A DNA stretch of 37,918 nt from a candidate division WS1 bacterium. Its GTDB lineage: Bacteria; Armatimonadota; Zipacnadia; Zipacnadales; UBA11051. Positions 1 through 37,918 of this stretch are shown here, in pieces; the first letter of the stretch is position 1, and every line of letters starts with the position of its first letter. A program made the translations under genes and the position numbers. The notes beneath the pieces are model-generated. The model did no database searches and was not told where the DNA came from. It saw only the letters and a list, made by a program, of their open reading frames with translations. The stretch is from contig JAAYSP010000239.1 of the NCBI GenBank assembly GCA_012518355.1, forward strand, positions 1-37,918. Reading direction: 5' to 3'.

Positions 1-32
1 ATCTGGTATGTGTCGTGTGGCAAAACGCCAAT

Positions 33-65
33 ATCGGGGCGGAGCAAGCCATCGTCCGCCCCGAT
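33..65 (-). terminator. Hairpin downstream of gap, probable terminator
   Basis: A perfect 11-bp inverted repeat (arms 33-43 and 55-65, ATCGGGGCGGA against its complement) with an 11-nt loop lies about 90 nt past the gap stop codon. Read on the minus strand, the stem is followed by ATTGGCGTTTTGCC, which has only a short T run. A terminator for gap is the simplest reading; the weak T tract lowers certainty. Confidence 0.55.
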
Positions 66-155
66 AATTGTCATGCGCCAGTCAGTCACCGTCGTTTTAT
101 GGCATGTCGGTCAGCAGCATCATGCAGCAGTCGTTGCCATTGGGTTGCACAGATG

Positions 156-1175
156 CTACAGGCTCTCACCGATCATCTGGATTAGCTCGGCGGTGCGAGT
201 GGCATAGCCTGCTTCGTTGTCATACCAGCCGAGCACCTTGACGAGAGTACCGCCAATCACTGAGGTGCATCCGGCATCGAGAATGCAGGAGGCGGGATTG
301 CCCACGATGTCAGACAGGACGATGGGATCCTCGCAGTATTCCAGGTAGCCTTCCAGTTCGCCCTCGGCGGCAGCCTTGAATGCAGCATTGATTTCTTCTG
401 CTGTGGTGCTCTTTTCGACGTTGAGCGTGAAGTCGGTCACGGAGCCCGTCGGTGTGGGTACCCGCAGTGCCAGGCCGTCAAGTTTGCCGTTTAGGTTGGG
501 CAGAACCAGGCCGATAGCACGGGCGGCACCTGTGGAGGTCGGCACGATGTTCAGTGCGGCCGAGCGAGCACGTCGCAGGTCGCTATGTGGGCCGTCCATG
601 AGGTTTTGGTCTGACGTGTAGCTGTGGATCGTGGTCATGACACCGTTGACGATGCCGAAGTTTTCGTCGATAACTTTGGCCATGGGGGCCAGTGAGTTGG
701 TGGTGCAGGATGCGTTGGAGATCAGACTATGCTTGGCCGGATCATAGGTGTCATCATTGACGCCCAGCACGAGCGTGACGAGGTTGTCGGCATCGCCCTT
801 GCATGGCGCAGATATGAGGACCTTCTTGGCACCGGCTTCCAGGTGCTTTCCAGCGCCTTCAGCATTGGTGAAAAATCCTGTGGACTCGAGTACTACCTGT
901 ACACCCATGTCAGCCCACGGCAGCTTAGCGGGGTCGCGCTCCGCCAGGCTGGTGACCTTGCAGCCATCCACGACAATAGCGCCATCGGCGACGCTGATAT
1001 CGCTGTCGAAAGTGCCATAGACGCTGTCGTACTTGAGCAAGTGGGCCAGCGTCGTATCGTCAGTCAAATCGTTGACTGCGAGGACTTCAACTTCGTCACA
1101 GAACTCCTCATGAAGTATTTTGAAAACTTGTCTCCCGATGCGGCCGAATCCGTTGATCGCTACTTTTACGGACAC
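156..1175 (-). CDS. gap: Glyceraldehyde-3-phosphate dehydrogenase, type I
   Basis: It converts glyceraldehyde 3-phosphate, NAD+ and phosphate to 1,3-bisphosphoglycerate in the cytoplasm, for glycolysis or gluconeogenesis. The 339 residues match the usual family length. The Rossmann motif INGFGRIGR lies at residues 7-15, Asp36 in AVNDL suggests NAD+ preference, the catalytic cysteine is Cys157 in SNASCTTN, and the partner histidine is His184 in TTIHSYT. The start is GTG, chosen because an AGGAGG Shine-Dalgarno sits at about 1184-1189 with normal spacing. No pgk or tpi follows within the window, so gap seems to stand alone with its own hairpin terminator. A stem-loop (1209-1261) lies in its leader. 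Nothing in the protein looks unusual. Confidence 0.97.
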   Translation of the reverse strand: MSVKVAINGFGRIGRQVFKILHEEFCDEVEVLAVNDLTDDTTLAHLLKYDSVYGTFDSDISVADGAIVVDGCKVTSLAERDPAKLPWADMGVQVVLESTGFFTNAEGAGKHLEAGAKKVLISAPCKGDADNLVTLVLGVNDDTYDPAKHSLISNASCTTNSLAPMAKVIDENFGIVNGVMTTIHSYTSDQNLMDGPHSDLRRARSAALNIVPTSTGAARAIGLVLPNLNGKLDGLALRVPTPTGSVTDFTLNVEKSTTAEEINAAFKAAAEGELEGYLEYCEDPIVLSDIVGNPASCILDAGCTSVIGGTLVKVLGWYDNEAGYATRTAELIQMIGESL

Positions 1176-1208
1176 TGTGTTCTCCTCCTGTTACGATAGT
1201 CAGATTGA

Positions 1209-1261
1209 AGCGGCCCCTCATTAGTGCACGGTTACCGGCTTGGACAAATGCGGGGGCCGCT
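1209..1261 (-). promoter_or_regulatory. Stem-loop in the gap leader
   Basis: Arms AGCGGCCCC (1209-1217) and GGGGCCGCT (1253-1261) form a 9-bp, almost pure GC stem with a 35-nt loop. It ends about 20 nt before the gap Shine-Dalgarno on the minus strand. No T run follows, so it is less like a terminator for the upstream yvcK gene than a leader structure that could affect gap expression. Function is inferred from position only. Confidence 0.4.
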
Positions 1262-1322
1262 GCGAAACGCCAGTTACCCAAAATTCAGCTATGTCGTCTA
1301 CTTTACTACATATCAGCTGGTT

Positions 1323-2609
1323 TTACAAGCCTATCTTGGTCTCTTGCGCAACCAAACGGATGATAGCATCAGACAGCCTGTCAGGATTGTGTCGTGCCCA
1401 GTCATCATCGGAGAGAAACTCGCCCTCAACGGGTATGTATCCCATCCGTGCGATGGTTGCCACATCGGGCTCGACGAAGATGGCGCCGGCAGCATGATAC
1501 CGTTGCAGGATTTCGCGGTCGGGCCGCTGAGTGTTGACGATTACGTACTCGAAGACTGGGCTATCCACATGCTTTTCGATAGCTGCGACGTGGTCGGATG
1601 CCTTGAAGCTGTCGGTCTCACCGGGCTGAGTCATGACGTTGCATACAAAAATGCGCAAGGCCGGGGTGTTTGCCAGAGCGTCGGCTACACCGGCTACCAG
1701 CAGGTTGGGAGTCACACTGGTGTAGGTGCTACCGGGGCCGATGATGATGACACGCGCCTCGGCGATGGCTTCGAGCACCTCAGGAACTGCTGGAGGCGCC
1801 GGTGGATCCAGGAAGATGTAGTCTATGGATTCGGTGGTCATCGAGATGGTCGTCTCGCCACGGAGCTCGGTTCCCCCGGTAGTGCGCGCACACAGCTCAA
1901 CCTTCTGCAGTGTTGGGGGTAGCACCCGTCCCCGGATAGCCAGAACCCGACTCGTCTCCTGCACCGCGCGCTCGAAATCACCAGTGATGTCGGTCAGAGC
2001 GGCGATGAGCAGGTTTCCGAGGCTGTGACCGCCAAGTTCGGTGGACGCACCGTTGAAGCGGTACTGCAGCAGTTGGGTCATCAGTGGCTCCTCGTCGGCC
2101 AGAGCAACGAGGCAGTTGCGGATGTCTCCTGGCGGTAGGCCCAGCCCGGGCAGATCTCTGGTGAGCCGGCCAGAGCTGCCGCCATCATCGGAAATCGTGG
2201 CAATCGCGGTCAGGTTGGAGGTGCGTGTTTTCAGTCCGCGCAGAAGCTGTGACAGACCGGTGCCCCCGCCTATGGTCACTACCGCAGGTCCCATGGCCCG
2301 ACGCCTACGGGTAAGCATGACATCCACCAGTTGGTCTTCGTCGGGCAAGAGCGCTGTCGCCACAGACCTGACCACCTGACGCATGGCAAGCGCGACAAGT
2401 GCCAAGCCTATCAGGATGGCGATGCTGCCGATAGCGGTGGCTGCCAGAGGCCCACCGCTGTAGATGGTCAATTCGTACGCGAACAGGTTTAGCATCAGCA
2501 CCGCACCCATGGCGGCCACGGCGATCCCGATGAGGATCAGCAGAAACCAGCGCTTGACCCGCAGGCCTGGATGCAGCCATCGTGTTGCTCGCTGCCAGCC
2601 TGAGTTCAT
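1323..2609 (-). CDS. yvcK: YvcK/CofD-like (gluconeogenesis factor family) with N-terminal membrane helices
   Basis: Members of this family (UPF0052) are needed in Bacillus for growth on gluconeogenic carbon and for normal cell shape; they bind UDP-sugars and resemble the CofD phospholactate transferase. The core starts at about residue 108, with VTIGGGTGL (111-119) and the SDDGGSSGRL and PPGDIRNC motifs further on. Residues about 21-43 and 56-78 are two hydrophobic helices absent from the roughly 317-residue Bacillus protein, so this 428-residue version should be membrane-anchored with a cytoplasmic catalytic part. The frame stays open to 2819, but the extra 70 residues are low-complexity and run into the next gene. 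ATG 2609 has a GAGGTG site and was chosen. Its neighbours are gap (downstream) and the PurS-like gene (upstream); no rapZ or whiA partner is here. Confidence 0.9.
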   Translation of the reverse strand: MNSGWQRATRWLHPGLRVKRWFLLILIGIAVAAMGAVLMLNLFAYELTIYSGGPLAATAIGSIAILIGLALVALAMRQVVRSVATALLPDEDQLVDVMLTRRRRAMGPAVVTIGGGTGLSQLLRGLKTRTSNLTAIATISDDGGSSGRLTRDLPGLGLPPGDIRNCLVALADEEPLMTQLLQYRFNGASTELGGHSLGNLLIAALTDITGDFERAVQETSRVLAIRGRVLPPTLQKVELCARTTGGTELRGETTISMTTESIDYIFLDPPAPPAVPEVLEAIAEARVIIIGPGSTYTSVTPNLLVAGVADALANTPALRIFVCNVMTQPGETDSFKASDHVAAIEKHVDSPVFEYVIVNTQRPDREILQRYHAAGAIFVEPDVATIARMGYIPVEGEFLSDDDWARHNPDRLSDAIIRLVAQETKIGL

Positions 2610-2706
2610 ATGATTCCGTTCACCTCGCCCAAGTATACGCAGCATGGTCTCGAACCAGACAGGTTTGGAGCCCATGCGCGCACCGGGGATTAGTATCGCC
2701 TGATCT

Positions 2707-3237
2707 CTACCAAACCTCACTGTCTTGATAGTGCGGGTTGAGTAGCAGTCCTTCGCTGCGTGAGCGGGTGACAGCCATCTGCTCGGCCATCTGCCTGGCC
2801 TGCTCCGGGCTGTCGCCACGGAGTGTCAGGGCCCACAGAGTGCCGACGACCACTGATTGCACCTGCTCACCGACACCCTGACCATCATGCAGGCTTTTCA
2901 GTATCGTCTTGCCGGCTTCGTTGCCGTCATCAGTCACCAGCACGTGAACCGTCCAGGCGCCATCATCGTCTGAGATGAGAGAATTGTGTAGCCCTGGCTG
3001 GACCTGATAGCGGTGTTTCAGAGGGTTCAGGAACAGAGTGGTGTCCCGCGCAAGTGTATCGGCCACTTGCACCGCCTGCTGCGGGTTGTCAGCATGAATG
3101 GCGAGGCGGAAGTAGTCAGCGCGGGATAGGCTGACGAGCGCTGATTCGTAGCCCATGCGGCCCCGTAGAGCTGAGGCGGCAGTCTGGGCGATGACATCAG
3201 GTGTTTTCAGTTCGACTGTGAGTTCAACTGTCTGCAT
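2707..3237 (-). CDS. Tandem PurS-like domain protein
   Basis: PurS is the small (about 80-residue) subunit that bridges PurL and PurQ in the FGAM synthetase of purine synthesis. This 176-residue protein seems to contain two PurS-like units. Unit 1 (about 4-80) has the VELTVELK opening strand, MGYES, a central DYFRLAI strand and LNPLKHRYQV. Unit 2 (about 95-176) has WTVHVLV, TLWALTLRG and LNPHYQDSEV. The repeated LNP-x(5-6)-V ending matches the 'NPVIEDY' end of PurS. Start ATG 3237 has a GGTGA site 7 nt upstream; an upstream in-frame start at 3288 would add 17 unlikely residues. A short-form purL lies 14.6 kb away on the other strand, so a role as its PurS is plausible but not shown. The family call is by eye; a generic ferredoxin-like fold protein is the alternative. 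Confidence 0.6.
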   Translation of the reverse strand: MQTVELTVELKTPDVIAQTAASALRGRMGYESALVSLSRADYFRLAIHADNPQQAVQVADTLARDTTLFLNPLKHRYQVQPGLHNSLISDDDGAWTVHVLVTDDGNEAGKTILKSLHDGQGVGEQVQSVVVGTLWALTLRGDSPEQARQMAEQMAVTRSRSEGLLLNPHYQDSEVW

Positions 3238-3470
3238 AGAGATTTCACCGGTTTTGAAGGGAAATGGACAGTAGATGCAGAATAGCATTTCGGCGTCGCC
3301 GGCGCCAGTTCCTGCCGGCGGTGAAGCTACCAGTTACAACGCATCGGTAGCGACAATGCCACAGACACGACAGCTCAACCGATTTTTAGCCGGTCGATGA
3401 GCACCGACATCCAGGCTAGATGCCGCCATGGCAGTTGCTGAATAGACGCGGCAGGATTGTGAGATGATGC

Positions 3471-4136
3471 ATGATGACCGGAAATGCCTGTCAGACTGAT
3501 GCACCACAAGCTCGAAGTGACATGGTGGAACCTGACGGCGTTGATGATTTGCTGACGATGGTGACGCGACTGCTGACGCAAGCGGGCGCGTACTCAGTGC
3601 TGCATCCCGGCTGTGGCTGTGGCAGGTATGGCCGTCACCTGGCCCAAGCTGGATTTCTGGTCACCGCTTTCGATCTGACAACAGTTGCTGTTCGAGCAGC
3701 AGCATCACGGAATGCGGTCTCTGATGCAACGATCCGCTACCTGGTTGGTGATCCTTCACTGCCGTCACGCGATATCGGGCAGTATGACGGGCTGTTTGCC
3801 CCCAACATACTGCACCTGTTTCTTACTCCGGATCGGCATCGCCTGTTGCGGATGCTGGGCAAGCACTTGCGTATCGGCGGTCTGGCTGTGATCACCGCCC
3901 TCTCGGTCAACGACGCCCGATATGGTCAGGGGCGCGAAGTAGAGCCTAACACTTTTGAGATACTCCCCGGACAGTACATACACTTCTATTCAGAAGAAGA
4001 ATTGCATGTAGAGTTGGCTCGCCACCTGCGTCTTTCGGTCATCGAGCCGGCCATCGAAATAGAAGTTGACCACCTGGGTAACCGACGAGAGTATTCTGTG
4101 CTGCTTGCTTGCGGCGTCAAATCCCACGATCACTGA
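3471..4136 (+). CDS. Class I SAM-dependent methyltransferase (TehB/UbiE-like)
   Basis: A 221-residue Rossmann-fold methyltransferase. Motif I is VLHPGCGCGRYGRHLA (about 43-58), followed by the acidic motif II AFDLT; IRYLVGDPS gives the motif with the conserved acidic residue, and YDGLFAPNILHLF with LLRMLGKHLRIGGLAVI gives motifs IV-VI. The pattern DxGCGxGRxxxxLA with a small C-terminal cap fits TehB-like or small-molecule methyltransferases; the usual Asp of motif I is replaced by His-Pro (LHPGCG). The substrate cannot be read from sequence. It is divergent from the PurS-like gene (182-bp gap) and convergent with the barrel-like gene, so it is probably a single-gene unit. The Shine-Dalgarno is weak (GTGAG region), so the exact start, ATG 3471 or 3474, is not firm. 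Confidence 0.8.
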   Translation: MMTGNACQTDAPQARSDMVEPDGVDDLLTMVTRLLTQAGAYSVLHPGCGCGRYGRHLAQAGFLVTAFDLTTVAVRAAASRNAVSDATIRYLVGDPSLPSRDIGQYDGLFAPNILHLFLTPDRHRLLRMLGKHLRIGGLAVITALSVNDARYGQGREVEPNTFEILPGQYIHFYSEEELHVELARHLRLSVIEPAIEIEVDHLGNRREYSVLLACGVKSHDH

Positions 4137-4388
4137 GAGACCTGTGTCGGGCTTTGTTGTGGTTGTCGCTTTGTGTTCGATACCTTCCACGTCCGAACAG
4201 CCGTTGGTGTCTCCAGTAGCACGACTGCAGCCTCTGTGAGGGGCGCAAGCCAGAAGTGCCTCCCTCTCCTCACAGTGCCAGCCGGCCATCATAGAGTTTC
4301 CGCCACTACGAAAGGCTCTGTTCTCCTGGCGGCGTCTGACCGGTAGATCGCGGCGGATACGGCTTCGGGTCTTCGCGCCTCAGCCCAA
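4137..4388. other. Convergent intergenic region
   Basis: This is the space between two converging genes. Frames open here on the minus strand have no recognisable protein and overlap the methyltransferase end. A weak stem (AGAG-TTTC at 4293-4300 with GAAA-GG-CTCT at 4310-4319, a bulged match) could be the methyltransferase terminator, but it lacks a T run. Nothing else is seen. Confidence 0.4.
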
Positions 4389-5186
4389 TTAGCGGCTCCT
4401 GGTGTAGGTCAGCCCGTAGGACCAGTATCCCAAATCGGCGACCCCCAGTACCATGGTGAAGTTGTGATCCTCCTGTGGATCTCTGAATGCATAGGTGATG
4501 TTGGCATTTACGCCTAGCGTGTCATATTCTGCAGCTACAGTTGCGCGCGGATGGAAGCGAGTGCAGACTCCGGCGAAGGGGCCCTTGAAGCGGCCAGTGC
4601 CCAGCCCAACAGTAGCATAGGTGGGGTGCCGATCTGCACTGACCTGTTTTGTTGCTACGGCGTAGAAGCTTCGCGCTTCGCCCGACAGTGGGCGGTGCTG
4701 AGTGGCTGCACGCTGGTTGCTCATGTCCATTCCGCCTATGGCCACAGCCGGTTTGGAGCCCTCTTCGGCCAGGATTTGCCACTGCCAGTTATAGCTAGGT
4801 TCACCTTTGTCGCCGGTGAGTGTGTATGCCAGATAGATTCCGTTGCCCGGTTTGCCCAGGCCAAATGCGGGATTCAGAGTCCCGTTGATTTTATCACCAT
4901 GCCAGCCCAGCGTCAGGCCGCTGTCTGCCATCCCCACATTTGCGTCGAGTATGTAGTTACCGGCGCATGGGGTGTAGGCTATTGGGATAGCCATCTGCGC
5001 AGGGCCAGCGCCACCTGCTTTCCCCTCAGGGCTGACTGTCCAGTTGTTGCCCGGCAGGCCTGAGTCAAACCTGAACTGGTAGTAGTCGTACAGATCTTCT
5101 GCGGGATAGGCAAAAACCAGCCCTGACGTCGCTAGTATGGCGGTCGTCACAAGCACTACCATCCAGATGCGTGTCGCACAACGCAT
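4389..5186 (-). CDS. Secreted protein, probable outer-membrane beta-barrel
   Basis: A 265-residue protein with a clear signal peptide (basic MRCATRIW, hydrophobic core to about residue 24, likely cleavage after GLVFA). The mature part is rich in Gly, Tyr, Thr and Asn, with alternating hydrophobic/polar strands such as NGIYLAYTL, NWQWQI, ATVAAEYDTLGVNANITYAF, NFTMVLGVADLGYWSYGLTY. This is what a small beta-barrel looks like, and it would imply an outer membrane. The protein ends in YTRSR, not in the aromatic C-terminal residue typical of proteobacterial porins. The Shine-Dalgarno GGGAGGAAAAG is strong and close to ATG 5186. It lies 95 nt downstream of the archaemetzincin-like gene on the same strand and may be the last gene of that cluster. 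No specific family is recognised. Confidence 0.7.
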   Translation of the reverse strand: MRCATRIWMVVLVTTAILATSGLVFAYPAEDLYDYYQFRFDSGLPGNNWTVSPEGKAGGAGPAQMAIPIAYTPCAGNYILDANVGMADSGLTLGWHGDKINGTLNPAFGLGKPGNGIYLAYTLTGDKGEPSYNWQWQILAEEGSKPAVAIGGMDMSNQRAATQHRPLSGEARSFYAVATKQVSADRHPTYATVGLGTGRFKGPFAGVCTRFHPRATVAAEYDTLGVNANITYAFRDPQEDHNFTMVLGVADLGYWSYGLTYTRSR

Positions 5187-5281
5187 TTTCTTTTCCTCCC
5201 ATACGAGAGCTAGAACACACCTTTAGTGCAGTACTGATCATCTTATCCGTTCGTCTTCGGACATCCTGCGACACAGCCAAC

Positions 5282-6076
5282 TCACGGCCCTGAAAAGCTA
5301 CTGATAGCCTCCAGCAGTGCGGTGTGGTGCGCGCACAAGCGGCTTTCAAGCCCGGTCTGTGCCTGAAGCAACTCAGCCTGTGTTCGGGCCGCATGTAGCG
5401 GACAGGTAGGCTCCGCACAGGGCCCGTCGCCTGTCGCCCGATACACTACTGCCATCAGCAGATAGCCCTTGAGCAGTTCGTTTATTCGCGGATCGCCATA
5501 GCCTGCCGTTTGGTCGGCAAACTGATGAGCCAGATCCTCCAGGTACTCTTCGGCACCTAGCATCACATACTGGGCGCGTCGAAAGTTGTACTCCCGTGGC
5601 CTCGAGGGCACTTCTATCAGCCCGCTGGTAGAGACTATGGAGGGATTGCCGAGAGCTGCGACACCGCCGAACAGGCCGTTTTGCGGATCATAGTCAGCCA
5701 GCAGATCAGAGCAGATGATGATATGTAGATGCCCCAGGTCAGATTCGGCTTCCGGGATTAGCAATCGCATAGCCGCCTGCAACGGTCGAGCCAGGTAGGC
5801 AGTCTCCAGATCCACTCCCGACAGTGGCGGCAGTAGTTCATCTGTGTCCGATAGTAGCTCCGCTACACTTGCTCCAGCTAGCTGTTTGGACAGCTCTGCT
5901 TCCAGTATGTCGCGCTCAGAGGGCCCAAATCGGGCCAGGTGGTGCGTGACGAAGTCGGCGCGGGCGACTATCTGCAGCCCCGGCAGTTGACTTGCCAGGA
6001 ATCCAGCGAGGTATTTTGTGTCCAGCCCCTCGCTGTCGGGATCATCATAGATGCAGATGGTGTCTATTTGGATCAT
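5282..6076 (-). CDS. Archaemetzincin-like protein lacking the HExxH zinc site
   Basis: Archaemetzincins are zinc peptidases with HExxHxxGxxHC followed by C-x4-C and a later CxxC that binds a second zinc. In this 264-residue protein, residues 209-220 (AVVYRATGDGPC) occupy the same spacing: Gly216 and Cys220 are kept, while the zinc His, the catalytic Glu and the other two His are replaced by A, V, R and P. Then come Pro223, Cys225 (C-x4-C) and, 22 residues on, Cys248-Ala-His250. Upstream, LHIIICSDL (117-125), GLFGGVAALGNPSIVSTSGL (134-153) and FRRA match the family's core strands. I recall a database family of 'putative metallopeptidases' (DUF6775) that may be the same group, but could not check. 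The likely state is a non-catalytic homologue that keeps the structural Cys/His site. Its ATG overlaps the yggU stop (ATGA), so the two are translationally coupled. Confidence 0.65.
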   Translation of the reverse strand: MIQIDTICIYDDPDSEGLDTKYLAGFLASQLPGLQIVARADFVTHHLARFGPSERDILEAELSKQLAGASVAELLSDTDELLPPLSGVDLETAYLARPLQAAMRLLIPEAESDLGHLHIIICSDLLADYDPQNGLFGGVAALGNPSIVSTSGLIEVPSRPREYNFRRAQYVMLGAEEYLEDLAHQFADQTAGYGDPRINELLKGYLLMAVVYRATGDGPCAEPTCPLHAARTQAELLQAQTGLESRLCAHHTALLEAISSFSGP

Positions 6077-6351
6077 TTGCTCAGCGCTTGTTGCAGGCTC
6101 TGTCGAATTTGTTTGACGGAACAGCCGGATATGCTTAGCAGCTTATTTCGTGCGTTGTGTCCGCTGATGATGGCGATGTCGCTGGCTCGTATCTTCAGAA
6201 CCTGCGCGAGCAGCTTTATGGTCGCCTCATTTGCAGCACCTTTGACCGGCGCACCGGTCACCTTCACGGCCAACTGTTTACCGTTCCAGCTACAGATCTG
6301 ATTTCGTGAGGACCTGGGCGTCACTCGGACTCGCAGCTTGACCGGCGGCAT
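6073..6351 (-). CDS. yggU: DUF167 / YggU family protein
   Basis: A 92-residue cytoplasmic protein of the UPF0235/DUF167 family, whose biochemical role is not established. Recognisable parts are the opening LRVRVTPRSSRN, the hallmark VTGAPVKGAANEATIKLLA (about 30-49) and ISGHNARNKLLSI (62-74). Length and motifs are normal. The stop codon overlaps the start of the archaemetzincin-like gene by 4 nt, and the CPBP gene ends 92 nt downstream of... that is, on the 5' side of it in transcription order. In many bacteria yggU lies with yggS, proC and yggT, and the same set is seen here. Confidence 0.93.
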   Translation of the reverse strand: MPPVKLRVRVTPRSSRNQICSWNGKQLAVKVTGAPVKGAANEATIKLLAQVLKIRASDIAIISGHNARNKLLSISGCSVKQIRQSLQQALSK

Positions 6352-6443
6352 GCAGTAGCCTCTCCGTTCAGTAGGTCGCAGTCACGGCCAACTGCGACAG
6401 ATTTCACATGTTCTTTTAGTAGTCTATCATCAACAACTTGCCC

Positions 6444-7970
6444 TCAGTAGCTTACCAGCAATATAACCGCAAATGCCAGTATGTTGTTGACAGCATGGCA
6501 TACGATACACGGGATGAGCGAGCGGCTGCGCTCGTACAGCACGGCGAGGATGATACCCATGACGACAAGCTGCACCAGGGCCATCGGATTCAGGTGCATA
6601 AGGGCGAAAACTCCGGCGCTTATTATCACCGCCGTGAAGGGCGGAAGATAGCGGCGCAAGCCGGCATAGACGAAGCCACGGAAGATCAGCTCTTCGACAA
6701 GTGGTGCTGCTAGCCCCAGTAGGGCCAGATACAGCACTACTGAAAGCGGATCCTGCCGCTCCAGTAAATCCATCCCCAGCTGCATGACTGGACTGGCCAC
6801 TGGCAGTGACTGGTTCATGAGGCCCTGCATGAGTAGCACCAGCAGGTAGATGCTGTAGCCCGCCACTCCATCAAGAAGCAGCGACCCTACACGATTTGTG
6901 GTTCGCAGTCCCAACACGCTGAGCTTCTGCGCCCTGGTGGCTCTGATCCGCCACATCATCAGACGTACCGCGATTAGCATCACCAGCAGATACTGAACAG
7001 CTACCATAATCGCGCGAACTGTTGGGCTGTCTGTGATCCGCTCCAGATGCTCTGCTACCGCGCCGAGCGCCAATCCTGCTGCCAGCAACGCCAGCAGCAG
7101 CACCGCCAACACCTCAGCGATATCCATCAGCCGCCACGGCACGTGCCACGGTACTCGTGCACGGCTCAAATCAGCACGCCGGGGCACACTGAAAATACCT
7201 TGCCACAGGAAAACCACCAGCACCGAGGCGCTGAGCAGTAACAGCAGCATGACTATGGAGCCCAGCAAAAGCGCCCACCATCCGAAGCGCCACTGGTGGG
7301 CTGCAGCCCGGTGCCGAGCTTCCTGCAGCGGGTTCGCTAGCTGTGTACGTGTCCTTCCGGCGCTGCTACGCTGCGTCCTATCGTCAGTCTCCTGCGTCAG
7401 GCGAACGTAGTAGCGAGGTACGGTCAGATGCGCCAGCCATATCGGCAGCGACTGCAGGTGGGGCAGCACATCGTCCAGGCTTTCGTCACTGTCTCGGTGC
7501 GGTGAGAACAGCCGGATCAGTGCCAGATATAGCGCTTCGTTTTCCACATCCTGCACAGCCGCCTCCAGGAACAGAGCTTGCGCCTGGTCTGGGTAGCCGC
7601 GCAGACCATAGAAGACCCCCAGACGACAGTCGGCATAGGGGTTTTCTATGCCTGGGTCGAGCACCAGGGTTTCATACTGCGCCATGGCCCTGTCATATAG
7701 GCTATCTGGATCTAGATGCTGGGGCAGGCCCACGTGCATCCGCTCCTGCACCTGGCGGCCAAACAGGGACATGCGCATGAGCAGATCAGGCTGTATCAGC
7801 TGCCGACGCATCATCTCCTGCTGTGCGGGATGAGGCATCTGTCCGCCGGCATGCTTGGCGCCAACGTCTTGACTTCGGTATACCGCAACGCCGATTGCGA
7901 AAATAGATGCAACCAGTGCGATGCGCCACAGAGTCGCCTGGCTCAGACGCGGCCGATTGGGTGTGCTCAC
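6444..7970 (-). CDS. CPBP-family intramembrane metalloprotease with TPR-like front half
   Basis: The last 130 residues are a CPBP (CAAX protease/bacteriocin-processing, 'Abi') domain of the inner membrane: EELIFRG with the paired Glu at 426-427, FALMH (455-459) and HAVNN (492-496) form the metal site. Ahead of it lie one N-terminal helix (about 12-30), a soluble helical stretch (about 70-200, GVFYGLRGYPDQAQALFLEAA resembles a TPR unit) and several further membrane helices. Total length is 508 residues with GTG 7970, chosen because AAAAGGAG lies 8-9 nt upstream; the longer reading to 8099 would overlap yggT. The substrate is unknown; family members process prenylated proteins, bacteriocin leaders or regulators. 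Its position 25 nt after yggT places it in the cell-division/PLP cluster. Confidence 0.88.
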   Translation of the reverse strand: MSTPNRPRLSQATLWRIALVASIFAIGVAVYRSQDVGAKHAGGQMPHPAQQEMMRRQLIQPDLLMRMSLFGRQVQERMHVGLPQHLDPDSLYDRAMAQYETLVLDPGIENPYADCRLGVFYGLRGYPDQAQALFLEAAVQDVENEALYLALIRLFSPHRDSDESLDDVLPHLQSLPIWLAHLTVPRYYVRLTQETDDRTQRSSAGRTRTQLANPLQEARHRAAAHQWRFGWWALLLGSIVMLLLLLSASVLVVFLWQGIFSVPRRADLSRARVPWHVPWRLMDIAEVLAVLLLALLAAGLALGAVAEHLERITDSPTVRAIMVAVQYLLVMLIAVRLMMWRIRATRAQKLSVLGLRTTNRVGSLLLDGVAGYSIYLLVLLMQGLMNQSLPVASPVMQLGMDLLERQDPLSVVLYLALLGLAAPLVEELIFRGFVYAGLRRYLPPFTAVIISAGVFALMHLNPMALVQLVVMGIILAVLYERSRSLIPCIVCHAVNNILAFAVILLVSY

Positions 7971-7995
7971 CGCTGTGGCTCCTTTTGCATGGTCT

Positions 7996-8283
7996 TCATC
8001 CGACCAGCAAACGCCAGAGCAAACGGCGCACGATTTCGATGAGCAGTATAGCGGCCAGGATGGAGAAATCCAGCGGGGAATTGCGCTGGTAGGGCGCAAG
8101 AGCTCGACGGATGGGCGTGAGCAGCGGCTCGGTCACCATATAAATCGGTGGAGCTATGCGTCGCATGATCGGATGGAAGGGTGATAGCTGCACCCAGCTT
8201 AGCAAAGCTCGGGCAAAGAGTATGATGGTGTAGGCACTCAGGGCGATTTCGATGAGGCGGACGACTGACAGGGCTGGGTATAT
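7996..8283 (-). CDS. yggT: YggT family membrane protein, non-standard start
   Basis: A small two-helix inner-membrane protein of the YggT (YlmG) family, linked to cell division and osmotic shock in other bacteria. Helix 1 is VVRLIEIALSAYTIILFARA followed by the hallmark LLSWVQLSPFHP; then IAPPIYMVTEPLLTPIRR, and helix 2 FSILAAILLIEIVRRLLW. The frame is open directly after the in-phase TGA of proC (8292-8290), but no ATG, GTG or TTG lies before helix 1. Candidates are ATA 8283 (with AGGGAG about 10 nt upstream, inside the proC end) or CTG 8271. The first ordinary codon, TTG 8205, would delete helix 1. I give the longest reading; the start is uncertain, the gene is not. It may be translated by coupling to proC. 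Confidence 0.8.
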   Translation of the reverse strand: MYPALSVVRLIEIALSAYTIILFARALLSWVQLSPFHPIMRRIAPPIYMVTEPLLTPIRRALAPYQRNSPLDFSILAAILLIEIVRRLLWRLLVG

Positions 8284-8289
8284 GGCCGG

Positions 8290-9105
8290 TCAACTCCCTA
8301 ACTCGCGTGAACGTCGCGCTGCTGCAGCAACTGCTTCCATCACCGCGGCGCGCAACCCGCGCTCTTCCAGGGCCTTGATGCCCGCGATGGTGGTTCCGGC
8401 CGGTGAAGTGACCATGTCTTTGAGTGCGCTAGGCGAACCCCCCTGCAGTTGCAGCCATCTGGCGGTGCCCAGCACGGTCTGAGTGGCTAGATCTGTGGCC
8501 TGCTCTCGCGCCAGACCTGCCGCCACTCCGCCGTCTATGAGAGCTTCGATGAAGATGGCTACGAAGGCAGGCCCGCTGCCCGACAGGCCGGTGACCGCAT
8601 CCATGAGCTCCTCAGCCACAGCTACAGAGGTACCTATCGCATTGAGCAGGTCGGCCACATACTCGATCTGCTCGGAGCTGCATGCACTGTTGGCGCAGTA
8701 GGCACTGGCAGCGGCGCCGACTGTACACAGGATGTTCGGCATCACACGTACCACGCTGGCCTGGGGGCCCAGAGCAGCTTCATACTGCGACAGCGGCACG
8801 CCGGCAGCGATCGAGATCAGCAGGCGGGTGCGTAGTATCGGGACAAGTTCGAGCAGCAGCTGGCTCAGTACCTGCGGCTTGACCGCAAGCAGAATCACCT
8901 CTGCCTGTTGAACGGCCTCGGCCGCGTCGTCGGTGACCGCCACTCCCAGTTGCTCCACTGCAACCCGTCTGGATGGCTCAGTGTCGGCTGCGATGATGTC
9001 CGCGGCGCTATGGGGAGTGTCTGGTTCAACCAGCGCCCGGATGAGGCCGGTGCCCATAGCTCCGCAACCGACAACCGCCAACTGGTAAGGCGTGCTGTTA
9101 TCCAT
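8290..9105 (-). CDS. proC: Pyrroline-5-carboxylate reductase
   Basis: It makes L-proline from pyrroline-5-carboxylate with NAD(P)H in the cytoplasm. The 271-residue length is standard. The dinucleotide motif VVGCGAMGTGL is at 11-21, the second conserved strand VILLAVKPQ follows at about 70, and the C-terminal signature is LSGSGPAFVAIFIEALIDGG with the later DMVTSPAGTTIAGI. ATG 9105 has AGGG 7 nt upstream. The gene sits between sepF and yggT, as in many Gram-positive and cyanobacterial genomes. Its TGA stop is in phase with the following yggT frame. Confidence 0.96.
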   Translation of the reverse strand: MDNSTPYQLAVVGCGAMGTGLIRALVEPDTPHSAADIIAADTEPSRRVAVEQLGVAVTDDAAEAVQQAEVILLAVKPQVLSQLLLELVPILRTRLLISIAAGVPLSQYEAALGPQASVVRVMPNILCTVGAAASAYCANSACSSEQIEYVADLLNAIGTSVAVAEELMDAVTGLSGSGPAFVAIFIEALIDGGVAAGLAREQATDLATQTVLGTARWLQLQGGSPSALKDMVTSPAGTTIAGIKALEERGLRAAVMEAVAAAARRSRELGS

Positions 9106-9193
9106 GCAGATACCCTATCATCACAGAGGCTCACCTGGTGAGCTCAGGGTCTGGCCGCTGCGGGGCTTGTAAACGAAAGTAAGCGCGGGTCGG

Positions 9194-9670
9194 CTAGAAG
9201 TCTTCGGGAGCTCCGGGGACGTCGTCACGCTTGCGATTCCCGACACTTGTGCCCTTGAGTATCAGCCGCTCCACAGGCATGTCGAATGGAGAACAGATGT
9301 AAACCCACTCGGCAATTCTTCGCATATTTCCGTTGAGTCCATATGTCACTCCACCCAGGAAATCGCGAATCCTGGTGGCTTCATGCTCAGGTGCGGATTG
9401 TAGGTTGAGAAGTACCGGCAGGCGATGCTTGATCTCATCGGCAACGGCCGTGGCCTCTTCCATGTCCCCCGGTTCAGCACGGATAATCGTGACGCCGGCA
9501 AATTCGCTGCGTTCTGAGCGCTGATTCTCTACAGTAGTAACGGCGGGTTCGGGTTCGTAGCGTCGGTAGTCAGTGGGCTCATGAACGGACTCGTACTGGT
9601 CCTCGTAGGGAAATTGGGAGCGTAAACCAAAGAAATCTAGAGCTCGAGTCAGGAATGGTCTCGACATCAT
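9194..9670 (-). CDS. sepF: Cell division protein SepF
   Basis: SepF binds FtsZ and tethers the Z ring to the membrane through an N-terminal amphipathic helix. Here MMSRPFLTRALDFFGL (1-16) supplies that helix, residues about 20-55 are a polar acidic linker (YEDQYESVHEPTDYRRYEPE), and about 57-140 form the SepF core with the VTIIRAEPGDMEEA strand, the VLLNLQSAPEHEATRIRDFLGG stretch typical of the family, and GLNGNMRRIAEWVYICSP. At 158 residues the size is usual. A strong GGGAGG lies just upstream of the ATG. It suggests FtsZ-based division without reliance on FtsA alone. It lies between yggS and proC in the cluster. Confidence 0.95.
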   Translation of the reverse strand: MMSRPFLTRALDFFGLRSQFPYEDQYESVHEPTDYRRYEPEPAVTTVENQRSERSEFAGVTIIRAEPGDMEEATAVADEIKHRLPVLLNLQSAPEHEATRIRDFLGGVTYGLNGNMRRIAEWVYICSPFDMPVERLILKGTSVGNRKRDDVPGAPEDF

Positions 9671-9852
9671 GACGCCTCCCTTTCTGTGATGGTTGCTGCG
9701 ATGATTGTGTGTTTGAGAGATGTCGGACAGCCGGTGCTCAGTTATTGTCTGATCAAGTTGTTGTTGGAGCCTCTGCAGGCGTTGTAGACTGCCTGGGCGC
9801 GCCTGCTGCTGATTGTCTATGATTGTAGCCTGGATTGCGTCCAGAATTCTGA

Positions 9853-10617
9853 TTAACTGCGTGGGCCAAAAATCGCTTGCCCTATCCGCACCAGAGTTGC
9901 GCCTTCTTCTATCGCTACCCGGTAGTCGGAGGTCATGCCCATAGACAGGTGCCGCAGATGTCGCTGCTCTACACCCTGGCCTGCCAGCTGTTCACGAATT
10001 TGCGCCAGCCGGGCATAGTAGGGCCGAGCGTTTTCGGGATCATCGCTGAACGGCGCCATGCACATGAGCCCCTGCCAGTCTAAGCTACGTGCTTCTGACA
10101 GTGCCTCCATCAATTCAGGAAGCAACTCCGGGGATGCTCCGAACTTGGTTTCTTCTCCAGCTAGATCCAGTTGTAGCAGCACTGCCTGGACACGTTGCCT
10201 ACGCTCTGCCTGACGGTCCAGCTCTCGTATGAGGCGTATGCTATCAACTGAGTGGATCAGGTGGCAGAACTCGACCAGCGATCTGGCCTTGTTGCGCTGC
10301 AGATGGCCGATGAAGTGCCATTTTGCCTGCGACATTTCAGCCATATCGGTTGATTGTTCATGTTTATTGAGCAGCTCCTGGACGTAGTTTTCGCCCAGGT
10401 GTATCGCCCCGGCTGCTACGGCCCGGGTTATCTCAGCGATGGTGCGTGTCTTGGTGACCGTCACCAGTGTGACTTCATCGGGGCTCCGGCCACACTCCCG
10501 TGCACTGGCAGCCACGTTTGCGGCTATAGTTGCGTATCGTTGTGCTATGTCAAGAGGAGGCATGTATACAGGCTGCTCAATCCAGTCGTCTATTTCGCTG
10601 GAGAAATGCGGCGACAC
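9853..10617 (-). CDS. yggS: YggS/PROSC family pyridoxal phosphate homeostasis protein
   Basis: YggS-type proteins bind pyridoxal 5'-phosphate and balance the vitamin B6 pool; they have an alanine-racemase-like barrel but no known catalytic turnover. Key parts are VTLVTVTKTRT, with the PLP lysine at the TK step, then HLGENYVQE, WHFIGHLQRNKAR, HSVDS, LDLAGEETKFG and the C-terminal LSMGMTSDYRVAIEEGATLVRIGQAIFG. At 254 residues it is slightly longer than the roughly 230 usual, because of an N-terminal extension: start GTG 10617 gives MSPHFSSEID; ATG 10563 would begin at MPPLDIAQRY and match the family better, but neither has a good ribosome site. The gene starts 12 nt after the zinc-ribbon gene, so they are co-transcribed. 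Confidence 0.93.
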   Translation of the reverse strand: MSPHFSSEIDDWIEQPVYMPPLDIAQRYATIAANVAASARECGRSPDEVTLVTVTKTRTIAEITRAVAAGAIHLGENYVQELLNKHEQSTDMAEMSQAKWHFIGHLQRNKARSLVEFCHLIHSVDSIRLIRELDRQAERRQRVQAVLLQLDLAGEETKFGASPELLPELMEALSEARSLDWQGLMCMAPFSDDPENARPYYARLAQIREQLAGQGVEQRHLRHLSMGMTSDYRVAIEEGATLVRIGQAIFGPRS

Positions 10618-10629
10618 ATAATGCTTCGT

Positions 10630-11469
10630 CTATTCGTCTTCCTGACTGTCGTCGTCGAATGTGAGTGACCAGCCACCCAGTCCTTCCTCTTCGAACTCCG
10701 TCTCTTCAGTTACAGCAGGTTCCGCTTCTTCGGCTACAGCAGGTTCTGCTTCGGGCTCAGTGTCCGCAGGTGTTTCGTCCTCGGCGGGGCCGATAAGGTC
10801 AACAGGCATCGGTGGGATGAGGTCTTCCTCACCGAGCTCGTCAGGCACTGGCGGCACTGATTCGAGATCAGCGGTTGCGGTAGGGGCTTCAGGGACTTGT
10901 GGCGGCTCAGGTAGGTCCATGGACAGGTCACCCATGGATAGTGCTGGTTCTTCCTCCGGTGGGGGTGGAGGGAGCAGCTCTTCCTCTTCAAACTCCGGGG
11001 CTGCATCAGCGCTCATAGTTTGCTGCTCAAGGGTGAGGGCCGATGGCGGAACGTACTCCTCCTCCGGCTCTTCTGCCGGCTCCATGTCTATATCCCCGCG
11101 CATCGCAGCCTGGTCAGCCTTGAACTGCTCGAAGGCAGCTGCCTGCTCTTCGTCCATCTCCGGCTCATCATCCGCGTAGTCGTCGGCAGGGCCTATCCGA
11201 TCGTCGCGTGAGCCGCGATGACCTGCGGCTTCGTCGAGGATGGCGATTGCCATCGCAAGAGAATCCGGCACCGCGGTAACACCCTCGGCAATTGCTGTGC
11301 CGCAGAACGTACAAAACGAGGCCTTCCGGTCGTTGTCCCTACCACACTCAGGGTTGGGACACGCCACCGTTGGCGGCGTCGGTTCACGCAGTGGGTTGTA
11401 GCACATAAGGCAGGCGCCACGTTGTTGGGAGTTGGCAAAGCCACATACGGTACAGTATTTTACCGCCAA
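10630..11469 (-). CDS. Acidic double zinc-ribbon protein, first gene of the yggS-sepF cluster
   Basis: Function unknown. The first 60 residues hold two zinc ribbons: Cys6-x2-Cys9 with Cys20-x2-Cys23, then Cys37-x4-Cys42 with Cys53-x2-Cys56. The remaining 220 residues are strongly acidic and Pro-rich (EEEELLPPPPPEEEPA, PAEEPEEEY and EPAVAEEAEPAVTEE blocks) and probably disordered, ending GGWSLTFDDDSQEDE. The frame is open to TTG 11502, but TTG 11469 is preferred: AAGGCGGTAA, close to the ideal ribosome site, lies 5 nt upstream, and the product begins neatly at MAVKYC. A strong promoter ends about 15 nt before 11502. As the first gene before yggS and sepF it may be a scaffold or regulator tied to division, but that is only position-based. 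Confidence 0.75.
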   Translation of the reverse strand: MAVKYCTVCGFANSQQRGACLMCYNPLREPTPPTVACPNPECGRDNDRKASFCTFCGTAIAEGVTAVPDSLAMAIAILDEAAGHRGSRDDRIGPADDYADDEPEMDEEQAAAFEQFKADQAAMRGDIDMEPAEEPEEEYVPPSALTLEQQTMSADAAPEFEEEELLPPPPPEEEPALSMGDLSMDLPEPPQVPEAPTATADLESVPPVPDELGEEDLIPPMPVDLIGPAEDETPADTEPEAEPAVAEEAEPAVTEETEFEEEGLGGWSLTFDDDSQEDE

Positions 11470-11846
11470 GTTGATTACCGCCTTGGGCAGGATGTTTACC
11501 AACTTTGAAGCATTTTACCGGTCAGTATAGCCGCGCCTTTGTCTGGTTGTCAAGTTGATCCGCAAATGCTTTTACGAAACGGATTTCCCCAGCGCTATAG
11601 ATTATGTGTAGGCGTGTTCAACTGAAGAGAAGAGCTCTGACCGGTGCATAATTGATGCATGTCCGGGCATATGTCACGCAACTGGAGTTGCAAAAGAGAG
11701 ATGTTATAGCATAGCTTTGGACAGTTCGGTTAGACTTGCGCTCTGATGTGCGAGATTTACAGCGGCTTTGATCGCATGATTGTGGCATAAATTTGTGGTG
11801 GTGACCACGTGGTTGGCAGCACGAATTGGCCCACAAAGCGGTTGCT
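11470..11846. other. Intergenic region with cluster promoter
   Basis: It separates the end of the MFS-HEAT gene from the zinc-ribbon gene, both leftward. It holds the sigma70-like promoter at 11524-11553. Near the MFS end there is a 10-bp perfect palindrome ACCACGTGGT inside a 7-bp inverted repeat (TTTGTGG 11792-11798, CCACAAA 11831-11837), perhaps the MFS gene's terminator. The remainder shows nothing clear. Confidence 0.5.
11524..11553 (-). promoter_or_regulatory. Sigma70-type promoter of the zinc-ribbon/yggS/sepF cluster
   Basis: On the minus strand a perfect -35 box TTGACA (11553-11548) is followed after 18 bp by TATACT (11529-11524). The predicted start of transcription is near 11517, giving a leader of roughly 48 nt to TTG 11469. 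It is among the best promoter matches I saw in the window and is placed to drive the whole leftward cluster. Confidence 0.75.
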
Positions 11847-14132
11847 TCAAACGCTGGAATTGAGCCCCTGCTTTCGCGGCAGGTGTCGTGCCATGGAGGT
11901 CAGGCAGACAATCAGAAAGACGACCCCTTCGGATGAGAGCAACTCGCTGGGCGCGTCTTCGAGGTAGGTGAGGATTGCGTAGGCAGCGCGCTCAGTCTGC
12001 GATGGGAGACTTTCGCATCCGCTTATCATCTCGGCGATGTGTCGGCACTGCACAGCGAAATCCTCATCGTTGTCGTTTTCCAGATCGGAAACTGCCTGCT
12101 TGACTGCCTGCTTCAACTCTGGATACAAGGGCTGGTCATGGAGAATGGAACCACGCAGCATTCGCTGGACGCGTTGCATCATCGCCGCCCGCAGGCCGGC
12201 TCGTGCGAGCTCATCGGCAGTGGCGATACGGTAGAAGTGGTTTCTCTCACCCAGCACCCGACACACTGCGTTGATGACCTGCAACCGCACCACTGGCTTG
12301 GTCACTCGCTTGAGACCTGCCAGCGCAGGCTCCACTATGCGCAAATCGTTGCTGCGGGCAGCCGCATCCACCAGTGGGGGGAATAGGCTGTGATCGAACG
12401 GGCCTTGAAGCATCTCCAGCAGTGCTTCGCGGGCGGTCGGTGTGGGCAGGTAGCTGAGTGCCTGCACAGCCGAGACACGGACACGGATATCAGGATCCTT
12501 GAGCGCCTCCAGCAACGGCGTCAAACTGGCTTCAGAACCGATTTGCCCGAGTGCCTGGGCGGCTTCGGGGCGGATGTCAGAGTCAGCATCGGCCAGTGCC
12601 TGGATCAGCGGGTCCACAGCCTCCGTGAAACGCCCCTCACCGATACCCAGAGCAGCCTCTGCACGCACTTGATGGGAGACGTGACCGAGAGCGTTGATGA
12701 GCCGCCCCAGGGCCAGTGGTGACCCGGATCTGCCCAGGCCGCGTATGGCTGTTGCGCGAGTTTCGTCTTCACGAGCTACCAGGTACACTGCCGAATTGTA
12801 CACGAACGAAAGCAGGTTACCGCGGAACTGGCCCAGCAGATAGCCCGGCGAGGCAGCGGCGTCCTCGATGAGCCAGGCTGCACAAAGCAACGCTATGGCA
12901 TAGAGCCCCCCGGAAAGCAGGAAGACGATCTGTATACTGTTGAAATCGTGGCCCACAAGCGCAGTGGCTTCCGGCAGAGTGTTGCGCAGCAGTCCCCCGA
13001 CAAACGGCCCGACACCTGATGCAACCGCCGCTACGGCCATCCATACCCCAAAATAGGCGCTATTTTCCTGCCCTTTTGGCACGATCTTGAATAGCAGATT
13101 ACTCGTGGCTACGAAGATGCCCGACCATGCCAGGCCGTTCACACTGAACACAATCGGCAACCACAAGGAAGCGTTGTCCACGGTGACCAGCGCCCATGCG
13201 ATGACCGTTAGTATCACCGGGACGCCGAGTATTTGCATAATCGGCTTGGACCCGTAGCGCTGTGCCAGCGCTCCGAAGGCCAGGTAGCCTACCATCATAA
13301 ACAGCAACGAAAGGTTGGTGTAGATGGCGATGGTCGTGTAGGGGATTTTCAGGTAGTTGATCATGTACACGCCAAAAAAGGCGCTGGACATCTGCAGCGG
13401 CATCAACCTGGCGACCAGGTACAGACACAGTCTGCGGAATGCCGGGCTGCGCAGAGGTGTCAGCAGTCGTCGTGCATACTGAGCATCCTCCGGAGAAGTG
13501 GGGACATGCGGATAGGGAGTGGTTCCCAGCACGACATAGCCTGCAATACCCGCGAGCCATCCGAGCACGAAGATGGCCAGAAACGCCTGATAGTTCTCCT
13601 GGCGATAGTCAATCCAGAGCCCGGCCAGATACAAGTGTATCATGGACACGACGGTGGTGATGCTCATCTGACGCCCGATAAATGGCCCGCGGTGCTTCGA
13701 AGGCAACACGTTGCTGAGCCAGTTGTTGGCGATGGGGTTTATGGTGTGGCCGATGAGGCAGGCGGCTACCAGGCACGCTGCCATCGCTCCGTAGCGGTAC
13801 TGTGGCGCCAGTACTACTACCAGTATCGCGATGGCTGCCATCGTGATCTCCATGGGGCCAAAAGCGAGCACAAAGCGAGGCTTGTTGTCCACCCGCCGAC
13901 CCAGATGAAAGCTGAACAGTTGCCACACGCCCATCAGCCCGCTCAGCCCTACGAGGAACGCCACCTGAGCCTCGGTCACGCCCATGGACAGGGCATAGCC
14001 GGTGTAGATGGCCGTTGCAGGTGTGGCCAGAGGAGAGTACATGGTCCACAGTGACGGTGCTACGATGAAGCTGCGCAGCGCCTGCACTGTGGCTTGTTGT
14101 GGTAGCGGCCGTTCATCTGGCATTAGCATCAC
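11847..14132 (-). CDS. MFS-type transporter fused to C-terminal HEAT repeats
   Basis: A 761-residue inner-membrane protein. Residues about 20-425 form a 12-helix major facilitator fold; FHLGRRVDNKPRFVLAFG (75-92) and ALAQRYGSKPIM (288-299) stand at the two loop-2/loop-8 motif A positions. Residues about 455-630 are PBS-lyase-type HEAT repeats with the rhythm RATAIRGLGRSGSPLALGRL, VRAEAALGIGEG, IRPEAAQALGQIG, VRVSAVQALSYLP. The rest (630-761) is a helical cytoplasmic tail. HEAT repeats usually bind proteins, so the tail may tether a partner or sense state. The substrate cannot be predicted. GTG 14132, ATG 14129 and ATG 14123 are all possible starts; none has a clear ribosome site. The gene is divergent from the methionine-rich gene across an 813-bp gap. 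Confidence 0.85.
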   Translation of the reverse strand: MMLMPDERPLPQQATVQALRSFIVAPSLWTMYSPLATPATAIYTGYALSMGVTEAQVAFLVGLSGLMGVWQLFSFHLGRRVDNKPRFVLAFGPMEITMAAIAILVVVLAPQYRYGAMAACLVAACLIGHTINPIANNWLSNVLPSKHRGPFIGRQMSITTVVSMIHLYLAGLWIDYRQENYQAFLAIFVLGWLAGIAGYVVLGTTPYPHVPTSPEDAQYARRLLTPLRSPAFRRLCLYLVARLMPLQMSSAFFGVYMINYLKIPYTTIAIYTNLSLLFMMVGYLAFGALAQRYGSKPIMQILGVPVILTVIAWALVTVDNASLWLPIVFSVNGLAWSGIFVATSNLLFKIVPKGQENSAYFGVWMAVAAVASGVGPFVGGLLRNTLPEATALVGHDFNSIQIVFLLSGGLYAIALLCAAWLIEDAAASPGYLLGQFRGNLLSFVYNSAVYLVAREDETRATAIRGLGRSGSPLALGRLINALGHVSHQVRAEAALGIGEGRFTEAVDPLIQALADADSDIRPEAAQALGQIGSEASLTPLLEALKDPDIRVRVSAVQALSYLPTPTAREALLEMLQGPFDHSLFPPLVDAAARSNDLRIVEPALAGLKRVTKPVVRLQVINAVCRVLGERNHFYRIATADELARAGLRAAMMQRVQRMLRGSILHDQPLYPELKQAVKQAVSDLENDNDEDFAVQCRHIAEMISGCESLPSQTERAAYAILTYLEDAPSELLSSEGVVFLIVCLTSMARHLPRKQGLNSSV

Positions 14133-14775
14133 ACGGAAATCATACGTGCCGTGACGCTGCGAAGACGGCCATCGGCACGGTGGATGGGCTGAGGCAATTT
14201 TTGGGCAACTGTGGCGGGACGGCAGGCACCCTTCTGGTTGGTATCACAGTAACCATCACAGTACCTTGAGAGAGGTGTATACTCGGCCTGGAGGCGGGGC
14301 TGTTTGGCTGCCGCAGATGCTGGCTTACAAACCGGCCGCATCTCCGTTGCGTCCCCACCACTTGTTACCCGCCTGTACCAGGCAGGGCGCGTGGGCTACA
14401 CCTGTACCTGCACCACGCTACACCGAATACAGACGCATCTATGCTATCGTACAGCAAGACCGGTGCCACCTGTCAATAGTAGGTGATAGCACAGTCGCGA
14501 GACAAAGCTCATACAGGGGTGCAATCTCTCAGATGAAAACCTCATGTTATGCTGCAAGCATGCTGTGAGTTGCTATGAGTTGTGTGCGGAGTTATGCACA
14601 ATTTTGCAGGAGTCTTGCGAGAGAAGCGAGCGCCGGCAACATCGAGGGTATCCCACCATGCTGATTGCGGCGAGCAGATGGCTCTGCTGTGTCTCTTACC
14701 CCAAAAACTGGCTTATGCGAAGGTCATCCGCCGGACCGCACGAGGGGCTCTAATCGTCGACAGCTTAGATGACGC

Positions 14776-14816
14776 CACTGAAAAAAGCCTGTGTTCCGAA
14801 AACGGCATTTTCAGTG
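14776..14816. repeat. Inverted repeat upstream of the methionine-rich gene's promoter
   Basis: Outer arms CACTGAAAA (14776-14784) and TTTTCAGTG (14808-14816) pair perfectly over 9 bp. After a small AA/A internal loop, GCC (14787-14789) pairs with GGC. It ends 12 bp before the -35 box of the promoter at 14828. It could be an operator-like site or a terminator for a lost upstream gene; there is no T tract on the plus side. Confidence 0.4.
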
Positions 14817-14827
14817 CGGAGATGTTC

Positions 14828-14857
14828 TTGACGTGGCCCCGCCGCTGCGTGTATACT
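14828..14857 (+). promoter_or_regulatory. Sigma70-type promoter of the methionine-rich gene
   Basis: TTGACG (14828-14833), an 18-bp spacer and TATACT (14852-14857). This is the same -10 hexamer and spacer length as the 11.5-kb promoter. Transcription would start near 14864, leaving an 82-nt leader to ATG 14946. Confidence 0.7.
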
Positions 14858-14945
14858 GCATCGGACTATCTCTGTATGATGTCATGTGGTTGTAGAGGCT
14901 CAACGCATCAGCGACTATAAGGCTTTAACTGAAGAAGGTGAATAG

Positions 14946-16250
14946 ATGAGGCACCGCAGGTGGATCATCATAGCCTCTGCCTTTGTACTGGTAGCGGCAG
15001 GCGCGCTATTCCTGCTGCAGACCGGTCCGTTGGCTCAGCCCCCACCTGAAGAGATGGAACTGCCCGACATCATGATGGACATGCCGGGTGAGATGCCGGG
15101 CATGGGTATGGGCGGCTCTGCGGCTGGTGGCGCCCTGGAGTGGAGTACGGTCGAGCCTCCGGAGGAAAAGTCTATCACCTACCAGGAATTTGTCGCACGC
15201 ACCGGGTTGCCTCCGAATGTGCCGTCGGCTTTCACCAGAGATGAGGACGGTACACCCAGGACGGCCACCCACAACTCCTGGATGCAACTCCAGCGCGTGT
15301 ATGCCGCCGGCATGATGGCTGCCGAAGGCATCGAGCCGGGCAGAGTTGGATCGCGCTTGACCCGGGAAGCAACTGAATGGGCAGCCTACACGGTCAGAGT
15401 GGCCAAGGAGCTTGCCGAACTGTATACCCAGGGGCTTAATGGTTTCACATTCAGGGTCAGCCATCCGATTATGGGCGGCATGACCATCAACCCATCAGCC
15501 ACTCAGGTGACCGAAGTGGGGCCTATGAACGTCATGGTGGTCATGCAGGTCAAGCCGAGTCTCCAGCGCACCTACGGTCAGAAGGTATACGATCGGATGC
15601 GCAAGTATGACTGCCTTGGCCGTGCCAACACATCGAGTGCCGGTGTACACAACACGTCTACACCCTTCCACGTGCACACCCACAAGGGTGGCCTGTGGCG
15701 CCCCAACAAACTGAACTTGTCTCCGGTGGCTGCTCCTGTATGGGGTGCCTTGTGGTCTCAGAACCGGGTGCGACTGAGCATCAAAAACCGCGCCGGCGAT
15801 GAGATTTACTCGGCAGAACAGCCTGCAGGCCAGAGCCAGGACATACTCAGCGCGATACTCAATCCGCCAGAGTTCTACTACAATCCCAAGTGGCGACTTC
15901 TCATACCCCCGGAGGACGTGAAGTTTCAGGGAGGGCGACTGAACCTGAACGGCACCAGGTGCTGGACCTACATGTTTAGCTTCAGTCTGCCGGCTAACGT
16001 AGCCGCTCAGATGCACAGTGCATCTGCAGAACTGCTGGGCGTCAGCGACCCGGTGGCAGAAGCCAGACGGCTTGCTGCCGGTGCTCAGAGCATCGGCATC
16101 GGAGCAGCGGGTGTGACAACGGCAGACCCGATGGGGATGGACGAGCTCGACCCGATGGGGATGCCACCCGAGGACATGCCCGGCATGCCAGGGGCCCCAG
16201 GTGCCCACGATATACACGCGCCGATGGTGGCACCACCCGGCATGATGTGA
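14946..16250 (+). CDS. Secreted or membrane-anchored protein with methionine-rich ends
   Basis: No known family recognised. The 434 residues start with MRHRRWIIIASAFVLVAAGALFLL, a signal peptide or membrane anchor (basic start, core about 6-24). Next comes a Met/Pro/Gly-rich stretch (about 35-60: EEMELPDIMMDMPGEMPGMGMGG), a globular middle (about 70-380) with ITYQEFVARTG, a conserved-looking FRVSHPIMGGM and a His-rich HVHTHKGGLW, then a second Met-rich end (DPMGMDELDPMGMPPEDM, MPGMPGAPG, APPGMM). Repeated MxxM/MPGM spacing recalls methionine-type copper-binding segments, but metal binding is only a guess. ATG 14946 has AAGGTGA 6 nt upstream. A terminator-like hairpin follows at 16280, and a second secreted protein starts 190 nt downstream. 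Confidence 0.7.
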   Translation: MRHRRWIIIASAFVLVAAGALFLLQTGPLAQPPPEEMELPDIMMDMPGEMPGMGMGGSAAGGALEWSTVEPPEEKSITYQEFVARTGLPPNVPSAFTRDEDGTPRTATHNSWMQLQRVYAAGMMAAEGIEPGRVGSRLTREATEWAAYTVRVAKELAELYTQGLNGFTFRVSHPIMGGMTINPSATQVTEVGPMNVMVVMQVKPSLQRTYGQKVYDRMRKYDCLGRANTSSAGVHNTSTPFHVHTHKGGLWRPNKLNLSPVAAPVWGALWSQNRVRLSIKNRAGDEIYSAEQPAGQSQDILSAILNPPEFYYNPKWRLLIPPEDVKFQGGRLNLNGTRCWTYMFSFSLPANVAAQMHSASAELLGVSDPVAEARRLAAGAQSIGIGAAGVTTADPMGMDELDPMGMPPEDMPGMPGAPGAHDIHAPMVAPPGMM

Positions 16251-16279
16251 GTCGAATTGGTGCGCAGCAGTGACCGTAT

Positions 16280-16310
16280 CAGGCCCGCCTTTGTGGTGGG
16301 CCTGTGTCTT
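16280..16310 (+). terminator. Probable terminator after the methionine-rich gene
   Basis: CAGGCCC (16280-16286) pairs with GGGCCTG (16298-16304); three more inner pairs (one G-T) make a 10-bp stem with a 5-nt loop. The tail TGTCTTTCC is moderately T-rich. It lies 30 nt past the stop codon. Confidence 0.6.
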
Positions 16311-16439
16311 TCCTGAAGGGGGCGCCAGCGGCAGCCAGTCTGTCTCCGGCATCAGGAGAGGAGAACCGATGCTTCCCAGCCACGTATTTGCAGATCGGCA
16401 GGCTGTTCTGACCAGATCGCCTCGGGGTCTGGTCGGAGA

Positions 16440-17582
16440 GTGGTGAAGGTGAGTGCCGGGCGGGCGATCTTCATCAGATTTGCCCTGCTTAGCTGTGCCA
16501 CGGTGCTGCCGTGGCACAGCCCTACACGTGTGTGGTCAGATGCCGGAGGCGGACTGACTGATCAGACCGCTTCACATGCCCGGGTGTTCTCCACGATAAG
16601 CCGACATCTAATCTCGATGGCACGGCTTGATCCTGCCACAGATATCGCCTGCGATATAGAAGGCCCGTCGCGGTATGTCAGTGATCAGGCTCTCGAGTGG
16701 CCCCAGCAGTTGCTTTTCGATGGAGCGGTGAGTGATGATCAGGGCATCTTCACGCAGGCGGGTGAGCCACTGGGTATCAGGCTAACCTTCCGCACCGGCC
16801 AGCATGTCCAGTGCATACAATTGGTTTACGCCGGAGTATGGCGTGCTCCCGGTATCCCCGAGGTGCCGATAGTGCTCCAGACACCCGCAGGGGAGAGCCA
16901 TCCGGTGGGGGCGCTTCCACCTATCAGCACGCCGCCGCCGTCCCAGCCGTACACTCAGCAAATCGTCTTTCCTGAAGACATCACAGATGGGCAGACCGAC
17001 TGGCGCAGACTGCTGTTGACCATCTCTGGATTGCCTGATAGTCTTGGCCTCGTGGAGGTGCGGGTTATCGGGTATGATGCCACACTTAGGTCGCTGGCGG
17101 GCGTGGCTCACCAACTCGCCGCACAGCCGGAAATAGGAGACGTAGGCACGCTTTCCCAGATAGCCGCTGCTGTGCGGGCTCGGCGGCTGGCAGGCGAGAA
17201 AAGTGACCTGCAGCATCAGATACTCCGGCAACTCACAGCCATCATCACCGACATATCACAAGTGTCAGTCATGCTGAAGATGCTTCCGGGGCGTGCAGAT
17301 GCGGACACCTTCGATGCGCAGGTAGAGGTGCATAACAGCTCGCCCTACGCCCTCGAGCAAGCAGTGGTGCGGCTCCAGGTGCCTGCAGGCTGGGGCGTTG
17401 CACCGGCGCGCATGGTCATCGAGCAGCTTCCGGCCGGAGAGAGCATCTTCCTGCCTGTGACGGTGCATCCGACGCAGGATTCGCAGCAGAAACTATCGGC
17501 CTATATGTATGGAGCGCACAACGATGAGCCGCTGTTTCTCCTGGCCGTCCTCGATGATAGAGATGAGACATCTGAAAAGTAG
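16440..17582 (+). CDS. Secreted protein of unknown function with C-terminal Ig-like (NEW3-type) domain
   Basis: A 380-residue protein with an N-terminal hydrophobic stretch (about 9-25, IFIRFALLSCATVLPWH) that fits a signal peptide. Residues 60-210 look like beta-sandwich sequence (LGIRLTFRTGQHVQCIQLVYAGVW) of the kind seen in carbohydrate-binding or concanavalin-like domains. About 220-275 is helical (LSQIAAAVRARRLAGEK). The end (about 285-375) has VEVHNSSPYALEQAVVRLQV, PAGWGVAPA and LPAGESIFLPVTV, the pattern of NPCBM-associated NEW3/Ig-like domains. No catalytic motif is visible. The start is GTG 16440; GTG codons follow immediately at 16443 and 16449, and GGAG is just upstream, so the precise start is open. 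It may pair with the preceding secreted protein. Confidence 0.7.
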   Translation: MVKVSAGRAIFIRFALLSCATVLPWHSPTRVWSDAGGGLTDQTASHARVFSTISRHLISMARLDPATDIACDIEGPSRYVSDQALEWPQQLLFDGAVSDDQGIFTQAGEPLGIRLTFRTGQHVQCIQLVYAGVWRAPGIPEVPIVLQTPAGESHPVGALPPISTPPPSQPYTQQIVFPEDITDGQTDWRRLLLTISGLPDSLGLVEVRVIGYDATLRSLAGVAHQLAAQPEIGDVGTLSQIAAAVRARRLAGEKSDLQHQILRQLTAIITDISQVSVMLKMLPGRADADTFDAQVEVHNSSPYALEQAVVRLQVPAGWGVAPARMVIEQLPAGESIFLPVTVHPTQDSQQKLSAYMYGAHNDEPLFLLAVLDDRDETSEK

Positions 17583-17635
17583 AGTGTCATCGCGAAAGGA
17601 CACTGTCTGTCACGATGGAAATTTGCCTGTGCATG

Positions 17636-17648
17636 TGCGATAATCGCA
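17636..17648. promoter_or_regulatory. 13-bp perfect palindrome upstream of purL
   Basis: TGCGATAATCGCA is symmetric about its central A, in the 257-bp gap before purL. Size and symmetry suit a dimeric repressor site, but no matching regulator is in the window and no second copy was noticed. An imperfect hairpin (AGTGTC 17583-17588 with GACACT 17599-17604) lies just upstream, at the end of the previous gene. Confidence 0.3.
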
Positions 17649-17699
17649 TGACCTATGTGAGGTTGCCGCTGTAACAGTCAGTGGAAGCCGATACACAAC

Positions 17700-17788
17700 C
17701 AGGATACAGCCAGTATAGCCAGTATAGCCAGTATAGCCAGTATAGCCAGTATAGCCAGTACACAGCCAGTACACAGCCAGTACACAGC
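17700..17788. repeat. Tandem array of 9-bp and 11-bp units before purL
   Basis: Five exact copies of CAGTATAGC (17711-17755) are followed without a break by three exact copies of CAGTACACAGC (17756-17788). A variant 11-mer, CAGGATACAGC (17700-17710), comes before them. The two unit types share CAGTA and AGC, so one arose from the other. The array ends 51 bp before the purL start, within its likely leader or promoter. Exact short repeats like this change copy number by slippage. Confidence 0.95.
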
Positions 17789-17839
17789 CACTCATGGATG
17801 TACCAGATAGCTTGAGCTATTGCAGAGAGGAAATCCCTG

Positions 17840-20203
17840 ATGCAGATGGATGAACGCACCCTACCGGTGTCCGCCATGGATGATAAGCAGTTGCGCCGGT
17901 TCATGGACGAAAATGGTGTCAGTCTCACAGTGGGCGAGGCCCGTCGGATCGCCGACTTTCTGGGCCGTGACCCCACGATCACTGAGATGCACATTTTCAA
18001 CGCCGAGTGGAGCGAACACTGCTCGTACAAAAGCTCCAAACCGGTGCTACAAAAATACCTGTGCACCACCGGACCAAATGTCATGTTGGGCCCGGAAGAG
18101 GATGCTGGTATCGTCTTTTTCACTGAATTCGAGGGTAAGCGATACGGCATCGTTTTCGCTCATGAAAGCCATAACCACCCGTCCCAGGTGCTGCCGCGAG
18201 AAGGTGCAGCCACTGGCATTGGCGGTATCGTCCGTGACGTTGACTGCATGGGCGGTCGGGTGATAGCTACTGCCGACCCTCTGCGCTTCGGCGATCTGCA
18301 GGGAGCGCAAAGCGAGCGCAGCAAGTGGATTGCCAACGGAGTAGTCGAGGGCATCTGGCAGTACGGCAACACTCTTGGTGTGCCGAATCTTGCCGGGGAT
18401 GTGTACTTCGCGCCGACGTTTGATGACAATTGTCTGGTAAATGTGGTGTGTCTTGGCATACTTGCGGAAGAAGACATCGTGCACTCGAAGGTGCCGCCGC
18501 AAGCTGCTGACGAGCCGTATGTGATGATCCTGGTGGGCAAGCCGACCGACGATTCGGGCTTCGGTGGCAGTGCTTTTGCCTCTCAGATACTCGATGATGA
18601 TGAGCAGGCTGATACCAGCGGTGCGGTGCAAGTGGATGATCCGTTCCTGAAAAACGTGTTGGCTATGAGAAAGGCCAACGAAGCGATGCGAGAGGCAGCC
18701 AAGGCAGCCGGCCTGACTATCGGTGTGAAGGATATCGGCGGGGGAGGTCTTGCATGCGGCACGTCCGAGCTTCCTCAGGCAGGCGGTTTCGGAGTCGAGA
18801 TAGATCTGGAGCAGGTAAACGTGGCTCTGCCCGATATGCTTCCTGAGACTATCGCATGCGCCGAAACGCAGGAACGCTACCTACTGGCCGTACCGGAGCA
18901 TTTTGCCGATACCGTGTTGAAGATATACAACGAAGATTGGGATCTGGCCAACATACATGCGGGTGCACGTGCCACAGTCCTGGGGCGCATCACTACGGAG
19001 AAGGACTACGTGGTGAAGCATCAGGGCAAGATCGTGGCCAATTGTCCGATAGACCAGGTGACAGCCGGCATACTGTATGACCGCCAGGCTTCCCCGAAGG
19101 TCTTCACCGGCTCTGAACCGCAATTCGACATGCCCGATCTGGCCGAGGCGTTGTTGAAGGTACTCTCAGACAGCAATATCTGCTCACGAGCCTATATGTT
19201 CCGTGCATTTGACTCTGAAGCACAGGGCCGTGCCGTGGTTCGCCCCGGCGAAGCAGGAGCAGGGGTGATGACACCGCTGGATGGCTGCAACGCAGCAGTA
19301 GCGCTGTCCGTGGATGGCAACCCATTCTATGGAGACATCTCACCGTACTGGGGAGGCGCCAACGCGGTAGCTGAAGCCATGCGCAACGTCGCCTCGGTAG
19401 GTGCAGTACCACAGGCGCTTACTGACTGTCTGAACTTCGGCAATCCGGAAAATCCGGAGGCGTTTTGGGAGTTCGATGAAGCGGTGCGGGGCCTGTCTGA
19501 TGCTGCCAACCAGATCTGGCTGAAGGGGTACGAAAACCAGCCGGTGCCGATTGTCTCTGGCAACGTGTCGCTATACAACGAATCTTCCACAGGCAATGCG
19601 ATATCGCCATCAGCCATCATCGCCTGTGTGGGCACCATGCCCGACTACTCGTTGGCAGTGACCATGCAGCTCAAAAGCGTTGGCGATGGGTTGTACATGA
19701 TAGGACCACGTCAGGATGAGCTCGGCGGTAGTGCCTACTATCGGGCGCTGGGGTTGGGGCTGGGTGCGAACGTGCCGAAGCCGGACTTCGAGTTGCACCG
19801 ATCCATGATATATGGTGTGACTGACGCGATCGGTGAGGGCCACATCGCGGCCTGTACTGACATCTCTGACGGTGGGCTGCTTGTGGCCCTGAGCGAGATG
19901 ATGCTGGGCAGCTACGCACAGGGAAGCCTGGGTGTCAGCCTGGAGGTGGATGGCGCCGAAGTAGATTTGCGGGCCGACAAGTGGCTGTTTTCCGAGACCG
20001 GTGGATTTGTGATGGAGATCAAAGCGGGGCATGAAGAAGCAGTCAGCGATATCATGGCCCGATATGGCCTGCAGATGACGCACCTGGGGCAGGTTGTTGA
20101 CGAGCCGCGGCTGACAGCTGCTGTGGGAGATCTCGGGATGCAGGTGTCTATCGAGGATATACGCGTCGCCTGGGCAGACACACTCGCCGGTCTGTTGCGC
20201 TGA
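17840..20203 (+). CDS. purL: Phosphoribosylformylglycinamidine synthase subunit PurL (short form)
   Basis: It carries out step four of purine synthesis: FGAR + ATP + ammonia to FGAM, in a complex with PurS and the glutaminase PurQ. The 787 residues are the short form without a fused glutaminase, somewhat above the usual 720-750. Visible motifs are EWSEHCSYKSSK with catalytic His60, HESHNHPSQVLPREGAATGIGG (about 112-133), KDIGGGGLACGTSE, and in the second half SGNVSLYNES and CTDISDGGLLVALSEM. ATG 17840 has AGAGGAAA about 7 nt upstream. No purQ is in the window; a candidate PurS lies at 2707-3237. A terminator follows directly. The tandem array and a palindrome in front of the gene are possible control points. 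Confidence 0.96.
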   Translation: MQMDERTLPVSAMDDKQLRRFMDENGVSLTVGEARRIADFLGRDPTITEMHIFNAEWSEHCSYKSSKPVLQKYLCTTGPNVMLGPEEDAGIVFFTEFEGKRYGIVFAHESHNHPSQVLPREGAATGIGGIVRDVDCMGGRVIATADPLRFGDLQGAQSERSKWIANGVVEGIWQYGNTLGVPNLAGDVYFAPTFDDNCLVNVVCLGILAEEDIVHSKVPPQAADEPYVMILVGKPTDDSGFGGSAFASQILDDDEQADTSGAVQVDDPFLKNVLAMRKANEAMREAAKAAGLTIGVKDIGGGGLACGTSELPQAGGFGVEIDLEQVNVALPDMLPETIACAETQERYLLAVPEHFADTVLKIYNEDWDLANIHAGARATVLGRITTEKDYVVKHQGKIVANCPIDQVTAGILYDRQASPKVFTGSEPQFDMPDLAEALLKVLSDSNICSRAYMFRAFDSEAQGRAVVRPGEAGAGVMTPLDGCNAAVALSVDGNPFYGDISPYWGGANAVAEAMRNVASVGAVPQALTDCLNFGNPENPEAFWEFDEAVRGLSDAANQIWLKGYENQPVPIVSGNVSLYNESSTGNAISPSAIIACVGTMPDYSLAVTMQLKSVGDGLYMIGPRQDELGGSAYYRALGLGLGANVPKPDFELHRSMIYGVTDAIGEGHIAACTDISDGGLLVALSEMMLGSYAQGSLGVSLEVDGAEVDLRADKWLFSETGGFVMEIKAGHEEAVSDIMARYGLQMTHLGQVVDEPRLTAAVGDLGMQVSIEDIRVAWADTLAGLLR

Positions 20204-20231
20204 CGCCTCACCGTGTGATGGAAATCTTGAG

Positions 20232-20266
20232 CCCTGAAGCCGCTTCGGCTCCAGGGTTTTGTTTTG
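20232..20266 (+). terminator. Rho-independent terminator of purL
   Basis: CCCTG (20232-20236) pairs with CAGGG (20252-20256). After one mismatch, AGCCG pairs with CGGCT around a CTT loop. TTTTGTTTT follows from 20257. It lies 28 nt after the purL stop and just before the converging glgA end. On the glgA side no T run follows the stem. Confidence 0.88.
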
Positions 20267-20276
20267 TCGTCAGTGG

Positions 20277-21719
20277 CTACGTGTTACGTGTGGCTGTGAG
20301 TTTGTCGAGGGCTGCTCGATACAGGGCCCGGTAGCGCCCGGCCGAGGTGCGCCAGGAGAAGTCAGATGCGAAGGCGTTGGCCACCAGCTTTTGCCAGCGC
20401 GGTTTGTCGCCATAGGCACGCAGCGCGCGGTCGAGAGCTTCCTTCAGCGCAGCCGACGAGTAGTCGATGAAGTCAAAGCCGTTTGGCCGCGGGCCTCTGG
20501 ACTTGATACTGTCGGCCAGGCCGCCGGTCCGTCGTACGATAGGGATTGTGCCGTATGCCAGTGCGATCATCTGGCCCAGTCCGCATGGCTCGTAGCTGGA
20601 GGGCATCAGGAACATGTCGGCACCGGCGTACACTTTCCGCGCCAGTACGTCGGAAAACTCCAGCCGTACAGCGATGTGCCCGTGTCTGGCCGCTGCGTCT
20701 GCCAGCAGAGCCTCCAGATGCGGATCCCCCGTGCCAAGTAGTACCAGTTGCAGACCGGAAAGCTCATCTACCAGATCTGCTACAAGATCGAGGCCCTTCT
20801 GGGCATCCAGGCGTGTCACCATGCCTATGAGCGGCACTTCGGGGTCATGCGGCAGGCCGAATTCGGCCTGCAAGTCGGTTTTGCAGATGGCCTTGCCACT
20901 CATGTCGTCTGCGTCGAAGCGGGATGCAAGTGCGCCATCGGATGATGGTGACCACACCTCGTAGTCTATCCCGTTTAGTATCCCCCAAACATCGTCGCCT
21001 CGCTCAGCAATCAAGCTAGCGAGTTCGCCACTGACGGCAGGCTCATGCAGCTCCAGGGCATAGGTGGGGCTGACTGTGTTTATCATGTCAGCGTACACGA
21101 GACCTACCGCCGCCAGGTTCAACCGGCCATCGTGCACGACCTTTTGCACCCTTGCATCGCCCAGGTCAAGGCCGAGGGCGCTGAGGGAGGGCTGAGGGAA
21201 GTTACCCTGGTAGGATACGCCGAGGTTGTGGCCGGTGAAGACCGTGGCATAGGGCAGATCACGCAGCTTGCAGTAGGCGGCCACCAGGGCCGTGTGCCAA
21301 TCGTTGAGGTGGATTATTTCCGGGTGCCAGTCGAGGGCCTGGACGGTGGCCAGAACGGAGCGAGAGAAAAATGCCAGGCGGTCCACGTTGTCCGCATAAG
21401 CGCCCCCCGGTGGCCCATATATGCCCTCGCGATCGAAGTAGTCATGGTGCTCGACCATGTAGACCGGTACAGCGCTATCCGGCAGATGGGTCATGTGCAC
21501 GGCACATCCGGAAGTATAAGTGGGCATGTACACCGGCACTGACTCCAGAATACACTGCAGATCCGGGGCTCGCTGTGCAGCCATGAGATACTTGGGCATG
21601 ATCACCCGGACATCCATACCGAGGTCCGACAGGGCCTTGGGCAGGCTCCCGGCCACGTCAGCGAGGCCTCCGACCTTGGCAAATGGTGCGACCTCGGCGG
21701 ACGCCAGCAGGATTTTCAC
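20277..21719 (-). CDS. glgA: Glycogen synthase, ADP-glucose type
   Basis: It extends alpha-1,4-glucan chains from ADP-glucose (glycosyltransferase family 5, GT-B fold) in the cytoplasm. The 480 residues are standard. The start MKILLASAEVAPFAKVGGLADV carries the substrate-binding KVGGL (15-19); TVFTGHNLGVSYQG matches the family's HN-x-x-YQG stretch, and the C-terminal domain has GMVTRLDAQKGLDL and MPSSYEPCGLGQMIALAYG, which includes the catalytic-site Glu and acceptor loop. The start is GTG 21719 with a G-rich site upstream. It is 31 nt downstream of glgC and the last gene of the galT-kinase-regulator-glgC-glgA group. No branching enzyme (glgB) is in the window. Confidence 0.96.
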   Translation of the reverse strand: MKILLASAEVAPFAKVGGLADVAGSLPKALSDLGMDVRVIMPKYLMAAQRAPDLQCILESVPVYMPTYTSGCAVHMTHLPDSAVPVYMVEHHDYFDREGIYGPPGGAYADNVDRLAFFSRSVLATVQALDWHPEIIHLNDWHTALVAAYCKLRDLPYATVFTGHNLGVSYQGNFPQPSLSALGLDLGDARVQKVVHDGRLNLAAVGLVYADMINTVSPTYALELHEPAVSGELASLIAERGDDVWGILNGIDYEVWSPSSDGALASRFDADDMSGKAICKTDLQAEFGLPHDPEVPLIGMVTRLDAQKGLDLVADLVDELSGLQLVLLGTGDPHLEALLADAAARHGHIAVRLEFSDVLARKVYAGADMFLMPSSYEPCGLGQMIALAYGTIPIVRRTGGLADSIKSRGPRPNGFDFIDYSSAALKEALDRALRAYGDKPRWQKLVANAFASDFSWRTSAGRYRALYRAALDKLTATRNT

Positions 21720-21750
21720 GGGTGGATACCCCCCTGTATGCCAGTCCGCG

Positions 21751-23007
21751 CTATCGGTCCAGCACGATGCGGGTAGGTACTACGGTTACGCCACTTTCGG
21801 TGACCACAAACTGAGTAGCGTCACGGCCACGATCTCGCCCGATGATCGTGCCCGCAGGTACGGTGACGTCCTCTGCGACGATAACTCGGTGCAACCGGGC
21901 GCCAGGCTGCACTGTGACATTGTCCATCAGTATCGATTCCTCTACCGATGCACCGTCCACGGTCACTCCGGGAGATAGCACACATCGCCGCACCTGGGCA
22001 TCACGGATGAGACAGCCTGCAGAGACGATGGTGTCTGCCAGACAGTCGTCACTGGTGCTTTTTACCGCTGAGACGCGGGCGGGAGGTGCCACCGGTCGGT
22101 GGGTGAAGATGGGCCATGATTGGTCATACAGATCCAGTGGAGGGTGGGCATCCAGGAGGTGCATGTTCGCCTCCCAGTAGCTTTCCAGGGTACCGATATC
22201 ACGCCAGTAGTCCATGCCAGTCTGGCCGGCAGCGCGGAAACGATAGGCATAGACGGGCTCGCCGGCCCGTACCATCGCCGGGATGATATCCTTGCCGAAA
22301 TCGTGGCTGCTGTCTGCACGCGAGTCGTCTACTACGTGTCTGACAAGAGCCTCGGTTTGCCATACATATACAGCCATGTTCACCAGCGACATGTCTGGAT
22401 TGTCGCCGGTTGGCGGAGGGTCATCGGGCTTTTCCAGAAACGCCTCGATCCTGCCATCAGAGGCTATGCTGACCACTCCCAGCTGCGTGCACTGGCGTCG
22501 CGGCATCGGCACACAAGCGATGGTCAGCGCTGCACCGGTATCACGATGCTGCTTGAGCATCAGTGAGTAATCCATTTTGTAGGCATGATCACCTGACAAC
22601 AGTAACACATGCTCGGGACGTTCATGCTGTAGCAGGGGCAGGTTCTGGAACACGGCATCGGCGGTGCCGGCGTACCAGCGGTCCGCGAATATCTTCTGAG
22701 GTGGCATCACGTCCAGGAACTCACCTAGATCATCGCTCAGAAGCGGAGACCAGCCTCTGCGGACATGCGTGTTCAGCGATCCGGAGGCATACTGGGTGAG
22801 CAGATAGACGCGGCGCAGGCCCGAGTTGAGGCAGTTGCTCAGGGTGAAGTCTATCATACGGTAGGCCCCACCAAAGCGCACTGCAGGTTTGGCCATGGTA
22901 TTGGTCAGCGGCACCAGCCGTTGCCCCTCACCTCCGGCCAGAACCATGACCAGGAGGTCGTGGTCGGCGTGGCAGGGGCGATACGGTGCTTTTTGACTGT
23001 CATTCAT
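21751..23007 (-). CDS. glgC: Glucose-1-phosphate adenylyltransferase
   Basis: It makes ADP-glucose from glucose 1-phosphate and ATP, the controlled step of bacterial glycogen synthesis. Of 418 residues, about 18-280 form the nucleotidyltransferase with MVLAGGEGQRLVPLT (21-35), KPAVRFGGAYRMIDF and NCLNSGLRRVYLLTQY; the last 130 residues are the left-handed beta-helix (DTIVSAGCLIRDAQVRRC, SPGVTVDGASVEESILMDN). The nucleotide loop reads GGEGQRL where GGGRGTRL is usual, so the normal Arg is Gln here; GGEGQRL-type loops occur in actinobacterial GlgC. ATG 23007 lies 7 nt after the response-regulator stop, with its ribosome site GGAGAG inside the regulator gene, so the two are likely coupled. Confidence 0.95.
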   Translation of the reverse strand: MNDSQKAPYRPCHADHDLLVMVLAGGEGQRLVPLTNTMAKPAVRFGGAYRMIDFTLSNCLNSGLRRVYLLTQYASGSLNTHVRRGWSPLLSDDLGEFLDVMPPQKIFADRWYAGTADAVFQNLPLLQHERPEHVLLLSGDHAYKMDYSLMLKQHRDTGAALTIACVPMPRRQCTQLGVVSIASDGRIEAFLEKPDDPPPTGDNPDMSLVNMAVYVWQTEALVRHVVDDSRADSSHDFGKDIIPAMVRAGEPVYAYRFRAAGQTGMDYWRDIGTLESYWEANMHLLDAHPPLDLYDQSWPIFTHRPVAPPARVSAVKSTSDDCLADTIVSAGCLIRDAQVRRCVLSPGVTVDGASVEESILMDNVTVQPGARLHRVIVAEDVTVPAGTIIGRDRGRDATQFVVTESGVTVVPTRIVLDR

Positions 23008-23014
23008 GTCCAGT

Positions 23015-23407
23015 TCAGCTCTCCGGTTCGGACGGTGTTGCGGGCTCTATCCCGCGCTTGGCCAGCACTGTAGCGATCTGTTGCTTGAGTGCCGACAGGT
23101 CAGAAGACTTGACCACATAGGCATCAGCAGCCCAGGTCATGAAGTCGTCCTTGTAGCTGGAGTAAGCAGTGTTGAGGATCACCGGGATTTTGTTGTCTAT
23201 GGCCAGTATGCGGCTCAGGGTCTCGATACCATCGGTGCCGGGCATGGCGATGTCAAGCACCACGACATCTATGCCGCCGGCCTGCACCATGGCGATGGCC
23301 TCCTGGCCGCCGGGGGCTTCCAGCACATCGTAGCCTTCATAGGCCAGCTCTTCTCGATACAGTAGCCTCTGGTTTGGGTCGTCTTCAACAATCAGCACGG
23401 TAGGCAT
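23015..23407 (-). CDS. Single-domain response regulator (CheY-like)
   Basis: A 130-residue receiver domain without an output domain. The acidic pair EDD is at 8-10, the phosphoacceptor Asp52 in VVVLDIAMPG, Thr80 in LNTAYS and Lys100 in YVVKSSD, so all functional residues are present. It has only a short tail (ATPSEPES). A longer reading to 23518 runs through the kinase gene and is not real; ATG 23407 has AGGGAGAGTG just upstream and starts 4 nt after the kinase stop. It is flanked by its probable kinase and by glgC. Without a DNA-binding part it must act by protein contact or in a phosphorelay. Confidence 0.93.
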   Translation of the reverse strand: MPTVLIVEDDPNQRLLYREELAYEGYDVLEAPGGQEAIAMVQAGGIDVVVLDIAMPGTDGIETLSRILAIDNKIPVILNTAYSSYKDDFMTWAADAYVVKSSDLSALKQQIATVLAKRGIEPATPSEPES

Positions 23408-23411
23408 GTAT

Positions 23412-25262
23412 TCACTCTCCCTTAGGGTGTGCGCTGTTGGCGGCCTGAGCGCCGGAATTGCCCGCCTGGAGCAGCTTTTCATTGTCGGCGGGGAAGATGA
23501 GGCTGAAGATGGTACCATGCTCTGGTTCGCTTTCGACCAGCATCTCAGCTTCGTGGTCGCTCATGATTTTCTTGCACAGTGCCAGGCCCAGGCCCATGCC
23601 GGTGGATTTGGTAGTGAAAAACGTGTCGAAAATTTTATCCAAACTATCGTTGGGTATGCCGTTGCCAGTGTCTGCGACGTTGATGGTGACACGGTTGTCT
23701 GAGTCGATCAGTGCGCTAACTGTGATCGTGCCGCCTTCAGGCATAGCATCGAGGCCGTTGCGCATAAGATTGTCCAGAACTTGATGGATCTGGCCCGGAT
23801 CTATGTAGATGTTCGGCAGGTCATCGGAGCATTCGGTGGCGATTTGCACGTTTTCCGGCTTGACCTTCTCAAGCATTTCCACGCTGTCCTGGACGATGCG
23901 GCAGACTTCATACCATCGAAACTGGGGGTTACCGGGCCGAGAGAAAGCCAGCAGTCCGTTGAGTATCTCTTCCAGCCGGTTGACTTCATCAGCGATGACG
24001 CCGGCATTGCGCTCTACCTTCTGGCGATCGTCGGCCTGTCGGTGCATCAGATTGGCAAAGCCGCCTATGGTGGTCAACGGGTTGCGGATTTCATGGGCGA
24101 CAATGGCGGTCATGACGCCAACTGCAGCGAGGCTTTCAGAGCGCAGAGAGCGCTCCTGTGCAGCGGTCAATTGTTCGTAGGCTTCCTCCAGTTCAGCAGC
24201 TCGATGCTGCAGCTCTTCGTAGGCGGCCGCGCGGTCTATAGACAGGGCGGCGTGGTTAGACAGCGATGTGAAAAGCTGGGCATCCGAGGGCGAGATGGGA
24301 CGGCGGCTGATGTGATTGTCTGCATAGGCCACGCCGATGCAGCGGCCTTCGACCTGTAGTGGTGCGACCACAAACTCGTCAGCTTTGAGCAGGTCGTAAA
24401 ACTGTCTGGAGACGCGCGGATCATGGGAGGCGTCCACCACGTGCGCAGTCTTGCCGTCATACAGTACTGACAGAGGTAGCTGGTCGGTTTCCTCGAGTGT
24501 GAAGAGCAGTTGGCTGACACTGGTGTAGAAGGGATTTTGCTCCGGTGGAGGCAAGTTGTCATAGTCGGCCAGGAAATCTTCGATGGTGGCATACTCGGCG
24601 GTGACTTCGGACCAGATTTTGTACGCTTCATCGGGATCTGCAGGCCCTACTGCCATCTCGACGCGCAAGGTCACATCATCAGGCTGGACCAGCATCAAGA
24701 AGGCGCGGTTGAAGCCCAGGCCCACTGCTCCACCGGCGGTCATGCCCGTGAGTATGGCGTGGAGCAGTCGAGGCAGTTCGAGGGTCCCCAGCATCGCCTG
24801 CGCCACTTGCTGAAGAACGGAGCGCTCGTACAGTTGCCGATGCCGCTCGGTGACGTCCTCGATGGTGAGCAGTGCGTTGCGTCGGCCATCGGGACTGTCC
24901 ACCGGATCAAGCCGTATGTTGAGGGTGCGCTCACCGTGGTCGGGTGTAGCCTGCCGGTATCCGGACCACTGAACTCTCTCCCCGGTCTGTAGTGTTGCGC
25001 CGATGGCGGCCCGCAGGCCTGCTTCGTCGAGTAGTGTGGTCGGGAACATGTCGGCGAGATTTCTGCCGCAGACCTCCTCCATCATCAGCCCTCTGGGGCG
25101 GCAGTATGCCGGGTTGGCCAGAAGTATGTTGAGGTCCTGGTCCACGATGATGAGCCGCACAGGCAGTGCCGCCAGCGCGTTTTCATAAAAAGTTTTCTGT
25201 CGCCTCAGCTCATCGAGCATCTCAGCAGACTGTTCATCCTGATTAGCTTTGTCTTCGGTCAT
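23412..25262 (-). CDS. Soluble PAS-GAF sensor histidine kinase
   Basis: A 616-residue kinase with no membrane helix, so a cytoplasmic sensor. Order: short N-terminal coil, PAS (about 22-140, ALAALPVRLIIVDQDLNILLAN), GAF (about 145-345, ending SLSNHAALSIDRAAA), a coil (345-378), HisKA with phosphoacceptor His390 in AHEIRNPL, and HATPase with N box DNLMRNGLDAMPEGG, G1 DTGNGIP and G2 TGMGLGLAL. The C-terminal tail (NEKLLQAGNSGAQ) is short. ATG 25262 has AGGAG 5 nt upstream. It is 44 nt downstream of galT and 4 nt ahead of the receiver gene, so both are in the galT-glg transcript. The signal is unknown; PAS and GAF domains often bind heme, flavin or small metabolites, and no diagnostic ligand residue is obvious. 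Confidence 0.94.
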   Translation of the reverse strand: MTEDKANQDEQSAEMLDELRRQKTFYENALAALPVRLIIVDQDLNILLANPAYCRPRGLMMEEVCGRNLADMFPTTLLDEAGLRAAIGATLQTGERVQWSGYRQATPDHGERTLNIRLDPVDSPDGRRNALLTIEDVTERHRQLYERSVLQQVAQAMLGTLELPRLLHAILTGMTAGGAVGLGFNRAFLMLVQPDDVTLRVEMAVGPADPDEAYKIWSEVTAEYATIEDFLADYDNLPPPEQNPFYTSVSQLLFTLEETDQLPLSVLYDGKTAHVVDASHDPRVSRQFYDLLKADEFVVAPLQVEGRCIGVAYADNHISRRPISPSDAQLFTSLSNHAALSIDRAAAYEELQHRAAELEEAYEQLTAAQERSLRSESLAAVGVMTAIVAHEIRNPLTTIGGFANLMHRQADDRQKVERNAGVIADEVNRLEEILNGLLAFSRPGNPQFRWYEVCRIVQDSVEMLEKVKPENVQIATECSDDLPNIYIDPGQIHQVLDNLMRNGLDAMPEGGTITVSALIDSDNRVTINVADTGNGIPNDSLDKIFDTFFTTKSTGMGLGLALCKKIMSDHEAEMLVESEPEHGTIFSLIFPADNEKLLQAGNSGAQAANSAHPKGE

Positions 25263-25306
25263 CGCACTCCTGGCGCTCCTGGGGTTGTTTTAGCCCCTGT
25301 CACCTG

Positions 25307-26341
25307 TCAGGCGGTATCTTCGTCGCCTCGCAGAAAGCCGGCTGCCTGTTCGGGAGAAACTGGATTGATGTAGAAGCCACTGCCCCACTCGAACCCGGCA
25401 ATCTTCGTGAGGCGGGGCACCAGTTCGATGTGCCAGTGGTAGTCATAGCTGATGGTGCCCCAGTATTCGGGGTGACCGGCTCGGGGCGTCGTATTAGGTG
25501 CACTCTGTATCATCATGTTGTATGGAGGGCTGCCAAGAATGCTGCGATATCGGCACAGGGTTTCGTGCAGGATATCGGCCAGTGCCCATTTCTGCTCTTC
25601 GCTCATCAGCACGAAGTCATGTTGGTGCTGCCGTGGGTAGATGTTCAGCTCGAAGGGGAAGCGGGCAGCGAACACTGACAGGACGATGAAGTGGTCGTTT
25701 TGCAGCACCACTCGCTCAGGCATCGCCAACTCCTGCTCGATCAGGTCACAGAAGATACACCGCTCTTTGCGCAGATAGTGTTCGCGGGCGGCAATCAGCT
25801 TGTCGCGTACCAACTTGGGCACAATTGGCAGGGCTATGATCTGCGAATGCGGGTGATTCAGGGACGCTCCGGCGATGGCGCCGTGGTTGCGAAACAGCAC
25901 GGTATGGCGAAAACGTGGGTCAATTCGCAGGTCCACCACCCGTTCGATACTGGCGTCGAGGACCTTCACGATGTGTTCGCAGGACATGTCAGGGAGGTCT
26001 ATATTGTGCTGAGGGCTTTCGATGATGACTTCATGCGCACCGACGCCTCTCATGCGGTCAAACAGACCTATGCCAGCGCGATCCACCTCCCCGTCTATCG
26101 CCAGGGCGGGGAATTTGTTTGGCACCACTCGTATCTCCCAGCCTTCGGTATTCGGCACACGTCCCTCGGAAGGGATGGCTGCAATCTCGGGCGGGGTCAT
26201 GTGCTCGTTGCCACCGCAGAACGGGCAACTGGTGGATAGCTCCGGCGTCGCCTCGGTGGCGAATTCACACGGTCGGCGGCCTCGCTCAGCCGCTATGATA
26301 ACCCAGTGATCCAGGATGGGGTCTTTGCGCAACTCTGACAT
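25307..26341 (-). CDS. galT: Galactose-1-phosphate uridylyltransferase
   Basis: It swaps UMP between UDP-glucose and galactose 1-phosphate (Leloir pathway), giving the glucose 1-phosphate that glgC uses. The HIT-type active site is LNHPHSQ, with His163-Pro-His165; SCPFCGGNE (C39, C42) and CIFCDL fit the structural metal sites, and YNMMIQSAPNT with YHWHIELVPRL completes the second half. At 344 residues it is normal. ATG 26341 was chosen over GTG 26347 because GGAGG ends only 1 nt before the GTG but 7 nt before the ATG. It is the first gene of the group galT-kinase-regulator-glgC-glgA. No galK or galE is in the window. Confidence 0.94.
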   Translation of the reverse strand: MSELRKDPILDHWVIIAAERGRRPCEFATEATPELSTSCPFCGGNEHMTPPEIAAIPSEGRVPNTEGWEIRVVPNKFPALAIDGEVDRAGIGLFDRMRGVGAHEVIIESPQHNIDLPDMSCEHIVKVLDASIERVVDLRIDPRFRHTVLFRNHGAIAGASLNHPHSQIIALPIVPKLVRDKLIAAREHYLRKERCIFCDLIEQELAMPERVVLQNDHFIVLSVFAARFPFELNIYPRQHQHDFVLMSEEQKWALADILHETLCRYRSILGSPPYNMMIQSAPNTTPRAGHPEYWGTISYDYHWHIELVPRLTKIAGFEWGSGFYINPVSPEQAAGFLRGDEDTA

Positions 26342-26580
26342 GGACACGCCTCCAAACAGTATACTTCACCGCACTGAGTGCACAGAATAGTCCACTGCAA
26401 TACCGGTGCCTGACAGCAGCCAGGACAAACCTGAGTAGCTGCCACGCTCTGCAGTAGAGCTGAAGCCTGTCTGTCCTACATTCGCCGGCGGCAGGCCAGT
26501 ACCTGCATAGGCATCTATGCCGCCAGGTCACCGAAGCAGTGCGGTCGTCACCTATTTGAGTGTACCAGTTTCGCAAGCGA

Positions 26581-27010
26581 CGCAACGGTTACCTGCAAGT
26601 AGTACCTATTCGGGAGGCGGTACAGCGGTTGCCTGCAAGTGATACCTGTTCGGGAGGTAGCGCAACGGTTATCCGCGAGTGGTACCTATTCCGGAGAAGG
26701 CAGCGGTTATCCGCAAATGATACCCGTTTGGGAGGCGGTACAGCGATTGCTTGCAAGTGATACCTGTTCGGGAGGTAGTGCAACAGTTATCCGCGAGTGG
26801 CACCTATTCCGGAGAAGGCAGCGGTTACCCGCAAATGATACCCGTTTGGGAGGCGGTACAGCGATTGCCTGCAAGTGGTATTCGTTAGAGAGGAAGTGCA
26901 GCGATTACCTACAAGTAACACCTGTTCGGAAGTAGTAAAATAGTTATCCGTTAGTGGTGCGCGTTCCCGATGAGGGCAACAGTTACCTGCGGGTGGTAGT
27001 GGTTTTGGCG
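26581..27010. repeat. Degenerate tandem array of about 40-bp units with a 118-bp higher-order repeat
   Basis: About eleven head-to-tail units of 38-42 bp, with core CGGTTAYCYGCAAGTGRTAC followed by CYRTTCGGGAGG. Unit borders read by eye: 26581, 26623, 26661, 26702, 26741, 26779, 26820, 26859, 26897, 26938, 26978. Units of 38, 41 and 39 bp form a block (26623-26740) that is repeated at 26741-26858 with only 6 differences in 118. Units from 26859 on decay. No constant-repeat/unique-spacer pattern exists, so it is not CRISPR. Because 118 is not divisible by 3, the duplication does not preserve a reading frame, so coding is unlikely. It lies 240 bp upstream of galT and 590 bp upstream of the prepilin-like gene. 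Confidence 0.93.
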
Positions 27011-27602
27011 TTAGTCGCCATCCGTTGACGCAAAATGCAGAAATGAGTACGCTATAGACCTCTCTTGCTCGGACACCTGCATTCGAGACGCCTGGGATGC
27101 ACTTAAGACAGCATCACGAAGTGGGCTTCCATATGCGTGACCATGGCATGCGTGACTACGGTGAGTTCATCCTCAGCCAGTTCGCCTCAGGGCGCCTCTT
27201 GGTTTCTGCTTTGTATTCTGCTTTGCCAGATAGCTTTGCCGACATATGTGTGGCTATGGCGGCCCGATCTGTCTCATGGCCACCCTGCGACCATGGGTCT
27301 GCGCCTGAAAAGCGGATGACAAAGCTCGGGGGAGTTCCACTGTGCCCCAAAAGCACGCACCACGAAGCCTGGCACGTGGGCGAGGAGGTGAGAAGAAGGT
27401 TATCCGGTGCCATCGGACATGCCCTGGGCCTGTGCCGGCCCCAATTGCGCCTGTGAACATGGTGGCGATGTTGACAACTGAATAGTCGAGAGCTGTAAGT
27501 GGATTCATGCAACACTTGTGATGCGTTCTCTCGTATGAATGAGAGGACGTTGGCGACACTTGCCAGCATGCCAATTGTATCCATTTCTGTGGAGGAAGTA
27601 CC
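27011..27602. other. Intergenic region before the prepilin-like gene
   Basis: Open frames here (up to 119-161 codons on both strands) overlap one another and lack recognisable features. A 9-bp direct repeat ATGCGTGAC (27133-27141, 27148-27156) with a 15-bp period and a small CTCTC/GAGAG stem near 27530 are the only structures noted. The promoter of the prepilin-like gene must lie here, but no strong match was found. Confidence 0.5.
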
Positions 27603-28247
27603 ATGAGAAAAAGACGCGGATTTACGCTTATCGAACTGCTAGTTGTGATAGCGATTATTGCGATTCTGGCGGCGATTTTGTTCCCTGTCTTTGCTCGTGC
27701 TCGAGAAAAAGCCCGACAGACGGCCTGTCTGAGCAACATGAAGCAGCTCGCCCTCGCGATTGTGATGTATGCCCAGGACTACGATGAAACCTATAGCCAC
27801 ACAGCTCTGGATTACCCCGGTCAGTACAGTGCGACGATGACTTTCTGGCAGGAGTTAGTATTCCCATATGTCAACAACTGGTCGGTCCTGGTATGCCCCA
27901 GCAACGCCCGGCCGACGCGAGTTACTCGCATCACCCGCGAAACAGTGCCGCATGTGTGGATAGATGCCTACGCGATGAACCAGAACTTCGGCTATCGCAG
28001 AGATCCCGTATCGATGGCGCAAGTAAAAGAGCCCGCAAGCATCATAGTCCTGTCAGAGAGCGAGTACTACGCCACCAGGCCAGCCTGGTTCAACCGAACG
28101 CCACCGACTTACCCCCTGATGCCTCGACACAATGGAGGTCTCAACAACGCCTTTGCAGACGGTCATGCCAAATGGCTATCGTATGATGAGGCCCGAAAAC
28201 TCGAGTACTGGTACTTCCAGGGCGGCACCTACCCGTGGGGTGAGTGA
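27603..28247 (+). CDS. DUF1559-type prepilin-like protein with H-x9-DG C-terminus
   Basis: A 214-residue protein with a type IV pilin/pseudopilin leader: [19 protein letters not shown], cut after Gly6 with Glu5 of the mature chain, then the long helix and the [18 protein letters not shown] stretch seen in very many Armatimonadota and Planctomycetota proteins. The C-terminus has [19 protein letters not shown], which is the H-x9-DG motif. Such proteins occur in large paralogous sets; they are thought to be surface or secretion-related pseudopilins, but no exact role is known. GGAGGAAG lies 7 nt before ATG 27603. A 12-bp hairpin follows at 28401. It precedes a secreted heparinase-like protein, but with 500 bp and a terminator between, so they are probably not one transcript. 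Confidence 0.92.
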
Positions 28248-28400
28248 TGCTGTAACCTCCTATCGAAGTATCTCGTATCAGCACCTGACGATATCTAGCG
28301 ATCGGCCAGATATGACACGTCTCCAGACAGCAGACGCATGTGACTATATCTCAGCTATGTCGCAATCGTGTTTCAACTGTGTACTGACTGGCGGGCATAG

Positions 28401-28446
28401 CGATGCGGCTGATCCGAACTCTGCGTCAGCCGCATCGGAACTTTTC
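28401..28446 (+). terminator. Probable terminator after the prepilin-like gene
   Basis: A perfect 12-bp inverted repeat, CGATGCGGCTGA (28401-28412) with its complement at 28426-28437, and a 13-nt loop. The tail GAACTTTTC has a short T run. It lies 154 nt after the stop codon. Confidence 0.65.
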
Positions 28447-28747
28447 GGTCCTGCCCCATGTGCCAGCTCGCTGTGTGGCTGCTGTCATGCCGCCTGGGCA
28501 TGAAGACGGCCTGGCATGGCGTGGGCAAACTGCCCACAGCGACTGCATCAGCAGATGAGCGGGGCCAAAGCCAGGTGGTTGCTATGAGCTACAGGCTGTG
28601 GTCTCTGGTAGCCGGTATGCCAGAGTGCCAGTAGGCTGCAGAGAGAGTAGTATTGCAGGATGTTCGACGTGAATTGTGCCAGGAAAGCCGTATGAAACGC
28701 AGATTAAGCGCTACCAGATACGACTTAAGTACAACGGAGGGTCTATT
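28447..28747. other. Intergenic region before the heparinase-like gene
   Basis: No gene is seen. The frame of the next gene is open back to 28676, but those 24 codons look like leader. No strong -35/-10 pair was found. GGAGG at 28736-28740 is the ribosome site of the next gene. Confidence 0.5.
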
Positions 28748-31700
28748 GTGCGCAACAGCTTTCTTGTCCAGGTCATGTTCGTTTTCGTACTCATGGTGCT
28801 AGCAACGGCCACCTGTTTGGGGCAGCCCGCAAGTGGCCTGGTGGACCATGAGGGTCTCACCAATCTGGCAACACTGGCGACCATCGAGGTCTCTTCGGCA
28901 CCGGGGCAGCCTGATGACAAGTTCTCGAAGTACAGGATAAACGATGAACAGTTGAACACTCGATGGGCGACTTCGGCGAGTGTACTGCCCCAGTGGGTCA
29001 GACTGGACTTCGATGCACCACGCACAGTAGACACAGTGGTATTCCTGCAGGGTGACGACCCACGCCTGTACGGCAACTGCAGTCTGCTGCAGCTTGTGTT
29101 CTCCGATGGGAGCACGATACGGCAGGAGCTTGAGGACTATCCGGGGCCTTTTCTCATCCGCTTTCCCGCCAGAGAAGTGGAGTGGCTACAACTCGATATC
29201 CTCGAGGCGGATGACAGCAAGACCTATGTCACTGTGGACGAAATCATGGTTTTCGAGGACCCCGAACAGCAAGTTGCCGTGAAGCTGACGCCCAAGCAGA
29301 GATGGTTGCAGGTGGATCTGACCGAGACCGGACGCCAATCGCATCCGACTGTGTACGTCACACCGGAGGATGTCCAGCGTGCTCGTGCCAATATCGAAGA
29401 GCATGAGTGGGCGCGTTCGCTGGCCGACAGCATCATCGCAAATGCAGACAGTGTGGTGGACAGGACACCGGAGTGGATACGGGAACACTGCCCGCCCGAG
29501 GGTGCGGCATTTGCGTACGGCTTCACCGGATGTCCGATTTGCGGCGCAAGATGGGGCAGTTGGGGAGGTGCCAACTGCAGCTTTGACAGGCCCGGTACAG
29601 TCCGCTGTGGCGGTGGCCACATCCTGCCTGATGCCGACCATCCCGATGAAGGCACGGGGTACGTAGCCCCCGACGGCCGCATACACTACTTTGTCGGCTC
29701 GTACAACGCATGGGTGGCCGAGACTTATCAGAAGTGGGCTGACTGGCTGTCGTTTGCCTACACGATTACCGGGGAAGAGAAGTATGCCGAGACCTGCGCG
29801 GTAGTGCTGGACGCGCTGGCCGAGATCTACCCGTCCTGCGATGCCGGCTCATGGGACTACCCTTCCACCCCTCCCAGTGGCAGGCTGTGTAGGCCCCACT
29901 ACCAGACTGCTCGCGTACTGGTGCTGCTGGTGGACTACTATGACCAGATCTACAACAGCCCGGCACTGGAGCAGGCCTCTTTTGTAGATGGCATGACTCG
30001 GCGCGAGAACATCGAGACAAACATGCTGAAAAACGGAGCCTGGTACTGCTACACGTGCTCGCTCAGTGGCGGCCTGAACAACGGTGAGGCTGACTACATC
30101 CGGGGCGCGTTGTCTGTCGGCTGCCTGCTGGGCATAGATTCATACGTGGACTGGGCAGTGAACGGTCCGTACGGGATATACGCACTTGTGCAAAACAACG
30201 CCGACCGTGATGGCAGATACTTCGAAAGCTCGCTCAGTTATGCCATGAGTGCACGGGCTCTATATTTGACGTTTGCCGAGCCGCTGGTCAACTACCGCAG
30301 CGAGCGTTACCCTGACGGCCTCAACCTGTACGATGATCCCGCCTTTCGCTCCTTTTATGCGCTACCTCGCCTGGCGATGAACTGTGCGGGCAAGTGGCCG
30401 CGCTACGGCGACAGTGCCCCGGACACGACATGGACTTCTCCTGATGAAAAGCCGTTCGATGTCACCGATTACGGCTTTGCCGAGCGCATATACAGTCGCA
30501 CCAGCGATCCCCAGGTGCGTCGCGACTTCGGCGCGCTGCTCAACTGGCTAACTGACGACCAGGTGGAAAACGCACGAGCCGGTTCAGGTGATGCTCAGTG
30601 GCTACTGTTTCATGGGCGAGAGTTACCGCCTGCCGGAGAGCCGCTGCCACAGCGGTTACAGCGCATGGTCAACGAGCCTTCCCTGATGGGACAAAAGGGG
30701 ATTGCTATCTTGCGCACACCTCGGGCGCCACAGGCTCAGGCATGTCTGCTGCGCTATGGACCGGTGCTAAACCACGGTCACTATGATGATCTGAACATCA
30801 ACTACTTCGGGCTGGGCTATGAGCTTACCTATGAACTGGGCTACAACCTTGGCTCCACTCATACTCAAGTCGGCTGGGCCAAGCAGACTGCGGCGCACCA
30901 GCTAGTTGTCGTGGATGAGACATGTCAGCTTGCTGATAAAGAAGATGAGACTGGTGGCGACCTGCACCTGTTCGCAGCCATGCCCGGCATGCAGGTTGTG
31001 GACGCAGATGCGAACGCAGTCTACCGCTCTCGTGGGGTGGACACCTACCGTCGCTTCCTGGCTCTGGTCGGAGACGGCCCTGAGAGCTTCCTGCTCGATG
31101 TCTTCACCGTCCATGGCGGCACTCAGCATGACTACATGGCACACGCGCTATCAGATGAAGCCAGCTTTGAGGGAGTGAGATTGGGAGCCGCTGAAAAAGG
31201 CTCTCTTGCGGGACCGGATGTCAGGTGGGGTGAGCTCCAGCAAAACGATGGCCATGTTGACCCCAAGAGAGGCGGCTACTGGCTGCCACCTCCTGGAAAC
31301 GGCCTTGGCTTTATGATGCACCCGCAACGAGGTACTCCCACAGGCCCGTGGTCGACCACCTGGACGTTGCCCGATGGTGCAAGCCGGATGCGTATGACCA
31401 TGCTGCCCGAAGAGGGCACTGAAGTCATCAGCACCTGGGCGCCGGGGCTGTATCCTGCATACGCCAAAACCCGCTGCGTTGTCGCCCGACGCAGCTCTGA
31501 TCAGGGGCCGCTTGCCAGCACTTTTGTCTCTGTGCGTGAGCCGTATGGTCCGCAGGTCACAGCCTCAGGAGGCATCAAGGGCTCAGAGTTGATGGCTGTA
31601 GCAAGTACTGACGAGGGCACAGTCAAGTATCTCGCCGACCCCGGAGTGGTGCTGTTTCAGGCCCATGCAGTCGGCGGTCAGGTGCACTTCGACCTCCAGG

Positions 31701-32827
31701 TGCCCACTGACGGACAGTACTACATTCTGGTCAACCCGTACATGTCGCCAAACTACGGTTCAGTGCAGTTCCTGGTTGATGGCGAGCCCGTAGGCGAGCT
31801 GTTTGATGCCCACAGTCCAGCAGGCCAGGATGGCCCACTGCAGGTTCGGGGCCCGATGGCTCTGTCGGCAGGCGCGCACCGTGTCAGTGTCGAGACGGTG
31901 CAGCACGAAGGCGGCCAGCCGTGGATTTCCATCCGATCGGTTGCTCTTACTACCGACAAGCCTGACGATGTGCAGGGCGAAGCTGAACCCTTCATCGACA
32001 GTATCGCTCGGCTGGATGCACCAGAGGGCGTGACCGCTCTGGCCGTTGAGCATCGCAGCGGGATCACAGACCGCTTCGTCTACGCACCCTCGGCCGGTGA
32101 TGGAGTCACCGCGGGAGACCTGCAGCTTCAGGGAGGCTTCGGGCATATCCGCACCTCGGCGGACGCCGTCACTGCCGCCAGGGTCGTGGGCAAGTCGATC
32201 AGTGTGCCTGGCTTCGAGATGGCACTAGCGCATGACGAATACACCGGCAGCATCGTGCGGCTGGATTACGAGCAGAACCTGGTCTATGTGGACGCAGACC
32301 TGCCCACCGATGGACGGCTGCAGTACCAGACCGTGATGTTCAGCAACCCGGTCTATAGCCGTAACACGGCCTACACTATCCATGACATCACCCGTGCGGG
32401 CGACCTGTCGGTCATCCATCTGGGTAGTCAGAGACTGGTTCTGGGGCAGGGTACTCTGGACCAGGACCCGCTTGATGCCCACACGATGAGCAGCCTGACG
32501 CCGCACGAATATGGGTTGGCCGTGACGAGGCGCAGCACTAACTTTTTGGCCGGGAAGATGCTGCGTTCTGCCGACGGTGTGGCGAGTACTCACGTAGTGA
32601 GCAGCCAGTATGCCCAACCGATGATGCTCACTGTGGAGTCATCGGCAGGCTTCTCTGAAGGCGACCAGTTCTACTACTACGATCTGCAGGAAGGCGACCG
32701 CTTCGTGATCCGCAACTGGGCCACGGCACTCGTGGACCACACTGGCCAGGTGCAGGTCACGGCCACCGATGACGTGACCATCACCGCCGCAGGAGCAACT
32801 CAGACCATCCCGTGGAGCCGCCCATGA
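28748..32827 (+). CDS. Large secreted heparinase II/III-like protein with discoidin-like front
   Basis: A 1359-residue exported protein, probably a polysaccharide lyase or lyase-like. GTG 28748 was chosen: GGAGG is 7 nt upstream and the product then begins with a signal peptide (RNSFLVQVMFVFVLMVLATA, cleavage near CLG-QP). About 35-185 resembles an F5/8-type sugar-binding domain (WATSASVLPQWVRLDF, VDTVVFLQGDDP, EWLQLDI). About 215-850 has the heparinase II/III plan: a helical toroid with a CPICGARWG cysteine pair near 261, then NHGHYDDLNINYFG near 674 and HQLVVVDE, the conserved beta-sandwich start with its catalytic-site His/Tyr. About 850-1359 contains further beta-rich domains. The substrate is unknown; uronic-acid polymers such as heparan, alginate or ulvan are family options. 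The isomerase and aminotransferase genes downstream may take up the products. Confidence 0.82.
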   Translation: MRNSFLVQVMFVFVLMVLATATCLGQPASGLVDHEGLTNLATLATIEVSSAPGQPDDKFSKYRINDEQLNTRWATSASVLPQWVRLDFDAPRTVDTVVFLQGDDPRLYGNCSLLQLVFSDGSTIRQELEDYPGPFLIRFPAREVEWLQLDILEADDSKTYVTVDEIMVFEDPEQQVAVKLTPKQRWLQVDLTETGRQSHPTVYVTPEDVQRARANIEEHEWARSLADSIIANADSVVDRTPEWIREHCPPEGAAFAYGFTGCPICGARWGSWGGANCSFDRPGTVRCGGGHILPDADHPDEGTGYVAPDGRIHYFVGSYNAWVAETYQKWADWLSFAYTITGEEKYAETCAVVLDALAEIYPSCDAGSWDYPSTPPSGRLCRPHYQTARVLVLLVDYYDQIYNSPALEQASFVDGMTRRENIETNMLKNGAWYCYTCSLSGGLNNGEADYIRGALSVGCLLGIDSYVDWAVNGPYGIYALVQNNADRDGRYFESSLSYAMSARALYLTFAEPLVNYRSERYPDGLNLYDDPAFRSFYALPRLAMNCAGKWPRYGDSAPDTTWTSPDEKPFDVTDYGFAERIYSRTSDPQVRRDFGALLNWLTDDQVENARAGSGDAQWLLFHGRELPPAGEPLPQRLQRMVNEPSLMGQKGIAILRTPRAPQAQACLLRYGPVLNHGHYDDLNINYFGLGYELTYELGYNLGSTHTQVGWAKQTAAHQLVVVDETCQLADKEDETGGDLHLFAAMPGMQVVDADANAVYRSRGVDTYRRFLALVGDGPESFLLDVFTVHGGTQHDYMAHALSDEASFEGVRLGAAEKGSLAGPDVRWGELQQNDGHVDPKRGGYWLPPPGNGLGFMMHPQRGTPTGPWSTTWTLPDGASRMRMTMLPEEGTEVISTWAPGLYPAYAKTRCVVARRSSDQGPLASTFVSVREPYGPQVTASGGIKGSELMAVASTDEGTVKYLADPGVVLFQAHAVGGQVHFDLQVPTDGQYYILVNPYMSPNYGSVQFLVDGEPVGELFDAHSPAGQDGPLQVRGPMALSAGAHRVSVETVQHEGGQPWISIRSVALTTDKPDDVQGEAEPFIDSIARLDAPEGVTALAVEHRSGITDRFVYAPSAGDGVTAGDLQLQGGFGHIRTSADAVTAARVVGKSISVPGFEMALAHDEYTGSIVRLDYEQNLVYVDADLPTDGRLQYQTVMFSNPVYSRNTAYTIHDITRAGDLSVIHLGSQRLVLGQGTLDQDPLDAHTMSSLTPHEYGLAVTRRSTNFLAGKMLRSADGVASTHVVSSQYAQPMMLTVESSAGFSEGDQFYYYDLQEGDRFVIRNWATALVDHTGQVQVTATDDVTITAAGATQTIPWSRP

Positions 32828-33164
32828 GATGAGCTATAGGCACCGCTGATTGCCGGAGCGCACCATGCCTCTGTAGTCAGACGCTCGCTCTATGCGGCTG
32901 CTTGATCGGAGAGCGCCATTTCCCTGCTGTACGCAGGTGAGTGCTGCTGTCCCGGCGAAGAGTCTTCTCGCCGGGACAGCCCGTATTCGTACAGCATCAC
33001 GCAAGTCGGTTATAGTACGGCTTTGCTGCTCTTGCGGGCCTGCCCGGCCACTATGGTGTGCGTGCAAAAATCGGCTATCATGTACTGGTGCTGCGCGTGT
33101 CATGCTGCGCAGGTGGCGCATCTGCATTCACACGAAAATCAGCAGACGATATGGTGATACAGTC
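32828..33164. other. Intergenic region with strong hairpin
   Basis: It separates the heparinase-like gene from the isomerase gene. The open frame running from 32892 into the isomerase is Cys/Arg-rich and crosses a terminator-like hairpin, so it is not coding. No convincing promoter was found for the isomerase (GTTATAGT near 33011 has no -35 partner). Confidence 0.5.
32946..32980 (+). terminator. 13-bp hairpin after the heparinase-like gene
   Basis: GCTGTCCCGGCGA (32946-32958) and its exact complement (32968-32980) enclose a 9-nt loop. The tail CCGTATTCGT has few Ts. Stem strength suggests termination after the heparinase-like gene, 119 nt away, or an attenuator before the isomerase. Confidence 0.6.
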
Positions 33165-34163
33165 ATGGCGCGACAGGTGCAACTGGAATTGGGCATCAAC
33201 GGAGCATTTCTTACCCGGCGCTGGGAGCAGCCAGAAAATTGGATGCGGCTGACCGCAGAGCTTGGCTATCCTGCGCATGAGTTCTGCGGAGATGTGCTGG
33301 ACCCGTTTTTTTCCGGCGATAGCGACTACCAGATGCGCACGGCAGGCGAGGTGAAGGCGGCTGCCGAAAAGTACGGTGTGCACATCACCGACATATACAC
33401 CGGTGTGGCGACACACCGTTTCCACGGCCTTTCGCACTCAGATCCCTCTTGCCGCCGGCGCATGATGCAGTGGATTTACGACACCATGGACCTGGCGCTG
33501 GCGATGGGCACTGACCGGGTCGGTGGCCACTGGGACGCGATATCTGTCGAGGTGATGGATGCCGGCGATGACGCGTACGAGGCGGCCATAGACCGGCTAT
33601 GTGACACCTTCGTGGAGATGGCCGCAGTGGGTGCCGAGAAGGGGATCGGTGCGATCTACCTCGAGCAGATGTACATACCCTCCGAGGTGCCGTGGACTCT
33701 TCGGCAGGCCGAGGATATACTCATCGGCATAAACCGCCAGAAGCCCGCGATCCCCGTGTACGTGACGCTCGATGTCGGGCACATGGCAGGGATGCATTAC
33801 GGCCTCGAGGGCGAGGATCTCGACTATATTGCATGGCTGCGGCGGCTGGCGGGATTTGCCGAGATAGTCCACCTGCAGCAGACCACTCCGGACGGCTCAC
33901 ACCACTGGCCTTTCACTGACGAATTCAACGCAAGAGGCCATATCTGCATGGGGGCGCTCATGGAGGCACTGGAGGAGGGCCATCGGACTGCCTTCGAGAG
34001 TCCGGTGAGCGAGTACCTGCAGCCTGTCGAGCGCAGCTTTCTGGTCGCCGAGATCATCCCTGGCTCGACCAAAACTGAGACAGCGCTGCTGGAAGAGCTG
34101 CAGATTAGCGCCGACTACCTGAAGCAGTGGCTACCCGAGGGCAGGTTGACGCTCGATCTATAG
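33165..34163 (+). CDS. Sugar-phosphate isomerase/epimerase-like TIM-barrel protein
   Basis: A 332-residue protein of the xylose-isomerase-like barrel superfamily (AP endonuclease 2 fold), which isomerises or epimerises sugars and sugar phosphates with a divalent metal. Barrel strands are readable: LELGINGAF, YPAHEFCGDVLDP, HITDIYTGVATHRFHGL, DRVGGHWDA, GAIYLEQMYIP (strand-end Glu), VYVTLDVGHMAG (Asp and His, metal ligands), EIVHLQQTTPDGSHHWPF and AFESPVSEY (Glu). The LQQT-SHHWPF signature recalls tetrulose-phosphate isomerases of erythritol catabolism, but I cannot confirm that. ATG 33165 (GGTGA upstream) replaces a longer reading from 32892 that starts in non-coding sequence. The aminotransferase gene follows at 102 nt without a terminator, so they are probably co-transcribed. 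Confidence 0.82.
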   Translation: MARQVQLELGINGAFLTRRWEQPENWMRLTAELGYPAHEFCGDVLDPFFSGDSDYQMRTAGEVKAAAEKYGVHITDIYTGVATHRFHGLSHSDPSCRRRMMQWIYDTMDLALAMGTDRVGGHWDAISVEVMDAGDDAYEAAIDRLCDTFVEMAAVGAEKGIGAIYLEQMYIPSEVPWTLRQAEDILIGINRQKPAIPVYVTLDVGHMAGMHYGLEGEDLDYIAWLRRLAGFAEIVHLQQTTPDGSHHWPFTDEFNARGHICMGALMEALEEGHRTAFESPVSEYLQPVERSFLVAEIIPGSTKTETALLEELQISADYLKQWLPEGRLTLDL

Positions 34164-34265
34164 CATCTGTCGGTCAGGGAAGTGACGTCCTTCGGCAAGA
34201 GACGGTCTTCTGCGCTCTGCTTCCAAATACGACAGTGCACACATGAACACAGGAGTTTGATTTCG

Positions 34266-35687
34266 ATGCAGCAGAATTGCAGTGGACAGGGCAGTCTCGA
34301 TTTCACGGGTCTGATGCATGACTCGTCGGGCGCTATGGCAGGTGCGATGGAAGCCGCCAGCGATTTTCTCACCGGTGCGACTGCCGAATGTCTGCTCGAC
34401 CATGTGGGCAGTGTGGTCGAGCAGTTGCCATCCGCCGAGTTTCCCGACAAACGCTGGTTCCAGAAGTCCTATGGGCGCGAGGTGACCGAAACGCCTGACG
34501 ATTTTCTCGTCGGCAGGGGGCTTTTCTACCTCACCGAGCAGCGAAAGCTGTATCTGGACTGCACCGGGGGCCACTACCAGGTCACCTGGGGATATCAGCA
34601 CCCTGACCTGACGGCACTGCTCTATGACGGCATCCGTCGGGGTGTGGTGTGGGACAATCACAGCAACATACCGGCTGCTCCGGTCAAGCGTCTGTCCCAA
34701 AAACTCATCGAGCTTGCAAATCCCGGCGCAGATCTCGGTGCGCTGCAGGCTGATGGCGAGCGGCTCAACACTGTGCTACTGGGCACTGCCACCGGTACTG
34801 TCGCATGCGCGGCCGCCATGAAGATCAGCTTGCGGCACTATGAGCGGGCCAAGTCTAACCGGGGCGCACCTGTCTTCATCACGCTGGACGGCAACTACCA
34901 CGGTAGCGATGTGTTCGCCCAGTATCTGCGGGGCATGTGGCCACAGTACTTCACCAACGTAGAGTGTGTCATGGTCCAGCCCAACGACGACGCCGAGCTG
35001 CAGCAGGTTTTCGCGCAGTACGGTGAGCGTGTCGCGGGCTTCTGGGCCGAGCCGATCATGATGAACCGTGAGGCCATACCCATACAGCCCTCGTACATGC
35101 AGCTCGCCCGTCGGCTGTGTGATGAAACCGGAGCGCTGCTGGCGATAGACGAAATCCAGACCGGCTTCTGGTTCCCTGAGGTGCTCATGTTCCAGCGCTT
35201 CGCCATCGAACCCGACCTGGTGGTGCTGGGCAAGGGCATGACGGCAGGGCTGCATCCGCTGTCGGCGCTGGTATACAGGGGCAAGTACGACCTGCTGGAG
35301 CAGTATGACGCTATCAGCACCAACGGAAACGCCGCACTGGCCGCATATCTGGCACTGGGATGTATCGAGTTGATACAGCGGCAGGCTGATGAGATACACC
35401 AAATCGGGGAGTACTATCATGCTCGGATGAGCGAACTGGCGGAACAGTATCCTGCGCTGCTTGTGGAGGCGCGTGGCGCGGGGCACATGTCGGGGCTGAA
35501 GTTCCACCGTGTGGACGATGCTCTGGCCTTCCATCGAGCCGCGATAGACGAGGGCTTGTGGTTGCGAGTTCACGCCTACCACGAAGGCCACAGCACCATC
35601 CTGACCAAATTCGCTCTACCGTTTGACCGGCAGATAGCAGACTGGGCGATAGGCCGCTATGCGGAGCTGCTTGGCGGCCTGCAGTGA
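34266..35687 (+). CDS. Class III PLP-dependent aminotransferase
   Basis: A 473-residue fold-type I enzyme of the omega-transaminase/GSA-aminomutase group. The Asp that holds the PLP ring nitrogen is Asp295 in LLAIDEIQTGF, and the PLP lysine is Lys323 in VVLGKGMTAGLHPLSALVY; FITLDGNYHGSDVFAQYLRG and GFWAEPIM also fit. The phosphate-cup region reads LLGTATGTVACAAAMKIS (about 170-187), where the family normally has N-SG-[ST]E-AVEAAIKLAR; the Glu is replaced. It may act on a keto-sugar or carbohydrate-derived aldehyde from its neighbours, which is inference. ATG 34266 (AGGAG 10 nt upstream) was preferred over 34182, which would add 28 poor residues. Confidence 0.87.
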   Translation: MQQNCSGQGSLDFTGLMHDSSGAMAGAMEAASDFLTGATAECLLDHVGSVVEQLPSAEFPDKRWFQKSYGREVTETPDDFLVGRGLFYLTEQRKLYLDCTGGHYQVTWGYQHPDLTALLYDGIRRGVVWDNHSNIPAAPVKRLSQKLIELANPGADLGALQADGERLNTVLLGTATGTVACAAAMKISLRHYERAKSNRGAPVFITLDGNYHGSDVFAQYLRGMWPQYFTNVECVMVQPNDDAELQQVFAQYGERVAGFWAEPIMMNREAIPIQPSYMQLARRLCDETGALLAIDEIQTGFWFPEVLMFQRFAIEPDLVVLGKGMTAGLHPLSALVYRGKYDLLEQYDAISTNGNAALAAYLALGCIELIQRQADEIHQIGEYYHARMSELAEQYPALLVEARGAGHMSGLKFHRVDDALAFHRAAIDEGLWLRVHAYHEGHSTILTKFALPFDRQIADWAIGRYAELLGGLQ

Positions 35688-35750
35688 ACGCTAGCAAGGC
35701 ATGTTCGTCCAGATAACATCAGCCAACAGTGGTGTAGAGTGGTCCCATAG

Positions 35751-35779
35751 TTGACTACACGGGCTGCAAGCGCTAATCC
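35751..35779 (+). promoter_or_regulatory. Possible promoter for the cyclophilin gene
   Basis: TTGACT (35751-35756), a 17-bp spacer and TAATCC (35774-35779), about 80 nt before ATG 35856. The -10 box is weak, so this is only a candidate. Confidence 0.3.
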
Positions 35780-35855
35780 CCGGCGCCTGCGCCCGAGTCT
35801 TAGATGTAGATGCACAGCGCATGACAAGCGTCAGAACGAAGGGAGTGCATGTATT

Positions 35856-36632
35856 ATGGCCGGAAAAGACAGGCAGCCGGCGACTGGTGGATCGGCTCCT
35901 TCCGAGGCGCCGCCATTCTGGAAGAGACACAACCTGTGGGTTTGGGCGCTGATGTTTGTAGCCATCGTCGCTTATGCAGGGCTACAAAAGAGCGTGGAGG
36001 GCAAAGCGCGACATCCGGCGTCGCAGGCCCAGGCGGTGGAGGCTGAAAAGCCTGTGGGAGACGAGCCAGGCGACCATAAGCCAGCGCAATTCGACGGTGC
36101 AAAAGACGAAAAGGAGTTGGAACAGGTGACTGAGACCCCGACCGGTACCGAAACTGCATCTGCAGCGGTTATCAAGACTTCGAAGGGCGATATCAGAGTG
36201 AAGCTGTATGCAAACGATGCGCCCAAGACCGTGGCCAATTTTGTCTCGCTATCCAAAAAGGGCTTCTATGACGGTCTGACTTTCCATCGAGTGATCAGGC
36301 CGTTCATGATCCAGGCCGGTTGTCCCCGAGGCGACGGCACGGGGGGGCCAGGCTACAACTTCGAGGATGAGTTCAACCAGCACAAGATAATCGCAGGCAC
36401 TCTGGCGATGGCAAACGCCGGGCCCAACACCAACGGTAGCCAGTTCTTCATCGTCACAGAGAGCCCGCAGCCGCATCTGGACGGCAGGCACACAGCGTTT
36501 GGGCAGGTCACTGAAGGCATGGATGTGGTGCGCGCCATAGCTTCCGTACCCACCGGGATGCAGGACCGCCCTCTGGAGCCGGTGACTATCAAGACTATCG
36601 AGACAATCGCTGAAGAGCCCGCTGCTGAATAG
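35856..36632 (+). CDS. Membrane-anchored cyclophilin-type peptidyl-prolyl isomerase
   Basis: It speeds cis/trans isomerisation of X-Pro bonds. After a polar start comes one membrane helix (about 27-43, [17 protein letters not shown]), then a charged linker (45-100, rich in E, K, P), then the cyclophilin domain (about 102-250): [28 protein letters not shown] with catalytic Arg and Phe, [15 protein letters not shown], and [15 protein letters not shown]. There is no cleavable-signal look, so the domain should face the outside of the inner membrane, anchored at the N-terminus. Length is 258 residues. ATG 35856 has AAGGGAG about 11 nt upstream; the reading from 35751 adds an unlikely Arg/Cys-rich leader. 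It may assist folding of exported proteins. Confidence 0.92.
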
Positions 36633-36692
36633 GGCCACGAAGATAGAGATAGCTACATCACCGGTTGCGAAGTCTCATCATATGACTGAAGC

Positions 36693-36727
36693 AGACAGGC
36701 TCATATCGATTTAGTGTGAGCCTGTCT
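36693..36727 (+). terminator. Hairpin after the cyclophilin gene
   Basis: A perfect 11-bp inverted repeat, AGACAGGCTCA (36693-36703) and TGAGCCTGTCT (36717-36727), with a 13-nt loop, 60 nt past the stop. The tail CCACTCTTGCC is not T-rich. Stem and loop sizes match the 28401 hairpin, which supports a terminator role. Confidence 0.55.
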
Positions 36728-36809
36728 CCACTCTTGCCATGTCCTGCGACCGGCAGATGGTGTTCTGCCCCGCCTGCAAAAGGCACGTGTCTCAGTGCGG
36801 AGGGGAAGA

Positions 36810-36886
36810 GTGTCATCAGTGGTCGGCACACAGGGCGTCGCGCAGTGAGCATGTGCCCCAGTGCGGAGGGATGTCACCGAGGATGA
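36810..36886 (+). other. Two possible short leader ORFs before yihY
   Basis: GTG 36810-TGA 36848 encodes 12 residues and has GGAGGGG 5 nt upstream. ATG 36851-TGA 36886 encodes 11 residues, and its stop overlaps the chosen yihY start (ATGA at 36883-36886). A 12-bp direct repeat CAGTGCGGAGGG (36793-36804, 36859-36870) supplies both ribosome sites. This fits translational coupling, but such short frames also arise by chance. Confidence 0.3.
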
Positions 36887-37815
36887 ACATATCGGAGCAA
36901 CGCGGGCAGAAAAGGCGCGGTGTGTGGCGCTCTACGAAACTGCTGGGGCGCACCATATGGACCGCCTACAACCGCTTTGGGCATACAGGCACCCCTCTGA
37001 TGGCCGCCGCCATCGCGTTTTACGCGATCATCTGCCTGGGGCCTATCGGGATCCTGATGTCAGCACTGTTGCAGATCCTGTTTGGGGAAGGCAGCAATAC
37101 TTACCAGTGGCTTACCGACACTGTCGCCGAGTATGGCGATGTGGCCGCACAGCAGGTGATGAGCCAGGTAGATGGGCTTCTGGCCCAGCCAGACCTGTTC
37201 ACCACTAGCGCTCTGAGTGTTGTGGCCCTGGTATGGGCTTCTCTCCGCCTGTTTGAGACCATCGAGCGAAGCATGACCCAGATTTGGCCGGGTACCATTT
37301 TGCGCGGCTTTCTGGGCCGCAAACTGGTCGCACTGGTCATGATGGGCCTGGCAGGAACGCTGCTCACCGGCTTCGTCATCGCCAATGCATTTTTTGCACG
37401 CCTGTACGGAGTGCTCCGACAGTTCCCCGAAATTGACGCCGACGCTGTCATGCAGGCCCAGCCCAGGATCATGTCCATAGTGGGCCTGCTGTTGGCACTG
37501 GTGGCGTTCAACCTGCTCTACAGGCACATGCCGGTGCAGAAGGTGCCCAGGAGAGCTGCTCTGGCCGGCGCAGTATGTGCAGCGGTGTTGTGGCAGGCCG
37601 CCTCACGAGTGTTTCTGTATTTCATCAGCCACTCGGCCCACAACAACGCCATCTATGGCGGCCTGGCAGGAGTGGTAGTATTCTCACTGTGGGCATTTCT
37701 CGGCGGACAGATACTGCTTTTTGGCGCACATTTCGCGGCAGCTTTTCAAGAGATGTTTCTCGGTGAAAAACAAAGCGGCTTCACTCCAGAGCAGCCGGAT
37801 GCTACACAGAAGTGA
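36883..37815 (+). CDS. yihY: YihY/UPF0761 family inner-membrane protein
   Basis: A polytopic membrane protein of the YihY group (once called RNase BN; that activity belongs to another gene, and the real function is unknown). About six helices: TPLMAAAIAFYAIICLGPIGIL, LFTTSALSVVALVWASLRLF, LVALVMMGLAGTLLTGFVIA, IMSIVGLLLALVAFNLLY, ALAGAVCAAVLWQAASRVF and GLAGVVVFSLWAFLGGQILLF. The opening AFYAIICLGP and the VPRRAALAGAVCAAVLW and YGGLAGVVVFSLW stretches are family hallmarks. ATG 36883 gives 310 residues, a normal size; ATG 36871 directly abuts GGAGGG (no spacing), and the reading from 36739 adds a Cys/His-rich leader. The last 14 codons overlap a hairpin that probably terminates the converging gene. 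Confidence 0.92.
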   Translation: MNISEQRGQKRRGVWRSTKLLGRTIWTAYNRFGHTGTPLMAAAIAFYAIICLGPIGILMSALLQILFGEGSNTYQWLTDTVAEYGDVAAQQVMSQVDGLLAQPDLFTTSALSVVALVWASLRLFETIERSMTQIWPGTILRGFLGRKLVALVMMGLAGTLLTGFVIANAFFARLYGVLRQFPEIDADAVMQAQPRIMSIVGLLLALVAFNLLYRHMPVQKVPRRAALAGAVCAAVLWQAASRVFLYFISHSAHNNAIYGGLAGVVVFSLWAFLGGQILLFGAHFAAAFQEMFLGEKQSGFTPEQPDATQK

Positions 37816-37822
37816 AGCCGCT
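37766..37822 (-). terminator. Terminator for the leftward gene at the right edge, inside the yihY end
   Basis: AGCGGCTTCACT (37774-37785) and its exact complement (37811-37822) form a 12-bp stem with a 25-nt loop that includes the yihY stop. On the minus strand the stem is followed at once by TTGTTTTTC (37773-37765), a good T tract; on the plus strand it is not. It therefore serves a gene transcribed leftward from beyond 37842. Confidence 0.72.
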
Positions 37823-37842
37823 ATCGTCCGAATACCGAACAG

Positions 37843-37918
37843 TCAATCGCGCTGCATATCCAGAGTGCTCTCGTCATCAGGCAGGGCGTCGCTGTGCGGC
37901 ACGCATATAGCGCGGTCC
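37843..37918 (-). CDS. 3' end of a leftward gene (partial)
   Basis: The minus strand reads 24 open codons ending DALPDDESTLDMQRD and TGA at 37845-37843, then a terminator 20 nt on. The acidic tail resembles a protein C-terminus, but nothing identifies the family and the rest is outside the window. Existence is supported mainly by the terminator orientation. Confidence 0.45.
   Translation of the reverse strand, partial: DRAICVPHSDALPDDESTLDMQRD

Follow-up and report, generated by a model that had tools for sequence, protein, structure and literature searches.

The window analysed here, a 37,918-nt stretch of a contig from a candidate division WS1 bacterium (Armatimonadota), carries on its minus strand a gene for a 264-residue protein immediately behind yggU. 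The genes and residues considered below are as follows.

5282..6076, minus strand: DUF6775/DUF7001 protein, 264 aa, with a predicted archaemetzincin fold and no peptidase site (ORF; Pfam E 2.5e-41 and 1.4e-34; fold match 2x7m)
6073..6351, minus strand: yggU (DUF167), directly upstream of the DUF6775 gene (Pfam DUF167, E 2.5e-22)
5417..5452, minus strand: residues 209-220, AVVYRATGDGPC, replacing HExxHxxGxxHC and ending at the zinc-site residue C220 (homologue alignment, hhalign register)
5402..5404, minus strand: C225, second Cys of the presumed structural zinc site (120/120 homologues)
5333..5335, minus strand: C248, third Cys of the presumed structural zinc site (all 119 homologues readable at this position)
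5324..5326, minus strand: H251, conserved His of the presumed Cys3His site (all 119 homologues readable at this position)

A DUF6775 gene behind yggU

An earlier, sequence-only reading had described the product of this gene as an archaemetzincin relative with a dead active site. The open reading frame was recovered exactly at the limits that it reported, on the minus strand and with 264 codons for amino acids, and the profile search that it proposed placed the protein in DUF6775. The window protein is a full-length match, far over the cut-off of 27, to both Pfam DUF6775 (PF20565; E 2.5e-41, 142.3 bits) and DUF7001 (PF22529; E 1.4e-34, 120.1 bits), with the same Cys3His residues. These two profiles match identical residues in identical genomes (35 of 201 each) and look redundant. 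Pfam describes DUF6775 as a ‘probable metallopeptidase’. The archaemetzincin profile M54 (PF07998) gave no match to the window protein at E ≤ 10 and none in the window genome, and NCBIfam holds no model for the protein. No relatives were found when the genome contigs were scanned with the single sequence; a profile scan did yield them. Between the congeners G001 and G003, the one pair compared, dN was 0.056 and dS 0.26 for the DUF6775 gene, which is thus a conserved gene under purifying selection in this pair.

The TGA of yggU and the ATG of the DUF6775 gene share a 4-nt overlap, and such an overlap, ATGA or GTGA, was present in each of six inspected members of the window's family. The coupling to yggU noted earlier is therefore real, and DUF6775 may be co-translated with YggU in this family. 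Five other members of the window's family have all or part of the order SepF-ProC-CAAX-YggU-DUF6775, which was not observed outside that family. We therefore rejected the division/PLP cluster, which the earlier reading had offered as context, as a functional clue: it is confined to the window's own family, another family of the order (f5) has a different fixed context, and the informative neighbour is thi4, as described below. In f5 (L227, L228, L230-L234, L237 and L241), that context comprises, by eye, penicillin-binding-protein-like genes downstream and glmS/cdaA-like genes upstream on the other strand. Neighbours were mostly named by eye, exceptions being thi4 and those window genes that were scanned against Pfam. 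Two other minus-strand genes of the window were recorded. Positions 4389-5186, downstream, encode a putative secreted protein with a weak, sub-threshold YjbH match (E 0.0027), its place beside DUF6775 being conserved in the genus, and positions 11847-14132 encode a 761-aa protein that reads by eye as an MFS-like transporter with HEAT-like repeats.

The former catalytic site, the cysteine site and the fold

We aligned 120 sequences: 40 came from Armatimonadota genomes, and the other 80 are loci drawn from many phyla of bacteria and archaea. These 80 include some Armatimonadota and were retrieved with canonical motifs, which biases them to the canonical subfamily, and the alignment holds a few duplicates. 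In the window protein, AVVYRATGDGPC-x4-C occupies the place of HExxHxxGxxHC-x4-C in archaemetzincins. This is the register proposed earlier, with AVVYRATGDGP in the position of the catalytic zinc motif HExxHxxGxxH and the three His and the Glu gone. The substitution proved to be fixed among homologues: a pattern search found HExxH in none of the 80 loci, and the alignment showed it in none of the 40 Armatimonadota sequences. The family pattern is instead QAxFYxxTGEPFC-x4-CRLYNAHWQ...C-x2-H, in which the three former ligand positions hold mostly Ala, a variable residue and Phe, and the Glu position is aliphatic. The Met of the Met-turn (C-x-M) is missing as well, with Leu at position 227 in 119 of the 120 homologues. 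Gly216, listed earlier as kept, is present in the window protein and common in the family (106/120), but not invariant.

Loss of the catalytic site thus appears from the alignment to characterise DUF6775 throughout, as far as the family was sampled, and an active-site loss specific to the window protein can be discarded. Of the earlier pseudo-enzyme proposal, the dead site, the second zinc site and the conservation of the gene stand; the loss is that of the sampled family rather than the window protein's own. Since the catalytic zinc site is missing from every member examined, DUF6775 proteins are presumably not metzincin peptidases and would lack peptidase activity.

The cysteines, in contrast, were retained as the earlier reading had stated: C220 and C225 in all 120 homologues, and C248 in all 119 with a letter at that position. 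Archaemetzincins have a structural zinc site, made up of four cysteines, near their catalytic site (PMC3427221). The Cys4 pattern C-x4-C...C-x2-C was not found in DUF6775; all homologues have C-x4-C...C-x2-H, and H251 of the window protein (C-x2-H) aligns with the C-x2-C of archaemetzincins. C248 is followed by both H250 and H251, and it is the latter, not H250 as first proposed, that is conserved (119/119). C220, C225, C248 and H251 may together bind zinc.

An AlphaFold model of the window protein (mb1b5e7149998; pLDDT 91.1) was compared with 350,542 PDB chains using Foldseek. The archaemetzincin 2x7m was the sole match below E 1e-3 (E 6.6e-5, probability 1.00), with moderate TM-scores of 0.49 and 0.69. 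A second model, of a distant canonical member, used 30 canonical sequences headed by that of an archaeal member (pLDDT 93.1); its only significant PDB matches were 2x7m and 3lmc, both archaemetzincins. The window protein is therefore predicted to adopt the archaemetzincin fold. The match of the upstream core strands claimed earlier is supported by structure, and faint by sequence alone: sequence searches of the PDB with a profile gave no match, and hhalign against M54 returned weak probabilities of 2.5 to 7.6, with a reversed control at 1.8. Two of the three hhalign alignments (probabilities 2.5 and 7.6) nevertheless put the Cys region exactly in the claimed register; the third covered only 14 columns, located elsewhere. 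The window protein thus resembles AmzA (M54, PF07998; 2x7m and 3lmc) in its predicted fold, its G-x3-C-x4-C spacing and its second Cys-rich pair. It differs from AmzA in lacking the three catalytic His and the Glu, in having Leu for the Met-turn Met and a Cys3His instead of a Cys4 site, and in giving no match to the M54 profile.

Canonical members, thi4 and the window clade

Canonical DUF6775 members have conserved residues of their own: H136, R138, Q208, N229, H231 and W232, and also E155 and D195. In a six-frame profile search, 71 of the 80 loci, a set biased to the canonical subfamily, proved to have a thi4 gene upstream of DUF6775 and in the same orientation; a preceding count, in which antisense ORFs masked thi4, had given only 63 THI4 neighbours. 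The gaps between the two genes are mostly tens of bases, with two longer ones of 1.9 kb (L149) and 4.7 kb (L095), and no THI4-DUF6775 fusion occurred in the 80 loci. In suicide THI4s, a Cys residue is the sulfur donor (PMC4215014). This sacrificial Cys, identified from the ITCVDP motif, could be read in 68 of the 71 upstream THI4s. Seven searched genomes have no adjacent same-strand thi4; four of these have a readable Cys-THI4 elsewhere, one has a fragment in which the residue could not be read, and two gave no THI4 match at E ≤ 1e-20. Genes resembling those for sulfur transfer (IscS-, IscU-, MnmA-, ThiF- and HcyBio-like, by eye) recur around thi4-DUF6775 at several loci between L097 and L166.

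The window protein departs from this picture. The 22 homologues from the window's order group in a single branch (SH-aLRT 98, computed without the six trait columns), and H136 is lost in all of them. The window copy also lacks R138, Q208, N229, H231 and W232, having F, G, A, R and T at positions 136, 138, 229, 231 and 232, and its gene follows yggU, not thi4. The window clade, unlike canonical DUF6775, is thus a single derived branch that left thi4 and lost most of the canonical polar residues.

THI4 could be typed in 16 genomes of this clade: 12 have only a His-type enzyme, three have both types and one has only the Cys-type. Five further genomes gave weak, partial matches to the THI4 profile only. 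In the window genome, which is incomplete, only a His-type THI4 (AAGMHVDP) was found, at a contig end and on another contig than DUF6775. Because DUF6775 occurs here in genomes with no THI4 or with only the His-type, the window clade needs no Cys-THI4. For ThiG, an alternative thiazole synthase, the window's order yielded no more than weak partial matches. Elsewhere in the window genome's class, an Armatimonadota THI4 with Ala (AAIDP) was seen in a genome without DUF6775 (L215, G045).

The sacrificial cysteine of THI4 and the role of DUF6775

We compared the occurrence of DUF6775 with the residue type of THI4 across 197 genomes of one class, centred on a Dehalococcoidia record; here as elsewhere in the analysis, most genomes are incomplete MAGs, which makes absences soft. 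DUF6775 matches were found in 22 genomes and were strong in 19; a THI4 close to the query occurs in 17 of these 19. DUF6775 was absent from all 22 genomes whose only THI4 is of the distant type. Typing of 30 close THI4s by profile alignment gave 21 with Cys and nine with Ala or Ser. DUF6775 accompanies 19 of the 21 Cys-type THI4s, two as contig-end fragments, and none of the nine Ala/Ser-type. Mapped on the THI4 tree, however, this association amounts to only two or three independent changes, and a tree-based test of it did not reach significance. Several Ala-type genomes have thi4 directly followed by a cinA-like gene, in the order thiC-thi4-cinA-like (thiC and cinA by eye); in Cys-type genomes of other loci, DUF6775 sits between these two genes. 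At loci in the class of genome G219 (L285, L287-L291 and L293-L295), Cys-clade THI4s were observed whose sacrificial position holds Ala or Ser (xAALDP), and DUF6775 was absent.

We consider it probable that the window protein is a diverged DUF6775/DUF7001 member with an archaemetzincin fold, a zinc-stabilised non-peptidase descended from a THI4 partner. According to this reading, every DUF6775 member examined lacks the catalytic zinc site, the three His and the Glu, and would keep the structural site as Cys3-His. Canonical members may be functional partners of Cys-type THI4, the ‘suicide’ thiazole synthase encoded ahead of them, in thiamin synthesis rather than in protein cutting. The window's clade, a single branch in an Armatimonadota order, would have parted from the thi4 operon and given up most of the conserved polar residues while persisting as a conserved gene, and the window copy, with a changed role, would be a zinc-stabilised binding or accessory protein and not a metzincin peptidase.

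A sharper version of this explanation, possible if unlikely, is that canonical DUF6775 serves the spent Cys-THI4, either by turning dehydroalanine back to cysteine or by handing the enzyme over for breakdown, the window copy being a relic with a changed binding role. It would account for the way in which DUF6775 tracks the sacrificial Cys, and for the Ala-type genomes that miss exactly the gene that Cys-types have between thi4 and cinA. Against it stand the few independent changes on the THI4 tree, the two Cys-THI4 genomes without DUF6775, and Haloferax volcanii, which has a Cys-THI4 (PMC4215014) yet no DUF6775 in a control search. It is unlikely that DUF6775 instead catalyses another reaction of the THI4 route, either parallel or further down, for example hydrolysis of the adenylated thiazole, with a new active site made of H136, R138, E155, D195, Q208, N229, H231 and W232 that the window copy lost. 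The enzyme-like conservation of these polar residues in canonical members and the placement directly behind thi4 would fit such a step, but Ala-, Ser- and His-type THI4s would need it equally, and the gene is missing there. It seems quite unlikely that DUF6775, with its recycled protease fold, is a factor that repairs spent, dehydroalanine-containing Cys-THI4 to working enzyme; if true, the suicide enzyme would be reusable, and the window clade would show the fate of DUF6775 once the sacrificial cysteine was abandoned.

Supply of metal or sulfur to THI4 appears very unlikely. Its precedent is a survey of neighbourhoods of non-Cys THI4s, which reported TRASH-domain and cobalt/nickel genes (PMC8454699). 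TRASH proteins are likewise small, carry a Cys metal site and are encoded beside thi4; unlike DUF6775, they have another motif and are tied to non-Cys THI4s. The Cys3His site and the IscS-, IscU-, MnmA-, ThiF- and HcyBio-like genes close to some loci (by eye) would suit a supplier, but the equivalent buried Cys4 site of archaemetzincins is structural (PMC3427221), and the preference for Cys-THI4 would be left unexplained. Finally, that the protein is still a metallopeptidase using an atypical metal site, as the Pfam description and the predicted fold might imply, is highly improbable given that no sampled member has HExxH, that the ligand and Glu positions are occupied as described above, and that the window clade has lost the other candidate His too.

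A search of the open-licence literature found no mention of DUF6775, DUF7001 or their accessions, no paper on THI4 together with an archaemetzincin, and likewise no THI4-DUF6775 link. A family described as a ‘probable metallopeptidase’ lacks the peptidase site in all sampled members, and annotations passed on from that name are therefore probably wrong. Its tie to the sacrificial Cys of THI4 marks DUF6775 as a candidate partner of the suicide thiazole synthase, and opens to experiment the question of how prokaryotes maintain, recycle or dispose of a single-turnover enzyme.
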